Made by a program: the position numbers and the translations under genes
DNA from: Bacteroidia bacterium
Lineage (GTDB): Bacteria; Bacteroidota; Bacteroidia; CAIKAF01
Length of the DNA: 64,000 nt
Assembly: GCA_030427255.1 (NCBI GenBank)
Contig: JAUHWY010000002.1
Location: 124,001 to 188,000 of the forward strand
Direction: 5' to 3'
Part shown: piece after piece, positions 1 through 64,000 of the stretch
Layout: every line of letters starts with the position of its first letter
How positions within the stretch are numbered: the stretch's first letter is position 1
The notes under the pieces: generated by a model
Databases searched by the model: none
The model's input: only the letters and a program-made list of their open reading frames with translations
Told to the model about the DNA's origin: nothing

Positions 1-528
1 GCCCACGGTGCCGCTTTCTCTCGCTTCCGCAATTACTTTCCACGCTCCGGCAGACAGCTCATCTTGCATCATTTGCTTCCACTTGTTGGGAGCAATCAAA
101 ATGCCCTCTTCTTTGGAGCCAACTTCCGAAAGCACCAAGGCTCTTTTGGACATGGCATGAATGAGTTCGCACTTAAGGTCAGGAGCAATTCGAATGGAAC
201 CATCCGATACCTCCAATACATCCAAATCCCATGCGTCCATGAGCCGAAGATAATCTTCTACTTTGTTGCGCTTTACAAAGGCTTCAAATAAAGTTCCACC
301 CAAATATGGCTTAATTCCGGCGGATTTATAAAGTTGAAGCTTTTCTTTGATTTTCGGATACACCAAAGAGGTGCCAAAGCCCAGTTTTACAAAATCTATA
401 AGCGCGTGCGATGTGTCCAATAGGTCTTCTACCTGCCTAAGGCTAAGGCCTTTGTCCATAACCATATTAAGACCATGGTTTCTGGGCTTTTGGCTTCGTT
501 CGGGAACAAAAGGGAGCTTAATTTCCAT
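1..528 (-). CDS. comA: Phosphosulfolactate synthase (ComA family), partial at window edge
   Basis: The gene starts at the minus-strand ATG at 528 and runs off the left edge after 176 codons; the family is usually about 250 residues, so the C-terminus is missing. Visible family blocks are MDKGLSLRQVEDLLD (from residue 24), DFVKLGFGTSLVYP, GIKPYLGGTLFEAF and DVLEVSDGSI, the strands of a TIM barrel. ComA adds sulfite to phosphoenolpyruvate to give phosphosulfolactate, the first step of coenzyme M synthesis in methanogens; homologues are common in Bacteroidota, where the end product is less certain (sulfonates or sulfonolipid precursors are possible). Its start overlaps the stop of the upstream TPR gene by 11 nt, so the two are probably translationally coupled. 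Function by family resemblance only. Confidence 0.82.
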   Translation of the reverse strand, partial: MEIKLPFVPERSQKPRNHGLNMVMDKGLSLRQVEDLLDTSHALIDFVKLGFGTSLVYPKIKEKLQLYKSAGIKPYLGGTLFEAFVKRNKVEDYLRLMDAWDLDVLEVSDGSIRIAPDLKCELIHAMSKRALVLSEVGSKEEGILIAPNKWKQMMQDELSAGAWKVIAEARESGTVG

Positions 529-1927
529 GGGATTTATGGGTTTCAATAATGTCGATAATAAATGGGTCTTGTTCTAAGTCAGGTAAATAATCCAACATGT
601 CCTTATGTCCTGCATAGTCGATAAGCAAGGCCTGGTTGAGCGCAGATGCAGCGTCTTCTTTTAGGCCTCTTCGCCATTGAATGGCGGCAAGCCGGTAAAG
701 GATTTCTGCAGAATTCGGCTCAATTTTCAGCGACTCCATTAAGGAAGAGGCTGCCATGCTAAAATCATCCATCCGAACATACAAATCGGACTGGTCAAAG
801 AACAATTCCCAATGGTCGGGGTGGCTTTCCGAAAGTCGAATATACACATTCTCTGCTTCACCAAATTCACCCATTTCTTTGAGCATATTGGCCTTGCCAA
901 GTCGCATGTCAAAACTCTCAGAATCCAGGCTTAAAGCATGGTTTAGGTGCGCTAAGCCTTCCTTTGAGTGCCCCAATTCATGCAAACAAAGGCCTATGCC
1001 AAACCAGGCCTCGGCATGGTCAGGTAAGTAATGGGCCACTTTTCGGAAGCAAAACAGCGATTTGTTATACCGCTCTTGGTGGAAATAGCATTCCGCCCTC
1101 AAATAAAGGATTTGTGTTGGGTCATTATAGCTTTTTCGGGCAGTTTTTAAAGCTTCAAGGGCTTTGCCCCACCACTCCATGGCCATGTAAGCGTTGGCCA
1201 AATCCATATACACCTCATAAAAGTCCTCGTCAATGGTTAGCACCAAATCAAAACAGTGCACCGATTCCTCATGCAAATCCAGCTGCTTGTAGCATAAGCC
1301 CATGCTATACCAAGCCAATTTATTGTAAGGGTTCTTGTCGGTGAGCCTTTTGAAATAGGCCAATACATCCTGCACTTCATCATTGGCATTCGCCAAAACA
1401 AAAAGCGAGGTATAGGCAGGCTCATAGTCCGGATAAGACCTAAGGCACATTTTAAGCGTGCGCCGGGCAGCATCCGTATCGTTTTTTAAAATTTGCTCAT
1501 GAGCCATCTCTACTTGGTAGTAAGCCCTATTGTCCGGATCACAAACTTCCAAGGCTTTTTGGTAATACAAAATGGCCAAGTCGTGTTCCAACAGCTCTGA
1601 ATATACCTCGGCTTTTAGTGCCCAAAGCTCATCGTTGTCTTGCTGCTCCAACAACAGCTCATCAAGCTGGTTTAGCGCCTGATTCAATTTGCCCTCATGA
1701 AGCAAAACCCTACTGTTCATTAGTAGTAAATCCGAGTGGCCGGGATGCTGGTCTAAGCCATGAGAAATGGCCTCCCGCGCATTTTCGGTGTCCTCAATGG
1801 CTAAATAATAAGAGGTGATTTCTTCAAACTCTTCCGAATCAAAGTAGCGCATTTCGCCTGAATTTTGCCCGTCTTCAAAGGCTTGGATAAGTTGGAGGTT
1901 GTAACTCTGGTCTTCGGATTCTTGCAT
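518..1927 (-). CDS. Tetratricopeptide repeat protein
   Basis: A 469-residue protein built almost wholly of tandem TPR helices of about 34 residues, for example AYTSLFVLANANDEVQDVLA, AWYSMGLCYKQLDLHEESVH, AWFGIGLCLHELGHSKEGLA and ILYRLAAIQWRRGLKEDAAS. There is no signal peptide or membrane segment, so it should be a cytoplasmic protein-protein scaffold. I chose the ATG at 1927 (MQESEDQS) over an upstream TTG because a TACCTTTG promoter box lies 17 nt upstream. It is the first gene of a two-gene unit with comA and is divergent from glmM. The TPR fold is clear; partners are not predictable from sequence. Confidence 0.85.
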   Translation of the reverse strand: MQESEDQSYNLQLIQAFEDGQNSGEMRYFDSEEFEEITSYYLAIEDTENAREAISHGLDQHPGHSDLLLMNSRVLLHEGKLNQALNQLDELLLEQQDNDELWALKAEVYSELLEHDLAILYYQKALEVCDPDNRAYYQVEMAHEQILKNDTDAARRTLKMCLRSYPDYEPAYTSLFVLANANDEVQDVLAYFKRLTDKNPYNKLAWYSMGLCYKQLDLHEESVHCFDLVLTIDEDFYEVYMDLANAYMAMEWWGKALEALKTARKSYNDPTQILYLRAECYFHQERYNKSLFCFRKVAHYLPDHAEAWFGIGLCLHELGHSKEGLAHLNHALSLDSESFDMRLGKANMLKEMGEFGEAENVYIRLSESHPDHWELFFDQSDLYVRMDDFSMAASSLMESLKIEPNSAEILYRLAAIQWRRGLKEDAASALNQALLIDYAGHKDMLDYLPDLEQDPFIIDIIETHKSHGN

Positions 1928-1944
1928 ATAATGAAAAGTCAATA

Positions 1945-1952
1945 CAAAGGTA
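1945..1952 (-). promoter_or_regulatory. -7 box of the TPR-comA unit
   Basis: The minus strand reads TACCTTTG, a full match to the Bacteroidota -7 consensus TAnnTTTG. It ends 17 nt before the ATG at 1927, giving a leader of about 13 nt. Confidence 0.6.
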
Positions 1953-1982
1953 CGGATTCCAAGGCATACTATCCGTTTTGGC

Positions 1983-1990
1983 TATCTTTG
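1983..1990 (+). promoter_or_regulatory. -7 box of glmM
   Basis: TATCTTTG matches TAnnTTTG exactly and lies 17 nt upstream of the glmM ATG. Together with the opposing box at 1945-1952 it makes a compact divergent promoter region of under 60 bp. Confidence 0.6.
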
Positions 1991-2007
1991 CACAAAAGCG
2001 GTTTTTT

Positions 2008-3405
2008 ATGACCTTAATTCAATCGGTTTCAGGTATTCGTGGCACCATCGGTGGTGTGCCGGGCCAAAATTTAACGCCTCCGGACATGGTGAAGTTTGCT
2101 ACCGGATACGCCCAATGGCTTACACAGCGCTACCCCAACCAAAACATTCACGTGATTTTGGGAAGAGACGCCCGACCCTCCGGTCCCTCTTTGGCAAATA
2201 TGGTGGCGCATACCTTAGCCTTTTGCGGAATACAAGTTACCGATCTGGGCCTCTCTACAACGCCCACCGTTGAAATGGCCGTGCCCGCCTACAAAGCCCA
2301 AGGAGGCATTATTTTAACCGCCAGCCACAATCCCGTGGAATGGAACGCCCTAAAACTCCTCAACGAAAAAGGCGAGTTCCTTTCCGCAGCCGACGGCCAA
2401 GCCCTTATGGAATTGGTGCAGCAAGGCGGAAACCCCTATGTAGAAGTGGCTCAATTGGGAAGCGTTAAGCTGGCCGATGCCTTTATAGACGAACATGTAG
2501 ACCAAATTGTTCAGCATCCTTTCGTCCTTCAAGAATCCATTGCCGCAGCCAATTTTTCCGTCTCCATAAATGGGGTACACTCCTCCGGAGGCGTAGCATT
2601 GCCCATTTTGCTTAAAGCATTAGGCGTAAATCAAATCCATAACCCCTACGGTACACCCACCGGACGCTTCCCACACAACCCCGAACCGCTGCCCGAACAC
2701 CTGGAAGGCTATTGCCGGCAAGTAAAAGAAAGCGGTGCCGACGTAGGTTTTGTGGTCGATCCCGACGTAGACCGACTCGCCATTGTCTGCGAAGACGGCA
2801 GCTTTTTTGGCGAAGAATATACCCTAGTGGCCATGGCGGATTACCTGCTGGCCAAGCGCCCCGGACCCGTGGTTTCCAACCTTTCTTCTTCGCGCGCCTT
2901 GGCCGATGTGGCCGCTTGGCACGGTTGCGAACGCTTTACCTCTGCCGTTGGCGAAGTCCATGTGGTGCAAAAAATGAAAGAAGTAGGCGCCGTGCTGGGT
3001 GGTGAAGGTAACGGAGGCGTTATTTTCCCGGATTTGCACTACGGCCGAGATGCCCTCATTGGCGTAGCACTTTTCCTCAGTTTCATGGCCGAAACCGGAT
3101 TGAAACCAACCCAAATCAGGGCAAAGTATCCGGCCTATGCCATGAGCAAACGCAAAGTGAACCTAGAAGGAAAAGCCCCGGCCGACGAAGTGCTTCAACA
3201 GCTCATCAGCCAATACGCCCAAGAAGACATCCAAACCATCGACGGACTTTGGATAAACCGCGGAAATGCCTGGGTGCACGTTCGCAAATCAAACACCGAA
3301 CCCATCCTTAGAATCTACACCGAAGCTCCAAACCAAGAAATGGCCGATAACTTGGCCGAGGAAATGCTGAACCACATTCAACAACTTAGCCCCAGCAAGG
3401 TATGA
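2008..3405 (+). CDS. glmM: Phosphoglucosamine mutase
   Basis: 465 residues, the normal family length. It interconverts glucosamine-6-phosphate and glucosamine-1-phosphate on the way to UDP-GlcNAc, in the cytoplasm. The four phosphohexomutase signatures are present: the phosphoserine loop LTASHNP (Ser106), the Mg-binding loop DPDVDR (251-256), the sugar loop GGEGNGG (about 331-337) and the C-terminal phosphate loop RKSNTEP. The N-terminus MTLIQSVSGIRGTIGG is typical of the Bacteroidota GlmM branch. The ATG at 2008 is preferred over a TTG ten codons upstream, which lies inside the promoter. The stop overlaps the next start as ATGA, so it is coupled to the cysteine desulfurase. Phosphomannomutase activity cannot be excluded. 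Confidence 0.88.
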   Translation: MTLIQSVSGIRGTIGGVPGQNLTPPDMVKFATGYAQWLTQRYPNQNIHVILGRDARPSGPSLANMVAHTLAFCGIQVTDLGLSTTPTVEMAVPAYKAQGGIILTASHNPVEWNALKLLNEKGEFLSAADGQALMELVQQGGNPYVEVAQLGSVKLADAFIDEHVDQIVQHPFVLQESIAAANFSVSINGVHSSGGVALPILLKALGVNQIHNPYGTPTGRFPHNPEPLPEHLEGYCRQVKESGADVGFVVDPDVDRLAIVCEDGSFFGEEYTLVAMADYLLAKRPGPVVSNLSSSRALADVAAWHGCERFTSAVGEVHVVQKMKEVGAVLGGEGNGGVIFPDLHYGRDALIGVALFLSFMAETGLKPTQIRAKYPAYAMSKRKVNLEGKAPADEVLQQLISQYAQEDIQTIDGLWINRGNAWVHVRKSNTEPILRIYTEAPNQEMADNLAEEMLNHIQQLSPSKV

Positions 3406-4550
3406 ACCGCATTTATTTAGACAATGCCGCAACCACCTGCATGGCCGAAGAGGTAATCCAGGAAATGCAAACCATCATGAGGGATTGTTTTGGAAATCCT
3501 TCCTCCATTCACAGCCATGGGCGCCAGGCACGGGCCTATCTCGAAAAATCCCGACGCCAAATCGCCGAACTCATTGGAGCTGCTCCTGCAGAAATTTGCT
3601 TCACCTCCGGCGGAACCGAAGCCGACAATATGGCCCTGCGCAAAACCGTAGAAGTCATGGGAATTCGGCACATCATTAGCTCCCCCATTGAGCACCACGC
3701 CGTTACCCACACCATCGAAGCCCTCGAAGCCGAAGGAAAAGTGAAGGTAGATTGGATTCCCCACGACCGCCTTGGGCGGCTAAATATGGAAAGCCTTGAA
3801 AATCAACTGGCCCAATCCGAAAAAGCCCTGGTATCGCTCATGCACGCCAACAACGAAATCGGTACCACCATTGACCTGCACGCGGTAGGCCAACTGTGTC
3901 GGCAATACGGGGCGCTGTTTCATTCCGACACCGTCCAAACCATGGGGCATTTCCCCTTTGATGTAAAAAACATGCCGGTAGACATGCTCACCTGCTCGGC
4001 ACACAAGCTGCACGGCCCCAAAGGAGTGGGATTTTTGTACATCGACCACGACCGCGTAAAACTGGCCCCTTTCATTACCGGAGGCGCCCAGGAACGCAAT
4101 TTGCGCGCCGGCACCGAGAACCTTTACGGCATCGCCGGGCTGGCCAAAGCCCTAAGCTTGGCCGTGGAAGGCATGGACGAACATGCCTCCCGCATACGCA
4201 GCCTCAAACGCCGCATGTTGGAAGGCCTGCAAAACGAATTTCCCGGATTGGAATGCAACGGAGTAACCGACGGCACCGATTTATACACCGTGCTCAACGT
4301 AAGTTTTCCGGAAACTCCCGACGCCGAAATGTTTCTCATGAAAATGGACATCCACGGCATATCGGCCAGCGGCGGCAGTGCCTGTTCTTCGGGGGCCCAA
4401 ACCGGCAGCCATGTCTTGGCACATATTGGCGCCCCGGTCGGACGCCCCGGCGTGCGCTTCTCTTTTTCTCGCTACACCACCGAAGAAGAGATTGAGCGCA
4501 GTTTAGCCATTTTGAACAGCATTTGGAAAGGCAAAGCCCAGACGGCCTAA
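3402..4550 (+). CDS. Cysteine desulfurase (NifS/IscS-like class V aminotransferase)
   Basis: 382 residues. It takes sulfur from L-cysteine as an enzyme persulfide for Fe-S cluster or thiolation pathways, using PLP. Visible: N-terminal YLDNAATT, cofactor-binding SGGTEADN (69-76), the Schiff-base lysine in SAHKLHGPKG (Lys202) and the catalytic cysteine loop GGSACSSG (Cys328), which is the short-loop NifS/IscS type rather than SufS. It overlaps glmM by 4 nt and is followed after 2 nt by the metallo-hydrolase, so the three form one transcription unit. No Fe-S scaffold gene is adjacent, so the acceptor is unknown. Confidence 0.88.
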   Translation: MNRIYLDNAATTCMAEEVIQEMQTIMRDCFGNPSSIHSHGRQARAYLEKSRRQIAELIGAAPAEICFTSGGTEADNMALRKTVEVMGIRHIISSPIEHHAVTHTIEALEAEGKVKVDWIPHDRLGRLNMESLENQLAQSEKALVSLMHANNEIGTTIDLHAVGQLCRQYGALFHSDTVQTMGHFPFDVKNMPVDMLTCSAHKLHGPKGVGFLYIDHDRVKLAPFITGGAQERNLRAGTENLYGIAGLAKALSLAVEGMDEHASRIRSLKRRMLEGLQNEFPGLECNGVTDGTDLYTVLNVSFPETPDAEMFLMKMDIHGISASGGSACSSGAQTGSHVLAHIGAPVGRPGVRFSFSRYTTEEEIERSLAILNSIWKGKAQTA

Positions 4551-4552
4551 GC

Positions 4553-5329
4553 ATGTCCGGCCCTCTCAAAATAACCTTTTTAGGCACCGGAACCTCGCAG
4601 GGAGTACCCGTAATTGCTTGCGATTGTGAGGTATGTACCTCCGCCAACAGCAAAGACAAGCGCCTCCGCAGTTCCATCCTGGTCGAAACCGCCAATACCC
4701 GCGTGGTCATCGACACCGGCCCCGATTTTAGGCAGCAAATGCTCCGCGAGCAAGTAAAGAACTTGGATGCCGTGCTGTTTACCCACGAGCACAAAGACCA
4801 TGTGGCGGGCTTGGACGACGTGCGGGCCTTTAATTTCGCCCAAAAGACCGACATGCCGCTCTATTGCACCCCGCAGGTAGAAACCGCCTTGCGCCGCGAG
4901 TTTCACTATGCCTTTGCGGAGAAAAAGTACCCCGGCGTTCCCAACTTGGAGTTGAAAACCATAGGTTTGGAGCCCTTCCAAATTGGCGATGTGCCTATCA
5001 TTCCCATTCAGGTGATGCACCACCGCTTGCCGGTGCTTGGCTTCCGAATTGGTGATTTCTGCTACGTCACCGATGCCAATTACATTGCTCCGGAGGAATT
5101 GCAGAAAATGGAAGGAGCAAAAGCCATAGCCTTGAACGCCTTGCGTTTGGAGCCGCACGTATCGCATTTCAATTTAGCGGAGGCCGTATCGCTCATCCGG
5201 CACCTTGCGCCCGAGGAGGCCTGGTTCACCCACATATCGCATTATTTGGGCCGCCACGAGGAGGTCAGCCAATCCCTACCCAAGGGCATGCAATTGGCCT
5301 ACGATGGCCTTGTTTTGGAGTTTGATTAA
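4553..5329 (+). CDS. PhnP-like metallo-beta-lactamase-fold hydrolase
   Basis: 258 residues starting at ATG 4553; an upstream TTG would overlap the preceding gene and is unlikely. The N-terminus LKITFLGTGTSQGVPV and the Cys pair CDCEVC resemble PhnP, which cleaves cyclic ribose phosphates. The di-metal motif is THEHKDH (His78, His80, Asp82, His83), with later ligands at VMHHRLPVLGF, DANYI and THISHYLGRHEE. Such proteins are widespread in Bacteroidota outside phosphonate operons, so the substrate (a cyclic phosphodiester) is inferred only from family. Last gene of the glmM unit. Confidence 0.8.
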   Translation: MSGPLKITFLGTGTSQGVPVIACDCEVCTSANSKDKRLRSSILVETANTRVVIDTGPDFRQQMLREQVKNLDAVLFTHEHKDHVAGLDDVRAFNFAQKTDMPLYCTPQVETALRREFHYAFAEKKYPGVPNLELKTIGLEPFQIGDVPIIPIQVMHHRLPVLGFRIGDFCYVTDANYIAPEELQKMEGAKAIALNALRLEPHVSHFNLAEAVSLIRHLAPEEAWFTHISHYLGRHEEVSQSLPKGMQLAYDGLVLEFD

Positions 5330-5336
5330 GGGGGGA

Positions 5337-5513
5337 GGGCGCCTAATCCGTCTCCGGCCATTAGCTGCCTTGTGGGGTAGCTACGCCGCTACGCGGAGGA
5401 AAGGAGCTTCCTGTGGTCGCTCTTGCCCCCGCGCCGGCTGAGCACCCCACTTCGGCAGGCTAATTGGCCTCCGCCGGGGCGCTTAAGCTCCGTGTGGGGA
5501 TTTTCGGTGAAAA
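5337..5513 (+). repeat. R1 GC-rich intergenic repeat, copy a (uninterrupted)
   Basis: A GC-rich unit beginning CTAATCCGTCTCCGGCCATT and ending CCGTGTGGGGATTTTCGGTG. Nearly the same sequence recurs at 15364-15681, but split there by an inserted element. The rest of the gap to 5822 is AT-rich; TAAATTTG at 5655-5662 is the only promoter-like match seen, about 160 nt ahead of the next gene. Confidence 0.8.
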
Positions 5514-5822
5514 AAAATCTCTACATCCTTTTGATTAACTATTTGATTATTAAGGGCTTTTTAAGACAAAAATCTCTACATGTTGGGATTGGGGTGGGGG
5601 GAAGGGAAAGTTAGATCCTCAGGTAGACGAATTGGATATTTGAGTCTAAAAGAATAAATTTGAGAAGATAAAATCACCCAAATCCTTATGGCCTAAGCCA
5701 AGTTTTGTTTTCCTTAAGACCTAGAAAGTTGTATCATCAATAAAGTTGTGTAATACAAGGGGAGTTGGTAGAAGTATGCACCTAGAACTAGCAAAAATGA
5801 AGATTCAGGCACAATTTAAAAG

Positions 5823-6812
5823 ATGAAAACTACCATCTTCAATAGAATCGTAACAAACGAGAATTCATTCACTGAACTCTTCAGAAATTTCCTGCGCTTT
5901 AAGGCATTCAGACAGTCATTTCTTGGCCTAATAGAAATTGAACTTGACTCGAGCAAGATAGACTATGACGATTTTGATTCACAATTTTCCATTACAAGGT
6001 TCGGAAGACCTGACCTTGCTTTGATAACTGACGATATTGAGATACTTTTTGAAATCAAAGTATATAATACATCCCTAACGGAGAATCAACCTAAAGGTTA
6101 TTACACCTACCTAAAGGAGGATAGTAAAGCAAGAGCAAAAGGACTAATCCTAATTATTCCAGAAAATTATTACGACCTTAAAACATACAATGCCAATCTC
6201 GAAAGTGTCAAAAAGGATACGGACAACATTTTTACCCAAGTCATTCACTGGGAAACCATTTCAAAACTTATCACCGATAACGAGCTCGAAATCACCTCAC
6301 CATTATTCGCTGAATACTCAGAGTTTATTGTTGACTGGTTTCAACTTCGTACAATTTTTTATGACAGCTTAAACACATTTACTATGTTCGGCAAACGTTT
6401 CCCTGAGAGCCTTAAAAAGACAATGGAAATCATCGATAGCCAATATAATAGATTTGGTAATCAAGGCTATAATCTTAAATGGACAAAAGAAAAGCATTTT
6501 TCCGAGTATGGCTTTTATTTTGAAATGCCGGACGACAATGATGCGTTATTTTTTGGTATTTGGCTTACCTATTGGGAAACATCTGGTAAGCCGGTATGTG
6601 TCGCATTGAAAAGCCAATCATCGGAAGTCATTAAGGCTTTTGAGTCAGGGGTTAGTTCTTGTGAATTATATCAACCAAAGCGCCATGGAGATTGGCTTGT
6701 GGCCTACATAGACGAACAAACACTTATGGAAGAGGAATGTGGCCAAAAGATTTCCAAGACCATTTCGGTTATTTTAGAAAAATTGAACATTCAAGCTTCC
6801 AAGGGCAATTAA
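5823..6812 (+). CDS. PD-(D/E)XK nuclease-fold protein
   Basis: 329 residues, no signal peptide or membrane segment. The N-terminal half carries the restriction-endonuclease-like core: Glu18 in NENSFTELFRNFL, then GRPDLAL (Asp64), the E-x-K pair in EILFEIKV (Glu77, Lys79) and a following Gln in TENQPKGYYTYL (Gln89). This resembles the PDDEXK_4 type of nuclease (not verified). The C-terminal half (about 150-329) has no motif I recognise and includes a Trp-rich stretch LKWTKEKHF. It is the first gene of a set on the same strand with a WYL regulator (106 nt downstream) and an AAA-M41 protein. The catalytic residues look intact, so DNA or RNA cleavage is plausible; the target is unknown. Confidence 0.72.
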   Translation: MKTTIFNRIVTNENSFTELFRNFLRFKAFRQSFLGLIEIELDSSKIDYDDFDSQFSITRFGRPDLALITDDIEILFEIKVYNTSLTENQPKGYYTYLKEDSKARAKGLILIIPENYYDLKTYNANLESVKKDTDNIFTQVIHWETISKLITDNELEITSPLFAEYSEFIVDWFQLRTIFYDSLNTFTMFGKRFPESLKKTMEIIDSQYNRFGNQGYNLKWTKEKHFSEYGFYFEMPDDNDALFFGIWLTYWETSGKPVCVALKSQSSEVIKAFESGVSSCELYQPKRHGDWLVAYIDEQTLMEEECGQKISKTISVILEKLNIQASKGN

Positions 6813-6918
6813 GATTTATAAAACTTGCCAAAACAACGGTTTGGAAAAATGCGGGAAGGGTAAGATTTTCTTCCCACCGGAGTTGTTCGGCCTCGTAGAC
6901 TTTAAGATTTGGAAATAT

Positions 6919-7821
6919 ATGTCGAAACATGGAACAATAAGAAGATACACGTTAATAATCGAAAAGATTGGGAGAAATCAATACCCCACATTTGAATTAA
7001 TAAAAGACTATCTTTTTGAACATGGATTTGAAGTTTCTTCAAGGACAATTCAACGAGATATAGAGCAAATCAGATTTGAATTTGGAATCGAAATTAAATA
7101 TGACCGTTCCCGAAGTGGCTATTGCATTGACACCAAGTCCAGCATCAATATGGACAGTTTTCTACGCTTTTTCGAAATAGTCAACACAGCCGAACTTTTG
7201 ACCGAAAGCCTTAAAGAAAGTAAAGACATACTCAATTACATTTCCTTTGAATCGTACGGAGGCCTGAGAGGGATAGAGTACCTAAAACCTTTGCTTTTCG
7301 CAATCAAAAATCACAGGAGTGTTGCCTTTACCCATGAAAACTTTGATTCCGGAAAACAACGTAAATACTTCGTAAGACCTTATTTGCTTAAGGAATATCA
7401 AAACCGCTGGTACTTGGTTGGAGTAATCGGTGACTCAAATGAATTCAGAACTTTCGGCATTGACCGGATTTTGAATTTGGAAGTTCAAAAAGAGGCATTC
7501 AGGCCAAAGGCAAAGATTAATCCGGCTGAGTTATTTGAAAATACGGTTGGCCTAACCTATTCCTTCAATGAACTGGAAGAAGTAGTTCTTTCTTTCACGC
7601 CACTTCAAGCCAAATATGTGAAATCTTTGCCACTACATAAATCACAAGAAATAATTGAGGATAACGAGAAGGAAGTTCAGGTAAGGTTAAGAATCATTCC
7701 AAACTTCGAATTCAAACAAAAAATCATGATGCTCGGGGAAACTGTCAAAGTTATAGAACCCAAATGGCTTGCGAATGACATCAAGGAAAGTTTAACCAGC
7801 GCATTAAAGAATTACAATTGA
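6919..7821 (+). CDS. HTH-WYL transcriptional regulator
   Basis: 300 residues from ATG 6919 (MSKHGTIRRYTLIIEKI); a longer TTG-initiated form is possible but its extra 26 residues look non-native. The N-terminal winged helix (about 10-70) contains SSRTIQRDIEQIRFEFG, the recognition helix pattern of WYL/DeoR-like proteins. The WYL domain follows: ITFTYE-like VAFTHENF, then RPYLLKEYQNRWYLVGV with Trp-Tyr-Leu at 164-166 and TFGIDRIL. WYL domains bind nucleotide or nucleic-acid ligands and regulators of this design (BrxR, CapW) sit beside anti-phage systems. It lies between the nuclease-fold gene and the AAA-M41 gene, so control of that set is the natural inference. Confidence 0.88.
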   Translation: MSKHGTIRRYTLIIEKIGRNQYPTFELIKDYLFEHGFEVSSRTIQRDIEQIRFEFGIEIKYDRSRSGYCIDTKSSINMDSFLRFFEIVNTAELLTESLKESKDILNYISFESYGGLRGIEYLKPLLFAIKNHRSVAFTHENFDSGKQRKYFVRPYLLKEYQNRWYLVGVIGDSNEFRTFGIDRILNLEVQKEAFRPKAKINPAELFENTVGLTYSFNELEEVVLSFTPLQAKYVKSLPLHKSQEIIEDNEKEVQVRLRIIPNFEFKQKIMMLGETVKVIEPKWLANDIKESLTSALKNYN

Positions 7822-7882
7822 TTTCTCACTTCGACATGCTTTGGCGTAGTAAGACAATAGCTTTGTCAAAAAAAATAAAATT

Positions 7883-9928
7883 ATGGCAAAGCAAATCCAA
7901 GCAAGGCACGAGGAAATAGTGCAAAAACAAGAAATACTGGATAAAGCCAAAGTAACCCTTAAAAGGGAATTCATTGGTATTGACCATGTAATTGATGAAG
8001 TGGTAGGTGCTATTAGTTCATGGTATTTATTTCCTGACTTGCAAGAGAAACCAGTTATTATCAATTTATGGGGGCTAACCGGTGTAGGTAAATCTTCACT
8101 GGTAAGTCGGCTTGCCCAACTTATTGATTTTGGTACCAAGTTCTATCATTTTGACCTAGGCGAAAACGACACGGATGGTTGGACCATAAAAGGTCAACTT
8201 GCAAGAATTTACGAAAACGTCAATGGCTATCCGGTTTTATTAGCTTTTGACGAGCTCCAACATGCCCGTACCCTTGACGAAAACGGAAAAGAAATGGACA
8301 AAACGGCTTCCCGCATTATCTGGCAGCTTTTGGATACCGGCCGTTTTCAGATTTCACGGTACAGTTACCACCTTGAAGAACTCCATGACCTTATGCAAAA
8401 ACTTAGGTATTTGCTGAAAAACGGAGTGCGTGTTTCAAAAGGAAAGGTTATTTCAAAAATTGAGTATTTCATTGAGTATATGGATTTGAGAAGGGAGTAC
8501 AAGAAGATTGAAGGTTCAGAAACCAAGCTGGAAACCAACAATGTACTTTTTGTACCGACCTCCTATCATGAAGACATTTTTTCATTAGCAAAAGAAAAGT
8601 TTTCTACATCTTTTGAAGTAAAAGAAATGTTGATGGAACTTAATGGAAATGAAACCCTCAAATTCTTGTTTGACATTTTCTCCATTGGAAACAGCCCCAA
8701 ACCGGTTGACTGTTCTAAAGGCTTGATTTTTGTACTTGGAAATCTTGATGAGGCATACACCATGAGTAATGACTTCAATCCTGATATGGATGCAGACGAG
8801 TTTCACGAACAATCCATGAAAATCAATGTGCCCATCATTAAGAAAGCCCTCAAAAAGCGATTTCGAAATGAACAGATAGCACGGCTTGGGAATATGCACA
8901 TCATTTATCCTGCTTTCAGCAAAAAATCATTCCAAAAAATTATTGAATTGGAGCTGTCTAAAATTGTTGAAAAAGTTAACGCTTATCAAAAAATCAAACT
9001 CCAATTTGACCAATCGGTGCATGATTTGATATACAAGGAAGGGGTATACCCAACACAAGGTACAAGACCCATTTTCACCACCATTCATCAGATTATCCAT
9101 ACAAAACTTGGAAAGGTTATTTCAGAAATGATTTTAAAAAATCTTGTTGTATCAAGCATTATTTTTAAGGCAAAAGACAACTATATATTTGCCGATTATT
9201 ACGATAAGGAATTGAAAATCCATTCACTCTCCTTTCACCAGCAACTGAACCTTGAAAATCTGAGAAAGAACAAACAAGATGATGTTCAAGCAATCACCGC
9301 AGTACATGAAGCCGGACATGTAATTATTTCAGCCATTCTTTTACATACGGTTCCAGAGGTGATTTATTCAAATACCGCAGAAGCCGGAACAGGTGGATTT
9401 GTTTACACCAAATTCAAATGGAAGTACATCTCTCGGAAAGAAATCACAAACCGTCTTGCCTTATTTCTTGGCGGTCTTGCAGCAGAGAAAATCATATTCG
9501 GAGAAGAAAACATTACAACGGGAGCAGAAGAAGACATTGAGAAAGCCACAAATTTCATTACAGTAATGCTGAAACAATGCGGAATGGGGAAACTGCCAGC
9601 GGCTTATCATGCAAAAGACCCGCAGACAAGAAACTATTTACATGATCAAGGCAGTGAACTATGCAGGGAAGCAGAAACATGGATTTTAAAGGCAATGGCT
9701 CTAGCGGAGGAAACCTTGAAGGCGCAAGAAGTTCTTTTGCTGAAAATGGCAGATTACCTAAGCGATAACCGCCAAATTAATAAACAACAATGTTATCAAC
9801 TGCTGGAAAGATATGCTCGCAACTTTGATGGTGATTCGTTAATTGAAAATGGTGATTTGTTGTTTTACCGGAATCATCTCAAAGAGAAAGTTGCAGTACT
9901 TGAATCAGTAACAGAAAGAACATCGTAA
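7883..9928 (+). CDS. AAA+ ATPase (Clp/ClpB type) fused to M41 (FtsH-type) zinc peptidase
   Basis: 681 residues, soluble: there is no N-terminal membrane anchor as in FtsH. AAA+ part: Walker A GLTGVGKSS (64-72), Walker B VLLAFDEL (118-125), a long insertion (about 160-275), sensor-1 region LIFVLGNLDE (281-290), an Arg-rich stretch KKRFRNEQIARLG (324-336), and a small domain IYKEGVYPTQGTRPIF like the ClpB D2 domain, which has GYDPxYGARPL. C-terminal part: zinc site AVHEAGHVI (His475, Glu476, His479), then LFLGGLAAEKIIFGEENITTGAEEDIEKATN (shown in full here as two blocks, LFLGGLAAEKIIFG and TTGAEEDIEKAT), with Asp551 as third ligand. The natural inference is an ATP-driven protease. Follows the WYL regulator by 61 nt. 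Confidence 0.85.
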   Translation: MAKQIQARHEEIVQKQEILDKAKVTLKREFIGIDHVIDEVVGAISSWYLFPDLQEKPVIINLWGLTGVGKSSLVSRLAQLIDFGTKFYHFDLGENDTDGWTIKGQLARIYENVNGYPVLLAFDELQHARTLDENGKEMDKTASRIIWQLLDTGRFQISRYSYHLEELHDLMQKLRYLLKNGVRVSKGKVISKIEYFIEYMDLRREYKKIEGSETKLETNNVLFVPTSYHEDIFSLAKEKFSTSFEVKEMLMELNGNETLKFLFDIFSIGNSPKPVDCSKGLIFVLGNLDEAYTMSNDFNPDMDADEFHEQSMKINVPIIKKALKKRFRNEQIARLGNMHIIYPAFSKKSFQKIIELELSKIVEKVNAYQKIKLQFDQSVHDLIYKEGVYPTQGTRPIFTTIHQIIHTKLGKVISEMILKNLVVSSIIFKAKDNYIFADYYDKELKIHSLSFHQQLNLENLRKNKQDDVQAITAVHEAGHVIISAILLHTVPEVIYSNTAEAGTGGFVYTKFKWKYISRKEITNRLALFLGGLAAEKIIFGEENITTGAEEDIEKATNFITVMLKQCGMGKLPAAYHAKDPQTRNYLHDQGSELCREAETWILKAMALAEETLKAQEVLLLKMADYLSDNRQINKQQCYQLLERYARNFDGDSLIENGDLLFYRNHLKEKVAVLESVTERTS

Positions 9929-9939
9929 ATGAATTCATG

Positions 9940-10370
9940 TACCCAAGCGAGGTATATGCTATCCACTTTTTAACCAATGCATTACTTGAATTTTGGATAC
10001 GCTATCCACTTTTCAACCAATGCATTACCAAAGCGAGGTATATGCTATCCACTTTTTAACCAATGCATTACTTGAATTTTGGATATGCTATACATTTTTT
10101 GACCAATGCATTACCCAACCGAGGTATATGCTATCCACTTTTTAACCAATTCATTACTAAAATTCCGGATATGCTATCCACTTTTTAGCCCTTCATATAC
10201 CAAATTGAGGTATATGCTATCCACTTTTTGACCCCCTGATATACCAAATTGAGGTATATGCTATCCATTTTTTGACCCCCTATAAACCCAAACGAGGTAT
10301 ATGCTATCCACTTTTAAACCAATGCATTATTAAAACTCCGGATATGCTATGCACTTTTTGACCCTTCCAT
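9940..10370. repeat. Ten-unit 43-bp tandem repeat with DnaA-box-like core
   Basis: The motif GCTATCCACTTTTT recurs with the G at 9958, 10001, 10044, 10087, 10130, 10173, 10216, 10260, 10303 and 10346: a 43-bp period with one 44-bp step. Units alternate between GAGGTATATGCTATCC and GGATATGCTATCC starts, mostly as A-B pairs. Seven of ten keep TATCCAC, the core of the DnaA box TTATNCACA. The array begins just after the AAA-M41 stop. It is not CRISPR: the part between cores is also repeated. Confidence 0.85.
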
Positions 10371-10453
10371 CCGTCAGAAAAGCTAAGTTAATGTCGCTCT
10401 GGCACTCGCATGGCTCAAGAAGGTCCTTGTTGGTGGTCTTATAGAATATAAAA

Positions 10454-10680
10454 GCTCCTAGAATGGCCTCCCGCCCCAAACGGAGGGGCCGACCTTGCCC
10501 CAGGCTAGCCGCACTTTGGCGAGGAGGTGGTTTTTAACCCCCGCAGCCTTAGTGCGGCTTGCTTGGGGCATGGGCGCACCACAGTATAGGGGCGGATACG
10601 GAGCTTGCTTTTCCTATGGAAGGAAGGCCCCAATCAAAAACCTCTGGATGGGTGCTGTCCTGCTTCCTTGCTGATTATGC
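10454..10680. repeat. GC-rich intergenic stretch with long hairpin
   Basis: A GC-rich noncoding block between the tandem array and the DUF1016 gene. It contains an imperfect inverted repeat with arms about 10493-10519 and 10547-10570 (TGCCCCAGGCTAGCCGCAC against the complement of GTGCGGCTTGCTTGGGGCA). It belongs by composition and position with the other GC-rich intergenic units in the window. No gene seen in 9929-10807. Confidence 0.55.
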
Positions 10681-10700
10681 CTAGCCTCAAATTTTACCAA

Positions 10701-10757
10701 TAAAATCCACTAAATTTGATTTAAGGGTTGTTTAAAGAAGGCGACCACTTCAAAATT
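10701..10757 (+). repeat. R3 repeat, copy a (3' part only)
   Basis: CCACTAAATTTGATTTAAG followed by GCGACCACTTCA matches the distal half of the R3 repeat family (full copies at 12.0, 15.2 and 15.7 kb). The IS256-like proximal end is absent here. It sits about 50 nt upstream of the DUF1016 gene. Confidence 0.6.
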
Positions 10758-10807
10758 CACTTAATTGTAACACCTGAAGTTGTCATCACGGAAAAATTTA
10801 TAGATTG

Positions 10808-11995
10808 ATGGATAAAGCCTATAAAAAATTTCTCCAACTGGTTAAGGAGCAAATTGAGACTGCTCAGGTGCGCACGGTAACGGCTGCCAATCGAGAAATG
10901 CTTTTGCTCTATTGGAAACTGGGGCATTTAATTCTTGCCCATCAATCACAGAAAGGTTGGGGCGCCAAAGTGGTTGATTTTTTGAGTGAGGACTTGAAAA
11001 AAGAATTGCCCAATCAAAAAGGTTTTTCAATCAGAAATTTGAAATACATGCGGAAGTTTGCATTGCAATATCCGGTACCGATGATTAAAAAATTGAACGA
11101 TGCTTCCAAACGGCTTTTGCAATTTGAACCCACCCAAAAAAGTATTCAAAATATCGTTTCTCAATTTGTGCCACAGGCTGTTGCACAATTGCAAGTTACT
11201 AATTATCAGTTAGATAAAATCGTGCAACAAGGGGTTGCACAAAATGATGATGCTGCTTTTTTATCGTCTGTTATTTTTAAAATATCCTGGTCGCATCACA
11301 TTATTTTGATGGATAAGGAGCCCCATTTTGGCAAACGACTTTGGTACATGCACCATTGTATCGAGCATGGCATTAGTCGAAATATTTTAGCCATGCATAT
11401 TGAAAGTGGGTTGTTTGAACGACAAGTAGAGACCAATAAAGTCACCAATTTTAATAAAACACTTCCTTCTGCTAAATCTGACTTCGCCAATTATCTACTA
11501 AAAGACCCTTACATCTTCGATTTTGTAGGAGCAAAAGAAAAAGCGGATGAAAGAAATATCGAAGAGCAGTTGACCAACCAAGTTGCCAAATTTTTACTGG
11601 AACTCGGAAAGGGTTTCGCTTTTGTAGCCCGGCAGATGCACTTTGAAGTAGGTGGCGATGATTTTTATGCCGATTTGGTCTTTTACCATACCAGATTGAA
11701 GTGCTATGTCATTGTGGAGCTAAAAGCGCGTGAATTCAAACCGGGTGATGCCAGCCAACTTAATTTCTACGTGAACGTGGCCAATGATGTACTAAAAAAG
11801 GAAGGCGACAACGAAACCATTGGTCTTCTGCTTTGTAAGGGAAAAAATGAAGTGGTGGCTGAATATAGTTTAAAGGGCCTTGGCAATGCACTTGGCGTTT
11901 CTGATTATCAAATTTCGCAAGCCGTTCCCGATCAACTTAAATCTGATTTACCTCAAATTGAAGAGATTGAAAAAGAATTTAAAGATATCGACTAA
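10808..11995 (+). CDS. DUF1016 / YhcG-family PD-(D/E)XK nuclease
   Basis: 395 residues from ATG 10808 (MDKAYKKF). The N-terminal helical DUF1016_N region contains the family pattern LLLYWKLGHLI and KGFSIRNLKYMRKFA. The C-terminal nuclease domain has YADLVFYHTRLKCYVIVELK (Asp289, Glu304, Lys306) and ASQLNFY (Gln317), so the PD-(D/E)XK site looks complete. Proteins of this family are small accessory nucleases scattered in defence islands and mobile regions; the exact role is not established. It stands alone between two copies of repeat R3 and has no obvious partner gene. Confidence 0.85.
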   Translation: MDKAYKKFLQLVKEQIETAQVRTVTAANREMLLLYWKLGHLILAHQSQKGWGAKVVDFLSEDLKKELPNQKGFSIRNLKYMRKFALQYPVPMIKKLNDASKRLLQFEPTQKSIQNIVSQFVPQAVAQLQVTNYQLDKIVQQGVAQNDDAAFLSSVIFKISWSHHIILMDKEPHFGKRLWYMHHCIEHGISRNILAMHIESGLFERQVETNKVTNFNKTLPSAKSDFANYLLKDPYIFDFVGAKEKADERNIEEQLTNQVAKFLLELGKGFAFVARQMHFEVGGDDFYADLVFYHTRLKCYVIVELKAREFKPGDASQLNFYVNVANDVLKKEGDNETIGLLLCKGKNEVVAEYSLKGLGNALGVSDYQISQAVPDQLKSDLPQIEEIEKEFKDID

Positions 11996-12010
11996 TGGAT
12001 AAGACAATCG

Positions 12011-12116
12011 GTAATGCCTAAAAGGTGTGTCAAAGGCTTCAGTACCCCAGCAAAACCGAACACCAAGAACCACTAAATTTGGTTTATATTATTTAAAGAA
12101 ACCGACCACCTCAGGA
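12011..12116 (+). repeat. R3 repeat, copy b
   Basis: Starts GGTAATGCCTAAAAGGTGTG and ends CGACCACCTCAGG, with the conserved core CAAAACCGAACACCAAGAAC inside. It matches copies at 15203 and 15694 over about 105 bp. The first 25 bp resemble IS256-family terminal inverted repeats (inference). It lies upstream of the HigBA module. Confidence 0.75.
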
Positions 12117-12261
12117 GTGAAGTGGTTCATAATGTCCGTTGGACAATCGATTGAACGAACAAATGCAGTAACCCTTCTGCAAGATGAGGTTTCAAAAATA
12201 CTGGAACATCACCTTGATTAGTTCGGAAATATTTGATACTTTTATATGTAAATAAAAATCA

Positions 12262-12603
12262 GTGAGATTATATGGAATTAGAATCCTTGAAAAACTGAAA
12301 CGCAAAAATCGAGGAAACGCACCACTTACAAACGCGATTGATGCATTAATTAAAACGATTGAAAAAGAAAATTGGAAAAACCCAAATGAACTGGTTAAGT
12401 CAAGAAGCGATGCTGATTCTGTTCATAGCGAAGGTTTTTACTTTTTTAATATAAAAATTCATAGAACAATGATTTTCATTGAATTTGAAGACGATAGAGC
12501 CACGGTAATTTGGGCAGGATCACATAAAGATTATGAGAAAATATTCCAAAATAACCGGAATGTAATTGAGAAATGGTTAAGGGCGCACAGCTGGATAAAA
12601 TAA
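12262..12603 (+). CDS. higB: HigB-family mRNA interferase toxin
   Basis: 113 residues starting at a GTG at 12262; no in-frame ATG lies upstream. HigB-like blocks: RILEKLKRKN at the N-terminus, then ENWKNPNELVKSRSDADSV, FYFFNIKIHRTMIFIEF and the C-terminal WAGSHKDYEKI, corresponding to the family pattern FVGTHxEYDKI. HigB toxins are RelE-fold ribosome-dependent endoribonucleases. The toxin gene precedes its antitoxin by 7 nt, the toxin-first order typical of higBA. The catalytic lysine and histidine pattern appears kept (Lys in SHKDY). Confidence 0.82.
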   Translation: MRLYGIRILEKLKRKNRGNAPLTNAIDALIKTIEKENWKNPNELVKSRSDADSVHSEGFYFFNIKIHRTMIFIEFEDDRATVIWAGSHKDYEKIFQNNRNVIEKWLRAHSWIK

Positions 12604-12610
12604 TAGGATT

Positions 12611-13165
12611 ATGAAAAACTTGATTGATATAAGAGATGTAAACCAGATCAAAGAATTAAGAAACGAATATGATTTGGAAAAGGCCTCATTACTGGCGAGA
12701 AAACTAAGATGGATGATAAAAGAGGATGCTTCGTTGATACCTGTTAGAGAAAGATTGCTTGACTTAATGGAAGCCTATGAGCATAAGCATTGGAGGGATG
12801 AAAGCAGTATTTCTGATAAGCAAATGGAAGACTCCGATAAAGCAGAAGAAATTATAAATAAAGAAAATCAGTTTTATACTCGAAGAAAAGAAGCGATCAG
12901 GAAGAAACTGAAGCAATATGATATGACTCAACAGGATTTGGGTGCATTGCTTGGGCACAGCAAATCCTATATTTCTGAATTGGTAAATGGGGTGTCAAAC
13001 TTCTCAATGAAAGATTTGGTTATAATACACCGGATTTTCAAAATAAGCTTTGATGTTTTAATTCCTACATTCATTGAAGTTGAAACAAGAGATGAACTGA
13101 AACGGAATATATTGAGATTAAATAAGCCCAAATTAAAATTAAACAAAGTAGATTTAGATGCTTAG
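12611..13165 (+). CDS. higA: HigA-type antitoxin with XRE helix-turn-helix
   Basis: 184 residues. The C-terminal half holds a Cro/C1-type HTH: IRKKLKQYDMTQQDLGALLG then SKSYISELVNG and FSMKDLVIIHRIF (about residues 95-150). The N-terminal about 90 residues are charged and probably form the toxin-binding part. It follows higB directly, so it should neutralise HigB and repress the pair. At 184 residues it is longer than minimal HigA proteins (about 100), matching the long-form antitoxins with an N-terminal extension. Confidence 0.8.
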   Translation: MKNLIDIRDVNQIKELRNEYDLEKASLLARKLRWMIKEDASLIPVRERLLDLMEAYEHKHWRDESSISDKQMEDSDKAEEIINKENQFYTRRKEAIRKKLKQYDMTQQDLGALLGHSKSYISELVNGVSNFSMKDLVIIHRIFKISFDVLIPTFIEVETRDELKRNILRLNKPKLKLNKVDLDA

Positions 13166-13295
13166 AATTGGGTTTGCAGGCTACCTACAACCGCAGGTAT
13201 AGTATGTCCGGGAGTAAGCTTCCCCAAAAATCGAACTAGCAGGAAATTCCAACAGGTTCGAACGGAAAGAAAGAGGAAGAAGGTTGTTAGTACAA

Positions 13296-13350
13296 AATGT
13301 CAAGTTTTTAGCGCCAATAACTTGACATTGCAAAACCATGGCTATCTTTG
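13296..13350 (+). promoter_or_regulatory. abiE promoter with palindromic operator
   Basis: A perfect 11-bp inverted repeat, AATGTCAAGTT (13296-13306) and AACTTGACATT (13319-13329), covers the upstream promoter element TTGACA. The -7 box TATCTTTG follows at 13343-13350 and ends 4 nt before the abiEi ATG, implying a leaderless message. AbiEi antitoxins are known to autorepress by binding inverted repeats, so this is the likely operator. Confidence 0.75.
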
Positions 13351-13354
13351 CATT

Positions 13355-14083
13355 ATGGCATTGGCAAAAGAAATACGCAAACGAATACAACAACTACCCG
13401 AAGGGAAAACCTTTGGGTATGGCGATTTGCGTATTGCCAAAGAAGACTATACCACAGCCGCCAAAGCCTTAGAACGGCTGCAAAAAGAAGGATTGATAAA
13501 GAAAGTTTCCAAAGGGGTGTTTTACAAACCTGAGCAAACCGTATTTGGCGAACTAAAACCCGATTACGGCGAATTGCTCCGCCCTTATTTGTTTGAGAAC
13601 GGTAAGCGAGTGGCTTACGAAACAGGCACTTCACTTTACAATCGTTTGGGTTTAACTACTCAAATGGCATTCCGCATTAAAATTGCCAGTCGAGGAAAAC
13701 GCATCAACATCAATCGGGAAAACCTAAAGGCTGATGCCGTAAAAAGTTATGCCGAAGTGACCGATGGTAATTGGGAGACATTAGGCTTGTTGGATGCATT
13801 CAAAGACATTAAAAAAATTCCTGATTGCTCTGTGGCTCAGGCAATAAGTAGACTAAGGGCCATTGTAAAAGAGCTAAACGAAATGCAAACCGCATGCTTA
13901 CTCAAATATGCTTTGCGATATCCACCAAGAGTGCGGGCATTAGTAGGCGCCATATTGGAAAATTTAGGCAGCAAAGCACAAGGCATTGAAAAGTTAAAAG
14001 AGAGTTTAAACCCACTAACTACCATAAAATTGGGCGTAAAGGAGAGTGAATTGCCCACAAAATCGAATTGGTATATCGAATGA
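13355..14083 (+). CDS. abiEi: AbiEi-type antitoxin (winged-helix, DUF6088-like)
   Basis: 242 residues from ATG 13355; the longer reading frame upstream runs through the promoter and operator and is rejected. The N-terminal winged helix shows KEIRKRIQQLPEGKTFGYGD, TTAAKALERLQKEGLIKKVS and KGVFYKP, the usual AbiEi/DUF6088 start. The middle contains RVAYETGTSLYNRLGLTTQM. It is the type IV antitoxin of an AbiE system and also a DNA-binding autorepressor. Its stop overlaps the toxin start as ATGA, so the pair is translationally coupled. Confidence 0.85.
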   Translation: MALAKEIRKRIQQLPEGKTFGYGDLRIAKEDYTTAAKALERLQKEGLIKKVSKGVFYKPEQTVFGELKPDYGELLRPYLFENGKRVAYETGTSLYNRLGLTTQMAFRIKIASRGKRININRENLKADAVKSYAEVTDGNWETLGLLDAFKDIKKIPDCSVAQAISRLRAIVKELNEMQTACLLKYALRYPPRVRALVGAILENLGSKAQGIEKLKESLNPLTTIKLGVKESELPTKSNWYIE

Positions 14084-15069
14084 GGCTGCACGAAAACATA
14101 GCGCTTTATAAGGATGCTATTCGGTTTACTGCCCAAGAAATGAAGCTAAGGCCCGAATATGTAGAAAAAGACTATTGGGTGACCTTTGCTTTGTTTACCA
14201 TTTTCAATAATGAAATAGGCAAAGACACCGTATTCAAAGGCGGTACCTCACTGTCTAAATGTTACCAAATGATAGACCGATTTTCTGAAGATATTGATTT
14301 GGTGGTGTTAAGGCGTGAAGGAGAAACAGACAGCAAGTTAAAATCAAAATTAAAGACTGTAAGCAAGGTTGTAGAAAGCATTTTACCGGAAGTTCCTATT
14401 GAAGGCATCACCCATAAAATGGGGATGAATAGAAAAACGGCACATTCCTACAACAAAGAATTCAAAGGCGATTATGGGCAAGTAAGAGACGTCATCATTT
14501 TAGAATCTACTTGGTTGGGTTATTATGAGCCTTACACCACCAAAAGCATCATTTCATTCGTAGGGCAAATGATGGTAGATACTCAACAAACCCAAATTGC
14601 TGAAGAAAATAATTTGCTTCCTTTTGATGTAATGGTCTTAGAGCCTATCAGAACCATTTGCGAAAAAATAATGAGCTTGGTTCGTTTTTCTTATGGTGAA
14701 AATCCAATAGAAGATTTAAAGAAAAAGATACGCCACACCTACGATTTGCATCAGCTACTGAAACAAGAGGTGTTTTCAGAATTCTTTCATTCAAAGTCTT
14801 TCGATGAAATGCTTTTGAAAGTAGCCAATGATGATGTGGCAAGTTTCAGGAATAATAATAAATGGCTCATGCACCACCCAAAGGAAGCCCTTATCTTCAA
14901 AGAATTGGATAGGGTTTGGAGTGAAATAAACCCTACTTATTCAGCTGTTTTTAAGAGGTTGGTTTATGGCGAATTGCCAAATGAAGAGGATATATTAGAA
15001 ACGTTAAAAATGATTCAAGAGCGATTGCAATCCATTTCGTGGACAATAATAGTTGAACCCCAAAAGTGA
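14080..15069 (+). CDS. abiEii: AbiEii nucleotidyltransferase toxin
   Basis: 329 residues from the ATG inside ATGA at 14080. The DNA polymerase beta-like nucleotidyltransferase core is clear: KGGTSLSK (53-60) and EDIDLVV with Asp71 and Asp73 as metal ligands. C-terminal helical part contains MVLEPIRTICEKIMSLVRFS and KIRHTYDLHQLL, the usual AbiEii motifs. AbiEii toxins of this fold (with MenA relatives) modify tRNA by adding nucleotides, causing growth arrest during phage infection. Catalytic residues look complete. Confidence 0.87.
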   Translation: MRLHENIALYKDAIRFTAQEMKLRPEYVEKDYWVTFALFTIFNNEIGKDTVFKGGTSLSKCYQMIDRFSEDIDLVVLRREGETDSKLKSKLKTVSKVVESILPEVPIEGITHKMGMNRKTAHSYNKEFKGDYGQVRDVIILESTWLGYYEPYTTKSIISFVGQMMVDTQQTQIAEENNLLPFDVMVLEPIRTICEKIMSLVRFSYGENPIEDLKKKIRHTYDLHQLLKQEVFSEFFHSKSFDEMLLKVANDDVASFRNNNKWLMHHPKEALIFKELDRVWSEINPTYSAVFKRLVYGELPNEEDILETLKMIQERLQSISWTIIVEPQK

Positions 15070-15202
15070 AATTCACAGCGGCGAAATAAGAGCAAGAATT
15101 GAAGTAAGCATTCCGCCAAGCCCATATTCCTAACCTCCAAAAGGCCTCTCAACTTTGGGCAAACCAAAAAAATGTGTCCAAGAAAGATCTAAAACAAGAG
15201 GC

Positions 15203-15309
15203 CGGTAATGACTAATAAAATGTGAAAAGGCTTCAGTGCCCCAACAAAACCGAACACCAAGAACCACTGAATTTGATTTTAATTTGCCTAATAAGGCCGA
15301 CCACCCCAG
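15203..15309 (+). repeat. R3 repeat, copy c
   Basis: Starts GGTAATGACTAATAAAATGT, contains CAAAACCGAACACCAAGAAC and ends GGCCGACCACCCCAG. Same orientation as the other three copies. It falls in the 800-bp gene-free stretch between AbiE and ParDE, which is filled by R3, R1 and R2 repeats. Confidence 0.75.
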
Positions 15310-15316
15310 ACCACCA

Positions 15317-15343
15317 CCGGAATAGCAACCCGTCAACGGTCTC
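15317..15343 (+). repeat. Solo R2-like terminus
   Basis: CCGGAATAGCAACCCG followed by TCAACGGTCTC matches the right end of R2 (36550-36560). A similar solo end, GGAATTGCAACGCG followed by TTAAAGGTCTCC, lies at 16659-16682. No matching left end is seen next to either. Confidence 0.5.
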
Positions 15344-15363
15344 AATTTGGTTTGGGTTTTATT

Positions 15364-15681
15364 GGGCGCCTAATCCGTCTCCGGCCATTAGCTGCCTTGT
15401 GGGGTAGAGACCTGTGATTTATGCCGTTTTCAAGGCAGATTAAGGCGTGGACAAATCGAAAGTCCGCAGTTTACAATTTGTAAATGAGGAACTTGAGGTT
15501 TGGCCACAACGCAAAGATGCCGCCAGAATAGGTGTAAATCAACGGTCTCGTGAAGCTACGCCGCCATGCCTGGCCAAGGGGCTTCCTGTGGTCGCTCTTG
15601 CCCCCACGGCGGCTAAGCACCCCACTTCGGCAGGCTAATTGGCCTCCGCCGGGGCGCTTAAGCTCCGTGTGGGGATTTTCG
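15364..15681 (+). repeat. R1 GC-rich repeat, copy b, interrupted by R2
   Basis: The first part (15364-15406) is the same as the start of R1 copy a at 5337; the second part resumes near 15553 with CTACGCCGCCATG and follows copy a to GGGGATTTTCGGTG. Between them lies element R2. Copy a therefore looks like the unoccupied form of this site. Confidence 0.72.
15407..15549 (-). mobile_element. R2 element, copy a (143 bp, inverted ends)
   Basis: Begins GAGACCTGTGA and ends TCAACGGTCTC, imperfect inverted termini. Its reverse complement aligns with 36394-36560 over most of its length, including TTCGATTTGTCCACGCC and CCTTGAAAAC. It carries no gene and sits inside an R1 unit, so it behaves like a small non-autonomous (MITE-like) element. 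No clear target duplication is visible. Confidence 0.6.
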
Positions 15682-15693
15682 GTGTAAAAAAAT

Positions 15694-15798
15694 GGTAATG
15701 TCTAAAAAAGTGTGTAAAAAGCCGCAGCCCCAACAAAACCGAACAACAAGAACCACTAAATTTTATTTAAATTGACTAAGGAATTCGACCACTTCAGG
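15694..15798 (+). repeat. R3 repeat, copy d
   Basis: Starts GGTAATGTCTAAAAAAGTGT, the best-kept copy of the IS256-like end, and ends TCGACCACTTCAGG. It lies 80 bp upstream of parD, in the same orientation and position relative to the gene as copies a and b. Confidence 0.75.
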
Positions 15799-15839
15799 TT
15801 TGTAGAGAAACTATACTACAGCCCCAAACATTTGAAGAC

Positions 15840-15861
15840 ATACCAATATTTGGTATATTTG
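15840..15861 (+). promoter_or_regulatory. parDE promoter and operator
   Basis: Inverted repeat ATACCAA-TAT-TTGGTAT (15840-15856) partly overlaps the -7 box TATATTTG (15854-15861), 16 nt upstream of the parD ATG. RHH antitoxins such as ParD bind such palindromes to repress their own operon. Confidence 0.68.
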
Positions 15862-15877
15862 AATAATCTAGAACGCT

Positions 15878-16123
15878 ATGAAAAATACATCCGTATCATT
15901 AGGAGATTATTTCGAACAGTTTGTACAAGCCCAAGTTTCCCAAGGACGCTATAAAAATGTGAGCGAAGTAATTCGTGCCGGACTTCGTTTGTTGGAAAAT
16001 GAAGAAAACAAAGCCATCGCTTTACGAAATGCCATTCAGGATGGACTGAATAGTCCCCTGGTAGAAGACTTTGACTTTGACAAAAACCTTAAAAAACTCA
16101 AGAGTGAAAAGAAGAATGGCTAA
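15878..16123 (+). CDS. parD: ParD-family ribbon-helix-helix antitoxin
   Basis: 81 residues. The N-terminus MKNTSVSLGDYFEQFVQAQV and the stretch YKNVSEVIRAGLRLLENEE are the classic ParD RHH domain, which dimerises and binds the operator. The disordered C-terminus (VEDFDFDKNLKKLKSEKK) should wrap the toxin. It overlaps parE by 8 nt. Antidote to the ParE encoded next; likely autorepressor through the palindrome at 15840. Confidence 0.9.
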   Translation: MKNTSVSLGDYFEQFVQAQVSQGRYKNVSEVIRAGLRLLENEENKAIALRNAIQDGLNSPLVEDFDFDKNLKKLKSEKKNG

Positions 16124-16415
16124 AGTTAAACTAAGACAAAAAGCCATTGACGATTTGAAGAACATTTGGGATTATACTTTTGAAAAATGGTCTGAAAAGC
16201 AAGCGGATACTTATTATTCGACCATAAAGCAGGCGTGTTTTGGAATTGGTGAGCATCCGGATGCCGGAAAAGAATATCACGAAATAAGCATAGGCCTTCG
16301 TGGATTAAAAGCCGGAAGGCATGTTATTTTTTATCGGTGGATTTCTGATGAAAGCATTGAAATTGTTAGAATTCTACATGAGAGAATGGACCTTAAAACT
16401 AGGTTAAGCGAATAG
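16116..16415 (+). CDS. parE: ParE-family toxin
   Basis: 99 residues from ATG 16116 (MAKVKLRQKAIDDLKNIWDY). ParE/RelE-fold signatures: AIDDLKNIWDYTFEKWSEKQ, GEHPDAGKEYHEI, LRGLKAGRHVIFYRW and EIVRILHERMD. ParE toxins poison DNA gyrase, whereas related RelE toxins cut mRNA; the C-terminal RILHERMD pattern favours ParE. Third toxin-antitoxin module within about 4 kb. A longer in-frame start inside parD is rejected. Confidence 0.9.
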   Translation: MAKVKLRQKAIDDLKNIWDYTFEKWSEKQADTYYSTIKQACFGIGEHPDAGKEYHEISIGLRGLKAGRHVIFYRWISDESIEIVRILHERMDLKTRLSE

Positions 16416-16486
16416 AAAAAGGGAGACCCTTGCCCCCTTGTGTTTTCAAGTTTATAACCTTGACCGCAGCGTCAGGGACTATGTTA

Positions 16487-16638
16487 CTGATTCCAAGATG
16501 CTGATTCCAAGATGCTGGTTCCAAAATGCTGGTTCCAAAATGCTGACTCGAAAATGCTGACTCGAAAATGCTGACTCGAAAATGCTGACTCGAAGATGCT
16601 GACTCGAAGCGTCAGCACAAAGCGTCAGCACAAAGCGT
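16487..16638 (+). repeat. 14-bp tandem repeat array
   Basis: Nine 14-bp units drift in blocks: CTGATTCCAAGATG (2), CTGGTTCCAAAATG (2), CTGACTCGAAAATG (3), CTGACTCGAAGATG and CTGACTCGAAGCGT, followed by two 13-bp units CAGCACAAAGCGT. It lies in the 395-bp gap between parE and the AAA ATPase gene. The period is not a multiple of three and no frame stays open through it with a start, so it is not coding. Confidence 0.85.
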
Positions 16639-16726
16639 CAGGAACAGGGTCGCCAACGGAATTGCAACGCGTTAAAGGTCTCCATGAGCCAACCCAACCC
16701 ATGAGTAGAAATCTATAAGCGAAATT

Positions 16727-16789
16727 TGCACAACAGAATGAGCAAATTTCTCGAAAATTGCTCAATGCGTTGTGCATTTTGTATCTTTG
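16727..16789 (+). promoter_or_regulatory. Hairpin operator and -7 box of the AAA/DUF4143 gene
   Basis: Imperfect 23-bp inverted repeat, arms 16727-16749 (TGCACAAC then GAGCAA) and 16754-16776 (TTGCTC then GTTGTGCA), with a 4-nt loop and 19 of 23 pairs matching. The -7 box TATCTTTG follows at 16782-16789. The right arm covers the expected upstream promoter element, so an operator is likely; a cruciform or RNA hairpin is possible. Confidence 0.6.
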
Positions 16790-16810
16790 ATGGATTCCAG
16801 TAGCTAGGCT

Positions 16811-17980
16811 ATGACCCATCTGTATCAAAAATTTGAAACGCTTTTACAAAACACACCTTGGCACTTTAAGCGCTATTTGTACGACAAGGTGGCCTGGGAT
16901 AGCCGAATGATTGGAATTATAGGTGCCCGTGGAGTAGGAAAAACTACCATGATTCTGCAGCATATAAAGGAGCAGCTGGATACTAAGAAAGCCCTTTATG
17001 TAGCGGCTGACGATATCTATTTTACCGACAACAAGCTCTTTGATCTAGCCGATGATTTTTTCAGAAATGCCGGAGAATACTTATTCATTGACGAAATTCA
17101 TAAATACCCCGGCTGGTCGAGCGAATTAAAGAATATGTACGACTCCTTTCCGTCCTTGAGTGTGGTATTTACCGGCTCCTCGGTATTGGATATCCTTAAA
17201 GGTTCCTCTGATTTGAGTCGAAGAGCCCTAATTTATACCTTGGAAGGACTATCGTTTCGTGAATATTTGAAATTGTTTCATGACTTTGATAATGAGACCT
17301 ATAGTTTAAGTCAAATCATAAATAATGAGGTAAAACTGAATGCCATTCAACACCCATTGCCCCTTTTTAAGGATTATTTAAAGCGAGGCTACTATCCCTT
17401 TGGACTAGAAAATGAAATGCATTTGCGGCTTGGGCAAGTCATTAACCTAACCTTAGAAACGGACATTCCCCAATATGCCAACCTAAATGTGGGAACGAGT
17501 AGAAAGTTAAAGCGACTTCTTTCGATTATTGCTGAAAGTGTTCCCTTTAAGCCGAATTTTTCCAAAATTTCCGAAATGATTGGGGTAAGCCGGAATTCTT
17601 TAGACGACTATTTCATGTATATGGAAAAGGCAGGGCTAATAGGGCAGTTACGGAATGAAACAAGCGGTTTACGAGGCTTGGGAAAAGTAGAAAAGGTTTA
17701 TTTAAACAATACCAATATCTTATTCAACTTGGTAGGGGAAAAATCCAATGTTGGAAATGTGCGAGAAACATTCTTTTTCAATCAAATGCGCGTAAATAAT
17801 GAAGTCATTTCTTCCAAAAAATCCGATTTTATAGTAGAGGGGTATACCTTTGAGGTTGGAGGTAAGCACAAACAACAAAATCAAGCGACACAAGCGGATA
17901 AATCCTTCATTGTAAAGGACGATATTGAATATGGGTACCGGAACGTGTTACCGCTTTGGGCTTTTGGAATGAACTATTGA
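16811..17980 (+). CDS. AAA_14 / DUF4143 family ATPase
   Basis: 389 residues. AAA_14 domain with Walker A GARGVGKTT (38-46), Walker B EYLFIDEIHK (about 89-98), sensor TGSSVLDI and YTLEGLSFREYL. A winged-helix segment follows (FSKISEMIGVSRNSLDDYF) and then a DUF4143-type C-terminus with EVGGKHKQQNQ, a degenerate PD-(D/E)XK-like strand. These ATPases are abundant, often horizontally moved, and of unclear function, possibly regulators or DNA-repair-related. It has its own promoter and hairpin operator and closes the accessory island. Confidence 0.85.
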   Translation: MTHLYQKFETLLQNTPWHFKRYLYDKVAWDSRMIGIIGARGVGKTTMILQHIKEQLDTKKALYVAADDIYFTDNKLFDLADDFFRNAGEYLFIDEIHKYPGWSSELKNMYDSFPSLSVVFTGSSVLDILKGSSDLSRRALIYTLEGLSFREYLKLFHDFDNETYSLSQIINNEVKLNAIQHPLPLFKDYLKRGYYPFGLENEMHLRLGQVINLTLETDIPQYANLNVGTSRKLKRLLSIIAESVPFKPNFSKISEMIGVSRNSLDDYFMYMEKAGLIGQLRNETSGLRGLGKVEKVYLNNTNILFNLVGEKSNVGNVRETFFFNQMRVNNEVISSKKSDFIVEGYTFEVGGKHKQQNQATQADKSFIVKDDIEYGYRNVLPLWAFGMNY

Positions 17981-17981
17981 T

Positions 17982-18014
17982 ACCTAGTACGCGAAATTGT
18001 TGTGCTAGGTTTTC
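17982..18014 (+). terminator. Rho-independent terminator after the AAA/DUF4143 gene
   Basis: Inverted arms ACCTAGTAC (17982-17990) and GTGCTAGGT (18002-18010) with one T-G-type mismatch pair, followed by TTTTCT. Placed 1 nt after the stop codon. Confidence 0.6.
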
Positions 18015-18077
18015 TCCTCCCCCACCTTTTCACCTTTATTAACCGCAACAAGCCATTTTATTTGGTAAACTTGCTTC

Positions 18078-18800
18078 ATGGAGGTTATTCGCACCGAACA
18101 GCTCTTGCGACGGTTCATTTTGGGTAAGGAAATCATTGAGGTCCTTAAAGGCATCGACATTTCTATCCAAAAGAACGAATACGTAGCATTTATGGGGCCT
18201 TCAGGCTCCGGTAAGTCAACCTTTATGAACATAATTGGCTGCCTGGATTCGCCCAGTGGTGGCAAATATTTGCTCAATGGTAAAGATGTAAGTAAGCTGA
18301 ACGACAATCAATTGGCCGAAATCCGAAACCATGAAATCGGTTTTATTTTTCAGACATTCAATTTGTTGCCGCGTTACACCGCCCTTGAAAACGTAGCCTT
18401 GCCTTTGATTTATGCCGGCGTTTCCAAAAGCAAGCGCTTGGAACGTGCAAAGACGGTACTGGAACAGGTGGGCTTGGCCGATCGAATGAAACACAAACCC
18501 AACGAACTTTCGGGCGGGCAAAGGCAACGGGTGGCCGTGGCCAGAGCCTTGGTAAACGAACCTACCATTCTGCTGGCCGATGAGCCCACCGGAAACTTGG
18601 ATACACGCACCTCCTACGAAATCATGGCCCTTTTTGATGCGCTTAGGGCCGAAGGAAATACCATTATTTTGGTAACCCACGAAGAAGACATTGCCCGGCA
18701 TGCGACCCGTATTGTGCGCCTGCGCGACGGTCTTATAGAATCGGATGAGCCCAACGAACCCATCCGCCCCGAAATTCCCCCAAACCTTGGAACGGCATGA
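18078..18800 (+). CDS. ABC transporter ATP-binding protein (MacB/LolD type)
   Basis: 240 residues. Walker [10 protein letters not shown] (40-48), Q-loop [18 protein letters not shown], signature LSGGQRQR (144-151), Walker [13 protein letters not shown] and H-loop VTHE. The Q-loop wording and the EPTGNLD motif place it with the MacB/LolD/FtsE group that drives lipoprotein extrusion or mechanotransmission. No permease gene is next to it, so its membrane partner must be elsewhere. It overlaps the following adenosyltransferase by 4 nt (ATGA), which suggests only co-transcription. Confidence 0.9.
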
Positions 18801-19339
18801 AAATTTATACCAAAAAGGGCGATTTAGGTGAAACTTCCCTGTTTGGAGGCACGCGGTTGCCCAAGCACCATTTGCGTATTGAAGCATACGGTACGGTAGA
18901 TGAACTGAATTCTTGGCTGGGCATGCTTGCCTCTACCCAAGAAGGCTTGGCCTATTTGCCCCAAATCCAATCCATTCAAAACCATTTGTTTGTCTTAGGT
19001 TCACATTTGGCTGCTGCTCCGGGAAAGGAGCATCCGCATTTGCCGGCTTGGCCCGGTACTGCCGTGCAAGAATTGGAAACTTGGATTGACCGAATGGATG
19101 AGGGTTTGGAGCCGCTCAAGACCTTTATTTTGCCCGGTGGAGCGTCCTCGGCTTCTCAAGCGCATGTGGCTCGGTGCGTATGTCGACGTGCCGAACGCTT
19201 GTGCACGGCCCTGAACGAACAGGAGGGCTTGGCTCCTGAATTGCTGGCCTTTTTGAACCGCCTTTCGGATTATTTATTTACGCTGGCCCGTCAGTTTAAT
19301 GCGGATGCGGGGCGCGAAGATGTGCCTTGGCACCCTTAA
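18797..19339 (+). CDS. Cob(I)alamin adenosyltransferase, PduO type
   Basis: 180 residues. N-terminal [17 protein letters not shown] is the ATP-binding motif of PduO-type enzymes, followed by [16 protein letters not shown] and the C-terminal [13 protein letters not shown] and [13 protein letters not shown]. It makes adenosylcobalamin from cob(I)alamin and ATP, in Bacteroidota usually for methylmalonyl-CoA mutase. Length is normal. Co-transcribed with the ABC ATPase upstream through a 4-nt overlap. Confidence 0.92.
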
Positions 19340-19379
19340 TCGACATTTTATTTTCTCGGTCTTTTTTTCGGAGCTTAAC

Positions 19380-19535
19380 CGCCAGGGACCGGCACGGATG
19401 CACGGGTTTGGGAAAACCCGACCGAATAGGCCGGTGGAGGCGACCCAAGAAGCCCCCGCACGGCCTAATGAGGACGAGGTTTTCCCAAGTCCGGGCAGGA
19501 GGGAGGGCCCGGTTCAGGCGGCCAAAACCCAAAAA
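19380..19535. repeat. GC-rich intergenic unit
   Basis: A GC-rich block between two convergent genes. GCCAGGGACCGGCACGG matches the complement of a segment near 34755-34775 (CCGCACCGGTCCCTGGC), so the two belong to one dispersed family. No open frame here looks like protein. Confidence 0.55.
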
Positions 19536-19546
19536 ACAATTTTGAT

Positions 19547-21322
19547 TTAAGCGTTTGATCCTTCATCCAAACGCACCAATCCGGCATAAATGCCGCCTTG
19601 TGCCAACAGCGACTCATGGGTTCCGGTTTCGGCCACGCGGCCTTTTTGCAGCACCACAATTTGTCGGGCCTGGCGAATGGTGCTGAGGCGGTGGGCAATA
19701 ACCAAACTGGTGCGCCCTTCCCTTAGCCGTTCCAAGGCTTCCTGAACCAGCTTTTCGGAGGCGGTGTCGAGGCTGCTGGTGGCCTCGTCGAGGATTAGGA
19801 TGGAGGGGTTGGCCAAGACGGCGCGTGCAATGGCAATCCGTTGCCGCTGACCACCGCTGAGCTGGGTGCCTCTATCGCCAACCTGGGTTTCATAGCCTTG
19901 GGGAAGGTCCTGAATGAATTGGGCAGCATTGGCCATTTTGGCGGCGTACTCAATTTCTGCTTGAGTAGCTTGGGGCTTGGCATAGGCAATGTTTTCTCGG
20001 ATGCTGCCGCTAAACAGCATCACATCCTGGGGCACATAGCCCAAAAGGGAGCGGTAGGCGCCCAAGTCCAAGTCTTGGATGTCCTTGCCGTCCAAAAGAA
20101 TGCGGCCGGAACCGGGTTGGTAAAACCGCATCAACAAATAGGATAAGGTAGATTTTCCGGCGCCGCTGCTGCCCACCAAAGCGCAGGTGCTGCCGGCAGG
20201 GATGTCCAGGTTCAAGTCCTGCAATACCTGTTGCTCCTGTCGGTTGGGATAAGCAAAGCTCAACTGCTCAAAGCGCAGATGTCCTTCGGGCCGAGGCAAG
20301 CTATGGCTTGATTTAAGTTCGTCCAACTCAACCTTAGCATCTAAAATGTCCAATAGGTTTTCGGTGGCTCCAATGGCTTTTTGCATTTGAGAATAGGTGT
20401 CGGCTAATCCGCCCACTGATCCGGCCATGAGTCCGCTAAGCATAAAGAAGCTGAACAAATCGCCATGCGACAATTCGTTTTGTGCCACCAAATGGGAGCC
20501 ATACCAAACGATGGCGATGATGGCACCAAACAAAAACAGAATAATGAAAACGGCAAACAAGCCCCGATATACGGCGTTGCGCATGCCGGTTTGAATGACG
20601 GCATCGGTAAGTTTTTTGTAGCGCGCCGACTGAATCCACTCAGCGGTAAAGGCCTTAACGGTGGATATGCCTTGGAGCACCTCTTCGAGCAAATGGGTGG
20701 ATTCGGCCACCTCATTTTGCGCTTTTTTGGATAGGCGACGGACGTATTTCCCAAAAAATACAGCCAAAACAGCCATTACCGGAAGGGTACCCATCATAAA
20801 AAGGGCCAACTTGGGCGAAGAGGCCATAAGAATAAACACGGTGCCAAAAACAATGATGATTTGGCGGATAAATTCAGCTAAATAGGTGGTTAGCGAGTCT
20901 TGCACCGCCGAAATATCGGCGGTAACCCGGCTCGAAATTTCTCCGCTGCGTTGTTTTTGGTACCAAGTTATCGGCAAGCTGAGCAGCTTGTCGAACACGG
21001 CTTGTCGAATAGCCGCAATGGTGCGTTGCGTGACCCAGGCAAAGGTGTAAATCCGAAAAAACGAAGCCAGTGCCTGCAACAAAAGAACGCCCCCTAAGAG
21101 TAGGGTAAGTTTATTCACTTGTTGACTCAAAGCTTCGCCTTGAAAATCGATGAGTTTGCCTAAGGAAGAAAACACGACCAAGGAGGCGGAGCTGCTCACC
21201 ACCAAACAAGCTAAGCCAAGAATAAAAGGCCATATGTAGGGCCTCATAAAGCCGTATAAGCGCAGGGAGCGCTTAAGCGAGGCTTTGCTGATGCGTTTTG
21301 TACTTCGGTCGCTTTTTGCCAT
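19547..21322 (-). CDS. ABC exporter, fused membrane and ATPase domains (MsbA-like)
   Basis: 591 residues: six membrane helices in residues about 25-310, then a nucleotide-binding domain. Walker A GSSGAGKST (384-392), signature [14 protein letters not shown], Walker B ILILDEATSSLD and H-loop VIAHRLSTI. The intracellular-loop motif SGEISSRVTADISAVQDSL is typical of homodimeric lipid or drug exporters. The start lies 3 nt after the leuS stop, so the two are an operon. Substrate unknown; lipid A-type flipping or multidrug export are the usual options. Confidence 0.9.
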   Translation of the reverse strand: MAKSDRSTKRISKASLKRSLRLYGFMRPYIWPFILGLACLVVSSSASLVVFSSLGKLIDFQGEALSQQVNKLTLLLGGVLLLQALASFFRIYTFAWVTQRTIAAIRQAVFDKLLSLPITWYQKQRSGEISSRVTADISAVQDSLTTYLAEFIRQIIIVFGTVFILMASSPKLALFMMGTLPVMAVLAVFFGKYVRRLSKKAQNEVAESTHLLEEVLQGISTVKAFTAEWIQSARYKKLTDAVIQTGMRNAVYRGLFAVFIILFLFGAIIAIVWYGSHLVAQNELSHGDLFSFFMLSGLMAGSVGGLADTYSQMQKAIGATENLLDILDAKVELDELKSSHSLPRPEGHLRFEQLSFAYPNRQEQQVLQDLNLDIPAGSTCALVGSSGAGKSTLSYLLMRFYQPGSGRILLDGKDIQDLDLGAYRSLLGYVPQDVMLFSGSIRENIAYAKPQATQAEIEYAAKMANAAQFIQDLPQGYETQVGDRGTQLSGGQRQRIAIARAVLANPSILILDEATSSLDTASEKLVQEALERLREGRTSLVIAHRLSTIRQARQIVVLQKGRVAETGTHESLLAQGGIYAGLVRLDEGSNA

Positions 21323-21325
21323 AAT

Positions 21326-24100
21326 TTATACCACGATGTTCACGATTTTGCCCGGCACTACAATTACCTTTTTCGGAGCTTTGCCATCGAGCCAGCGGGC
21401 GGCCTCTTCGTGGTTTAGGGCTTCTTGTTCCACGGCTTCTTTGCTCATGGTTTTGGGCAGTTCCAAGGTATAGCGTTTTTTGCCGTTAAAAGAAACGGGG
21501 TAGAGGTGTGTATCTGAAACCAAATAGGAATCGTTGTGTTTGGGCCAGCTTTGTTGGCAAGCCAAGCCCTCTTCTCCCATAATTTTCCACAAAGCTTCGG
21601 CGGTATGCGGAGCAAAGGGCGAAAGGGCCAAGCAAAGGGGCTTAAAAATTTCCAAGCTTTGGCACTTTTGGTTGCTCAGTTCGTTTAGGCAAATCATAAA
21701 CGCGCTAATGCAGGTGTTGAGGGAAAGCTGTTCCAGGTCTTCCGGCAGCTTTTTGAGCAGCGTGTGCAGGCTTTTTAGGGCATCTTTGGAGGGCGCTTGG
21801 TTGTTGAGTAGGCATTCTCCGTTTTCGGAAACGCAAAGTTTCCAAAGGCGTTTCAGGAATTTGTGCACGCCTTCAATGCCTTGGGTGTTCCAAGGTTTGG
21901 ACTGTTCAATGGGGCCCAGGAACATTTCGTACATGCGTAGGGTGTCGGCGCCGTATTGCTGCACTATGTCGTCGGGGTTTACCACATTGAATTTGGACTT
22001 GGACATTTTTTCGACTTCCGGCAAAAGGCGCACCATGCCGTTCTCTGCGTGGATTTGATCCGAGTTTTTATCCGGATACATTTCCAATAGCCGCTCTACC
22101 GAAAGTTGATCGTTTTCCACCCATCGGATATCGATGTGGAGCTTGTGGAAGCTTTCGGGATCTTGAACCAAGCCTGCCGACCAAAAGTCCCCGGTTTCGG
22201 CGTGTCGCAACAACAAATTGGAGCGTCCCAAAATCATTCCCTGATTCACCAAGCGCTTAAAGGGTTCTTTGGTTGGTACTTTTCCCAGATCGTAAAGAAA
22301 TTTATGACAGAAGCGGGCATAGAGCAAGTGTCCTACGGCATGTTCGGTACCGCCCACATACAGATCCACGTCTTGCCAATAGTTAAGGGCCTGTTCACCG
22401 GCAAAGTGCTCTTGGTTGTGGGGATCCATAAACCGTAAAAAGTACCAGGATGAGCCGGCAAATCCGGGCATGGTATCGGTTTCACGGGTTCTTCCATCGG
22501 GGAGTTCTACCCAAGTTTTGGCTTTAGTCAAAGGCGATTCAGGCCTTCCTGTGGGTTTAAAGTCGTCCATTTTAGGCAGTTCTACCGGAAGGTCGGCTTC
22601 CGACAGCGGCTCTGCCATGCCATTTCGGTAGGCTATGGGAAAAGGTTCTCCCCAATAGCGTTGCCGCGAAAAGTTTGCGTCGCGCAGGCGGTACAACACT
22701 TCGCGCTTACCTAGGTTTTTTTTGCTCAAATAATCGAGCATGGCAGGGATGGCCTCTTTAACGCTTTTTCCGTCTAAGAATTCGGAGTTGATGAGCGTTC
22801 CTTCTTTAGCCTCCCATGCTTCATCTAAGCCGGCATTGGAGTCGGTGGGGACAATTACCTGTTTGATGGGCAGCTTAAAATGCTTGGCAAACCTAAAATC
22901 TCTGCTGTCGTGTGCCGGAACTGCCATTACAGCACCGGTTCCATAACCTGCCAATACATAATCGGCAATCCAAATGGGTACCAATTCCCCGGTAAGCGGG
23001 TGGCGGGCATAAGCTCCGGTAAACGCACCGCTTACCTGATGTACGTTGGCTTGGCGTTCCCTTTCGGAGCGATTGGAAGCCTCTTTGGCATAGACTAAGG
23101 CATCCGTGGCTTCGGGACGAACGATTTCATGCAGGCGCTCGTGTTCAGGAGCAATGGCCAAATAGCTTACTCCGTTAAGGGTGTCCGGTCGGGTGGTGAA
23201 CACCTCCAAAGAAAAGTCATGGCCTTCTACTTCAAAATGCAGTTTGGCGCCTTCGGATTTCCCAATCCAGTGGGCCTGCATTTCCTTCATGGCTTCGGAC
23301 CAGGCCAGGTCGTTTAAATCTTCCAACAGTCGGTCGGCGTAGGCGCTTATGCGCAAAAACCATTGCTTGAGCTGCTTGCGTTCTACGGGATGTCCTCCAC
23401 GCTCCGACTTTCCGTCTTTTACTTCGTCGTTGGCCAGCACCGTACCTAAAGCTTCGCACCAGTTGACCCAAGCTTCGGATTGGTAAGCCAGCCGGTACTT
23501 CATGAGTATATCGGCCTGTGCTTCCGGTGTAAATCGGTTCCATTGCTCTGCCGTAAAAGGTTCTTCTACACCTCCTGCCGCTTGAATGCCTTCGCTTCCT
23601 TTTGCTTCAAAATGAGCGATAAGGTTTTTAATGGGCTGCGGTTTTTGCCGGCTTTGGTCGTACCAATGATCAAAGAGCTGCAAGAACAACCATTGGGTAT
23701 GCTTGTAATAGTTGGGGTCGGAAGTTTGAATTTCTCTGCTCCAATCGTAGCCCAGCCCCAGCATTTTGAGCTGTTCGCGGTAACGGTCGGTATTTTCTTT
23801 GGTGGTATCGGCCGGATGTCGGTTGGTTTGAATGGCGTATTGCTCGGCGGGTAACCCAAAGGCATCAAAACCCATAGGGTGCAGCACTTCGTAGCCTTGC
23901 ATTTTTTTAAAGCGGCCCACAATATCTGAGGCAATATAACCTAGGGGGTGTCCCACATGCAGTCCGGCTCCGGATGGATAAGGGAACATATCCAGAATAT
24001 AAAACTTGGGGCGCGGGGCACCAGTTTCTGCTTTAAAGGCTTGGGCCTTTTCCCAGGCCGCTTGAGCTTGTTGATCGATGGATTTAAAATCGTACATCAT
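21326..24100 (-). CDS. leuS: Leucyl-tRNA synthetase
   Basis: 924 residues, a class I aminoacyl-tRNA synthetase of bacterial LeuRS length. HIGH motif as HVGH (48-51) in PYPSGAGLHVGHPLGY, an editing CP1 domain with TTRPDTLNGVSYLAIAPEH and the ATGTG-like block YGTGAVMAVPAHDSRD, and the KMSKS loop in EKMSKSKFNVVNPDD. Anticodon-binding region follows. A promoter box TATCTTTG ends 4 nt before the first ATG, pointing to a leaderless message; a second ATG follows at once. First gene of the leuS - ABC exporter pair. Confidence 0.96.
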   Translation of the reverse strand: MMYDFKSIDQQAQAAWEKAQAFKAETGAPRPKFYILDMFPYPSGAGLHVGHPLGYIASDIVGRFKKMQGYEVLHPMGFDAFGLPAEQYAIQTNRHPADTTKENTDRYREQLKMLGLGYDWSREIQTSDPNYYKHTQWLFLQLFDHWYDQSRQKPQPIKNLIAHFEAKGSEGIQAAGGVEEPFTAEQWNRFTPEAQADILMKYRLAYQSEAWVNWCEALGTVLANDEVKDGKSERGGHPVERKQLKQWFLRISAYADRLLEDLNDLAWSEAMKEMQAHWIGKSEGAKLHFEVEGHDFSLEVFTTRPDTLNGVSYLAIAPEHERLHEIVRPEATDALVYAKEASNRSERERQANVHQVSGAFTGAYARHPLTGELVPIWIADYVLAGYGTGAVMAVPAHDSRDFRFAKHFKLPIKQVIVPTDSNAGLDEAWEAKEGTLINSEFLDGKSVKEAIPAMLDYLSKKNLGKREVLYRLRDANFSRQRYWGEPFPIAYRNGMAEPLSEADLPVELPKMDDFKPTGRPESPLTKAKTWVELPDGRTRETDTMPGFAGSSWYFLRFMDPHNQEHFAGEQALNYWQDVDLYVGGTEHAVGHLLYARFCHKFLYDLGKVPTKEPFKRLVNQGMILGRSNLLLRHAETGDFWSAGLVQDPESFHKLHIDIRWVENDQLSVERLLEMYPDKNSDQIHAENGMVRLLPEVEKMSKSKFNVVNPDDIVQQYGADTLRMYEMFLGPIEQSKPWNTQGIEGVHKFLKRLWKLCVSENGECLLNNQAPSKDALKSLHTLLKKLPEDLEQLSLNTCISAFMICLNELSNQKCQSLEIFKPLCLALSPFAPHTAEALWKIMGEEGLACQQSWPKHNDSYLVSDTHLYPVSFNGKKRYTLELPKTMSKEAVEQEALNHEEAARWLDGKAPKKVIVVPGKIVNIVV

Positions 24101-24104
24101 GGGG

Positions 24105-24112
24105 CAAAGATA
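24105..24112 (-). promoter_or_regulatory. -7 box of leuS
   Basis: TATCTTTG on the minus strand, exactly 4 nt before the leuS ATG. Confidence 0.6.
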
Positions 24113-24164
24113 GAACAGCGGCTTGTTTTAGCTTGGGCCTAAGTCTGTATTGTTTCTTTAAAGG

Positions 24165-24197
24165 CAAAAAAAAAGGCCTCCGAAATCGGAGGCCTTC
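24165..24197 (-). terminator. Rho-independent terminator of the T9SS cargo gene
   Basis: Perfect hairpin AAGGCCTCCGA / TCGGAGGCCTT (24173-24196) with, on the minus strand, a following run of nine T residues. It lies 19 nt beyond the stop of the secreted protein gene. Confidence 0.9.
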
Positions 24198-24215
24198 ACA
24201 ATGAATTTGCTTGAA

Positions 24216-25223
24216 TTAGTGGTTTACCACCAATTTGCCGGTCATTTGTTGATCACCGGTTTTTACTTGGTAAGCATATACACCTGACGCAAGGTCAGCA
24301 ATGTTCACTTCTACCATGTTTTTGCCGGAAACAACTTCGATGTTTTGGCTAAGTACAACCTGACCAGCCAAGTTCATGATTTCGAGGGTTCCTTGAGCTG
24401 CATTTTCAGCACCGAAACCAACGGTTACCATGTTGTTTGCCGGATTAGGATAGGCCATAAGGCTGTTGCTGGTCAAGGTTTCTACACCGGTAAAGCCTTG
24501 CACGGTAATTCCCATAAAGGGGTCAGCCAACAAAGCGCTGCCGCCTGCACCAGTCCAAGTTTCAGAAATCTTAGAAATAGTATCTGCTACGGTTACACCG
24601 GTATATACTTCGTAAGACATGTCAGAACCACAAGTTGGGCCGTTTGACCACAAAGCTACACCACTAGCTGTATCGGCTTGACTGTAAACATCAACGGTTA
24701 CCAAAAAGTTTCCGTTCACCTGAACTGCAGGCATAAACAGGAAAGGAGTAATGCCAGGTCCGTTTTGACCGAAAGCAGTATCGATATTGGCATAACTTAC
24801 GGGGGTAGAAGAAGCCGCCAAACTCCACATACCCGGAGAAGACTCGGTGTAGATATGTGCTACGTAGCTTCCACCCATGGAAGTAGTATCAATTAAGTCT
24901 TTAACTCCAAAAGCAAATCCGGCTCCGGGTACGGTACCGTTGGCATTAAACATATACCCTTTTTGCTTGTCCAAAAAGGCATTGAATCCAAAAATGAATC
25001 CGCCGGGGTTTCCTTGAACGTTAAAGGTATAGAGACGCAAAGTATCGCATCCTTGACCACCATAAGAAGACGGAGTCAAATTGGAGTCTACTTTGGCAAT
25101 CATTGAAGGGCTAAAGGCAGAACGTACAGTTTCATTGGCTGTAAAAGTACCAGCGGGACGCTGAGCAGAAACTGTTGCAGCCAAAAGGCCACAAGCAGCA
25201 AATAATGTAAAACGTTTCATCAT
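24216..25223 (-). CDS. Secreted protein with type A T9SS C-terminal sorting domain
   Basis: About 335 residues. N-terminal signal peptide MMKRFTLFAACGLLAATVSA ending at SAQ. C-terminal domain type A: LMAYPNPANNMVTVGF, GTLEIMNLAGQVVLSQNI and LASGVYAYQVKTGDQQMTGK, ending KLVVNH, the signal for export through the type IX system and surface anchoring. The middle (GGQGCDTLRLYTFNVQG...) is not a family I recognise. An ATG 21 nt further upstream (25244) is also in frame; the -7 box TAAGTTTG at 25255-25262 would suit either. It is monocistronic, with its own terminator. Confidence 0.85.
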   Translation of the reverse strand: MMKRFTLFAACGLLAATVSAQRPAGTFTANETVRSAFSPSMIAKVDSNLTPSSYGGQGCDTLRLYTFNVQGNPGGFIFGFNAFLDKQKGYMFNANGTVPGAGFAFGVKDLIDTTSMGGSYVAHIYTESSPGMWSLAASSTPVSYANIDTAFGQNGPGITPFLFMPAVQVNGNFLVTVDVYSQADTASGVALWSNGPTCGSDMSYEVYTGVTVADTISKISETWTGAGGSALLADPFMGITVQGFTGVETLTSNSLMAYPNPANNMVTVGFGAENAAQGTLEIMNLAGQVVLSQNIEVVSGKNMVEVNIADLASGVYAYQVKTGDQQMTGKLVVNH

Positions 25224-25254
25224 GCGTTTTGGTTTAATAAACATAGGTTGGCTG

Positions 25255-25262
25255 CAAACTTA
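25255..25262 (-). promoter_or_regulatory. -7 box of the T9SS cargo gene
   Basis: TAAGTTTG on the minus strand, matching TAnnTTTG; leader of about 6 or 27 nt depending on which ATG is used. The rest of 25245-25403 shows no gene. Confidence 0.5.
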
Positions 25263-25403
25263 GGGCTTTATTTTTAAACCAACTACCCCCTGTTTGGACA
25301 TATATCCCTCTTTATCGCTAAAACTCAACCGATTTCTGTCTTACAAAAAGGCTAATTGGGGCTGCCCAAAGGTGCATTTTTAGCGGTTTTTTTGCTTCTC
25401 TTG

Positions 25404-26312
25404 CTAAGCTTTGCCCTTTTCTTCTTGGGGTTTCACTTGGTATTTTGGCCTTTGCCGCATCATCAACCTTCGATTTCTACGTTGCCAATCGGCATAAAAG
25501 ATATTGGCCAATACACCTGCTACCACCAAAAACATGCCCGCAAAGGTCCAACCCGAAAACCATTCTCCAAAACCTATCCAGCCAATCAAAAAAGAATACA
25601 CCAAGCCCAAGTATTGCAGGCCTGCTACAGAGGCCACCTGCTCTGCCATAAAGGCTCTGGTCATAGCCATTTGGGCAAACTGAGTACTCACTCCCGTGCC
25701 CAAAAGCCACAGCCATTCAATACCCGTTGGCGTTTTCCAATCGTACAAACACCACACCGAAATCAAAGGCAAAGCCACCAAGGGAAAGTAAAACACCACT
25801 ACATTTGGGTGCTCTGTTTTTCGGGCTTTCCGAATCATATTATAGGCCAAGCCCGAAAACAGGGCCGAACATATGCCCAAAGCCAACAAAGGCAAAGCTA
25901 TTCTATGATCGGTACCCTTAACCACCACCACTCCGGCAAAAGAGATGGCAAAAAACAAGAGCTGCAGCCATTTCAATCGCTCCCCCAACAATAACCGAGC
26001 AAACAATACGGTAAATACCGGCGATAAATATTGCAAGGTCACCGCAGAAGCCAATGGAATATGCTGCAAGGTCATAAAATAGGCCGTGAGTCCGGCAGTG
26101 CCAAACAAACCGCGCAACAACAGCACGCTTTTGTTGTTGCCCCAAGGCGAAACTCCCATGCGGTAAATGGCCCAACCACTAAAGGTTAGGGTAATTAGGC
26201 AACGAAAAAGCAACACCACCTGCACCGGTATTCCAGGCATCATTTTTACACACAAATTCATGAGCGCAAACCAAAGGGTGGACATCAACATGTATTTAAT
26301 GCCTGGACGCAT
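25404..26312 (-). CDS. EamA/DMT-family transporter
   Basis: 302 residues with ten predicted membrane helices in two five-helix EamA repeats. Family patterns: TLWFALMNLCVKM at the start, GLTAYFMTLQHIPLASAVTL and the LSPVFTVLFARLLLGERL block, then VVVVKG; in the second repeat VASVAGLQYLGLVYSFLIGW. Drug/metabolite exporters of this class move small polar compounds; the substrate cannot be told. A basic C-terminal tail (RRNRRLMMRQRP) fits a cytoplasmic end. The -7 box TATCTTTG lies 4 nt before the ATG. Confidence 0.9.
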   Translation of the reverse strand: MRPGIKYMLMSTLWFALMNLCVKMMPGIPVQVVLLFRCLITLTFSGWAIYRMGVSPWGNNKSVLLLRGLFGTAGLTAYFMTLQHIPLASAVTLQYLSPVFTVLFARLLLGERLKWLQLLFFAISFAGVVVVKGTDHRIALPLLALGICSALFSGLAYNMIRKARKTEHPNVVVFYFPLVALPLISVWCLYDWKTPTGIEWLWLLGTGVSTQFAQMAMTRAFMAEQVASVAGLQYLGLVYSFLIGWIGFGEWFSGWTFAGMFLVVAGVLANIFYADWQRRNRRLMMRQRPKYQVKPQEEKGKA

Positions 26313-26316
26313 GCCG

Positions 26317-26324
26317 CAAAGATA
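26317..26324 (-). promoter_or_regulatory. -7 box of the EamA gene
   Basis: TATCTTTG on the minus strand, exactly 4 nt before the start codon at 26312. Confidence 0.6.
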
Positions 26325-26415
26325 ATTGACCTCCCTCTGATACCATTACGCGCTGATTTCTTTCTTTGTTTTTGTTTCCACCGGCTTATACCAACCACCA
26401 ATTCCGCATTCCTGC

Positions 26416-26423
26416 TAAATTTG
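26416..26423 (+). promoter_or_regulatory. -7 box of the heptose kinase gene
   Basis: TAAATTTG, exactly 4 nt before the ATG at 26428; divergent from the EamA promoter about 90 bp away. Confidence 0.6.
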
Positions 26424-26427
26424 CAAC

Positions 26428-27357
26428 ATGCAAAACCCTTTTCATGAGGTACCTGTATTGGTGTTGGGCGATATGATGCTCGATATTTACCGCCATGGTG
26501 AAGCCACGCGCATTTCTCCCGAAGCACCGGTGCCTGTGGTTCGCCTAGAACGCGAAATTCACCAACCCGGAGGAGCCGCACATGTAGCCATGAATTTGGC
26601 CGGCTTACACTGCAAAACGCACATGCTCGGAAGTGTAGGAAACGACGAAAAGGGAAAAGAACTGTTGCATTTGCTTAGCGACTCCAATGTGCATTGCCGC
26701 ACTTGGTTCAGCAATCAGGCCACCATTACCAAAGAGCGCATCATGGCCCGCGGTCAGCAAATGATTCGCTTAGACCAAGAACCTAGAAACCCGGAAATGA
26801 CTTCGGTGCAGCAGTTGCCAAAAGCTTTGGAAGATAGCCAAGCACAGGTCTGGATTTGCTCCGACTATGGAAAAGGCTGCCTAAGTCCCGAGGTCCTTAG
26901 CCACGTATATCGGTTGGCCCGGGAAAAGCAAATTCCTGTGGTAACCGACCCCAAACATGCCGATTGGAATCGCTACCAAAACACCGATTGGATTACCCCC
27001 AATTGGAAAGAGCTTTGTGCCGCTTTGGGGCAATTTTCTTTGCCTAAGCGCTCACAGGTTGAAACCCATTTGCATGCCGCTGCCCGGCGATGGAATATTC
27101 CACACATTTTGGTAACCCTCTCCGAGCTGGGGATGGCCTGGTATCATAAAGGAACGGTCCGCTTTTTTGAAGCACGAGCCCAAAAAGTGTACGATGTGAG
27201 TGGTGCCGGCGATACGGTAGTTGCCGTACTAGCCGCAGGTATCGCCGCTCGCCTCCCCGAGGAGGAAGCCATTGCCCTTGCCAATCAAGCCGCCGGACTC
27301 GTTGTAGCACAGCCCGGTACAGTAGCGGTGCAAGCCTCTTGGCTTTTCCCGGATTGA
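26428..27357 (+). CDS. rfaE1: D-glycero-D-manno-heptose-7-phosphate kinase (RfaE domain I, PfkB family)
   Basis: 309 residues, only the kinase half of HldE. N-terminal LVLGDMMLDIYRHGEATRIS, then PEAPVPVVR and PGGAAHVAMNLAGL, are the HldE/RfaE substrate-binding blocks, and the PfkB signature DVSGAGDTVVAVLAAG carries the catalytic Asp. It phosphorylates heptose-7-phosphate at C1 for ADP-heptose synthesis. gmhA, the preceding pathway step, follows about 240 bp downstream on the same strand; the adenylyltransferase half is not in the window and must be separate. Confidence 0.88.
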   Translation: MQNPFHEVPVLVLGDMMLDIYRHGEATRISPEAPVPVVRLEREIHQPGGAAHVAMNLAGLHCKTHMLGSVGNDEKGKELLHLLSDSNVHCRTWFSNQATITKERIMARGQQMIRLDQEPRNPEMTSVQQLPKALEDSQAQVWICSDYGKGCLSPEVLSHVYRLAREKQIPVVTDPKHADWNRYQNTDWITPNWKELCAALGQFSLPKRSQVETHLHAAARRWNIPHILVTLSELGMAWYHKGTVRFFEARAQKVYDVSGAGDTVVAVLAAGIAARLPEEEAIALANQAAGLVVAQPGTVAVQASWLFPD

Positions 27358-27360
27358 TTT

Positions 27361-27515
27361 TTTTTGGGGCCTTATCCTGCTCTCGGCAGTAGTTGCACAT
27401 GCCCAAAGCACGGCCTGCCGGCGCTCCGGGGCCCCCCGAAGCATCGGGGGTCTCCTCGCTGCACGGCCTGCCGGCTTTTGGCCTGCACAAGCTACTTGCC
27501 TCCATCAGGGGCCCG
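27361..27515. repeat. GC-rich intergenic unit with internal direct repeat
   Basis: GC-rich block between the heptose kinase and gmhA. GCACGGCCTGCCGGC occurs twice (near 27410 and 27460), and CCCCCCGAAGCATCGGGGG forms a short hairpin. The opening GGGGCCTTATCCTGCTCTC resembles the start of R1. No gene seen. Confidence 0.55.
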
Positions 27516-27570
27516 TGACAAAACTAAGAGACTACTCCACTTTTGTGTTCTTCTTTCGTTTCTTAGCCCT

Positions 27571-27578
27571 TACCTTTG
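27571..27578 (+). promoter_or_regulatory. -7 box of gmhA
   Basis: TACCTTTG, 17 nt upstream of the ATG at 27596. It shows that the upstream in-frame extension of gmhA is untranslated promoter sequence. Confidence 0.6.
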
Positions 27579-27595
27579 TATTTTATAGTGTTGGC

Positions 27596-28183
27596 ATGCA
27601 AGATTTGGTGAACCATTTGTTCGAAGAACATCAAAAGGTAAGTGAACTTACCCATACCCAATGCGCCTCCGCTCTATGCAAGGCGGCCGACCTTTGCTTG
27701 CATGCCTTGCAAAATGGACACCGCATTTGGTTGTTTGGCAATGGGGGAAGTGCTGCGGATGCCTTGCATTTGGCTGCTGAATTTACAGGACGCTATCAGT
27801 TGGACAGAAAAGGTCTCCCGGCAGTGGCTTTAACCTCCGATCCGGCCGCACTTACTTCCATAGGCAATGATTTTGGCTTTGACATGGTTTTTTCCAGACA
27901 AGTAGAGGCGCTTTGTCTGCCCGGCGACATATGCATTGGATTCAGTACCTCGGGCACCAGCAAAAATGTGCTTCGCGGTTTAGAAAAGGCACGGATTTTA
28001 GGTGCTAAAACCATTGGCTTTACAGGCAAAAGCGGAGGAACTATGCACGAATTGTGTGACGTTTGTTTGCTCGTTCCTGCCCAGGTAACTTCCCGGATTC
28101 AAGAAATGCACTTGCTTTTGGGGCATACCTTGGTGGAACTTATCGAAACCAGCCTTTTCCCCGCAGAAAAAAGCAAGGACTAA
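27596..28183 (+). CDS. gmhA: Sedoheptulose-7-phosphate isomerase
   Basis: 195 residues from ATG 27596 (MQDLVNHLFEEHQKV), the usual GmhA length; a longer frame upstream contains the promoter. The SIS-domain motif IWLFGNGGSAADALHLAAEF and the later GFSTSGTSKNVLRGLEKA and LVPAQVTSRIQEMHLLLGH are the GmhA substrate and metal-binding blocks. It converts sedoheptulose-7-phosphate to heptose-7-phosphate, supplying the kinase encoded upstream. Confidence 0.92.
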   Translation: MQDLVNHLFEEHQKVSELTHTQCASALCKAADLCLHALQNGHRIWLFGNGGSAADALHLAAEFTGRYQLDRKGLPAVALTSDPAALTSIGNDFGFDMVFSRQVEALCLPGDICIGFSTSGTSKNVLRGLEKARILGAKTIGFTGKSGGTMHELCDVCLLVPAQVTSRIQEMHLLLGHTLVELIETSLFPAEKSKD

Positions 28184-28208
28184 GACGCTGAAAAGGCTTT
28201 GGCCGCTG

Positions 28209-28931
28209 CTATTTTAGCTTTATGGCCAAATGTAGGTAGTTGTTGAGTGCCCCCAGCACTTCATAATCTCTGTAATACGAAGCAAAAAATTCAGTGAAGG
28301 CTTTGAACTCATGAGTGGGTACCCCAAATTCATCAAATAAGATAATGTCGCCCGCTTTTAGGTGGGGTGCCAAGGCATTCAATGGAAAATAGGCGGCGGT
28401 ATACAAATCGCCGTCTAAATGAATTACCAAGCGTCCTTCCGGCCGATTTTTTTCCAAGTAGCCGGGCAAGGTATCCTGAAATAAACCTACCTCCCATTGT
28501 ACCCTAGGGTCATCCGTTGCAGGAACCTGCCCCTCGGCACTCATGTCTCCTTTTTTAAACACGTTCCAATCTTCCGGTAGACCCGTAAAGGTGTCAAAGC
28601 CCACAAACTTAGATTCCGGATGGCTGTTGTGATTCAACCACCACAATATACTTTCGCCACGTGCTACCCCAAATTCCAAGTAATGAATGGGGCCCTTGAG
28701 CTCTTCACTTTCCAGTACGTGGGCATGGAGTTGCAATCTTTTGTTGTAGTCGTAGCGGTGACTCATAAAGTCGTTCAAGGCCAAATGCTTGTGCTTGGCT
28801 CTCCAAGCACTCATTTTACTCAAATAGGCCAAGTTCAAAAGGAAGCCCGAAAATGGTTCTACCAAAACATGCAAATGCAAGCGCATAAACCAAGCTTTGG
28901 TCTTCCGAATAAAAAACAATTGAATACGCAT
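28209..28931 (-). CDS. TylF/MycF-like SAM-dependent methyltransferase
   Basis: 240 residues. SAM-binding YLEFGVARGESILWW (motif I), FVGFDTFTGLPEDW, and the metal-binding acidic sites HLDGDLYTAAYFPL and IILFDEFG, as in the TylF/MycF sugar O-methyltransferase family. Substrates in that family are sugar hydroxyls of macrolides or surface polysaccharides. It lies 7 nt downstream of a membrane glycosyltransferase gene on the same strand, so glycan methylation is a reasonable inference. N-terminal 40 residues are basic and hydrophobic and may touch the membrane. Confidence 0.78.
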   Translation of the reverse strand: MRIQLFFIRKTKAWFMRLHLHVLVEPFSGFLLNLAYLSKMSAWRAKHKHLALNDFMSHRYDYNKRLQLHAHVLESEELKGPIHYLEFGVARGESILWWLNHNSHPESKFVGFDTFTGLPEDWNVFKKGDMSAEGQVPATDDPRVQWEVGLFQDTLPGYLEKNRPEGRLVIHLDGDLYTAAYFPLNALAPHLKAGDIILFDEFGVPTHEFKAFTEFFASYYRDYEVLGALNNYLHLAIKLK

Positions 28932-28938
28932 GGGCCTT

Positions 28939-30720
28939 CTAAAATTTAAACAGGCGCTTTACTTCCTTTTTATGCTGCAGCAAATATATAAGCCCAAAGG
29001 CCGATATTAAACTATACCAAGGCAAAAACACGGTAAAATACCTGCTCCAATCTTGCCATAAGAAATTGGTATTGCCATAAACCACCATAAGGGTGCACAA
29101 CACCAAAACCACTGCCGGCATACGGTGCTCCAAGAGTCCTTTGTACCAAGCCAGCAATATCACCAGCAATCCAAAGACCAAGAGCAATAAGTCCAATGGA
29201 TTGTTTTTTATGGGAATCAAATTGCCAAAGGTACCGTAGTAGTGCAGGCCGGGACCTTCGCCCGGATGTACTCCTGTACGCTTAATCATAAGGCCAAAAG
29301 CCGGGCCAAACTCGTTTTTAATGGCTACCCAATTGTAAAAGGGGGCGCTTTCCATAATACTGGTATCGGCTGCGGTGCTAAATTGCTCATGTATTTTTTG
29401 AAGTTCTGCATAGCGCTTTGGAAGCACCTGCGCATACGTTTCCGGCTTGTTTCGGTCGTTTTGAATCTTAGCTCCAAAGCTGTTGAGCTGGTTTACGAGG
29501 CCCTGAAAAGCAGCAGGGTCCATCCTTCCGGTTTGCACCCGGGCATTTAGGCTGTTGCCCATGGCTTGCAAAGGATCGTAAAACTGAGTGAAGGTTAAAA
29601 TCACTGCTCTTTTTTCGAAATAGCCGTCGGCAGATTCTTGAAGTGCTTTGGCTCGGCCCAACGGCTCATGCCAAACCTGAGGGTTAAGCACCACAAACAT
29701 AAGCACGGGAAGCCCTCCGGTAAGTAGGCCGGCTCCTATGAATTTTCGAAGCCAAACCGTGTTTGTTTTTTTGTGTTTGTATGCCCAGTAGGCAAGCCAT
29801 GCAAAGGCGAAGGCAGCAGCCACCACCATCATGGCGCCGTTGAGCTTACTACTCACTGCTCCGCCCAGAGCCAAGCCGGTGGCTCCTGCCCAAAGAAAAA
29901 CAAGCTTTATCCCTTGCTCTTTTTGCAGCGCAAAAAAGGTTTTAATCAAAAAGGCTGCAGAAAGCAAAGAAAAGAACACCACAAATGAGTCTAAACCCAC
30001 AGCCGTATTTACGTCAATAAAATCTTGGTTTAGCAACAGCAACAGGGCCGCCAACCAACCGGTTACAGGCCACTGAACCATGGCACCCAGCCACAGTACA
30101 AGCAAAATGCTGCCCAAGGTAAATAAGGCATTTATTATTCTGGCTTTGGCCACTAGCTCAGGCGGGGTATAGGCAAAAGGTGCGCCGCTTGGCTTTCCTT
30201 CCGGAGTTTCAAATTTAAAGTAACCGTTGGGGTTCGTACCTTCGGCACTAACTGCCAACCAAGCCCCCATAAGGTATTTGCCCAAGTTGGGCGCTTTCCA
30301 ACCAAAAGTCCAAGTGGCTCGATCAAACCACTGAAAATCTTTTCTGGGGAATTTTAGGGTGTCGTATTTTATGAGTTGAGAATAGCCCTGATTTTCGTTT
30401 TCAAGGGTTATGTAATCGTAAGGAAAAGCAACCGTGTCCGGGTTAAACCCTTGGGTCCATTTTTCGCCGGTAAAAATGTCCAGTTCGTGCTTCCAGGCAT
30501 AGGTGGGAAACCAATTGTCCAGTTCTTTTGTTGGGCGCACATGGCCTTGGGCAAACATGGCCCAACTACTTACCGAGGCGCTGGTCCACATTTGCTCGTC
30601 GTAGCCCGTGGCCGGCCTGTTTTCCAAGCCTATATTGCCAAATATTCTAAAGGTGGCAAAAAAAAGGAGCAAAACAGGAACTCCGATGCGTACCAAGGGC
30701 TTGTTTAGCAGTGCATTCAT
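28939..30720 (-). CDS. GT-C fold membrane glycosyltransferase (PMT/GT39-like)
   Basis: 593 residues from ATG 30720 (MNALLNKPLVRIGVPV); the longer in-frame extension spans the promoter and is not protein-like. About ten membrane helices follow a first periplasmic loop with the acidic pair in TGYDEQMWTSAS, the position of the catalytic Asp in GT-C enzymes. Segments TSWLAALLLLLNQDF-like and GLALGGAVSSKLNGAMM resemble the PMT_2 region. Such enzymes transfer sugar from a polyprenyl-phosphate donor to a glycan or protein. Operon with the TylF-like methyltransferase; divergent from the GT2 gene. Confidence 0.75.
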   Translation of the reverse strand: MNALLNKPLVRIGVPVLLLFFATFRIFGNIGLENRPATGYDEQMWTSASVSSWAMFAQGHVRPTKELDNWFPTYAWKHELDIFTGEKWTQGFNPDTVAFPYDYITLENENQGYSQLIKYDTLKFPRKDFQWFDRATWTFGWKAPNLGKYLMGAWLAVSAEGTNPNGYFKFETPEGKPSGAPFAYTPPELVAKARIINALFTLGSILLVLWLGAMVQWPVTGWLAALLLLLNQDFIDVNTAVGLDSFVVFFSLLSAAFLIKTFFALQKEQGIKLVFLWAGATGLALGGAVSSKLNGAMMVVAAAFAFAWLAYWAYKHKKTNTVWLRKFIGAGLLTGGLPVLMFVVLNPQVWHEPLGRAKALQESADGYFEKRAVILTFTQFYDPLQAMGNSLNARVQTGRMDPAAFQGLVNQLNSFGAKIQNDRNKPETYAQVLPKRYAELQKIHEQFSTAADTSIMESAPFYNWVAIKNEFGPAFGLMIKRTGVHPGEGPGLHYYGTFGNLIPIKNNPLDLLLLVFGLLVILLAWYKGLLEHRMPAVVLVLCTLMVVYGNTNFLWQDWSRYFTVFLPWYSLISAFGLIYLLQHKKEVKRLFKF

Positions 30721-30838
30721 CAGGTTTGGCTTTGGCACCGAACCTGCCGGTCGGTGGTATTCGGGGTAAAGATAGAAAGTATAGCCAATCGACAAATTTT
30801 GCCTTTGGACTGTTTCTGCTTTGCCCCATGCTTTTATG

Positions 30839-30846
30839 TAATTTTG
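30839..30846 (+). promoter_or_regulatory. -7 box of the GT2 gene
   Basis: TAATTTTG, exactly 4 nt before the ATG at 30851. On the opposite strand TATCTTTA near 30765-30772 is a near match for the GT39-like gene. Confidence 0.58.
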
Positions 30847-30850
30847 CCGC

Positions 30851-31774
30851 ATGGGCCAACCACGAATTGCGGCAATTGTTTGTACCTATAACCGCGAAAA
30901 ATACATTGGAAAAGCGCTTAATGCACTTTCCAAGCAAGACCTTCCCTACCAAGATTTCGAAGTAGTGGTGGTAGATAACAACAGCACCGACCGCTCGGTG
31001 GAGGTGGTAACCGCGTTTATTGAATCTTGCCCTGAAATGAACCTTAAACTGGTTCACGAAACCAATCAGGGACTTAGCCATGCCCGAAACCGCGGCATTG
31101 CCGAAGCGCAAGCCCCTATCTTAACTTTTTTAGACGACGATGCCCTCGCAGAACCCAACTTTTTGCGCAAAAACTTGGAATATTTGGATCAACGTCCTGA
31201 GCTGGATGCCATTGGAGGAAAAATCATTCCGGGTTTTGTAGATGGAAAACCCGAATGGTATACCAAATATTACTGGGGAGTTACCGGTCAATTTGATCCC
31301 GGAGAAAAAGACGGGCCGCTCCTGTTTTGGGGCAAGTTCCCCTGCGGTTCCAATATGACCTACCACCGCCGTTTTTTTGATACCTACGGTGTTTTTAATA
31401 CAAATCTCGGTCGAAAAGGGGCCATTTTGCTCGCCGGTGAAGAAAAGGAGCTTTTTGGCAGGGTCAAAGGCCGCGAAAAGATGATGCGCGTTTGGTATTA
31501 CCCCGATTTGGTAGTGCATCATTTGGTGGATAAGCATAAGCTCAATCCGGATTATTTAAGAAAATTCAGCTTTGGTTTTGCTAAGGGCGAAAAATTAGAA
31601 GTAGCCGAACTGCCTTTTCTGCCAAAACTTAAAAGGTACTTGGAGTTTACTGCAAAATCGGCAGGAACCTTGCTCTTAGCTTTGGGCTATTTGCTTCGGG
31701 GAGAGCCCGCAAAGGCTTCCATGATTGTGAGATTTGGCTGGTGGATTTTTCAAGGATTTTGGCTCAAAGCCTAA
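30851..31774 (+). CDS. Family 2 glycosyltransferase
   Basis: 307 residues. GT-A fold: AAIVCTYNREKYIGKALNAL, VVVVDNNSTDRS and the DXD-type FLDDDALAEP (metal and nucleotide-sugar binding). C-terminal half has GGKIIPGF, PCGSNMTYHRRFF and a final helix LLLALGYLLRG that may associate with the membrane. Cytoplasmic-face transferase of a nucleotide sugar into a surface glycan; donor and acceptor unknown. Its ATG is 4 nt from its promoter box, so the mRNA is probably leaderless. Confidence 0.9.
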   Translation: MGQPRIAAIVCTYNREKYIGKALNALSKQDLPYQDFEVVVVDNNSTDRSVEVVTAFIESCPEMNLKLVHETNQGLSHARNRGIAEAQAPILTFLDDDALAEPNFLRKNLEYLDQRPELDAIGGKIIPGFVDGKPEWYTKYYWGVTGQFDPGEKDGPLLFWGKFPCGSNMTYHRRFFDTYGVFNTNLGRKGAILLAGEEKELFGRVKGREKMMRVWYYPDLVVHHLVDKHKLNPDYLRKFSFGFAKGEKLEVAELPFLPKLKRYLEFTAKSAGTLLLALGYLLRGEPAKASMIVRFGWWIFQGFWLKA

Positions 31775-31777
31775 GGC

Positions 31778-32197
31778 TTAACGGCAACTTTTGCACATAC
31801 CGGTAAACACCAACTGCGCTTCTTCGGCCACAAAACCCTCAGGAAGGGTCATGGGTGGTAAGTCAAGCTCTTCCAAACAAATCATTTTTCCGCAAGAGGT
31901 GCAGCTAAAATGTGCATGCGCATGCTGATGCGCCTCATCGGTCTGGCAACTTTCTTGGCAAAGGGCATAGCGCAGCACTCCGGATGGATCCACAACTTTA
32001 TGCACTACACCGGCTTCTTCAAAAGATTTTAGGGTGCGGTATAGGGTGGCTCGGTCGGCCAAATGCAATAGGCTCCGCTCTAAGTCGGCCAAAGCCAAAG
32101 CCCCCTCCTGTTCGTCCATAAACGCAATAATCTCCACACGGGCATTGGTTTTGCGCAAACCCGCTTTTGATAAGATGTTTTGGGCGTTTTGACTCAT
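31778..32197 (-). CDS. Fur-family transcriptional regulator
   Basis: 139 residues. N-terminal winged helix LRKTNARVEIIAFM, then DRATLYRTLKSFEEAGVVHK (DNA recognition). Metal sites: the His cluster HQHAHAHFSC and two Cys pairs C99-x-x-C102 and C135-x-x-C138 for structural zinc. The wording is closer to Zur/PerR-like Fur proteins than to iron Fur. It is the last gene of an operon with a copper P-type ATPase and a small HMA protein (4-nt overlap), so it probably senses or controls metal homeostasis, but which metal is not shown. Confidence 0.9.
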   Translation of the reverse strand: MSQNAQNILSKAGLRKTNARVEIIAFMDEQEGALALADLERSLLHLADRATLYRTLKSFEEAGVVHKVVDPSGVLRYALCQESCQTDEAHQHAHAHFSCTSCGKMICLEELDLPPMTLPEGFVAEEAQLVFTGMCKSCR

Positions 32198-32466
32198 TTT
32201 CTCTTGGGAGTGTCTAAAGGTAATTCTTCAATTAAATCGGCGGTATATCCGGCTTTCTTTACCAATTCCTGAACTTGCTCAGCAGTATACATGCTGGTAA
32301 TTTCCAAAATTAGTGGCTTTTGATTTAAGCTAACCTCCCAGCGGGAAATCTTAGGATTCCCTTCGAATACCTTTTCCAATTCCAATATGCAGCCTCCACA
32401 CTTAAGGCTGGTATTGAATCGGTACCGATGAGGAACCGAGGGTTTTTTAAATATTGGTAGTTTCAT
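32194..32466 (-). CDS. Small heavy-metal-associated (HMA-like) protein
   Basis: 90 residues. One ferredoxin-like HMA fold with the metal pair in LKCGGCILELEKVF (C-G-G-C) where classical chaperones have MxCxxC, followed by WEVSLNQKPLILEI and TAEQVQELVKKAGYTADLI. It is sandwiched with 4-nt overlaps between the copper ATPase and the Fur-type regulator, so it most likely delivers copper to or from the ATPase. The missing Met ahead of the first Cys is slightly unusual. Confidence 0.82.
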   Translation of the reverse strand: MKLPIFKKPSVPHRYRFNTSLKCGGCILELEKVFEGNPKISRWEVSLNQKPLILEITSMYTAEQVQELVKKAGYTADLIEELPLDTPKRK

Positions 32467-34613
32467 TTGGTATCAAAGTTACGAAAGCTAAATCTAAGCC
32501 GTATGCTATTGGCCACTACCGAAACAGAACTTAGTGCCATGGCCAAGCCGGCCCACATGGGATCCATCAAGTATCCGGTAATGGGATATAAGGCTCCGGC
32601 AGCAATAGGCAAAGCCAATAGGTTGTATAAAAAGGCCCAAGCCAGGTTTTGACGAATGGTTTGACGGGTCTTTTTTCCCAGTCGTATTAAATTGGGCAAT
32701 TGCGGAAGTTGTGCAGCCGGCAAACGCATGCCTGCCGAGGAGACAGCCAACCCGCTGCCCTCTTGCATGGCTATACTCATCTGTGCTTCGCTCAGAGCTT
32801 CGGCGTCGTTTATGCCATCGCCTACCATGAGCACCCAATGGCCTTGGGCCTTGGCCGCCCGCACTTTCTCCGCTTTTTGTGAAGGGCTATGCTCCGCCCA
32901 TATTTCCTGTATTCCCAAGGGATCCGCAATTTCTCGGGCGGCGCCGATGCTATCGCCGGTGAGTAAAACCGGAGTGATGCCCATTTGTTTCAATTCTTTT
33001 ATGGCCTTTGGCATGCCTTTGCGCCCTTTGCTCTCCAATGCAAACCAAGCATACGTTTCCGTTCCATTGCCCAAAACCACCAAACCGGCCTCGGTTTCCG
33101 GCCAACCACTTTGTGCCGCCCAACCGGGCTTACCCAGCAAGTATATTTCGTCTGTACTAAGCTGCATTTGCAAGCCTTTGCCCGGTATTTCCTCCACTTT
33201 GGCTTCCCAATCCTTGGGCGTTTCGTTTTCTTCCACAAATTCAGCTACCGCTTGAGCCGCCGGATGCACCGAGCGCTGCGCCATATAGCCTGCCAAAGCC
33301 CTTTGCCGGGAATCGGCTTGGGCATCTGAAACCTTAGGTCTCCCCTCGGTTAAGGTGCCGGTTTTATCCAAAAAAACTAGGTCGGTTTTTCCCATCCACT
33401 CCAGCATTTCCGGTTTTTGAATAATGGCTCCTTTTTTAGCGGCCAAACCTACCGCCACACTTATGGCTGTGGGGGTAGCCAAGCCCAAAGCGCAAGGACA
33501 AGCCACAGCCAAAACCGTTAAGGCTGCTTTTAGCCCCATCCACCAGGCGCCATTGGGAAGAAAAGTCCAAAGAAAAAAGGTCCCCAAGGCCAAAACAAGG
33601 ACACCTGGAACAAAACGTGCCGAAATTCGATCGGCCAAACGTTGAGCCGGGGCCGGTTTGCTTAGCGTTTCCAACACAGCTTGCATGGTTTGGTTTAGGC
33701 TACTTTCTTTCCCAACTTGATGCGCCTTTATTACCAATTGACCGTTAATGAGCAAGCTACCTGCCAGCACCTCGGCTCCGGGAGTTTTGAGCACCGGTTC
33801 CGATTCTCCCGTAAACCATTGTTCGTTGGCCTCCGCCTGCCCGGTTAAGACCTCGCCGTCGGCAGGAATTCGGGCGCCTTGGCTCACCATAAACGCCTGA
33901 CCTTGCTTAAGGTCTTCCAAAGGAATGATTTGTCCGTTGGGATGCAGCCGTACTTCGGTAACCTCCAACTCCGCCATGCTGCTTAGGGCGTCTAAGGAGG
34001 AAGCTCTTGCTTTTTCTTCCAAATACTTACCTAGCATCACAAAAGCCATAATAAAGGCGGCCGATTCAAAAAACAACATTTCCGGATTACCGGACAGCAA
34101 CTGTGCTGCAGAAAATATGTAAGCCATACCTGTGCTCAAAGCAATCAGGGTATCCATGGCCAAATAGCGGTTTTTTAGTTGTTGCCACGCTTTAATAAAA
34201 TAGCTTCGGCCCAGCACCAACACTATGCCTGCACCTACCAGGCCCAACCAGGCACTTACTGCAGCATCGTGAAACCACATGGCCGTTACCATAATCGGAA
34301 CCGAAATGGCCAAGGCCAAAAAGCTTTCTTTTTTTCGCGTTTGAATGGCTTTTTTACGTCTTTTTCCGGCCTCTTTCCAGGCTTGAGATGCCCGGCTGTT
34401 TTCGTTGGCTCGGAGTCGGTAACCTGCTTCGGATACCAAACGTTCCAAAGCCTCAAAATCCGGTGGAATTTCTTCCCATTGAACCCTTGCCCGGCCTGCA
34501 TTATAGGCTACTTCGGCATGTTTGACTTGAGGGTGCTTTTCCAGAGCTTCCCTTACCGCTCCGGCACATGCGCTGCAACTCATTCCTTCTACTTCCCAAT
34601 CTGCCGATGGCAT
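32463..34613 (-). CDS. copA: Copper-exporting P1B-type ATPase
   Basis: 716 residues from ATG 34613 (MPSADWEVEG); the upstream in-frame extension lies in a GC-rich repeat and is rejected. N-terminal HMA domain with GMSCSACAGAV (Cys13, Cys16), eight membrane helices, the membrane metal site ACPCALGLATPTA (372-374), phosphatase TGES (268-271), phosphorylated Asp416 in DKTGTLTEG, the HP motif SVHPAAQ and the hinge MVGDGINDAEAL. CPC plus HP marks the Cu(I)/Ag(I) group. First gene of the copA - HMA - Fur operon. Confidence 0.93.
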   Translation of the reverse strand: MPSADWEVEGMSCSACAGAVREALEKHPQVKHAEVAYNAGRARVQWEEIPPDFEALERLVSEAGYRLRANENSRASQAWKEAGKRRKKAIQTRKKESFLALAISVPIMVTAMWFHDAAVSAWLGLVGAGIVLVLGRSYFIKAWQQLKNRYLAMDTLIALSTGMAYIFSAAQLLSGNPEMLFFESAAFIMAFVMLGKYLEEKARASSLDALSSMAELEVTEVRLHPNGQIIPLEDLKQGQAFMVSQGARIPADGEVLTGQAEANEQWFTGESEPVLKTPGAEVLAGSLLINGQLVIKAHQVGKESSLNQTMQAVLETLSKPAPAQRLADRISARFVPGVLVLALGTFFLWTFLPNGAWWMGLKAALTVLAVACPCALGLATPTAISVAVGLAAKKGAIIQKPEMLEWMGKTDLVFLDKTGTLTEGRPKVSDAQADSRQRALAGYMAQRSVHPAAQAVAEFVEENETPKDWEAKVEEIPGKGLQMQLSTDEIYLLGKPGWAAQSGWPETEAGLVVLGNGTETYAWFALESKGRKGMPKAIKELKQMGITPVLLTGDSIGAAREIADPLGIQEIWAEHSPSQKAEKVRAAKAQGHWVLMVGDGINDAEALSEAQMSIAMQEGSGLAVSSAGMRLPAAQLPQLPNLIRLGKKTRQTIRQNLAWAFLYNLLALPIAAGALYPITGYLMDPMWAGLAMALSSVSVVANSIRLRFSFRNFDTK

Positions 34614-34620
34614 AATAATA

Positions 34621-34770
34621 GGTGTTTGGCGGCCGGACGGGCCCTCGCTGCAACGCACCCTTTGGCTGCTTGGGTTTGGCGGCGCTAAGCCGGGTTTGCT
34701 GCGCGCCACCGGGCTTAGCACTCCCCAAACCAACAAGCAGCCCAAGGGTGGGTTTCCGCACCGGTCCCTG
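34621..34770. repeat. GC-rich intergenic unit with nested cruciform
   Basis: Outer arms 34657-34679 (CCTTTGGCTGCTTGGGTTTGG) and about 34724-34749 (CCAAACCAACAAGCAGCC), inner arms GCTAAGCC and GGCTTAGC. It also shares CGGTCCCTGGC, inverted, with the unit at 19.4 kb. It separates the divergent copA and rpmH and could act as a bidirectional insulator. Confidence 0.6.
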
Positions 34771-34817
34771 GCCGATGATTCTCTTTTGTGCATTTATACG
34801 GAAAAAGAGTGCAAATG

Positions 34818-34849
34818 TTTTGATTAATTGCCTTGAACTACTATTTTTG
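34818..34849 (+). promoter_or_regulatory. rpmH promoter
   Basis: Upstream element TTTTG (34818-34822), 19-bp spacer, then -7 box TATTTTTG (34842-34849): the most canonical Bacteroidota promoter in the window. A leader of about 55 nt precedes rpmH, unlike the leaderless genes. Confidence 0.7.
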
Positions 34850-34908
34850 CAGTCCTCAAAAAAGACAGTTAAGATACATCAGCGCAACAGCGCCCAAATT
34901 CATAGGCC

Positions 34909-35070
34909 ATGTCAAAAAGAACGTTTCAGCCGTCCATTCGTAAAAGAAGAAACAAACACGGATTCCGTAAGCGTATGTCTACTGCCAACGGACGCAGAGT
35001 ACTTGCTTCTCGTCGCCGTAAAGGCCGGAAGCGTCTCACTGTTTCCGATGAATTTTATCCTAAGAAATAG
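34909..35070 (+). CDS. rpmH: Ribosomal protein bL34
   Basis: 53 codons, translated directly from the sequence. [20 protein letters not shown], then [20 protein letters not shown], ends [10 protein letters not shown]. This is bL34 with the usual Bacteroidota C-terminal extension beyond RKRLTV. It has a canonical promoter 60 nt upstream and a strong terminator 22 nt downstream, so it is monocistronic here. rnpA, its common neighbour in other bacteria, is not next to it. Confidence 0.95.
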
Positions 35071-35091
35071 TCCATTTCTTAATAATTCTTT

Positions 35092-35120
35092 AACGCCCCA
35101 TCCCTTGGGGCGTTTTTTTT
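35092..35120 (+). terminator. Rho-independent terminator of rpmH
   Basis: Hairpin AACGCCCCA / TGGGGCGTT with a 5-nt loop and a run of eight T residues. Confidence 0.93.
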
Positions 35121-35146
35121 GTTCTCAACATTAGAAAAGAAGCCTT

Positions 35147-36220
35147 ATGCATACACAAGCCCGTGAATTCCTACTAAAATACCTCAACAACGCCTCCCCA
35201 ACCGGTTTCGAAAGCTCCGGTCAACAACTTTGGTTGGATTACATTAAACCTTATGCCGATCACTGCATTACCGATCCCTACGGTTCTGTAGCGGCGGTGG
35301 TTAATCCGGAGGCTCCCTATAAAGTAGTTATTGAAGCCCATGCCGACGAAATAGCTTGGTTTGTTAGCTCCATTTCCGAAAAGGGATACATTTCTGTAAA
35401 GCGAAACGGAGGAAGCGACCCGGTGATTGCGCCTTCCAAGCGCGTTCGAATCCATACCCCTAAAGGCGAAGTTCGGGCCGTGTTTGGCTGGCCGGCCATT
35501 CATGTGAGGCAGCGCGACAAGGAAGAAGCTCCCTCTATGAAAAGCATTTTTTTAGATGTAGGAGCCGATTCCAAAGAAGAGGTAGAGGAGATGGGCATAC
35601 ACATTGGCTGTGTAGCTACTTTTGAAGACGAGCCCATGTTCTTGAACAAGGAGCGCTACCTGTGCGGACGCGCCTTAGACAACCGAATTGGCGGTTTCAT
35701 GATTGCCGAAGTCTTGCGGCGGTTTAAGGAGGAAGGCCATGCATTGCCTTTTGGTTTATATGCCGTTAATGCTGTACAAGAAGAAATTGGCTTACGAGGC
35801 GCCGAAATGATTTCTCGACGTTTAAAGCCAAATGTGGCGTTGGTTACCGATGTAACCCACGACAATCAATCGCCGGGTTATCCTAAGGACGATCCGGAAA
35901 TCCGCTGCGGCAAAGGGCCCGTATTGACTTATGGCCCTGCGGTGCATAACCGCTTGCTGAACATGGTTATTGATGTAGCAGAAAAAGAAAAAATTAATTT
36001 TCAACGGCAGGTTGCCGAACGCAGTACCGGTACCGATACCGATGCCTTTGCCTATTCGGGCGAAGGAGTTCCCAGCGCGCTTATTTCCTTGCCTCTAAAA
36101 TACATGCACACTACGGTAGAGACTGTGGCCATGGAGGATGTGGAGTCGGTAATTCGCTTGTTGATGGCCTCTGTGAAGCGTATAGAGGATGCGCAAGATT
36201 TTTCTTATTTGAGCTTGTAA
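35147..36220 (+). CDS. M42-family zinc aminopeptidase
   Basis: 357 residues. Two-zinc site: His65 and Asp67 in VIEAHADEIA, bridging Asp178 in CGRALDNRIGG, catalytic Glu212 and Glu213 in NAVQEEIGLRGA, Asp235 in LVTDVTHD and His321 in KYMHTTVE. N-terminal SPTGFES is typical. M42 enzymes (FrvX, YsdC, TET) are cytoplasmic self-compartmentalised peptidases that trim short peptides; some act as glucanases. No signal peptide. Confidence 0.92.
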   Translation: MHTQAREFLLKYLNNASPTGFESSGQQLWLDYIKPYADHCITDPYGSVAAVVNPEAPYKVVIEAHADEIAWFVSSISEKGYISVKRNGGSDPVIAPSKRVRIHTPKGEVRAVFGWPAIHVRQRDKEEAPSMKSIFLDVGADSKEEVEEMGIHIGCVATFEDEPMFLNKERYLCGRALDNRIGGFMIAEVLRRFKEEGHALPFGLYAVNAVQEEIGLRGAEMISRRLKPNVALVTDVTHDNQSPGYPKDDPEIRCGKGPVLTYGPAVHNRLLNMVIDVAEKEKINFQRQVAERSTGTDTDAFAYSGEGVPSALISLPLKYMHTTVETVAMEDVESVIRLLMASVKRIEDAQDFSYLSL

Positions 36221-36224
36221 TGCC

Positions 36225-36390
36225 GGAGATTAGCGGATTATGCGGTAGGGACTGAGGCGATAGCCCGGAGGTTTGGAGCGGAGCAGCCCTTAGGCACCAA
36301 GGGCGACCTTGGAAGCCCCTTGGGGACTTAGGGATGCCCGATTCCAAACCGAGGACTAAAGCGGAAGGCCCGGCCACCGCCCAAATTCAC
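36225..36390. repeat. GC-rich intergenic unit
   Basis: Contains AGGGACTGAGGCGATAGCCC, wording I recognise from intergenic regions of many Bacteroidota genomes (from memory, not checked), followed by short palindromes AAGGGCGACCTTGG and CCCCTTGGGG. No protein-like frame. It abuts R2 copy b. Confidence 0.5.
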
Positions 36391-36393
36391 TCT

Positions 36394-36560
36394 GAGACCG
36401 TTGATGCCTTGCTATTCTGGCGGCGATCCTGCCCTGACTGTAACGTCCGGGGCTGCGTTACGGCCAAATCTCAAGGTCCTCATTTACAACCAGTAAACTC
36501 CGGCCTTTCGATTTGTCCGTGCCTTAATTCGCCTTGAAAACACAACGCGTCAACGGTCTC
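36394..36560 (+). mobile_element. R2 element, copy b (167 bp, perfect 11-bp inverted ends)
   Basis: Bounded by GAGACCGTTGA and TCAACGGTCTC, a perfect 11-bp inverted repeat. Interior segments CTATTCTGGCGGC, CCTCATTTACAA and CCTTTCGATTTGTCC align with the reverse complement of R2 copy a at 15407-15549. It has no coding capacity; MITE-like. Its right end reaches into the stop codon of the next gene. Confidence 0.65.
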
Positions 36561-37086
36561 ATACTTTTTTACGTTTAGACACCCCTGAACTGAGCAACCA
36601 AAGGCCAAAGCCAAGGTAGGCTACATGGCATATGAGGTTGGTTACCAGGCCAAAGCCGGCTTCTATGCTGTGGTTGCTTTCTTCGTTGTCGGTGGTTTTG
36701 TCTTTGAACCATGGGTTAGGATTTGCCAGAATGGAGATCCACAAGGTGGCAGCGAGGCCAATGCCCAGCAAGCTGTTGACAAATGGTGCGGCTTTTCGGA
36801 GGTTTTTGGGGAGGAGGTACCAAGCCCAAATGCTGAGGCTGAGGAGAATGATGCCCCAGGCGAGTAGGGCGTGTTTGGGACCTGCTTGTGGGGTGTTGGT
36901 GGTGGCAATATCGAAGGCATGGTAGCTTTCGAGCGTGCTTTTGCCGCAGGTTTCAAGTACAAATGGCATGAAAAGGGCCAGGCAGGCGAGACTCCCCAAA
37001 ACCCCCGGAGCTCGGAACATGCCTTGGAATTTGGCTTTGCGCTTGCTTTTGATGTTGCTTTCTATGTTGCTAAGGTCCAGACTCAT
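36559..37086 (-). CDS. Four-helix membrane protein, DUF4293-like
   Basis: 175 residues, four hydrophobic helices (VLGSLACLALFMPFVLE, ALLAWGIILLSLSIWAWYLL, FVNSLLGIGLAATLWISIL, LICHVAYLGFGLWLLS). A loop KDKTTDNEESNHSIEAGFGL lies before the last helix. Length and helix pattern recall the DUF4293 proteins of Bacteroidota, but this is a weak match. Its start overlaps the amidase gene by 17 nt. The stop TGA shares two bases with the end of R2, so the original C-terminus may have been changed by the insertion. Confidence 0.65.
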   Translation of the reverse strand: MSLDLSNIESNIKSKRKAKFQGMFRAPGVLGSLACLALFMPFVLETCGKSTLESYHAFDIATTNTPQAGPKHALLAWGIILLSLSIWAWYLLPKNLRKAAPFVNSLLGIGLAATLWISILANPNPWFKDKTTDNEESNHSIEAGFGLVTNLICHVAYLGFGLWLLSSGVSKRKKV

Positions 37087-38305
37087 GTGTTGGAAATGTT
37101 TGATTTTTATAGGCTTCTATGGTCCAAAAGCAAGTTTGGGCCAGTTTCCAAAGGCGGGGGCTATGGTCAAAGGGCGGTTGGCCTGCCTTTTGGAGCATTA
37201 GGGATTCGAACTCTTTTTGATTGTTTTGCAATAAAGGCTCAATGAGCACAATGGGATAGGGGCTATGCCTTAAAATGGCGAGGTTTCGGTGATATATACC
37301 TGTTTTTGGTCCCTTTTTGGTGTATTTATCCAAGTAAAATAGCCGGTTTTGGTCCGATACCGGGGGGACACCCAGGCTGTCGTTGGTAAATTGCAGAAAG
37401 AACTCTGCGAGCTGCGCACTTTTGTCCAAAAGCTTGGTGCTGTGCCAGCGGAGGGCCGCGGCCATATCGAGGGGCGATTCAATTTCGGAGGGGTGCATGG
37501 CCCCCGGAATGAAGGCCATGGCGTAGTTTTCGGAAGTTAAGGGATAGGTCCCATCGGCCATAGCTTTTTGGTTGCCCACATTAAAATGGATGCTGATAAC
37601 CACATGTGGCTGGAAGTTTTTTGCCTTTTGAATGCGGTACCACAGGTCCATGTGGTGAAAGAGTGCCGGGTGCCAACGGTCGGGTCGAGCGGTTTTTTTG
37701 AGTTGTTGTGCGGTGGTTTTATCTACAATACCTTCTTTGAGTGCCAGTTCTAGGGTTTGAAAGCGGTGGTGGTGAAACCAGTCCATAAAGGTCATGCCGA
37801 GTGAAGAGCCCGGTTTGTTGCGGGTTAATTGCACCAGATAGCCTTTTTCTTCAAGCAAATCTTTGAGTAAAAATGCCGTGTGTAAATTAAGCATGGCCTC
37901 GTAGAGGGTGTCTTGTTTGCCGTTGGGCAGTTGTGCGGGCAGCAGTCGTCCTTCGCGTTTAGCATCGGTAGGGTTTGCGGCCCAGTGGCCCGGGTCTATG
38001 AGCACTCTAAAGCCTTTGGGCGGTTCCGGCAGGGGTTGTGGTAAGGTAAAGGTGCCAAACCAAGCCACCCAATCGGCGTTGGATGCGTTGGGATAATTCC
38101 GGGCGAACCAAGTTAGGGTATCTATGCTTCGGCTAAGGGTTTTGCCTTGCCATTGCACCTGAAGCCGGTTTTGACTAGGATTCCAAAGCCATTGGTCGCC
38201 CGGATTGCTTAAGAAACAAGGCGTGCAGGTATTTCTTGCCTGTAGGGGAAGAAAGAAAAAGCAGCAAAAAGCAGCAAATATGTAGGTGCGCAAAAGTTCG
38301 GACAT
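37070..38305 (-). CDS. N-acetylmuramoyl-L-alanine amidase (Amidase_3)
   Basis: 411 residues with signal peptide MSELLRTYIFAAFCCFFFLP cleaved near LQA-RN, so periplasmic. The zinc hydrolase core shows VLIDPGHWA (His107), Glu136 in TLYEAMLNLHTAF, ISIHFNVG (His240) and the late VLIEPLLQNN with the catalytic Glu. The domain starts unusually late (about residue 98) after an 80-residue N-terminal region of unknown fold, and there is an insertion of about 60 residues (170-230). Cuts the peptide stem from muramic acid in peptidoglycan remodelling. Confidence 0.82.
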   Translation of the reverse strand: MSELLRTYIFAAFCCFFFLPLQARNTCTPCFLSNPGDQWLWNPSQNRLQVQWQGKTLSRSIDTLTWFARNYPNASNADWVAWFGTFTLPQPLPEPPKGFRVLIDPGHWAANPTDAKREGRLLPAQLPNGKQDTLYEAMLNLHTAFLLKDLLEEKGYLVQLTRNKPGSSLGMTFMDWFHHHRFQTLELALKEGIVDKTTAQQLKKTARPDRWHPALFHHMDLWYRIQKAKNFQPHVVISIHFNVGNQKAMADGTYPLTSENYAMAFIPGAMHPSEIESPLDMAAALRWHSTKLLDKSAQLAEFFLQFTNDSLGVPPVSDQNRLFYLDKYTKKGPKTGIYHRNLAILRHSPYPIVLIEPLLQNNQKEFESLMLQKAGQPPFDHSPRLWKLAQTCFWTIEAYKNQTFPTHESGP

Positions 38306-38318
38306 GCGTATAAATTCC

Positions 38319-38326
38319 TATGTTTG
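38319..38326 (+). promoter_or_regulatory. -7 box of malic enzyme
   Basis: TATGTTTG, 22 nt upstream of the ATG at 38349; it supports that start over in-frame codons further upstream. Confidence 0.55.
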
Positions 38327-38348
38327 GTCACCGAAACGGAATACCCAT

Positions 38349-39539
38349 ATGGATTATTTTCAGCAATCGCTGTTTTTACATGAGAAATTAAGAGGCAAGA
38401 TACGGATACAACCGAAGATGGAGATTGCCTCTCGCGACGATTTGAGTTTGCTCTACTCTCCCGGAGTAGCCGAACCTTGCAAGCGTATACATCAGAACCC
38501 CATGGATGTATGGAAGTACACCATTAAGCGGAACACCGTAGCGGTGGTTTCGGATGGATCGGCGGTGCTTGGCTTGGGCAATATTGGAGCAGAGGCTTCG
38601 ATCCCTGTGATGGAGGGCAAAGCCATGTTGTTTAGAAAATTTGCCGGCATTGACGCCTTTCCCATTTGCTTGGCTACTCAAGATACCGAAGAGGTGATTG
38701 AGACGGTGCGTAGGATTGCTCCTGTATTTGGGGGCATTAATTTGGAAGATATTGCGGCTCCACGCTGTTTTGAAATAGAGGAGCGGCTTCAAGATTTAGG
38801 CATTCCGGTATTTCACGACGACCAGCATGGTACGGCCGTGGTGGTATTGGCCGGAATCATTAATGCCTGCAAACTGGTTGGCAAAGAAATTCGCGACCTT
38901 AAAATTGTGATTAACGGGGCCGGAGCTGCGGGTGTGGCCATTGCCAAACTGCTCGACAGTGCCACTCGTGGCGAAAATCAAAGCGGATTGGCGGTAAAAG
39001 AGGTGATTATGTGCGATTCTAAAGGGGTAGTGCATGAGGCCAGAGAAGATTTGAACGATACTAAGCGCAGCTTGTTGAGTTGGACCAACCCAAACAATGT
39101 AACCGGAAGTTTAAAAGATGTGTTGGCGGGCAGCGATGTATTTATTGGGGTTAGCCAGGAAAACTTGCTGAATGCCGAGGATATTAAGACCATGAACCGG
39201 GACGCCATCATTTTTGCTCTGGCCAATCCGGTTCCGGAAATTATGCCCGAAGAAGCATACAAAGGGGGGGCGGCCGTGGTAGGTACGGGCAGGAGTGATT
39301 TGCCCAACCAAATCAACAATGTATTGGCCTTTCCCGGTATATTTAGAGGTGCCTTGGATGGGCATGCCAAGCACATCACGACGGCTATGAAGTTGGCGGC
39401 AGCCAAGGCCATTGCAGAATCTGTGTATCGTTTAGACAGGGAGCGTATTGTTCCCGAAACCCTTAACTTGCGGGTTAGTCATGAAGTTAGTTTGGCCGTG
39501 CAAGCGGCCATGACTGACGCAGACCGAATTCAAGGTTAA
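38349..39539 (+). CDS. NAD(P)-dependent malic enzyme, short form
   Basis: 396 residues from ATG 38349 ([18 protein letters not shown]). It decarboxylates malate to pyruvate. Catalytic Tyr36 in [11 protein letters not shown] and Lys91 in MEGKAMLF, metal ligands in [14 protein letters not shown] and FHDDQHGTA, dinucleotide fold [16 protein letters not shown]. It lacks the C-terminal phosphotransacetylase-like domain of MaeB. The next gene follows after 10 nt. Cofactor preference cannot be read with certainty. Confidence 0.92.
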
Positions 39540-39549
39540 ACAAAGAGCT

Positions 39550-42108
39550 ATGGACCGTTTTCGTTTTTTGTATCCTCATTTGGCCGCATTAGCGGTGCTG
39601 TTGGTTGCCGCATTATTGTATGGCCGGGCAGAAGTATTTCAAGGCATGGAGCTTCGGGCCCACGACGACGATATGTGGCGGGGTGCGGCTCAAGAGGCCA
39701 TGGAATACGAGGAGGAAAACGGAACCGCTCCTTTATGGTCCAACAGTATGTTTGGGGGCATGCCCATGTATTTGGTGTACTTTAAAGCAGAGGGCAATTA
39801 TGTGAGTCCCATTGTGCATCAGGTGTTAAGTTTGGGATTGCCTAGGGTGGCTTTGTACTTGTGGCTGTCCATGGCCGGTTTTTATTTGTTTATGGTGGCT
39901 TTGGGTCTGCGGCCGGTAACAGCGGCAGCTTCGGCTTTGGCTTTCGGGTTCACCAGCTATGTGGCGGTGGTGTTGGGTGCCGGTCACTTTGGTAAGGTGC
40001 TTACCATTGCCTATTTGCCTTGGTTTTTGGCCGGAGTAGCCTGGGTGTTTCGAAAGAAATACTTAGCAGGTGCAGGCTTGGCGGGTATTGGCATGAGCTG
40101 CGCCATAATGGCCGGTCACTATCAAATGGTGTACTATTATGGAGCCTTTTTTGTAAGCTTTTGGGCCTTGGTTGAGGCCATAAAAGCCATAAAAGCCGGC
40201 GAGGTGAGGCATGTGGCCATTGGAGGTGGCGTGTTGGCCATTGCCATGGTGGCTGCTCTAGCAGCCAACCTGAACCGGATCATGCCCATTTTGGAGTACC
40301 AAAAGGTGAGTACGCGTGCTCCATCGGAATTGAGCGGAGCAGCCGTAGTGGATGAGGAAGAACAAACCGGTGGTTTGCCAAGGAGTTATATAACCGGATA
40401 TAGCTATGCTACCGGAGATTTTTGGGCGCTATTTGTTCCGAACTACAAGGGGCCGGGTAATGGCGCTTTGGTCAATAACGAAGAGGCCATGAAGCGTCTG
40501 GACCCTAAGGAGGCCAGAAATTTGCAGAGTTTTCAAAGCCAAGCCTTTCAGCAGGGTATTTATTTAGATCAATACTGGGGAAAGCAAGATGCTGCCGGAG
40601 GAGTCATTTATGTTGGAGCCTTTGTGTTTTTGATGGCACTTTGGGGCATGTTCTTGGTGCGTTCGAGCATAAAATGGGCTTTGTTTGCGGGCACTGTGCT
40701 TACGATGTGGTTATCCTTGGGTAAGAACGACCCCATATTGACAGACTTTTTTATTGATTATTTTCCGGGCTACAACAAGTTTAGAGCGGTAAACTCCATA
40801 ATGGTGGTTCCTCAGTTTTGTTTGCCGGTATTGTTTGGACTTAGCTTAGATACGGTATTGTTTAACAAAGAGCGCTTAAAGGAGAAGGTTCCTTATTTAA
40901 AGATGCCACAAGAGAAATTAGGGCTCTATATTGGAGGTGCGGGCGTAGGATTTTTGCTGTTGAACTGGTTGGCTCCCGGCTTGTTCCAAGATTTGGTTCC
41001 CTCCAGCGATGCCGATGCCATTCAAAGCGTGGCAGGAAGTAATACAGGGGGCATATTGGATGCATTAGAATCGGCAAGAGCCTCTATTGTTCGAGCCGAT
41101 TTGCTCCGCAGCCTATTGGTAGTTGTATTGGGTGCAGGGGTTCTGTTTTACTATCTCAAAGGAAAATTAAAGGCATTGCATGCCGGTGTAGCCTTGGGTT
41201 TGATTGTGGGAGTTGACTTATTTTTAGTAGACAGCCGTTATTTAACCGAAGATAAATTTGAGGTGAAGAAGCCCAAATCGGCTTCCATGACAGCGGGTGC
41301 AGCGGATCGCATGATTATGGATGATCCGGATCCGGGATTTAGAGTAGCGAGCATAGCCGTTTCGACGTTTAACGATGGCACCACCTCGTTTTTTCATCAT
41401 TCCATAGGTGGTTATCATGGGGCCAAGATTCGTCGTTACCAAGATTTGGTAGAGCGGAGATTGGGAGGAGATTTGAGTGTATTGGTGAGTCGTTTGCAAA
41501 GGGCAAGAGATGTAAGGGAACAGAGTGAGGCATTTAAGGGATTGGCAGCTCTGAATATGTTGAATACCAAATACCTGATTTATGATAAGCAAGCGGCTCC
41601 CTTTATGAATCTTCATAGGTATGGTGCGGCTTGGCTTGCGGATTCGGTAGTTATGGTTTCGGATGCCGATGCAGCCATAGGGGAAGTGATGCGGAGAGAG
41701 GATTTGAAGCGGGTTGCGGTGGTTGAGGAATCCTTTTCTGAGGAAGTTTCGGGAATAAGCCCCGGGGTGGATAGCTTAGGAAGTGCAGAGTTACTGACAT
41801 GGGCACCAGAGGAGGTGAAGTATAGGGTTAACCAAAGCAAAGAAGGCCTGGTTGTATTTTCAGAGATATATTACGACAAAGGTTGGAAAGCAGAGATAGA
41901 CGGAATGCCTGCCAGCCCAATACGTGTAAATTATGTACTTCGCGGCTTAAAGGTACCTGCGGGGAATCATGAGGTACGCTGGTATTTTTATCCGGAGACG
42001 GTGTATAGGTCTGCGGGTTACAGTAGGATAGGTAGTGTAGTATTGTGGTTGTTGGTTATTGGTGGGTTGTTGGTTTTTTGGAGGGGAGTAAGTCGCTCCA
42101 ATCAATAA
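39550..42108 (+). CDS. YfhO-family membrane protein
   Basis: 852 residues, about 12 or more membrane helices, with an acidic first loop AHDDDMWRGAAQEA, YFP-like patterns PLWSNSMFGGMPMYLVYF and FTSYVAVVLGAGHFGKVLTI, and a C-terminal beta domain (VFSEIYYDKGWKAEIDG, PIRVNYVLRGLKVPAG). YfhO proteins are GT-C fold; in Firmicutes they help glycosylate lipoteichoic acid, in Bacteroidota the role is unknown. 3' end overlaps the flippase gene by 53 bp, tail to tail. Composition shifts from GC-rich to AT-rich along its last third. Confidence 0.88.
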   Translation: MDRFRFLYPHLAALAVLLVAALLYGRAEVFQGMELRAHDDDMWRGAAQEAMEYEEENGTAPLWSNSMFGGMPMYLVYFKAEGNYVSPIVHQVLSLGLPRVALYLWLSMAGFYLFMVALGLRPVTAAASALAFGFTSYVAVVLGAGHFGKVLTIAYLPWFLAGVAWVFRKKYLAGAGLAGIGMSCAIMAGHYQMVYYYGAFFVSFWALVEAIKAIKAGEVRHVAIGGGVLAIAMVAALAANLNRIMPILEYQKVSTRAPSELSGAAVVDEEEQTGGLPRSYITGYSYATGDFWALFVPNYKGPGNGALVNNEEAMKRLDPKEARNLQSFQSQAFQQGIYLDQYWGKQDAAGGVIYVGAFVFLMALWGMFLVRSSIKWALFAGTVLTMWLSLGKNDPILTDFFIDYFPGYNKFRAVNSIMVVPQFCLPVLFGLSLDTVLFNKERLKEKVPYLKMPQEKLGLYIGGAGVGFLLLNWLAPGLFQDLVPSSDADAIQSVAGSNTGGILDALESARASIVRADLLRSLLVVVLGAGVLFYYLKGKLKALHAGVALGLIVGVDLFLVDSRYLTEDKFEVKKPKSASMTAGAADRMIMDDPDPGFRVASIAVSTFNDGTTSFFHHSIGGYHGAKIRRYQDLVERRLGGDLSVLVSRLQRARDVREQSEAFKGLAALNMLNTKYLIYDKQAAPFMNLHRYGAAWLADSVVMVSDADAAIGEVMRREDLKRVAVVEESFSEEVSGISPGVDSLGSAELLTWAPEEVKYRVNQSKEGLVVFSEIYYDKGWKAEIDGMPASPIRVNYVLRGLKVPAGNHEVRWYFYPETVYRSAGYSRIGSVVLWLLVIGGLLVFWRGVSRSNQ

Positions 42109-43519
42109 GTTTTGACTTGAAAATTACTATAGCATTGATTAATGTAAATGCCAATGTTTTAAGAGTCTGTATGAGAAAAAGATTCCCTTCCATATTAATT
42201 TTACTTAAGGAAATTCCAGAAATTAATATTATAGAAACAACAGATACAAGCCTAAGGCTAATAGGGCTGAAATTAAACTTCTTAAAAAGTATCCAATACT
42301 TAGCAAAATTATAGATTACCATAGAAAGGAAGGTGGCAAAGGCGCCTCCTGTCATTCCGTAGATGGGTATAAAAGAATAGTTAAAAATAATAACGCAAAT
42401 TCCAAATGAGACCACTAAAAGTGCGTTGTATTTGTACAGTTTAGAAAACGAAATAATAGTTGTATTTATACCAGAAACTAAATCTGCAACTGCTGCTAAA
42501 CCAAGCCAAAAAATAACAGGGGCAGCGGAGGTATATTCTGGAATTATCAAGAAAGCAATCGGCAAGTTTATATGGATTAAGCCAAAGAATGCTCCTCCGA
42601 TAATCCCCTGGTAAACGCATGATTTTCTATACACCTGCAATACTTTTACATGGTTATTATTAGCAAAGGACTCAGAAATAAATTGATTGCTTGAAATGTT
42701 AATTACCCTACCAGGGATAAGAATAAAAGAACCAAAAAAGGCTCCGACAGAATAGACACCAGTGGCTTGGAGACCAATAAAGAGATTTACAAAAATAAGG
42801 TCAACTGTAGTGACTAAGTAGTTAGACACACCAGATATTAGTGAAAAAAGACTTACAGAAAACATTTCTTTTTTCAAACTAGGTTTAATTTTTTTAAAGC
42901 TAAAGGGTTTCAGGCGAAGTCCTGATTTATATGAAAGAGTCAGCCAAAGGACAGGTGTCATTAAAAAGAGGATGAAAAAGTAATTGAATATGAAGAAAGA
43001 CTTTGAAATAATATTTAAAAAGAAGAGAAGGGATATTAAAAGGATTGCAAGTCTTTGATAAAAATCACGTAATGATATACCAAGTTGACTCCTTTTTTTG
43101 CATCTTCCATAGTAATCCAACATATAGAATAAGCTAAAAGAAAACGTTAGTGGGAGAACTATTAAATAGTTGAATGGAACATCCTTTGGGACTGTTTGGT
43201 CATCCAAAAAGTACCCATAAGTAAATGTATAGAGACTACTTACTACTAAAAATCCGATGAGGGAGATAGTTAATGAAAAGAGTAAGAAGCCATTTTCATT
43301 TTTTTCTTTTTCAAAATAAGGAAAGAACCTAGGGCTTAAAAAGCCTAGACTAGATACAAAAGCTGCGGCCGTAGAAATTCTTACAACTAGGTTTAGGAAA
43401 CCTATTTCCTCTTTCTCTAATAAATTAGGGAGGGCAATTCCTGAAATAATAAAGCCTAAGAATACGCCAATTAAGGCATAGCCAATTCCATAAACTGATT
43501 GGCGCTTAATTGATGCCAT
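42056..43519 (-). CDS. Wzx-like oligosaccharide flippase
   Basis: 487 residues, about 12-14 membrane helices, MATE/MOP superfamily polysaccharide exporter. Start SVYGIGYALIGVFLGFIISG and interior LISGVSNYLVTTVDLIFVNL resemble Wzx proteins. It would flip an undecaprenyl-linked glycan carrying the nonulosonate made by the rest of this operon. Last gene of the 14-gene minus-strand unit, 13 nt after legB; it converges on and overlaps the 3' end of yfhO. Confidence 0.85.
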   Translation of the reverse strand: MASIKRQSVYGIGYALIGVFLGFIISGIALPNLLEKEEIGFLNLVVRISTAAAFVSSLGFLSPRFFPYFEKEKNENGFLLFSLTISLIGFLVVSSLYTFTYGYFLDDQTVPKDVPFNYLIVLPLTFSFSLFYMLDYYGRCKKRSQLGISLRDFYQRLAILLISLLFFLNIISKSFFIFNYFFILFLMTPVLWLTLSYKSGLRLKPFSFKKIKPSLKKEMFSVSLFSLISGVSNYLVTTVDLIFVNLFIGLQATGVYSVGAFFGSFILIPGRVINISSNQFISESFANNNHVKVLQVYRKSCVYQGIIGGAFFGLIHINLPIAFLIIPEYTSAAPVIFWLGLAAVADLVSGINTTIISFSKLYKYNALLVVSFGICVIIFNYSFIPIYGMTGGAFATFLSMVIYNFAKYWILFKKFNFSPISLRLVSVVSIILISGISLSKINMEGNLFLIQTLKTLAFTLINAIVIFKSKLIDWSDLLPSKKPTTHQ

Positions 43520-43532
43520 TCAAGAAACCTTT

Positions 43533-44519
43533 TTAAAGGTAAAAGTCTCTTTGTCCAAAATGATTTCGATTTTTTTCATCGGTGTACCAATCAATAGTTT
43601 CCTTAATTCCTTGATCAAAGGAAATCGATGGCACCCAGTCTGTAAGGAATTCAAGTTTTTTGTTACATCCCAAAAGTCTCCTCACTTCACTCTTTGAAGG
43701 CCTCATTCTTTTCTGATCTTGCTTGATTTTAGCGGCAGGATTTATTTTGTTAATAAGGGCTTTAGCGATTTCACCAATGGAAATTTCTTGCCCTGTGGCA
43801 ATATTAACGGTTTCCCCTACGCATTTTGCTTCTTCTGAAATTACTTTAAAACCCTCTGCCGTATCTTTTACGTATACCATGTCTCTAGTTGGACTTAAAT
43901 CACCCAACTCAATAACTTCCTTTCCATTTAATAATTGTAGGATAATTGTAGGAATAATTGCACGTGGAGATTGCCTTGGCCCATAGGTGTTAAATGGTCT
44001 AACTATGGTAATTGGAAGATCGAAAGAGAGGTTATAAGATTCTGCAAGCTTGTCAGCACCAATTTTAGAGGCAGAATAGGGGGATTGTCCTTGTAAGGGG
44101 TGTTCTTCATTAATAGGTGTGTACCGAGCTGTCCCATAAACTTCAGATGTTGAAGTTATTATAGTGTTTGGTATGTTGTTCGTGCGTGCTGCTTCTAAGA
44201 TATTGTATGTACCCATTAAGTTTGTCTCTATGTAGCTTTTGGAGCTATTATAACTGTAAGGAATGCTTATTAGTGCAGCTAGGTGGTATATTTTATGGAA
44301 ACCTTTTGTCTGTTTTCTAATAAACTCTCCGTCTCTTACATCTCCAAACAAAATATTAGTTTCGTTAAGAACCTCTTGAGATAGGTTTTTTAACCAACCT
44401 TCTTGGCCAAATGAATTGTATTGAACAAGTGCGGTAACCTCATAACCTGACCTAACAAGCTTTTCCGTCAAGTGGCTACCAATAAAACCCTCACTTCCTG
44501 TAATAAATACTTTTTGCAC
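43533..44519 (-). CDS. legB: NAD-dependent GDP-GlcNAc 4,6-dehydratase, LegB type
   Basis: Extended SDR of 328-353 residues. TGSEGFIGSHL binds NAD; VTALVQYNSFGQEGWLKNL, HLAALISIPYSYNSS, STSEVYGTARY and QSPYSASKIGADKLA (Tyr-x-x-x-Lys) are the specific wording of LegB/Cj1319 enzymes. First committed step from GDP-GlcNAc in legionaminic acid synthesis. The start is uncertain: I give the GTG at 44519, which puts MQKVFITGSEG at the usual N-terminus; an ATG at 44594 would add 25 unlike residues. It overlaps the SGNH gene by 29 nt. Confidence 0.87.
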   Translation of the reverse strand: MQKVFITGSEGFIGSHLTEKLVRSGYEVTALVQYNSFGQEGWLKNLSQEVLNETNILFGDVRDGEFIRKQTKGFHKIYHLAALISIPYSYNSSKSYIETNLMGTYNILEAARTNNIPNTIITSTSEVYGTARYTPINEEHPLQGQSPYSASKIGADKLAESYNLSFDLPITIVRPFNTYGPRQSPRAIIPTIILQLLNGKEVIELGDLSPTRDMVYVKDTAEGFKVISEEAKCVGETVNIATGQEISIGEIAKALINKINPAAKIKQDQKRMRPSKSEVRRLLGCNKKLEFLTDWVPSISFDQGIKETIDWYTDEKNRNHFGQRDFYL

Positions 44520-45435
44520 GACTGTTGATTTGTTTGCATAAAAATAAGGAGTATTTTCTTGCACCACGCATATTAAGATGATCAATGTCTCCAAAATAAT
44601 CGCTCGTGTAAGAGCTTTCTGAAGTTTGGAAATAAGAAAACCTATGAAATGGGTTAAAAAAGTTCACCATCTTGCCTTTATACTTTTCGTATCTGTTTAA
44701 GTATATGACATTGAAATATTGACCCAGCTTATTATTTGGAGGCTCATGAATGAAAACAAATTTATCCTGCTTTAGGAGTCTGTATATGATCCCGCAGAAA
44801 TCTTTAAAACTTTCCCAATCAAATTCTGCGTTACGGTATATGAGATATGCTTCATTTTTTTCGCCATTATAAATTTTTGTTTTTGGAATAAAGCCTTTGT
44901 AAATGTGATTATTTTGTTTTCCATTCTTTGGCTCATATTTGAAAAAAAATGAAAAAGCTTTTCTATAACTTTTAAAATAACTAGGTAATAGCTGCGAGAA
45001 TGGTACGCTTCCGTTCTGAAACATGAAAAAATGGGATTTAGGATTTTTAAGGTGTCTGTGAATAGGAAATAATTCAAAGTTGTCGGCACCAACTGTAAAC
45101 ATCTCAGGCCCAATATTTATAATTAGAGTTTCTGGCTTTAGGCGTTGTTGTAGGCTTAAGTCCTTTATTATAAGATCTATTGTTTTTGGACCAGCAGAAG
45201 GTAGGCCAAGATTGAATGATGTCATTTCTGTTAGTGAGTCAAGAATTTCTGGAATTATGCCATTGTAAGTATGACTGTTACCTAGCAAAATTGTATTGTA
45301 AAACTCTTGTCTTGTTGCATATTGTTTAATTCTCTCACTATGTTCATTATTACTTAATGAGTCAAATCGTGACACTATGCTAATAGGTGCAAGTCCAATA
45401 ATTAATTTAATAAAAAAGAGATATTTCTTTTTCAT
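44491..45435 (-). CDS. SGNH-fold extracytoplasmic acyltransferase/esterase
   Basis: 314 residues, N-terminal membrane anchor KKYLFFIKLIIGLAPISI. SGNH block I is TILLGNSHTYNGI (Ser54) and block V is DIDHLNMRGARKY (Asp283, His286), giving a plausible Ser-His-Asp triad. It begins 5 nt after the MBOAT stop. MBOAT-SGNH pairs such as AlgI-AlgX/J, PatA-PatB and DltB-DltD move acyl groups across the membrane onto glycans, so this pair is the likely O-acylation device of the operon. It is divergent from known families at sequence level. Confidence 0.72.
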   Translation of the reverse strand: MKKKYLFFIKLIIGLAPISIVSRFDSLSNNEHSERIKQYATRQEFYNTILLGNSHTYNGIIPEILDSLTEMTSFNLGLPSAGPKTIDLIIKDLSLQQRLKPETLIINIGPEMFTVGADNFELFPIHRHLKNPKSHFFMFQNGSVPFSQLLPSYFKSYRKAFSFFFKYEPKNGKQNNHIYKGFIPKTKIYNGEKNEAYLIYRNAEFDWESFKDFCGIIYRLLKQDKFVFIHEPPNNKLGQYFNVIYLNRYEKYKGKMVNFFNPFHRFSYFQTSESSYTSDYFGDIDHLNMRGARKYSLFLCKQINSRAKSIYYRK

Positions 45436-45440
45436 CTATC

Positions 45441-46835
45441 CTAGAATTGGAAGTATATAAAATGTTGTTTATCTGTCGCTGAAAATAAGAAAATTAATTG
45501 TAGTCCAATAATGAATATACCAAACCGGAGAAGGTGATGGCGAATAAAAACCTTTTTAATTTTCCTTTTTTGAAAAAGGTTTTCTACTAATAAAAAAATG
45601 CATAGCAATAAGAAGTATTTCGTCAAATTTTGGATATTGAAATCCACTATACTAGGTACTTTTGTGAATAAAGACTTTACTGTAAAGATGGCATCATTAA
45701 ATGTATTTGATCTAAAAAATATCCATGCTATTGACACATTTATAAATGTGAAGATCAATCCTAAAGCCTTAGGTAGATAAAATAAAAATTTTGTAGCTTC
45801 TCTTTTAGAAAAGAAATGGTAAGATATTATTAGTAAGCCATGAAAAGCACCCCATATTATAAAGTTCCAGGATGCTCCGTGCCATAAACCGCTTATAATA
45901 AATACAAGGAACAAATTTCTTAGCCATAATAACTTTGAACCCCTATTTCCTCCTAAAGGTATGTACAAGTAATCCCTAAACCAAGTACTTAATGAAATAT
46001 GCCATTTGTCCCAAAACGCCTTTATGGATGTTGCTCCATAAGGTTGCTTAAAGTTTATCATAAGCTTTATTCCTAGAATTTTAGCTATCCCAATGGCAAT
46101 GTCTGAATAGCCGCTAAAATCATAGTAAATTTGAAATGTGAAAGCGATAATAGCAAATAGTGTAAAAGCGGAATTTTCTGTATTGGGGTTGTTAAAGTAA
46201 TAATCTGATACAGTTGCTAAATTATCTGCGATAACCATTTTTTTAACAAAACCCCATGTTGCGATTTCTATTCCCCTGAAGGCTCTGTTTACAGAGAAGG
46301 AGTAATTAATTCTTAACTGGTGTAAAATGTTTTGCGGTCTTTCAATTGGTCCTGCTACTAGTTGAGGGAAGAACATGACATAAAGAGCAAACCTAAGGAT
46401 TGACTTTTCTGGGGAAATTCTACCGTAATAAATTTCAAAAATGTAGCTTAGAGATTGAAATACATGAAATGATAAGCCGATTGGTAATATTATATTTAGA
46501 TAGCTTATTTCGGCGTTTGGAACTATGTAGTTGTAATTTGAAATAATAAAGTTGGCATATTTAAAGTAGGTGAGCAGGCCTAAATTTGTGCCTAAACTAA
46601 GAAAAAGGTATAATTTTTTTCTTTTGTTTGATTTCGTTTCATGTAAGAGTCTTCCTAAAGCGAAGTCTATAATAATTGTTGCAGCAAGAATTATTATGTA
46701 TTCCGCTTTAAAAAACATATAGAAAAACGCTGAGCAACCTAATAAGAATGTCATTCTTATATTTTGCCGCAGCAAGAAATAACCTATGGTAGCAATAGGC
46801 CAAAATATTATGAATTCTAATGAGTTGAAAATCAT
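45441..46835 (-). CDS. MBOAT membrane O-acyltransferase (AlgI/PatA-like)
   Basis: 464 residues from ATG 46835 (MIFNSLEFIIFWPIATI), coupled to the preceding gene's stop as TAATG. MBOAT signatures: FFPQLVAGPIERPQN, FDFSGYSD-like YDFSGYSDIAIG, FWDKWHISLSTWFRDYLYIP and SGLWHGASWNFIIWGAFHG with the catalytic His319. About 11 membrane helices. It should pass acetyl (or another acyl) groups across the membrane to the SGNH partner encoded next. Confidence 0.92.
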   Translation of the reverse strand: MIFNSLEFIIFWPIATIGYFLLRQNIRMTFLLGCSAFFYMFFKAEYIIILAATIIIDFALGRLLHETKSNKRKKLYLFLSLGTNLGLLTYFKYANFIISNYNYIVPNAEISYLNIILPIGLSFHVFQSLSYIFEIYYGRISPEKSILRFALYVMFFPQLVAGPIERPQNILHQLRINYSFSVNRAFRGIEIATWGFVKKMVIADNLATVSDYYFNNPNTENSAFTLFAIIAFTFQIYYDFSGYSDIAIGIAKILGIKLMINFKQPYGATSIKAFWDKWHISLSTWFRDYLYIPLGGNRGSKLLWLRNLFLVFIISGLWHGASWNFIIWGAFHGLLIISYHFFSKREATKFLFYLPKALGLIFTFINVSIAWIFFRSNTFNDAIFTVKSLFTKVPSIVDFNIQNLTKYFLLLCIFLLVENLFQKRKIKKVFIRHHLLRFGIFIIGLQLIFLFSATDKQHFIYFQF

Positions 46836-47782
46836 TAAGACCCGTTTCTTAGCATTGTGCAAACCTGCAAAAGATTCTTTTGATTTTCAATAGTTGCTAA
46901 ATGTTTGTTTAATTGGTTGGAGTCAAAAAAAGCCTGAATCATATTAAATAGACCTGGTTTAAGGCTTTTTGGCTCTTGATATTTTTCGGGGATTTCAATA
47001 ATTTCTTTTGTTAAACATTCCCTAATCTGTGATTGCAAAGTTTCAATTGGGCTTAGATGCCATGCTCCTCCATCGTACTTTATTTCTATAGACCATCTTC
47101 CTGCGCTTCTCCAGTCAGAGTTAAAAACAAAAGGGGTATCTTTTTCAGTTTTACCAGAGCCGGTGAAACCTACAGGGTTGTGCCAACTATAATGACCCGA
47201 GGTATATGCTTTGAGTTCCTTTGGATAGCCGATTAAAAAAAATACTAAATCTAAAATATGAGACGAATTTGCTTCTAACCAATTTGCTAATATGAATTTA
47301 GAACTCTGTGCAGCTAGAACACGAGAACTCCATTCTGTAAAATCAAATGAGCAACTTATTACCCCATTTTTATTGATTAATTCTTTAGTGTATAGAGCGC
47401 TAGGTAAGAATCGTCTATTGTAGGCAACAAATATCCTATTTGGATACGTAAGTTTTCCGATAGATGAAATATTGAGTATTGCAGGTTTCTCTGCTAATAT
47501 TTTTATTTTAGAATTCAAAACCTTATCTAACAATATTAGATGACTTTCTATTTTATCAACTGGTGTTGCTAAAATTAAGTGTGTGTGGGTGTTTAGAACG
47601 TCAATATATTGTTCAAAACCTCCGGAGCTTACCTTGACCTTATACTCTTTGGAAATGTTTTCACAATTTTGAGAGCTATTCCCAAATACCTCAATAGTAC
47701 AATTGGGGTAAGCGTACAAAATTGCTTTTATGTACTCTTTTGTCATTCTGCCTGCACCAATGATAGCTATCTTCATAATCAT
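46835..47782 (-). CDS. Gfo/Idh/MocA-like oxidoreductase (second accessory)
   Basis: 315 residues. N-terminal Rossmann MKIAIIGAGRMTKEYIKAI, LILATPVDKI, and KILAEKPAI, the EKP motif of the Gfo/Idh family. RIFVAYNRRFLPSALYTKEL lines the active site. Overlaps its upstream neighbour by 4 nt (ATGA) and the MBOAT gene by 1 nt. It is an NAD(P)-dependent sugar or sugar-acid oxidoreductase by family; its place in nonulosonate synthesis is not known. Confidence 0.78.
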   Translation of the reverse strand: MIMKIAIIGAGRMTKEYIKAILYAYPNCTIEVFGNSSQNCENISKEYKVKVSSGGFEQYIDVLNTHTHLILATPVDKIESHLILLDKVLNSKIKILAEKPAILNISSIGKLTYPNRIFVAYNRRFLPSALYTKELINKNGVISCSFDFTEWSSRVLAAQSSKFILANWLEANSSHILDLVFFLIGYPKELKAYTSGHYSWHNPVGFTGSGKTEKDTPFVFNSDWRSAGRWSIEIKYDGGAWHLSPIETLQSQIRECLTKEIIEIPEKYQEPKSLKPGLFNMIQAFFDSNQLNKHLATIENQKNLLQVCTMLRNGS

Positions 47783-48762
47783 GTAATTTTTAAGGCCTGG
47801 TTAGGATTACAAGACAAAAATGTGTCCGTAAAAGCCTCAATTAGGGCAGAATGTTGTTTTAATGATTCATCTAATGTCGGCAATGAGTTTATTTTTTTAT
47901 AATCTTTGAACTCTTTCCAATAATTTAATGTTAATGCACTTTGATAGGGCAGTGTTATATTTTCGGGAATTAAATTTGCTAATTGGGATTCTTTTTTTGA
48001 TAATAACTTGACTTTTTTAGTTGTTTCATTAATTTCCATGACAAAAGTACCATAGTCTAGATGGATGAGTAAGTTGCAAGATTCCTCCTTACTTATAAAC
48101 TCGAAGTTTGTGCTACCAACTAAGCCCTGAATCCATCCTGTAGCCTCGTAGAAACCTTCTCTTTTTATTGATTTGAACCAATTTAGATTAGCATCAGCAA
48201 CTAACACCTTATCATCGATACCATTGTTTGCAAGAAAGCAGATGAGATCTAAAAAGTGTATAGAGTTACTTGCCATGTTCCAATTAGAACCTGTTACCAG
48301 GACTTTTTTCAAAGAATATTCGGCTGTTAGATACTTTAATTTCTTGTAAATAGGATAAGCTCTTCTTGGTGTATTAACAAAAGCATTGGTATTATTACTA
48401 ATCGTTTGCCACTCTGTGATGTTGTCTAAAGAGTCGAAAAGCAGTTTTTCAATTATAATTACATCCGGCGCAGTTTTTCTTATTAGTTCCTGACAGGTTT
48501 TCAACCTGCTTGTAGAATCTGTTGCGATTATTGCAAAATCAATAAAAACGGTTGGAATAGATTGTAATGGTATGACTGAAAATGACTCATTGGGATTTTC
48601 AGATTCTAATAGTTCTGAAACCTTTTCAGCTCTTTGAATATCGAGATCTATTAAAAAGAGTGTGCTACATGTATTAAGTAGGGATTGAGCATGTCGATAA
48701 CCCATATTCCCAGCTCCTACTATACAGATATTAGTTGTCTTATCTGATTGAATATCCTCCAT
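47779..48762 (-). CDS. Gfo/Idh/MocA-like oxidoreductase (first accessory)
   Basis: 327 residues. Rossmann INCIVGAGNMGYRHAQSL-type start (NICIVGAGNMGYRHAQSLL), IIATDSTSRLKTC and IIIEKLLF in place of the common EKP block, then FVNTPRRAYPIYKKLK. Weaker than the neighbouring family members and missing the usual Pro after Glu-Lys. Overlaps the SDR gene by 23 nt. Likely a sugar dehydrogenase or a related modifying step; function not assignable. Confidence 0.72.
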   Translation of the reverse strand: MEDIQSDKTTNICIVGAGNMGYRHAQSLLNTCSTLFLIDLDIQRAEKVSELLESENPNESFSVIPLQSIPTVFIDFAIIATDSTSRLKTCQELIRKTAPDVIIIEKLLFDSLDNITEWQTISNNTNAFVNTPRRAYPIYKKLKYLTAEYSLKKVLVTGSNWNMASNSIHFLDLICFLANNGIDDKVLVADANLNWFKSIKREGFYEATGWIQGLVGSTNFEFISKEESCNLLIHLDYGTFVMEINETTKKVKLLSKKESQLANLIPENITLPYQSALTLNYWKEFKDYKKINSLPTLDESLKQHSALIEAFTDTFLSCNPNQALKIT

Positions 48763-49486
48763 CCACTATTAAATTATGTCCTGTTATATAACTGCTTTCT
48801 TCTGATAGTAAGAATATTGCAGGGGCAGCTGCTTCATATGGAGTAGCTAACCTGCCTAAGGGTGTTATATTAGAGTAGCGTGCCACAAATTTAGGATTTT
48901 GCTTATCCAAAACACCGCCGGGGCTTACGCAATTAAATCGAATATTTTTCTGCCCATAAATGGATGCTAAATATTTTGTGGCGTTTATAATCCCCGCCTT
49001 GATTGGAGCATATGGAAATGGAACACCCATATTTAGGTCATTATACAAGTTGGGGTTTGGACCAAGAAATCCATAAATAGAGCTGTAATTTACCAAAGAG
49101 GCCTTTTGTTTCCTATTCGAAAAATAATCACCAAAAACTTTTGATATCCACGTGTAGCTATTGAGATGGAGGTTAAGGTTCTCAGAAAAAGAACCGTAGG
49201 AAATATTTGAAAGCGAAGCTCCCCAATCTTTAGTTCTTGGATAGCTACAATTTACTACACCAGATAGCTTAAATTCTGAAAAGTTTGTATGCAGGAAATC
49301 CTCAAAATTTTGGAATTGGGTTATGTCAAAAACTATTGAATGTAAGTTGGGATGGGTAATAGCGCTTTTTTCCAAATCTATACAAATTACAGTATGGCTC
49401 TTTGAAAGAAGAATATTAGTGATTTCTTTCCCGATTAGACCATTACCTCCAATTACTGCAAAAGTTGATGTGTTAGATTTCTCCAT
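48740..49486 (-). CDS. ptmA: PtmA-like short-chain dehydrogenase
   Basis: 248 residues. NAD binding VIGGNGLIGKEI, catalytic NYSSIYGF with the later YAPIKAGI (Tyr, Lys), and ending RFNCVSPGGVL, SSYITGHNLIVDGGYS. The unusual Ser-Ser-Ile-Tyr-Gly wording with the LNPNLYNDL insert is characteristic of PtmA, found with the legionaminic genes of Campylobacter. There PtmA works early in supply of the sugar precursor; the exact reaction is less sure. It follows LegF and PtmF-like genes in the same order as the ptm locus. Confidence 0.8.
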   Translation of the reverse strand: MEKSNTSTFAVIGGNGLIGKEITNILLSKSHTVICIDLEKSAITHPNLHSIVFDITQFQNFEDFLHTNFSEFKLSGVVNCSYPRTKDWGASLSNISYGSFSENLNLHLNSYTWISKVFGDYFSNRKQKASLVNYSSIYGFLGPNPNLYNDLNMGVPFPYAPIKAGIINATKYLASIYGQKNIRFNCVSPGGVLDKQNPKFVARYSNITPLGRLATPYEAAAPAIFLLSEESSYITGHNLIVDGGYSIR

Positions 49487-50360
49487 TGCAAACCTTTAAA
49501 ACCTTTATGCCGTCAAAAATAGTATTATTTGACTTCTGTTTTTTTGTAATAATATTTAGAAAGGTTGTCCATTGGCTAACATAAGTATCATTTATTGTTT
49601 CATTGAAAACTTCTATAAGAGTATCATTTAACTCTAATTGACCAGTTAATAAGTTAGCCTTCATTTGCCCTTTAGTTCCCAAAAGCTTCACTTCCCTTTT
49701 ATTTGTTTTGCTAAGGTAGCTTAAATTAATATTGACAGTCATTTTGTCGTGGTATAATAGATGATAAGAGGCAGTTTCAAACGAGTTAATTTCTAGCTCA
49801 CCCCAGTTTTCTAACGATGACATTACTTTGCAAGGCGTTCCAAATAGGAAATAAGCTAGGTCTATTTCATGTATTAGGTCTAAATGAACTCCACCACCTT
49901 TATTGCTATTGGCTGAATATGATTCCTTAAAATTTCCACTTCTCCATTCTGGTAAATAACTAAGGCACTCGAAATGCACAGACCAAATCTTACCAATAAT
50001 TCCTGACTCCAGAAGCTCTTTTAATTTTTGAATTATTTTAAGGTATCGAAGGTTACAACCCATCAATGTGTTGATGTTTTGTAAAGATTTTATTTGTTTG
50101 GGTGTGAATTTTGGAACGGTGTGGGAAACTGGTTTTTCAATAAATAAGTTATTAGTTAAATGAAGGTTATCAAGGATATGTTTGGTATGGAGGTAGGTGG
50201 GGGAACAAATTAAAACAGCATCATAAAAGTCTGTTTGACTTATCTGTTCCTTTTCACTCCTTGAGTCAATAATTTCAAAGGAAATTTTGGGATTTAAGCT
50301 TTTAAGTATTTCCATATGCTTTCGGGCTATCGACCCGTTTCCAATTGATTTAAACTTCAT
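49473..50360 (-). CDS. Gfo/Idh-like oxidoreductase (PtmF-like position)
   Basis: 295 residues. IGNGSIARKHMEIL at the N-terminus, DAVLICSPTYLHTKHI, NNLFIEKPVSH and GGGVHLDLIHEIDLAYFLFG (catalytic His and acidic residues). It overlaps LegF by 11 nt and the SDR by 14 nt. By position between the CMP-transferase and PtmA it corresponds to PtmF of the Campylobacter cluster; this assignment rests on gene order. Confidence 0.78.
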   Translation of the reverse strand: MKFKSIGNGSIARKHMEILKSLNPKISFEIIDSRSEKEQISQTDFYDAVLICSPTYLHTKHILDNLHLTNNLFIEKPVSHTVPKFTPKQIKSLQNINTLMGCNLRYLKIIQKLKELLESGIIGKIWSVHFECLSYLPEWRSGNFKESYSANSNKGGGVHLDLIHEIDLAYFLFGTPCKVMSSLENWGELEINSFETASYHLLYHDKMTVNINLSYLSKTNKREVKLLGTKGQMKANLLTGQLELNDTLIEVFNETINDTYVSQWTTFLNIITKKQKSNNTIFDGIKVLKVCNGEI

Positions 50361-51072
50361 ACCTTTTTTCTAGCTTAAATTTTACATAGAGATAATCTTC
50401 AATTGAGTCAATGTCAATGCATTTAGTTTTTTGGACTTTAATCGAAAAATTTGCATCGGTAACTTTTCTGTAGCCCATTTCAAAGAATTTTTTTCTGTAT
50501 ATATAAAATGCTGCGCTCAATTCATAAACATTGGGAGCATCTTGTCGCCGTAAATAGCCATCTGAATCTTTGCAAATTTTGTAAGTGTTTTCTGGCCCCT
50601 TCTCAACCATATTAAAATATGGGTTTTTAGTTGCGTGATTTACGCTCATAATTAGATCAAGGGATTTATCAGAGTCCAAAAGGTTTAAGGCGGATATTAT
50701 ATCCTCAACCTCGCGTTCAGGTGCAGTAACATCAAGGTCAATAACTGTATCGAAGATTAAGTTAGATTCTGCCTCACAGTATTGAATTAGATCATTTATT
50801 GCTTCAATTTTGCCTGACTGGTCGGAGGCTAGTTTTTGAGGCCTTGATCTCAGGAAATCTACACTACCATTGCCTTCATTTAGTATTTTGTCGTAGTCAC
50901 TAGAAAGGCCAATTAACACGTTAATTTTAGAGGTTTTTATTCTTTGGGCTAACTCTTTAGCATGATTTATCGTAATAACAACTAATGGCTTTTCATTGAT
51001 AAGTAGTAAATTTTTATTGGGAATACCCTTGGACCCTCCTCGAGCACAAATAGTTATTAATATATTTCTCAT
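50350..51072 (-). CDS. legF: CMP-legionaminic acid synthetase
   Basis: 240 residues. CMP-sialate synthetase signature ILITICARGGSKGIPNKN (residues 4-21), then DTVIDLDVTAPERE replacing the common QPTSPLR, and LRRQDAPNVYELSAAFYIYR. Activates the free nonulosonate with CTP. Closest known wording is PtmB/LegF rather than NeuA (inference from memory). Seven nt separate it from ptmE upstream. Confidence 0.88.
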   Translation of the reverse strand: MRNILITICARGGSKGIPNKNLLLINEKPLVVITINHAKELAQRIKTSKINVLIGLSSDYDKILNEGNGSVDFLRSRPQKLASDQSGKIEAINDLIQYCEAESNLIFDTVIDLDVTAPEREVEDIISALNLLDSDKSLDLIMSVNHATKNPYFNMVEKGPENTYKICKDSDGYLRRQDAPNVYELSAAFYIYRKKFFEMGYRKVTDANFSIKVQKTKCIDIDSIEDYLYVKFKLEKRYEV

Positions 51073-51078
51073 AATAAG

Positions 51079-52140
51079 TTATTTGAAGTTTACAGAATCA
51101 ATTATTTGATTAGCTTTATCATAGTCCATTGGATTCCCAATGTCTAGCCAGAAGTCTTTCATTTCGAATGGCGCAACTTTAAAACCATTTGAAAGACATT
51201 GCTCAATTAATTCGGTAGCATCTAAGTACTTAAAGCTGTTAGCAAGTTTCCTGACTCTTTCATTCATTAAGTAGATCCCCGCATTTGCCAGATATGTGTA
51301 AGTTGGCTTTTCGGATAAGCTGGTAATTAATCCGTTTTCTAAATCAAAAATCGCATATGGAACTTTTGTAGTGTAGGGAATAGCTGCGACTACTAAATCT
51401 AACCCTTTTTCCTTAAAGTAATCATAGAAGCCCCTGAAATCCAAATTGGTTAATAAATCACTATTCATTAAAATAGTGTCTTCATAATTTAGCTTTGCAT
51501 CAATAAGGTTCAAAGCTCCTGCTGTTCCTAATGGCTCCTCTTCCTTAATAAAGTTAAAATGTATATTTCCCTTGTACCTTTCTCTTAAGGATTTGATGAT
51601 TTTGTCTCCTAAATACCTGATTGATATATTATAATTATCTATCCCATGTTTATTCAACCAATCTATGTTATGACAAATAATTGGTTTTTCGCCAACTTTA
51701 AGTAAGGGCTTAGGTGTGGTTAATGTATAAGGGCGCAAGCGTGATCCTTTGCCTCCTGCCATTAATAGAACGTTTACAGGCAATATCGTTTTTGTAACAT
51801 TTAAATCAATTAGTTTAACTAAAAGCCTTTCATTATTCAATAAAGGTATAATAGTTATGTTTCTTTCCTTATAAGTTTCAAAGTCATTATAATAACTCTT
51901 TGAGCTAGTTTTAAGAAAGGCAAATTCTTTCTTCATAAAATCTTGTACTTTATCTTCAAGATTAAGGCCTGAAATTAAGCCTCTCCTTAAATCACCATCC
52001 GTTATTGACCCGATAATTTTGTTATTATGGCTATCCTTAACAAAGAGTACTAAAGCTTTCTTATTGGTGATCCTTTCTAATTGAATTAAGGCCTCTCTTG
52101 CCGTTCGATTAGTCCCTATAATATGATTATCAACAACCAT
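51079..52140 (-). CDS. ptmE: CBS-domain nucleotidyltransferase (glucosamine-1-phosphate guanylyltransferase, PtmE)
   Basis: 353 residues: two CBS motifs (about 10-118) and a nucleotidyltransferase domain with VLLMAGGKGSRLRPYTLTTP, KPLLKVGEKPI and DTILMNSDLLTNLDF. In Campylobacter this protein makes GDP-glucosamine, committing the sugar to the legionaminic pathway, the only common nonulosonate route that uses GDP- instead of UDP-linked precursors. Overlaps LegG by 11 nt. Its presence makes legionaminic acid more likely than pseudaminic acid or Neu5Ac. Confidence 0.88.
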   Translation of the reverse strand: MVVDNHIIGTNRTAREALIQLERITNKKALVLFVKDSHNNKIIGSITDGDLRRGLISGLNLEDKVQDFMKKEFAFLKTSSKSYYNDFETYKERNITIIPLLNNERLLVKLIDLNVTKTILPVNVLLMAGGKGSRLRPYTLTTPKPLLKVGEKPIICHNIDWLNKHGIDNYNISIRYLGDKIIKSLRERYKGNIHFNFIKEEEPLGTAGALNLIDAKLNYEDTILMNSDLLTNLDFRGFYDYFKEKGLDLVVAAIPYTTKVPYAIFDLENGLITSLSEKPTYTYLANAGIYLMNERVRKLANSFKYLDATELIEQCLSNGFKVAPFEMKDFWLDIGNPMDYDKANQIIDSVNFK

Positions 52141-53206
52141 GGTGTATCTTTTTTAGAACTTCAATTATTTTTTTACTCGCACTTTTGTCACCGTATGGGT
52201 GAGAATTCATACTTTGGCATGTGGGTGAATTCATTAGTTTTATAATGGTATTTTGGATGAGCGTGTGGTTAAACGGTAAGTTTATGACATTTTGTCCAAA
52301 AGGTCTTCCTTTTTGCCTAATACCTACGTTAATTACCCATTTATTAAAGGCTCCTGCTTCGATTATTCCACTTGAACTATTTCCAATGATTAAGGTTGCT
52401 TTTAAGAACTCTTCCGGATACTTAGAACCTAAGTTGGGTATTATTTGAACATGTTTTGGCCATTTAATTTTTTCGATAGTTTCAATGATTTCTTCTCGAC
52501 CATAATCAGAGTTCGGATAGGTTATGATACCTTTATAACCACTTTGTAAAATTGCTTCAAAGAAATCATTAATTTCTTCTTTTGTTTGATTAATATATGG
52601 GTGTAAAGTTGCAATAAAGCACTTTTCAACATCTCTTTTTTCTTGTGCTTGAGTGGCTATTCTATAGTTGTTAAGATACTCAATACCCAATGAACCAACT
52701 GGGTAAATATTTTCATTACTTCCTGTAATACAAGATATTCGTTTCCCAAACTCTTTTGTGCTTGGAAAATGTAAGCTTGATAACCTAGTTATGAAATCTC
52801 TATAATAATTGTCATACGATCCTGATGTAATTTCTCCTCCGTGAATATGAGCGATTTCAAAATTGGCTAATTTAAGTGCTAATGATGCAGCAAACATTTC
52901 GTATCGATCACCAAGTGAAATGATAATATCCCAATGTTTTGATTGAGTCTGGAGAAACTCATTGAACTTATTTAAAAAGAATGCAATCTTTAGGGAGTCA
53001 GTTTTTGAATCTAATTCATCATGCTTGGTGTGTATTGTTTGTAAGCTAATAGTTTTAAATTTTATATTTTCCCAACCTTCGAAAAGAAAATGATCTCCAA
53101 ATAGAATGATTGAGGCGTTTATCCATTCTTCATTCTCAAGGGATTTAAGTAATGGAGTATAAATGTTTATGTCGGCCCTGGATGAGCTTAATATTCCTAT
53201 ATTCAT
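52130..53206 (-). CDS. legG: GDP-sugar 2-epimerase, hydrolysing (LegG/NeuC type)
   Basis: 358 residues, GT-B fold. MNIGILSSSRADINIYTPLL, DIIISLGDRYEMFAASLAL, AHIHGGEITSGSYDNYYRD and IGNSSSGIIEAGAF are NeuC-family hallmarks. It releases NDP and inverts C2, giving the 6-deoxy-2,4-diamino-mannose substrate of LegI. Overlaps legI by 4 nt. Confidence 0.9.
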   Translation of the reverse strand: MNIGILSSSRADINIYTPLLKSLENEEWINASIILFGDHFLFEGWENIKFKTISLQTIHTKHDELDSKTDSLKIAFFLNKFNEFLQTQSKHWDIIISLGDRYEMFAASLALKLANFEIAHIHGGEITSGSYDNYYRDFITRLSSLHFPSTKEFGKRISCITGSNENIYPVGSLGIEYLNNYRIATQAQEKRDVEKCFIATLHPYINQTKEEINDFFEAILQSGYKGIITYPNSDYGREEIIETIEKIKWPKHVQIIPNLGSKYPEEFLKATLIIGNSSSGIIEAGAFNKWVINVGIRQKGRPFGQNVINLPFNHTLIQNTIIKLMNSPTCQSMNSHPYGDKSASKKIIEVLKKIHHGC

Positions 53207-54216
53207 TTAAATAGAGTTAGGTTTACGGGGGCATATTTCAAAACATCTTGTTTTAGAGTTTTGCCAATTAGCGACCAGTAAAGTGTTGGTGAAACTCCAT
53301 TCTGGGGACGACTGACTAGAATGTCAGCTTCAGAAATAACCTTTCCTTTAGGTATAGACTTTGAAAAGTAAAGGCCTTTTCTTGCATGGTTCATATTTTC
53401 TAATTCTGTTGGACTTGGTTTAATTGTTTGGTTACCCATTAATTGTTCTGCTAAACGAATTTTAGTGACGTAATCTTTTAATTCATTTGGCTCTAAAGAT
53501 GATTTATGGTCTGGTCCTTTTAATTCTCTGCTAAGAGTAAAGTGCTTTTCAACAATTGAAATGCCAATTGCAACAGCCATCATTACACTATGGTAACCTT
53601 GTGTATGGTCAGACAAACCTACTTGGCAGGGAAGTATTTCTTTTAACCTAACTAATTGAGAAAGATTGACTTCACTTGGAGGAGTTGGATAAGCCGTTGT
53701 GCACTGCAAAAATGTAGCTTTATTCGGTGCGAATTTCAGTTTATTAAATAAAAAGTCTGAGGTTTCAATTATTTCTTTTTCTGAGGTCATTCCGGTTGAT
53801 AAAATCAAATCAATGTTTTTTTCTGCGGCATGTTTTATGAGGTGAAAATTATTAAAATCTCCTGAAGATAGTTTGATTTTTTTAACACATATTGAATTAA
53901 GGAAATGAAGTGAATCAATGTCAAAGGGAGTTGATATGAATTCAATGTTTATGTTTTCACAATGCCTTTTAATTTCTTCAAAATCTTCAAATTTCAGCTC
54001 TAGACTTTTTAAAAGTTTAAATTGCGAACTTCGCCCAGTTTCTTTCTTTTGATAGGGTGCTGATAGGGCGTCCTTTAAGACTAAGTTTTCTGTTTTAAAG
54101 GTTTGAAATTTCACAGCATCCGAGCCGGCATCCTTTGCACAGTCAACGAGTTTTAAGGCGTTACTTAAACTCCCATTATGGTTGACACCTGCTTCAGCAA
54201 TTACAAATGTTTTCAT
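53203..54216 (-). CDS. legI: N,N'-diacetyllegionaminate synthase
   Basis: 337 residues. NeuB barrel: VIAEAGVNHNGSLSNALKLV, DAVKFQTFKTENLV, QVGLSDHTQGYHSVMMAVAI and VEKHFTLSRELKGPDHKSS; C-terminal SAF antifreeze domain from NHARKGLYFSKSIPKGKVI. Condenses the hexosamine with phosphoenolpyruvate to the nine-carbon acid. Between legC (10 nt) and legG (4-nt overlap), as in Campylobacter. Confidence 0.92.
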   Translation of the reverse strand: MKTFVIAEAGVNHNGSLSNALKLVDCAKDAGSDAVKFQTFKTENLVLKDALSAPYQKKETGRSSQFKLLKSLELKFEDFEEIKRHCENINIEFISTPFDIDSLHFLNSICVKKIKLSSGDFNNFHLIKHAAEKNIDLILSTGMTSEKEIIETSDFLFNKLKFAPNKATFLQCTTAYPTPPSEVNLSQLVRLKEILPCQVGLSDHTQGYHSVMMAVAIGISIVEKHFTLSRELKGPDHKSSLEPNELKDYVTKIRLAEQLMGNQTIKPSPTELENMNHARKGLYFSKSIPKGKVISEADILVSRPQNGVSPTLYWSLIGKTLKQDVLKYAPVNLTLFK

Positions 54217-54226
54217 TTTTTTACTT

Positions 54227-55393
54227 TTATCTTTTTACTGAACTTGGTAAATTCAATGCTACTTTTGATAATTGCATTGTGTTACTCAATTCTTGGAAGA
54301 TTAGACTCTTTTCTTTGACATACTTAAATGTATGCGCTGGTTGCCAAGGAGGGCGGACCATAATATTTGCATCGATACATGTTTTTATATTATGTGCTCT
54401 TTCTCTTTCATTTTCAAAAATAACGGTGTTGAGCCAGTAATTTGAAATTGTTCCTTCTTTCGCAGTTAAAACATAGCCTGGGAATTTTATTGCTTTAAGA
54501 GTTTCTAAGTAATATTTATGTAACTTCTGTTTTTCAGAAATCAGAAATGGTAGCTTTTTTAGTTGTGCTACCAATAAGGAAGCATTTAAATTTGGAAGTC
54601 TATAATTATATCCTAGTTGATCATGATAATATTCAACTGGATCTGGAAGTTTTGCTTGGTTTGACAAATGTTTGATTTTCTTGGCGGTTTCTTCATCCTT
54701 AGTTAATACCATTCCCCCTGAACCAGATGTAATGATTTTGTTACCGTTAAATGATAGAACGCCCATATCTCCAATGGTTCCTAGGTGTTGAGTGCCAATT
54801 TTTGATCCTAATGATTCTGCTGCATCTTCGATGAGTTTAATATTGTATTTATGACATAAATCCCTAATAAGGAAAGCGTCTCCAGGTATGCCAAAGCTAT
54901 ACATTGGGATGCAAGCTTTAATTATTTTATTTGTGGTTATGTGTTTTGTACCCTCTTCTGTAATAATGCATTCGGTTTCTAAGAATTCTTGTAGCTTTTC
55001 GGGTGAAAGGCATAAATTCTTCCAATCAATGTCAATAAACAATGGTGTAGCCTTGCAGTATAAGATAGAGTTAATCGTTGCAATAAATGTGAAGCTTTGA
55101 GTGAGTACAATATCACCTTCGGCAATATTCCCAGCAATCAATGATAAGTGTAACGCGGCTGTACCAGAGTAGACTGGTACGGCAAATGTTACATCGCAAT
55201 ACGTAGATAACATTGTAGCTGTCAGCTCCACATTGGGTCCAACGGAGGATACATAAGTAGATTCAATACAATTTATCAACTCATTCTCCTCGTCTTGGTT
55301 GAAGTAGGGTTCGTGGAGTAGAATCTGTTTATCCTCGCTAACCTGAAACCAATCTCTTATTACTTTAGGAAGTTTTATATTGTTAGATTCCAT
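54227..55393 (-). CDS. legC: PLP aminotransferase, LegC type
   Basis: 388 residues, DegT/DnrJ/EryC1 family. AVPVYSGTAALHLSL, DAAESLGSKIG, LSFNGNKIITSGSGGM with the internal aldimine Lys, and WLNTVIFENERE. The N-terminal HEPYFNQDEENELINCIEST and the length fit LegC, which aminates the 4-keto GDP-sugar. Overlaps the MptE-like gene by stop/start region (19 nt). Confidence 0.9.
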   Translation of the reverse strand: MESNNIKLPKVIRDWFQVSEDKQILLHEPYFNQDEENELINCIESTYVSSVGPNVELTATMLSTYCDVTFAVPVYSGTAALHLSLIAGNIAEGDIVLTQSFTFIATINSILYCKATPLFIDIDWKNLCLSPEKLQEFLETECIITEEGTKHITTNKIIKACIPMYSFGIPGDAFLIRDLCHKYNIKLIEDAAESLGSKIGTQHLGTIGDMGVLSFNGNKIITSGSGGMVLTKDEETAKKIKHLSNQAKLPDPVEYYHDQLGYNYRLPNLNASLLVAQLKKLPFLISEKQKLHKYYLETLKAIKFPGYVLTAKEGTISNYWLNTVIFENERERAHNIKTCIDANIMVRPPWQPAHTFKYVKEKSLIFQELSNTMQLSKVALNLPSSVKR

Positions 55394-56247
55394 TTTTCAT
55401 CTTTTGTGTAAGCATCTATATAAGAGTTCTGTGTTGTATTGATAACCACTGCCCCCTTCTTTTGAATGAGAATTTTTAAATCATGGTATCCTTTAAAGGT
55501 CAAATAAAGTTTTTTAAATTGCTCGTGAAGCAAAAAGTCAGTCCCATCAAGCTTTTCTACTGTGTTGTTTTTTGATTGCCAAAATGCATGTTTGTAGGAT
55601 GTTCTTAATCTATTATTGTCCAAAGAAATGTGTTTATGCCAGTCGTGATCAGTTCCAAATAGAAAGATTTGCTTAAACTTAAGCATAAGACTTAGGTAAA
55701 TCGCAGCAACTAGTGTGTTATGAATACGAGGTGTGCCCAATCCCTTGTTCCAGAAATAATAGTTTATTATTTCTGACCCATCTACAGGTACTTGGTTAAA
55801 GAATTTTATTTCTAGATTCGGATTTTGCGAAATCTCTTTAATAAAGTTTTTTTTAGTGGCAAGCTGTGGAAGAAAAATATACATTTTCCAAGTCACCTTC
55901 ATTAGGTTTTCGATAGTTTCCTTTTGGAGTTTTTGATATTTATCACTTACATTATCGGACCAGTATTCGTTGGCTTGTAACAAATGGATTTCAGGCTTCC
56001 ATCTCCAAAACGCATCCGCTTTATAGAATTGATTAATTGTTAGTAACTTTACTTTATGGCGATTCTCGTTTATTTTATTTTCTTGGTGTTTAAGTGAGGG
56101 CCCATTTCCCAATATGAATAATGGGCTTTGTGAGTGTTCAAACTCTTTACTTAGCTTTTCATAATTGTGCTTTGCGTATTTTTGCTTTGCTAAACACAAA
56201 ACTTTTAAAGCACTCAAAAAATCCTTGTGAACCATCTTTATCGCCAT
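55375..56247 (-). CDS. MptE/DUF115-like protein, candidate nonulosonate transferase
   Basis: 290 residues from ATG 56247 (MAIKMVHKDFLSAL), chosen because a TAATTTTG box ends 5 nt upstream of it; a longer ATG start at 56283 is in frame. Motifs LFILGNGPSLK and IFLFGTDHDWHKH are the nucleotide-binding blocks of the MptE-like/Maf (DUF115) family, many of which move nonulosonic acids onto proteins or glycans. The first gene of the nonulosonate operon, so a CMP-legionaminate transferase role is a reasonable inference; it is divergent. Confidence 0.62.
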   Translation of the reverse strand: MAIKMVHKDFLSALKVLCLAKQKYAKHNYEKLSKEFEHSQSPLFILGNGPSLKHQENKINENRHKVKLLTINQFYKADAFWRWKPEIHLLQANEYWSDNVSDKYQKLQKETIENLMKVTWKMYIFLPQLATKKNFIKEISQNPNLEIKFFNQVPVDGSEIINYYFWNKGLGTPRIHNTLVAAIYLSLMLKFKQIFLFGTDHDWHKHISLDNNRLRTSYKHAFWQSKNNTVEKLDGTDFLLHEQFKKLYLTFKGYHDLKILIQKKGAVVINTTQNSYIDAYTKDEKWNLTI

Positions 56248-56252
56248 CAAAG

Positions 56253-56260
56253 CAAAATTA
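56253..56260 (-). promoter_or_regulatory. -7 box of the nonulosonate operon
   Basis: TAATTTTG on the minus strand, 5 nt before the ATG at 56247. On the plus strand AATGTTTG at 56272-56279 is a one-mismatch candidate for the divergent histidine kinase. Confidence 0.55.
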
Positions 56261-56289
56261 GAAAGAATGTTTGGAAGGTTCATGTATTG

Positions 56290-59103
56290 ATGGACCTTCC
56301 CATAATGTTTTTAATGATTTGCTTTTTTCAAGGTAGCATATTTACACCTTTATTTTCTCAATCAATAGACCTTTTAAATAGTAAACTCGCTGATGAAGAA
56401 GTCTATGATTTATATGAACCTATTGCAGGCGAGTTGCTTTTAATGACTTCCAGGGGTTTAGTGCATGTGAAAAGGAGAAATTCTATTCAATTGGACGTAA
56501 GGCGCTACTATGAAGGATTTCAGTTTTGGGAGGCATATGAAGATTCAACAGGGGGCTTGTGGTTAATTGGGAATAATCCCTATTTAATTCGATTTACACA
56601 TAGTGGCGTTTCAAAAGTTTCCGTAGTGAATAGTGATGGTCAATTCCCATTTGGTTCATTTGGCCCAGGTGTTGTTTCAGGGCCAGTGGGAGAACTCTAT
56701 CTACCCACAGTTACTGGGAACCTTTCTTTGCTTGGTGATCGAAAGGACTTTTTTGAATCAATACGTTTTTTGAGTGAAAAGGCTCGGTTACTTCATCTAA
56801 ATGATACGATTGTTGTTGCTCCTTTGTATATATTCAATAAAAAGGATTCTAGTATTTTACAATTTGCAGATGCTCCTCCTCGGACATCTAGAAACTATGT
56901 AATGTTTCAAAGTTTAGAGGGTATTTATGTTACCCATACTTTTCACCCTAATGAAGTGTGGTTTATTTCAAGGGAGACCGCTGATCCTCAATCAATTTCT
57001 TTAAGAGTGATTCCTGAATTAAAAGATGGTTTGATCTTTTTAGGGCATTTTTATAATCGACTTTGGTTTAGGAGTAGCAATTCATTGTTGTGGTTTGATA
57101 TGCATGGAGAGTTTGGGGGCAAGTACCATCTCCCTTTTAGATTTCAACCAACGAAACTAGTTCCTTCTTTGGGGGGCGGGCTTTGGGTTCTAAGTCTAAA
57201 TCATGGAATTCAACATATCAGTTTGACAGAATTAAGAGGTGATCAATATACAGGGGAAGGGGTACTTTCAACAGAAATTAATCTATTGAATGGCCTTGGT
57301 GCAGTTACTCACGATAGGGAAAGTAAAGAAGTTGCAGTATTCAGGGGTAATCAGAGAACAAAAAAGTTTAATTATAAGCAAGAACTTCCTAAGCTTTGGG
57401 AATCTGAAGTTGTTTATTTATTTAACCAAGTTTTTATTGCATCAGAGGAGTGGTTGTTATTGGGGGATGGGGGGGCAACAACCTCTTATGAGTCATTGAG
57501 GGTGAACCCAAGATATATTGAGACAAAGGATAGCATTGGTGTTATGTTGACTTACAAGGGTACTTTTGGGTTGACACTTTGTCCTAATGGTACAATATCT
57601 TCGTACAAGATATCCCCGAATACTTTTAGTAAGGCATCTTTGGGTGGAAATGGGATTTTTTTGTCTAATAATTCTGGTCTTTGGTTTTCGGAACAATCCG
57701 GAACCAAATTTCTTCCCGCAGAAAGATTAAGTGAAGAGCCCGTTAATTTTATGGGGTCTTTAAATGGAGTGACTTTTTTCCAAATGAAGGGGGGGGGGTG
57801 TTTTGTCTCAAATGGTAAAGAGCTTGTTAACCTCAATATTAGGTTGGGAGAGGTCGTCAAGTGTTTTGGTTATTCAAAACGCATTAGGGGATATTATGTG
57901 ATTACATCTAATACAATTTACCGCCTAAAGAGAATAAACAAAAATGTTCTTGTTAGGGAAGAATCTTCTTTCTTGGCCTCAATTTCAGGAATCGTAAAAG
58001 ATGCAACTATTGTAGACGATGAAGTCTTCCTTATTCGCCAAAATCATAGAGGAGAAAGTTTATGGTCATTTAGTTTGGAAGACCTATTTATTGCGGTTAA
58101 AGGTGAATCTCATACTACTAACTTAGAAAGAGAATATATTATTCCTGAAGAGAATCCAGTGTTAAATCTCTCTTTGGGCACAAACGCAATGCTCACGATG
58201 GATTCAGTTCATTTCATGTGGAGGTTGGACGGTGTTAGTAGTGAGTGGAAAAGCTTTGATGGGTCTTCCATTGACTTTTCCGGTTTCAAGCCTGGAAGTT
58301 TTCGTATTTCAGTTGTTCAGCATTTTGCAAGGCATGAAATCGATAAGGACTCTTTTATAGTCCATATAACTAGACCATTTTACCGAACGCCAGCTTTCTG
58401 GGTAATAAGTTTGTCATTATTTATTATGATACTGACACTTCTATTGGTTTGGAAAATTAAATCTTATGCCATTAAAGCACAGCTAGAGCTGCGGTTAATG
58501 CAGCTTGATCGTAAGGTTTTTGGCAGCAGGCTGAATGCCCATTTTGTTTTTAATACACTAAATAATTTAAAAGGGCTAGTTGAAAGTAGAAGAGCTGAGG
58601 AGGCTTCTTTTTACTTAACAAAGTTTTCAAAGGTTTTGCGCAGTTTTCTTGAGCAGACCTTTTCTGACGGAACTCCAGTTAGCAAGGAGGTTCATTTTTT
58701 ATTGGATTACCTCAGCTTAGAACATATGAGGTTTCCTGGAGCATTTGAATTTACGATACGTTCTGAAGAGGATGTCTTGGAGCTTGAATTCCCAAGTGGG
58801 ATTGTTCAGCCTTTTGTTGAGAATTGCTTCAAACATGCCATTTTAAAGAGGCCAAATGGTGGTGGCCATATTGATATTGTTTTTTATAGGTCAGACTCCA
58901 ACGGGGTTTGTGTTGAAATTTCCGATAATGGACCTGATAATAATAGCCAGCCAAAAAAGGAGTCAGATTTTTCAGGTAGAGGGCTTCAAATCATTAAGGA
59001 GCACTTAGAGCTTTTGCGAAAGTTAAAAAGGTGGGACGTTCATTTTCAAACTGAATTTTGTTGCACTGGATCGAAAATCACTATCTTAGCGAAAAAAATG
59101 TAA
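56290..59103 (+). CDS. Propeller/Y_Y_Y sensor histidine kinase (LytS-YehU type)
   Basis: 937 residues from ATG 56290; a GTG upstream would run into the divergent gene. Signal peptide MDLPIMFLMICFFQGSIFTP up to about SQS, a large periplasmic propeller-like region, a Y_Y_Y domain (FMWRLDGVSSEWKSFDGSSI), one membrane helix FWVISLSLFIMILTLLLVW, and a His_kinase domain with His751 in LNAHFVFNTLNNL and ATP-lid QPFVENCFKHA, SDNGPDNN, GRGLQIIKEHL. The H box reads NAHFVFN where relatives have NPHFLFN. Partner regulator starts in the stop codon (TAATG). Likely senses an envelope or glycan signal. Confidence 0.85.
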   Translation: MDLPIMFLMICFFQGSIFTPLFSQSIDLLNSKLADEEVYDLYEPIAGELLLMTSRGLVHVKRRNSIQLDVRRYYEGFQFWEAYEDSTGGLWLIGNNPYLIRFTHSGVSKVSVVNSDGQFPFGSFGPGVVSGPVGELYLPTVTGNLSLLGDRKDFFESIRFLSEKARLLHLNDTIVVAPLYIFNKKDSSILQFADAPPRTSRNYVMFQSLEGIYVTHTFHPNEVWFISRETADPQSISLRVIPELKDGLIFLGHFYNRLWFRSSNSLLWFDMHGEFGGKYHLPFRFQPTKLVPSLGGGLWVLSLNHGIQHISLTELRGDQYTGEGVLSTEINLLNGLGAVTHDRESKEVAVFRGNQRTKKFNYKQELPKLWESEVVYLFNQVFIASEEWLLLGDGGATTSYESLRVNPRYIETKDSIGVMLTYKGTFGLTLCPNGTISSYKISPNTFSKASLGGNGIFLSNNSGLWFSEQSGTKFLPAERLSEEPVNFMGSLNGVTFFQMKGGGCFVSNGKELVNLNIRLGEVVKCFGYSKRIRGYYVITSNTIYRLKRINKNVLVREESSFLASISGIVKDATIVDDEVFLIRQNHRGESLWSFSLEDLFIAVKGESHTTNLEREYIIPEENPVLNLSLGTNAMLTMDSVHFMWRLDGVSSEWKSFDGSSIDFSGFKPGSFRISVVQHFARHEIDKDSFIVHITRPFYRTPAFWVISLSLFIMILTLLLVWKIKSYAIKAQLELRLMQLDRKVFGSRLNAHFVFNTLNNLKGLVESRRAEEASFYLTKFSKVLRSFLEQTFSDGTPVSKEVHFLLDYLSLEHMRFPGAFEFTIRSEEDVLELEFPSGIVQPFVENCFKHAILKRPNGGGHIDIVFYRSDSNGVCVEISDNGPDNNSQPKKESDFSGRGLQIIKEHLELLRKLKRWDVHFQTEFCCTGSKITILAKKM

Positions 59104-59837
59104 TGAAGATAATTGCTGTAGATGATGAGCAGCTGGCGCTTACTCAGCTGAGTAAAGTTTTTGAACTTGTTGACGTTCAGGTAGCAGAACTTGATCTTGA
59201 ATCTAATCCCTTAAAGGCGATATCAAGGATAAAATCAAATAGCTATGACATAGCTTTATTGGATATCGAGATTGGTGCTGTATCGGGTTTTGACCTGATG
59301 GAAGAAATTAAGGGAGATGTGAAAAAGATCGTTATAACCACAGCTTATGAGAATTATGCGATAAGGGCTTTACGTGAAAGAGTCTATGATTACCTTTTAA
59401 AACCTGTTGAGTTAGATGATTTGAACGGGATGCTTAACAACTATTTAGAAGAAACCGCCCCAAATTCTTCTAAATCAAAAGGTAAACAAAGGATGATTTG
59501 TGCGATACCTGTTCCTAGTGGAAAACTGTCTATTCCCTCTCTAAGCGGTTTTCGACTTATAGACTTAATGGATATCACCTATATTGAATCTGAGAACACT
59601 TATTCAAAACTTCATTTTAAAGATGGAGGCAGTCTTTGGGTTACAAAACACCTCAAGGAGTTTGATAGTGAGCTGTCAAACAATGGATTTTTTCGAATTC
59701 ACCAATCTTTCTTAATAAACCTCGCTTATGTTACAGGTTTCAACAGGGTTGAAGGTGCTAAAGTCGAGCTTTTAAATAGTATTCAATTGCCTGTAGCTCG
59801 CCGCAAGAAAGACGAGTTTCTTTCCTGCTTTAAATGA
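59103..59837 (+). CDS. LytTR-family response regulator
   Basis: 244 residues from ATG 59103. Receiver domain: IIAVDDEQLALTQL (acidic pocket), phosphorylated Asp54 in ALLDIEIG, Thr/Ser ITTAYENYAIRAL and Lys in YLLKPVEL. LytTR DNA-binding domain from about 145: IESENTYSKLHF, TKHLKEFDSEL, FFRIHQSFLINLAYV. It overlaps its kinase by 1 nt. It would control envelope genes; the secreted protein genes downstream are candidates by position. Confidence 0.93.
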   Translation: MKIIAVDDEQLALTQLSKVFELVDVQVAELDLESNPLKAISRIKSNSYDIALLDIEIGAVSGFDLMEEIKGDVKKIVITTAYENYAIRALRERVYDYLLKPVELDDLNGMLNNYLEETAPNSSKSKGKQRMICAIPVPSGKLSIPSLSGFRLIDLMDITYIESENTYSKLHFKDGGSLWVTKHLKEFDSELSNNGFFRIHQSFLINLAYVTGFNRVEGAKVELLNSIQLPVARRKKDEFLSCFK

Positions 59838-59887
59838 CCAAATTCTTCTTGGTTGAGGAGTTACTTCAATCTTTCAATTGCTTTTGA

Positions 59888-59895
59888 TAATTTTG
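59888..59895 (+). promoter_or_regulatory. -7 box of the first type B surface protein
   Basis: TAATTTTG, ending 3 nt before the ATG at 59899; another near-leaderless case. Confidence 0.55.
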
Positions 59896-59898
59896 AAT

Positions 59899-62517
59899 AT
59901 GAAGTTTTATGCCTCAATTTCACTCGAAACTATCACATTTATAGTCTTTTTTTTCGTTTGTGAGACCTTGAGTGCCCAAGGGGGGTATGATCAATGGTTT
60001 TTCTCCCAGCAAACGAATTATGGACTTTCATTTTCTCCAAATGGTTCAGTTGCTGTAACATCAACCCATGCAACTCCTTTTGCTGAGGAGGGTAGTGTTG
60101 TTGTTGTTGATCCAATCATTGGAAACCTTTTATTTTACTCAAATGGAAATGTGGTTTGGGATGGCAATCATAACGTGATGCCAAATGGGGTAGGGCTACT
60201 TGCCAACCCTTCAGTTTCAGAAAAGTGTGAAACCATCCAAATTCCAGGTGAATGCGGCCGCTTCATGATGTTTCATTCTACGGCTGTTGCTGAGAATAAT
60301 GGTAATGGTAGTTTATACTACTCTATTGTAGATATGAATTTGCCAGGTAATGGTAGTATCGCATCCCCACTTGGTGACCTCGACCCAACCCACAAAAATG
60401 TTCCTGTAATGTCAAACCCTGTGGAAGGTCTGGAGATTATAAAAGGCCCTTCGGACACAGTGGCATGGCTATTTACTGGTGTAGTTGGAAGTGGAAATTT
60501 AGAGCTCTTTAAAATTACAGTTGGAGGTGGAATAATAAATCAGTCTACAATTCCCTTAGGCATCAATTATGACGATATAAGATCTTTAGTATTCTCTTAC
60601 GAGTCCTCCAAACTTGCAGTTGTTTCAAATCAAGAAAGTAAGCCAGTTATTATTATAGATTTCGACCTTTATTCCGGAGCGGTAGGGGCTGTGAATCAAG
60701 TGCCTGGGTCAATAACAGGGCCCAGTAGCTTCTATTGGACAGGTTTTTTTGATGTAGAGTGGTCGCCAAGTGGAAGATGGCTTTATTTAGCAAAATACAG
60801 GCATGGCAATCTTGCTGGCGGTATTTACCAGTACGACTTACTAAATCCGGCAGTTCCAATAACTCTACAATATTCTAACCCAGGAGGAGGTTCCAATAAT
60901 TGGGTTACTGATTTAAAAAGGACTGTCAATGGTGAAATTTTGTTTTTTGACTATCAAGGTTCGAATGGGGGGACACAAATGACTTTAGGTGAGATCCAGA
61001 ATGCTGATTCTTCTAGTCCTCAATACGTTGCCTCCAATTTATCATTTAGTCAAAATTTTAGTCCTGCCCACAAGTTTTCGAATTCTTTGAGTTCTTTCCC
61101 TGCTCCAGAATTGAATGATGATTCAGTTGTCTTGAATTGCTTAAGTTCAGTTGATACTTTATTCCCTTTTTTGAATGACGACATCGTTGCCTCAATAGCT
61201 GATTTTAATTTCACAGTTATTCAGAACTTCTCTTCCGTTACAGGCATATTTAGTGGGGATACCTTGTTTGTAGCTAGTAATAATTCATATTCCTTAGACA
61301 CCTTAATTTATGAAGTTTGCACTGTTGGGTGTAGTCCATTTTGCGATACAGCAATTATTGTGGTTTCAGATCAAGGTCCAAGCATATCCCTTCTTCAGGA
61401 CACAACTATACTTTGCAAACCAGATTCAATCTTTATTGATACCAATGGTGTTTCTTGGGATTCATTGATTTGGTCAGATGGTTCAAACGGTGCTGCTATT
61501 TTCATCGATACAGCTGGCTCATTAGAAGTTAAAGGTTATTACGGAAGTTGTATTGTGAGTGATACCATTTCTGTCTTTTTCCCACCAAGCTTGATGGAAC
61601 CAGACACAACTTCCTTAATATTTTGTGAGGGAGACTCCCTTCTTTTGTTTTTTGAGTTGGAATGCGACCTTTGTACGTATCAATGGAATACTGGGGTCGT
61701 TTCAGATACAATTTATGCCAATACAGATGGCGTTTATCGCTTCAGTTTTTGGAATAGCTGTGATTCTTCCTATCAGGACTTCGAGGTATTTAAAAGGAAT
61801 CAGCCACCTTCAATAGCGACTGTTGATACAATTGTTTGCCCTGAGGATTCCGTCGTATTTAGTCCTTTAAGTTATTCTAGTGACTCTAGTTTAACTTGGG
61901 CAGTTAACGATTCCTATATCCCGAGCGATACCAATTTGGTACTTGGTGACTTTTTTAATGAAGTTCGGGCATCCAACGAATGTGGAATGAATACCTTCTT
62001 CATAAACGTTAGCTATTTGATGGAGCCATTGCCTTCTGATAGTGTAATTCTTTCATGTTCAGACTCTTTGCTATTTAAATTTCCTGAAGCTCTTGTTGTT
62101 TTTGACAGTATTGGAAACCATATTAATTCAGAGATTTGGATTAAGGAAAACGAGTCAATTACGGTTTCCTACCTCTATTGTGATAGTGTGCGCTTTTTTA
62201 ATTTATTTAAAAAGTCTATGACCGAAGATATTTCAAATGCAATCCTTTCAAATGTTTTCACACCCAATGGTGACGGAATTAATGATTTTTTTCATCCTGT
62301 TCCACTACAGTTCCTTAGTACCTCAAGCTTGATCGGGGAATTCTTTATTTTCAATAGGTGGGGTTCTGAACTTTTCCATTCAACCAGCCTTAAGACACCA
62401 TGGGAGCCCAAGATGGACGTTCCAGAAGGGACTTACTATTGTGTAGTTATTCTTGGTGACTCTTGTTCTCCCGGTACCCAAACTAGGCTTGTAAAGTCTT
62501 TTCAACTGTTCCGTTGA
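59899..62517 (+). CDS. Secreted surface protein with type B T9SS sorting domain
   Basis: 872 residues from ATG 59899, signal peptide ending near TLSAQGG. N-terminal about 400 residues form a beta-propeller-like part (SGNLLFYSNGN-type IGNLLFYSNGNVVWDG; AVTSTHATPFAEEG; ARYRHGN-type LAKYRHGNLAGG), then Ig/HYR-like modules rich in Cys (EVCTVGCSPFCDTA; FFELECDLCTYQW). The C-terminus NVFTPNGDGINDFFHPV and FIFNRWGSELF is the gliding-motility-associated type B signal for T9SS export. Function probably adhesion; no enzyme motif seen. The first of two tandem paralogues. Confidence 0.88.
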   Translation: MKFYASISLETITFIVFFFVCETLSAQGGYDQWFFSQQTNYGLSFSPNGSVAVTSTHATPFAEEGSVVVVDPIIGNLLFYSNGNVVWDGNHNVMPNGVGLLANPSVSEKCETIQIPGECGRFMMFHSTAVAENNGNGSLYYSIVDMNLPGNGSIASPLGDLDPTHKNVPVMSNPVEGLEIIKGPSDTVAWLFTGVVGSGNLELFKITVGGGIINQSTIPLGINYDDIRSLVFSYESSKLAVVSNQESKPVIIIDFDLYSGAVGAVNQVPGSITGPSSFYWTGFFDVEWSPSGRWLYLAKYRHGNLAGGIYQYDLLNPAVPITLQYSNPGGGSNNWVTDLKRTVNGEILFFDYQGSNGGTQMTLGEIQNADSSSPQYVASNLSFSQNFSPAHKFSNSLSSFPAPELNDDSVVLNCLSSVDTLFPFLNDDIVASIADFNFTVIQNFSSVTGIFSGDTLFVASNNSYSLDTLIYEVCTVGCSPFCDTAIIVVSDQGPSISLLQDTTILCKPDSIFIDTNGVSWDSLIWSDGSNGAAIFIDTAGSLEVKGYYGSCIVSDTISVFFPPSLMEPDTTSLIFCEGDSLLLFFELECDLCTYQWNTGVVSDTIYANTDGVYRFSFWNSCDSSYQDFEVFKRNQPPSIATVDTIVCPEDSVVFSPLSYSSDSSLTWAVNDSYIPSDTNLVLGDFFNEVRASNECGMNTFFINVSYLMEPLPSDSVILSCSDSLLFKFPEALVVFDSIGNHINSEIWIKENESITVSYLYCDSVRFFNLFKKSMTEDISNAILSNVFTPNGDGINDFFHPVPLQFLSTSSLIGEFFIFNRWGSELFHSTSLKTPWEPKMDVPEGTYYCVVILGDSCSPGTQTRLVKSFQLFR

Positions 62518-62534
62518 TTGTAATTAAATTGTCT

Positions 62535-62542
62535 TAAATTTG
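62535..62542 (+). promoter_or_regulatory. -7 box of the second paralogue
   Basis: TAAATTTG, 17 nt upstream of the ATG at 62560; leader about 13 nt. Confidence 0.5.
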
Positions 62543-62559
62543 ATAACCAATTCTAAATC

Positions 62560-64000
62560 ATGAAAGCTTTGAGATTTTTTGTTCTTTTAATACCATACTT
62601 TTTGGGCATTTCTGCACTTGCTCAGAGTGAACGGGTAAACTGGTATTTAGGTGATGCTACAAGTTTAGGCGTTCAATTTCCTTTGCCCAATTATGTTCCT
62701 AATGTTACCACAGGTAATGCCGTTCCGATGGGGCGTGAAGGTCGATTTGTTGGCACTCACCCCATCAGTGGAAACCTTTTGTTCTATGGTAATGGCACTG
62801 TACTTTACGATGCGTCGGGGATGACTATGACGAATGGCGCGGGGTTATCAGGCAATGTTGGTAATTTTCAGTCGGCTTGGTCTGTTCCAAATCCAGCTAA
62901 TTGTGACCAATATTACTATATCTACAATTCCGCGGTTAGAGAAAATGCTCCCGGAGGAGTCTTTTATTCAATTATAGACATGTCAGCACAAGGGAATGGC
63001 ACTCCAGGCAATCCACTTGGCGAAGTTGTAATGGCTCAAAAGGATGTTCCTATTTATCAGCCCTCTTGGGAAGGTTTTACAGTTATTCAAAGTGTTGGTA
63101 ATCATGCATACTGGCTTTTAATAGGAAATGGAAACGGCTCTTCGATTGAGGTATTCAATATTTCTGCTGGAGGTGTTAACTTTTCCAGTTCATTTCCTTT
63201 GCCAGCAGCTTTAGGCGACATAAGAACAATAAGAGCTAATCGATTAGGAACACAAGTTTTCTTGGTTAGTGGTGTTGAGTCTGACCCATCCTATATTATT
63301 GACTTTAATCCTGCTATCGGGGCTCTTTCTAACCCAATCGCTATCCCAGCATTTGGTGCAAGTAACAATTTTTTTGACGGAAATTTGGATGCGGAGTTTT
63401 CATTTGATGGTACTAAAGTGTATGTTTCAAAAATGCGCAACCCAGGCGCAGGGTCGGGTGGGCAGATATATCAAGTTGACTTATCAAATTTAGGAAACCC
63501 ACCCGTAATAGTGTATGATAATATGGGTGGCAATAATGATTTTGTTAGCGGTTTGAGGAGAGGGCCTAACAAGCAAATTTACTTTGTTCACCGGGAGCCG
63601 ACAAATGGGTATCGTTATTTGGGTGTTATCCAAAACCCCAATGCTGCCGGCCTAGCCTGTAACCCACTTTCCTCTGGTATTGATTTGGGCCAAGGGTTCA
63701 ATGAAGAATATTTTGGATTACCTAATTTTTTTCTGGAGAACTTCAAACCTGTTGCAATAACTGATTCAATTATAGTCCCGTGTAATCAAGGTTTTGCGGC
63801 TCAGGTTTCACCACTAATCAATGATTTGGATTCCAACTTTACTGCTTTTTCATTATCCCTTATTGATATTCCTCAAGGGGTTCAAGCTTCAATAAATGGT
63901 ACGCAGGTTGATGTTGTTTTTCCAAATGTTTTCTTAAATCAGGACACTATTTTTTATGAGGTTTGTGACGATCATTGTTTTCAAAAGTGTGACACAGGCT
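62560..64000 (+). CDS. Secreted surface protein, paralogue of the preceding gene, partial
   Basis: Open from ATG 62560 through the window end (480 codons, translated by eye). Signal peptide MKALRFFVLLIPYFLGISAL ending AQ. It is a paralogue of the preceding gene: SGNLLFYGNGTVLYDASGM here against IGNLLFYSNGNVVWDGNHN there, SIIDMSAQGNGTPGNPLGEV against SIVDMNLPGNGSIASPLGDL, and the later FYEVCDDHCFQKCDTG against IYEVCTVGCSPFCDTA. The C-terminal sorting domain lies beyond the edge, so type B export is inferred from the paralogue. Confidence 0.88.
   Translation, partial: MKALRFFVLLIPYFLGISALAQSERVNWYLGDATSLGVQFPLPNYVPNVTTGNAVPMGREGRFVGTHPISGNLLFYGNGTVLYDASGMTMTNGAGLSGNVGNFQSAWSVPNPANCDQYYYIYNSAVRENAPGGVFYSIIDMSAQGNGTPGNPLGEVVMAQKDVPIYQPSWEGFTVIQSVGNHAYWLLIGNGNGSSIEVFNISAGGVNFSSSFPLPAALGDIRTIRANRLGTQVFLVSGVESDPSYIIDFNPAIGALSNPIAIPAFGASNNFFDGNLDAEFSFDGTKVYVSKMRNPGAGSGGQIYQVDLSNLGNPPVIVYDNMGGNNDFVSGLRRGPNKQIYFVHREPTNGYRYLGVIQNPNAAGLACNPLSSGIDLGQGFNEEYFGLPNFFLENFKPVAITDSIIVPCNQGFAAQVSPLINDLDSNFTAFSLSLIDIPQGVQASINGTQVDVVFPNVFLNQDTIFYEVCDDHCFQKCDTG

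Follow-up and report, generated by a model that had tools for sequence, protein, structure and literature searches.

The genes at 5823-9928 of the window (the whole 64-kb stretch of DNA that was analysed) raise two questions: whether a nuclease-like gene, a WYL regulator and an AAA-M41 protease together constitute one defence or stress system, as an earlier sequence-only reading had proposed, and what the protease would do in its host. We confirmed the co-directional arrangement described in that reading; all three ORFs lie on the plus strand, with intergenic gaps of 106 nt (nuclease/WYL) and 61 nt (WYL/AAA-M41). The locus comprises the following features:

5823..6812, plus strand: ORF for a putative PD-(D/E)XK nuclease of 329 aa (motif E18-D64-E77-K79); it adjoins the module, and its membership is not supported
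6919..7821, plus strand: WYL regulator (wHTH - WYL - WCX) of 300 aa with an ATG start (Pfam; sister-locus pairing)
7883..9928, plus strand: AAA-M41 protease of 681 aa (Pfam, alignment, structure model)
6898..9938, plus strand: two-gene DNA block common to the window and Bacteroidetes bacterium HLUCCA01 (blastn, 82.6% identical)
5593..13196, no strand: variable island of 7.6 kb carrying the module, missing from one congener (genome comparison)
9932..10367, no strand: about ten 43-nt units in tandem, immediately 3' of AAA-M41 (a genome-wide repeat, outside the module)

The sequence-only reading had described the third gene product as a ClpB-like AAA+ protein fused to an FtsH-type M41 peptidase with an intact HEAGH motif and third ligand, and this description was borne out. 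Pfam recognized M41 (E=3.1e-19) and ClpB_D2-small (E=1.2e-9), and the domain order is a helical N-terminus, a ClpB-D2-like AAA+ core that begins near residue 30 and carries an inserted segment at about residues 160-275, a small domain and the M41 peptidase. Neither the ClpB N domain nor the D1 ring was found in the 681 aa by Pfam or in the model. The structure model (pLDDT 90), together with searches of solved structures (Foldseek 4lj4/8zrs), assigned the motor to the Clp/HSP100 D2 type (ClpB NBD2, Skd3) and the peptidase to an FtsH-like fold. The AAA region matched ClpB/ClpC/Skd3 and not FtsH, and the NCBIfam FtsH_fam model scored 63 bits against a cut-off of 600. AAA-M41 thus resembles FtsH in its M41 peptidase with HEXXH and a third zinc ligand, but differs in its AAA+ clade and in having no membrane segment; it shares the AAA+ core and D2-small domain with ClpB NBD2, Skd3 and the Clp unfoldases, but has a peptidase on the same chain, an insert of its own and no D1 or N domain. 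In an alignment with 81 relatives, HEAGH (H475, E476, H479) and the third ligand D551 were invariant, as were Walker A/B, the sensor N287 and R328/R334/R395. Since motor and peptidase residues are both invariant, both engines of AAA-M41 should work, and the protein is predicted to be catalytically competent as an active ATP-driven protease. The N-terminal helix (residues 2-29) is highly charged in sequence and model, so AAA-M41 looks soluble. A second M41 protein, of FtsH length, is encoded elsewhere in the genome of the window, and AAA-M41 is not the housekeeping copy.

Comparison of the window with HLUCCA01 yielded 82.6% identical DNA over 6898-9938 only, a block running from 21 bp 5' of the start of WYL to 10 bp 3' of the AAA-M41 stop codon; in HLUCCA01, a GmrSD type IV restriction gene begins three bases after AAA-M41. 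Among 83 loci compared, 44 had a WYL gene within six genes of AAA-M41, 16 had RtcB nearby and 23 had neither (some of them on short contigs). The WYL gene was upstream of AAA-M41, often directly, in 44 of the 47 orientations counted, and the distance matrices of the two proteins were correlated (r=0.61, 0/2000 permutations). By these sequence comparisons, WYL and AAA-M41 are a conserved, mobile two-gene module whose members travel together.

The family is sparse, occurring in about 1-7% of sampled genomes, mostly Bacteroidota. Of 395 genomes from the phylum, 5 encode AAA-M41, as do 4 of 60 nearer relatives, the genome of the window being included in both counts; it is missing from the five other members of the genus. 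A pattern search of an 85,000-species collection recovered 283 relatives, the best 80 of which were examined. No full-length relatives were found on plasmids, phages or viral contigs; the plasmid and phage matches were mainly of the M41 part, to FtsH-like proteins. Among the 395 genomes, the closest copy (84% identical) was in a genome outside the class of the window, which indicates horizontal transfer of AAA-M41 as judged from sequence identity.

The regulator is of the defence-associated type, as proposed, with WYL (E=2.5e-14), WCX (E=3.9e-11) and a weak HTH_11 match in the order HTH-WYL-WCX by Pfam. The WYL protein of one sister locus (L019) is 86% identical to that of the window, and the closest solved relatives by sequence are PafBC, followed by other WYL-domain regulators. 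Upstream of AAA-M41 we located a composite site with two parts:

7832..7846, plus strand: palindromic operator CGACATGCTTTGGCG (CGNCA-N5-TGNCG), putative WYL site (44 bits by weight matrix, promoter box included)
7858..7865, plus strand: -7 promoter element TAGCTTTG, 11 nt 3' of the operator and 17 nt 5' of the start codon (motif comparison)

The element TAGCTTTG at 7858..7865 fits TAnnTTTG, the -7 consensus of Bacteroidota. The composite, CGNCA-N5-TGNCG followed by TAnnTTTG, was found 5' of AAA-M41 in WYL loci. Its two parts are 11 nt apart at 17 of 18 sites in the first set, and at most others. A weight matrix recovered 80 sites in 1.3 Mb, compared to 3-7 in shuffled sequence; the matrix was built from 17 sites, which are circular among the 80, and the remainder are not. 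The strict 15-mer was present 5' of AAA-M41 in 26 of 44 WYL loci compared to none of 16 RtcB loci (Fisher p=1.7e-5, loci counted regardless of kinship), with a shuffled rate of 0.0005 (0.05%) per upstream region; the strict copy was missing in 18 of the 44 WYL loci. The operator-bearing proteases have a median identity to each other of only ~40%. Where the recognition helix of the WYL protein is ATFERDKKTL, the operator is CTATCA...TGATAG instead of CGNCA-N5-TGNCG. In another family, seven genomes also contained the composite, at 3-9 copies per genome, and in three of these seven one copy precedes another WYL gene. The presence of the operator with WYL, its change with the recognition helix and its location before WYL genes in the other family make it likely that the WYL protein binds the putative operator CGNCA-N5-TGNCG. 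As a separate observation, composites in the other family also precede genes that resemble, by eye, peptidoglycan-cutting and phage-like genes.

How the regulator would act on AAA-M41 is suggested by its relatives. CapW and BrxR are repressors, and the sites bound by CapW overlap the -10 box (PMC9122588); BrxR homologues often adjoin type IV restriction (PMC9122601). Like CapW and BrxR, the module has a wHTH-WYL-WCX protein beside defence genes and a palindrome at a promoter; unlike them, its WYL protein adjoins a Clp-type/M41 protease, the presumed target. In contrast to the CapW site (PMC9122588), the operator of the window precedes the -7 box by 11 nt, a spacing that is near-fixed. PafBC acts at promoters by sigma adaptation, fills the usual -35 contact position and is activated by ssDNA (PMC11804915). 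The WYL protein of the window shares the WYL-WCX architecture of PafBC and DriD but differs from them in its single local operator in the genome, its Bacteroidota host and its presumed target, a protease. None of 18 sites carried TTTG 17-23 nt 5' of the -7 box. The upstream position of the operator, its near-fixed 11-nt spacing and the missing TTTG are equally compatible with a PafBC-like activator; from site architecture, WYL may repress AAA-M41 as in CapW/BrxR, and PafBC-type activation also fits.

The place of the nuclease ORF was evaluated against the same data. The E18, D64, E77-x-K79 pattern on which the PD-(D/E)XK call was based is present, and the fold assignment is weak: the only Pfam match was PDDEXK_4 at E=0.049, below the cut-off, profile comparison aligned just the PD-(D/E)XK core at low probability, and the AlphaFold model from the single sequence was uninformative (pLDDT 42). 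BLASTP found no homologue of this nuclease in 86 sister loci; relatives in the 395 genomes amounted to three short partial matches (residues 160-235), and none were found on plasmids or viral contigs. The ORF is also outside the DNA block shared with HLUCCA01. The sole good operator copy in the window is that at 7832-7865, before AAA-M41, and a genome search returned this composite as the only exact, full match in the genome; no operator was found in the window 5' of the nuclease or 5' of WYL. Because it has no homologue in the 86 loci, lies outside the shared block and is without an operator, the nuclease at 5823-6812 is, by sequence comparison, a local passenger and no part of the module. 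The proposed set of three therefore stood only in part: the WYL/AAA-M41 pair co-occurs and shares a DNA block, whereas the three genes together seldom co-occur. A dedicated nuclease/WYL/protease defence system could be argued from the co-directional genes with their short gaps and from the recurrence of PDDEXK_4-type nucleases beside other AAA-M41 copies, but it is contradicted by the comparative data, namely the missing homologue in every sister locus, the DNA homology that ends 21 bp before WYL and the missing operator, and we regard it as extremely improbable. The related suggestion of a protease guarding or activating the neighbouring nuclease was unsupported for the nuclease of the window; in sister loci, nuclease genes of other kinds carry this operator.

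Further operator copies in the sister loci precede DUF2779, DnaB_C, PDDEXK_4, GmrSD, McrBC-operon and Mrr genes. Among 125 proteins encoded near WYL/AAA-M41, the leading families were PDDEXK_4 (7), DUF2779 (6), DnaB_C (4), GmrSD (4), DUF2130 (3), RNase_T (3) and McrBC (2), and PDC-S26 was another of the defence families near the pair, with GmrSD, McrBC and PDDEXK_4. None of the near-gene families was among the leaders of 105 distant genes from these loci, and methyltransferases appeared there instead; PDDEXK_4, DUF2779, GmrSD, RNase_T, McrBC and DUF2130 were enriched near compared to far, and several had an operator copy of their own. In one locus (L040) the order is WYL, a small gene, an McrB-like ATPase, McrC, RNase_T and AAA-M41, and in another (L048) it is WYL, GmrSD, a GmrSD-cluster gene, RNase_T and AAA-M41.

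The second setting of the family is RNA repair, with RtcB in 16 loci, PrfH in 11 and KptA in 6. In this setting AAA-M41 follows RtcB and PrfH, and Dysgonomonas and its relatives also have KptA and TatD; some AAA-M41 genes are directly after rtcB-prfH and before kptA. RtcB-linked copies fell into at least two separate clades of the tree, one within the larger WYL-linked group, suggesting that AAA-M41 changed setting more than once. A strong PrfH match (E<1e-70) was present in 27 of 395 genomes, and AAA-M41 was beside PrfH in none of these 27, so the RNA-repair link is optional, a lineage trait and not a rule. We found no RtcB in the genome of the window, which differs in this from the RtcB-PrfH operons that contain some other AAA-M41 genes. 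Accessory genes of the RtcB-PrfH operon given in the main text of a release-factor review (PMC6514570) include TPR, pol-beta and zinc-ribbon genes, and we found no protease of the AAA-M41 type among them. The presence of the family in RNA-repair clusters is a hint that the two settings share one role, the limitation of nuclease damage.

Two rival explanations are affected by this second setting. In the first, AAA-M41 would degrade the WYL protein or a cofactor, in the manner of ImmA-type proteases acting on their repressors, and the local regulon would thereby be induced. The tight pairing and co-evolution of AAA-M41 and WYL would suit such a role; it is nevertheless very unlikely, since the 16 RtcB-linked loci have neither a WYL neighbour nor the operator and degradation of the regulator cannot be the general function of the family. 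In the second, the protease would serve stress quality control under DNA-damage control by WYL, clearing proteins that are misfolded, aggregated or truncated, among them the peptides that PrfH releases from damaged ribosomes. The likeness of the motor to ClpB NBD2 and Skd3, both disaggregases, the PrfH and RtcB neighbours and the response of the WYL relatives PafBC and DriD to ssDNA (PMC11804915) are consistent with this possibility. However, the family is rare and patchy (5/395 genomes) for a function of the housekeeping type, AAA-M41 is without the ClpB N-terminal and D1 domains, and the recurrent company of restriction nucleases would be left unexplained. We consider it a serious rival and quite unlikely.

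The surroundings of the module bear on a third possibility. In one congener (G398), window positions 4386-5592 are joined to 13197-15291 and the 7.6-kb block at 5593-13196 is absent, and in two other congeners sequence that matches the window at 18.1 kb comes closely after the gene located at 5.3 kb; the block is therefore a variable island. It contains the WYL/AAA-M41 module, DUF1016, HigBA and AbiE. Profile matches in the window agreed with the DUF1016 and toxin-antitoxin neighbours previously described (DUF1016/YhcG, HigB with an HTH antitoxin, AbiEi/AbiEii and ParD); no tRNA genes were found in the 64 kb. The module might encode a direct antiviral or abortive effector, in which WYL would induce the protease on infection, phage or essential host proteins would be degraded and the nearby nucleases would act independently under the same switch. 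Its location in a variable defence block, the movement of a self-contained pair between distant Bacteroidota and the control of immune operons by CapW/BrxR relatives (PMC9122588, PMC9122601) all speak for this explanation, while the repeated RtcB-PrfH-KptA placement without WYL fits protection better than killing and AAA-M41 matches no PADLOC model. It is the other serious rival, and we consider it rather unlikely.

We favour instead, with a probability a little under one half (about 0.48), a damage- or infection-responsive WYL protein that switches on a soluble ATP-dependent protease which clears host-damaging nuclease complexes. The WYL protein would bind the operator at 7832-7846 and sense a damage or infection signal, which in the studied relatives PafBC and DriD is ssDNA (PMC11804915), and this sensing would change transcription of AAA-M41. 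The protease would then unfold and degrade particular protein targets. The least certain step is the nature of these targets: in WYL loci they may be stand-alone restriction enzymes, and in RtcB-PrfH loci toxins that cut RNA or jammed products of ribosomes. With self-endangering nucleases in one setting and RNA-repair genes in the other, a protease that removes nuclease complexes or stalled products is the simplest explanation, and host-damaging nuclease complexes are our best guess for the substrate. The protease would limit self-damage in a manner functionally like that of ClpXP on HsdR. For EcoKI, proteolysis of HsdR by ClpXP constitutes restriction alleviation (PMC4231737), so that an AAA+ protease takes part in controlling a restriction nuclease, as proposed here for AAA-M41; the difference is that housekeeping ClpXP acts on EcoKI, whereas AAA-M41 is, we infer, a dedicated protease. 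Two further points limit the favoured explanation. The module of the window comes without a nuclease that carries the operator, which makes clearance of nucleases unnecessary there. The nuclease families beside AAA-M41 are mutually unrelated, and the protease would have to recognize a signal common to them. Extending it to the whole family is tentative and somewhat doubtful: AAA-M41 may partner two Bacteroidota programmes and in both clear nuclease-bound or damage-stalled protein complexes. One programme would be the regulons in which WYL controls stand-alone nucleases for DNA restriction, the other the RNA-repair islands of the RtcB-PrfH-KptA type, of which some have additional tRNA arrays.

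The sequence-only reading knew of no named system with this gene set, and we likewise found none for the WYL/AAA-M41 pair. Pfam, NCBIfam and PADLOC (2023) have no model for the whole AAA-M41 protein, no PADLOC system matched, and a search of the literature on M41 with WYL, RtcB or anti-phage functions found no account of it. We found no earlier description of a defence or stress locus that is under presumed WYL control and has a Clp-motor/M41 protease as its constant member. Such a locus offers a defined regulator, operator and protease as a directly testable set, and the operator provides a sequence handle with which to list the genes of one regulon in Bacteroidota defence islands. One protease family links restriction control and RNA repair, and should AAA-M41 prove to clear nucleases, it would serve as a dedicated factor for restriction alleviation, acting on enzymes without an adjacent protective methylase.

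The variable hotspot of the window (5.3-18.1 kb) is flanked by a gene of the metallo-beta-lactamase fold on one side and an ABC transporter on the other; in congeners, these flanks are near each other in two, and AbiE alone is found in one. The following feature lies directly 3' of AAA-M41, the gene of the Clp/HSP100-type protease with an FtsH-type M41 peptidase:

Tandem repeat array, window 9932-10367, with a 43-nt unit present some ten times

Five more similar arrays (77-87% identity) were found elsewhere in the same genome.

Among the compared loci, one clade carries tRNA genes close to AAA-M41 or the RNA-repair marker RtcB, several as arrays of 3 to 8:

L081:2016-2284, near RtcB or AAA-M41
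L098:1494-1903, near RtcB or AAA-M41
L084:13270-14117, near RtcB or AAA-M41
L090:16413-17435, near RtcB or AAA-M41
L080, L082, L085 and L089, 5' of AAA-M41

This proximity suggests that they are replacement tRNAs accompanying RNA-repair genes. L080, L082 and L085 also encode large proteins (574-665 aa) with a WYL-like part, whose ORFs are divergent from AAA-M41; their clade adjoins the RtcB-linked copies. At locus L015, a DUF4407 gene for a predicted membrane protein (2609-3697) is directly followed by a divergent AAA-M41 copy (3697-5574), possibly a membrane-tethered version.

The same operator-promoter composite as that of AAA-M41 was observed at 3-9 copies per genome within a single family, in the seven genomes G012, G095, G210, G265, G277, G308 and G331 (loci L137-L165). 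A WYL regulator gene lies 3' of the composite at L148, L151 and L165, and other copies precede genes of peptidoglycan-cutting or phage-like appearance. The copies in L137-L165 possibly represent an undescribed WYL regulon governing prophage or tail-like clusters.

Follow-up and report, generated by a model that had tools for sequence, protein, structure and literature searches.

ATP-dependent proteases are built from a few fixed pairings of a motor with a peptidase, and the M41 peptidase is normally found with the FtsH motor and at the membrane. In FtsH and in the m-AAA and i-AAA proteases, the M41 domain follows the AAA+ module in one chain and carries a HEAGH motif, an Asp ligand further downstream and the motif AE...FG. 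Lon joins an HCLR-type AAA+ motor to a C-terminal Ser-Lys peptidase in one soluble chain, and in ClpXP, ClpAP, ClpCP and HslUV a Clp/Hsl-type motor serves a peptidase chamber formed by a separate ClpP or HslV ring. We compared these systems with a 681-residue protein, hereafter AAA-M41, encoded in a Bacteroidia contig. We call window the whole stretch of DNA analysed (64,000 nucleotides).

AAA-M41 shares with FtsH, m-AAA and i-AAA the features of the M41 domain listed above, but its motor is of the Clp D2 type, with a D2-small domain and a GTRP/GARP sensor 2. It also lacks their membrane anchor and has an insert before sensor 1. It has in common with ClpB/Hsp104, the D2 modules of ClpA/ClpC and Skd3 (human CLPB) the D2-type fold (Z 22-25), the arginine-finger box, sensor 2 and the D2-small domain, and with Skd3 the presence of only one AAA+ module. 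It differs from these proteins by the absence of the D1 ring, N-domain and M-domain, by a short pore loop 1 without GYVG, by an insert of 78-174 aa and by a covalently attached peptidase. Like Lon, it is a soluble single polypeptide in which a motor, putatively of HCLR type, precedes a peptidase, but the peptidase is of the M41 zinc type. Like ClpXP and its analogues, it associates a Clp/Hsl-type motor with a peptidase, whereas this peptidase is fused and zinc-dependent. The gene occupies exactly positions 7883-9928 of the window on the + strand, from ATG to stop, and has the following features.

7883..9928, + strand: AAA-M41 fusion protein, 681 aa (ORF, Pfam, 53-sequence alignment)
7883..9202, + strand: Clp/ClpB-D2-type AAA+ module, residues 1-440 (profile search, fold comparison at Z 22-25, hhalign)
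8069..8098, + strand: Walker A WGLTGVGKSS, residues 63-72 (K70 in 52/52 members covering the position)
8231..8266, + strand: Walker B PVLLAFDELQHA, residues 117-128 (D123 in 53/53, E124 in 52/53)
8354..8698, + strand: insert of ~115 residues, residues 158-272 (secondary structure of the AlphaFold model)
8723..8758, + strand: sensor 1 LIFVLGNLDEAY, residues 281-292 (N287 in 53/53)
8846..8896, + strand: arginine-finger box ALKKRFRNEQIARLGNM, residues 322-338 (R334 and E330 in 53/53; aligned to ClpB FRPEFINRID)
8918..9130, + strand: Clp D2 small (lid) domain, residues 346-416 (PF10431, ClpB_D2-small, E 1.2e-9)
9050..9076, + strand: sensor 2 PTQGTRPIF, residues 390-398 (R395 in 53/53; aligned to ClpB GARP)
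9284..9799, + strand: M41 zinc peptidase, residues 468-639 (PF01434, Peptidase_M41, E 3e-19)
9305..9319, + strand: HEAGH zinc-binding and catalytic motif, residues 475-479 (H475, E476 and H479 in 53/53)
9533..9535, + strand: Asp551, predicted third zinc ligand (53/53)

The protein thus delimited has a single AAA+ module (residues 1-440) and a complete M41 peptidase (~465-640). In Pfam, the large AAA domain had no match at the gathering threshold, and the Ser-Lys peptidase domain of Lon (S16) was not found, M41 being found instead. The protein scores far below the NCBIfam cut-offs for both the FtsH equivalog (TIGR01241, 63.3 bits for a cut-off of 600) and chaperone_ClpB (42.9 bits for a cut-off of 1232). 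Its AlphaFold model, built with the 53-sequence alignment, has a pLDDT of 87.8 and a pTM of 0.78. AAA-M41 is an extra gene, because the genome also encodes an FtsH of its own as well as several further proteins of Clp type.

We then searched for the affinities of the motor half. A profile of residues 1-440 matched ClpE, Hsp104, ClpC, ClpB and ClpA among PDB sequences (E 6e-19 to 1e-7), and FtsH was absent from the best 60. Against reference proteins, the AAA profile matched the Clp D2 modules strongly and Lon and ClpX weakly; none of the five FtsH references was matched at E<=10. The alignment by hhalign reached 99.0% with Clp D2, in 289 columns spanning 14-439, and 74.9% with the AAA of FtsH, in 92 columns of the P-loop region only. 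Comparing the fold of residues 1-452 of the model retrieved Skd3, ClpC, ClpB, ClpA and ClpX at Z 22-25, and the best 50 entries were all Clp-type. Torsins were not among the best rows of this comparison, an absence that carries no evidential weight. Motifs also align, with the family's RFRNEQIARLG opposite FRPEFINRID of ClpB, and GTRP opposite GARP. The profile, hhalign and fold comparisons show that the AAA half is a Clp/ClpB-D2-type motor. The other half is an FtsH-type M41 peptidase: its profile matched the M41 domains of FtsH, YME1 and AFG3L2 in the PDB (E 4e-37 to 9e-25), and hhalign gave 99.9% with the M41 of FtsH. The zinc ligands of M41 are the two His of HExxH and one Asp (PMC12994072), and all three, including Asp551, are invariant across 53 members of the family.

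A preliminary description, made from the sequence alone, had proposed a soluble fusion of a Clp/ClpB-type AAA+ module with M41, and this held on profiles, hhalign, fold comparison and hydropathy. No membrane helix was found in the protein, as had been claimed: its maximal Kyte-Doolittle 19-residue mean is 1.45, versus 2.32 in the FtsH of E. coli and of the window genome. The claim of a full M41 site in the C-terminal part was also confirmed (H475, E476, H479 and Asp551 in 53/53), as was that of an insertion of ~110 residues (~115 in this protein). The assignment of the ATPase to the HCLR/Clp clade was upheld in part. The motifs on which it relied are present (TQGTRPIF at 391-398, GNLDE at 286-290) and the likeness to Clp D2 stands. 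Among the features of the HCLR clade, the sensor 2 R395 is found in 53/53 members and strands 154-157 and 273-276 are predicted; their pairing was not measured, and the AAA tree is unresolved. That description had named two outcomes that would refute it. One, a C-terminal part unlike M41, was not observed. The other, a grouping of the AAA part with FtsH, was not observed by profile, hhalign or fold; the family is a separate clade in the AAA tree, though the test of that tree leaves the matter less settled (see below). Finally, the proposed swap of motor, giving a distinct soluble protease architecture, held computationally, with protease activity remaining inferred. The fusion of a Clp-type motor to M41 without a membrane anchor is established by computation.

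The fusion is not restricted to the window. Scanning genome contigs revealed three relatives (84, 59 and 47% identity), and whole-genome searches added six bacterial ones, making 10 bacterial loci in all; ~1% of the sampled Bacteroidota genomes carry AAA-M41. Profile scans of IMG/VR gave 53 loci at first and 80 in the second scan. The IMG/VR contigs encode 68 distinct full-length proteins, all with the AAA and M41 parts and HExxH, and many sit on T4-like jumbo-phage genomes. Two points had escaped the preliminary description: phage contigs carry most of the family, and the bacterial copies are usually paired with a WYL regulator. An assembly chimera, a frameshift or chance can be rejected, the same fusion being present in many independent genomes. 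Conservation was counted on 53 aligned full-length members, all of which match PF01434 (PF10431 in 41/53). D123, N287, E330, R334, R395, H475, E476, H479, E535, G547 and D551 are invariant, and position 124 is Glu in 52 members and Asp in one. Walker A and B, sensor 1, the arginine finger, sensor 2, HExxH and the third ligand being conserved in 52-53/53, the ATPase and zinc sites are intact. This widespread and strictly conserved exchange shows that motor and M41 peptidase can be recombined; it offers a natural test of the motor's contribution to proteolysis by M41, and it reveals a protease that giant phages carry. Four label changes between bacterial and phage copies are needed in a tree of 51 members, at least two of them on well-supported branches, and the direction of transfer between phages and bacteria is not resolved.

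No full-length member was found in INPHARED or PLSDB at the sensitivity used. Three candidates were discarded. The 'FtsH' of Pseudomonas phage 30-3 and an 'AAA family ATPase' of a Brevibacillus plasmid are ordinary membrane FtsH, unmatched by the AAA profile, and INPHARED MT835498 is FtsH-like and outside the family. PA5oct-type jumbo phages such as 30-3 (L185) encode an ordinary membrane-anchored FtsH, distinct from AAA-M41. The open-licence PMC literature that we searched contained no description of this architecture, which is also unmentioned in the passages that key terms retrieved from an FtsH review. An earlier description is not excluded by such a search, but a soluble M41 protease with a Clp motor is probably undescribed.

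The insert is mostly helical and lies just before the sensor-1 strand, flanked by the predicted strands 154-157 and 273-276. It is retained by all members, with lengths from 78 to 174 (median 108). Clp proteins carry a short pore-loop-2 hairpin just before sensor 1, and pore loop 2 is named as lining the ClpX channel (PMC7112952). The insert occupies this pore-loop-2 position; its location at the channel is inferred, in the absence of a hexamer model. The GYVG-type pore loop 1 of Clp is absent from the family and the stretch is shortened, with an aromatic residue or His somewhere in it in 42/53 members. Threading may therefore be weak or use other residues. This shortened loop is the main weakness of the threading model.

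The bacterial copies have a recurrent neighbour, and the window copy belongs with it to a larger segment.

6841..7821, + strand: WYL/WCX-domain transcriptional regulator, 61 bases upstream of AAA-M41 (Pfam WYL, E 3e-14)
5593..13196, no strand assigned: accessory segment with the WYL regulator, AAA-M41, a YhcG-type nuclease and HigBA (blastn of flanks)

The WYL regulator is present at 7/10 bacterial loci and missing from three. It diverges in step with the protease: the identities of regulator and protease to the window copies are 86 and 84% (L004), 65 and 59% (L005), 44 and 50% (L006), 35 and 35% (L017), 32 and 27% (L016), and 30 and 33% (L018). A genome of the same genus (G004) kept both flanks and AbiE, and lacks the segment 5593-13196 (blastn of flanks). 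Another genome, related only at the phylum level (G277), has an 84% identical copy of AAA-M41. Together, these two observations indicate lateral transfer. PADLOC matched the WYL neighbour chiefly to generic CRISPR-associated WYL models. The window positions 5593-17787 form a variable, defence-like hotspot between conserved housekeeping genes, containing the YhcG-type nuclease (PDC-S02), HigBA, AbiE and an AAA_14/DUF4143 protein. Positions 5823-6812 encode a 329-aa protein that resembles PD-(D/E)XK nucleases by eye and has no Pfam or PADLOC match.

We propose that AAA-M41 is an active soluble ATP-dependent zinc protease. This is likely given the above, with activity, hexamer, threading and clients all inferred. 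One Clp/Hsp100 D2-type AAA+ ring, probably hexameric, would unfold client proteins, which would then pass into an M41 chamber to which each of these subunits contributes its C-terminal domain. In phages, the protease would probably be part of a proteostasis or host-takeover set. In bacteria, it is a mobile accessory module, usually WYL-paired and probably used in phage-host conflict. The evidence for the latter role is circumstantial, and we find it as easy to doubt as to accept. If bacterial copies do act against phages, they would represent a new type of effector. A bolder reading makes AAA-M41 the degradative partner of phage-encoded DnaK/DnaJ in some phages, a WYL-controlled conflict module captured by some Bacteroidota, and its insert a selector or gate, specific to the family, at the exit of the channel. 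Taken as one joint claim, it could go either way.

Several alternatives must be weighed against this proposal. AAA-M41 could be a divergent FtsH without its anchor, the likeness to Clp being convergence or noise. In favour of this, the M41 half resembles that of FtsH, a full-chain Foldseek search has FtsH at the top by E-value, and an AU test on the AAA tree does not reject a grouping of the family with FtsH (p 0.34), although the tree shows the family as its own clade (99/97) apart from that of FtsH (100/99). FtsH and Lon are poorly aligned around sensor 1 in the alignment of this tree. Against it, the AAA profile leaves FtsH unmatched at E<=10, hhalign aligns FtsH at the P-loop only and Clp D2 over the whole module, D2-small domain included, and the best fold entries are all Clp-type. 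Furthermore, the full-chain matches to FtsH have an rmsd of ~12-17 angstroms, compared with 3.7 for the ClpB D2 4fct. We reject the divergent soluble FtsH on profile, hhalign and fold; this alternative is largely refuted and all but excluded. One could also regard the AAA part as a regulatory switch similar to torsins, which would gate the M41 peptidase or assemble it instead of threading substrates. The loss of the canonical GYVG loop, the large insert at the pore-loop-2 position and matches to Pfam Torsin in 21/53 members would fit such a switch. But the family retains the Walker B Glu, sensor 1, the arginine finger and sensor 2, as a hydrolysing ring should, and most members (42/53) still have an aromatic residue or His within the stretch of pore loop 1. 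We consider the switch unlikely.

The two other alternatives concern the bacterial copies only. They could serve in anti-phage defence and not in proteostasis, as a module in which WYL is the sensor and the protease is the effector. The co-diverging regulator at most loci, the neighbouring YhcG-type nuclease, HigBA and AbiE, and the variable hotspot favour this idea. On the other hand, most of the relatives come from phage contigs, and housekeeping genes flank some of the bacterial copies (L014, L015 and L016). A defence role is only circumstantial because no PADLOC defence-system model matches the protease; it also has no experimental support, and we lean slightly against it. Alternatively, these copies could be phage genes in decay that have no function in the host, as might be suggested by their interspersion among phage members in the tree (the four label changes) and by the copy of L006, split over two ORFs. 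However, the majority of bacterial copies are intact and have every catalytic residue, and the WYL partner is retained in several lineages, which makes decay very improbable. Some bacterial loci have other neighbours. At L015:7074-11155, RtcB, a PrfH-like release factor (RF-1 domain) and AAA-M41 are in tandem, and the PrfH-like gene overlaps AAA-M41 by 14 bases, which suggests translational coupling with this ribosome-repair pair. At L019:2609-5574, the gene of a DUF4407 membrane protein, which could be a separate membrane anchor, overlaps AAA-M41 at its start. At L017:11028-12023, the WYL regulator and AAA-M41 are separated by the gene of a 331-aa protein that has no Pfam match.

Returning to the soluble protease that we favour, its phage copies occur in distinct genomic contexts. 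The terminase model had matches on 13/40 records, with sizes up to 548 kb. In one contig (L041), genes for an SbcD-like protein, a late sigma factor, a UvsW-type helicase and an SbcC-like protein (gp46 type) precede AAA-M41, the SbcC-like gene being the last of the four, and a sliding clamp lies downstream. In another (L066), AAA-M41 comes directly after the clamp loader. Five contigs (L033, L034, L035, L036 and L070) have AAA-M41 followed by DnaK, DnaJ, a Nudix gene and then an IF3-like gene, with sigma-like genes also following on four of them. These assignments rest on Pfam for L033 and for single genes of L034 and L070, and on similarity clustering for the rest. On these five contigs, AAA-M41 would act together with the phage DnaK/DnaJ. 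The conserved run of genes itself constitutes a phage-encoded chaperone and expression cassette, found on jumbo-phage contigs.
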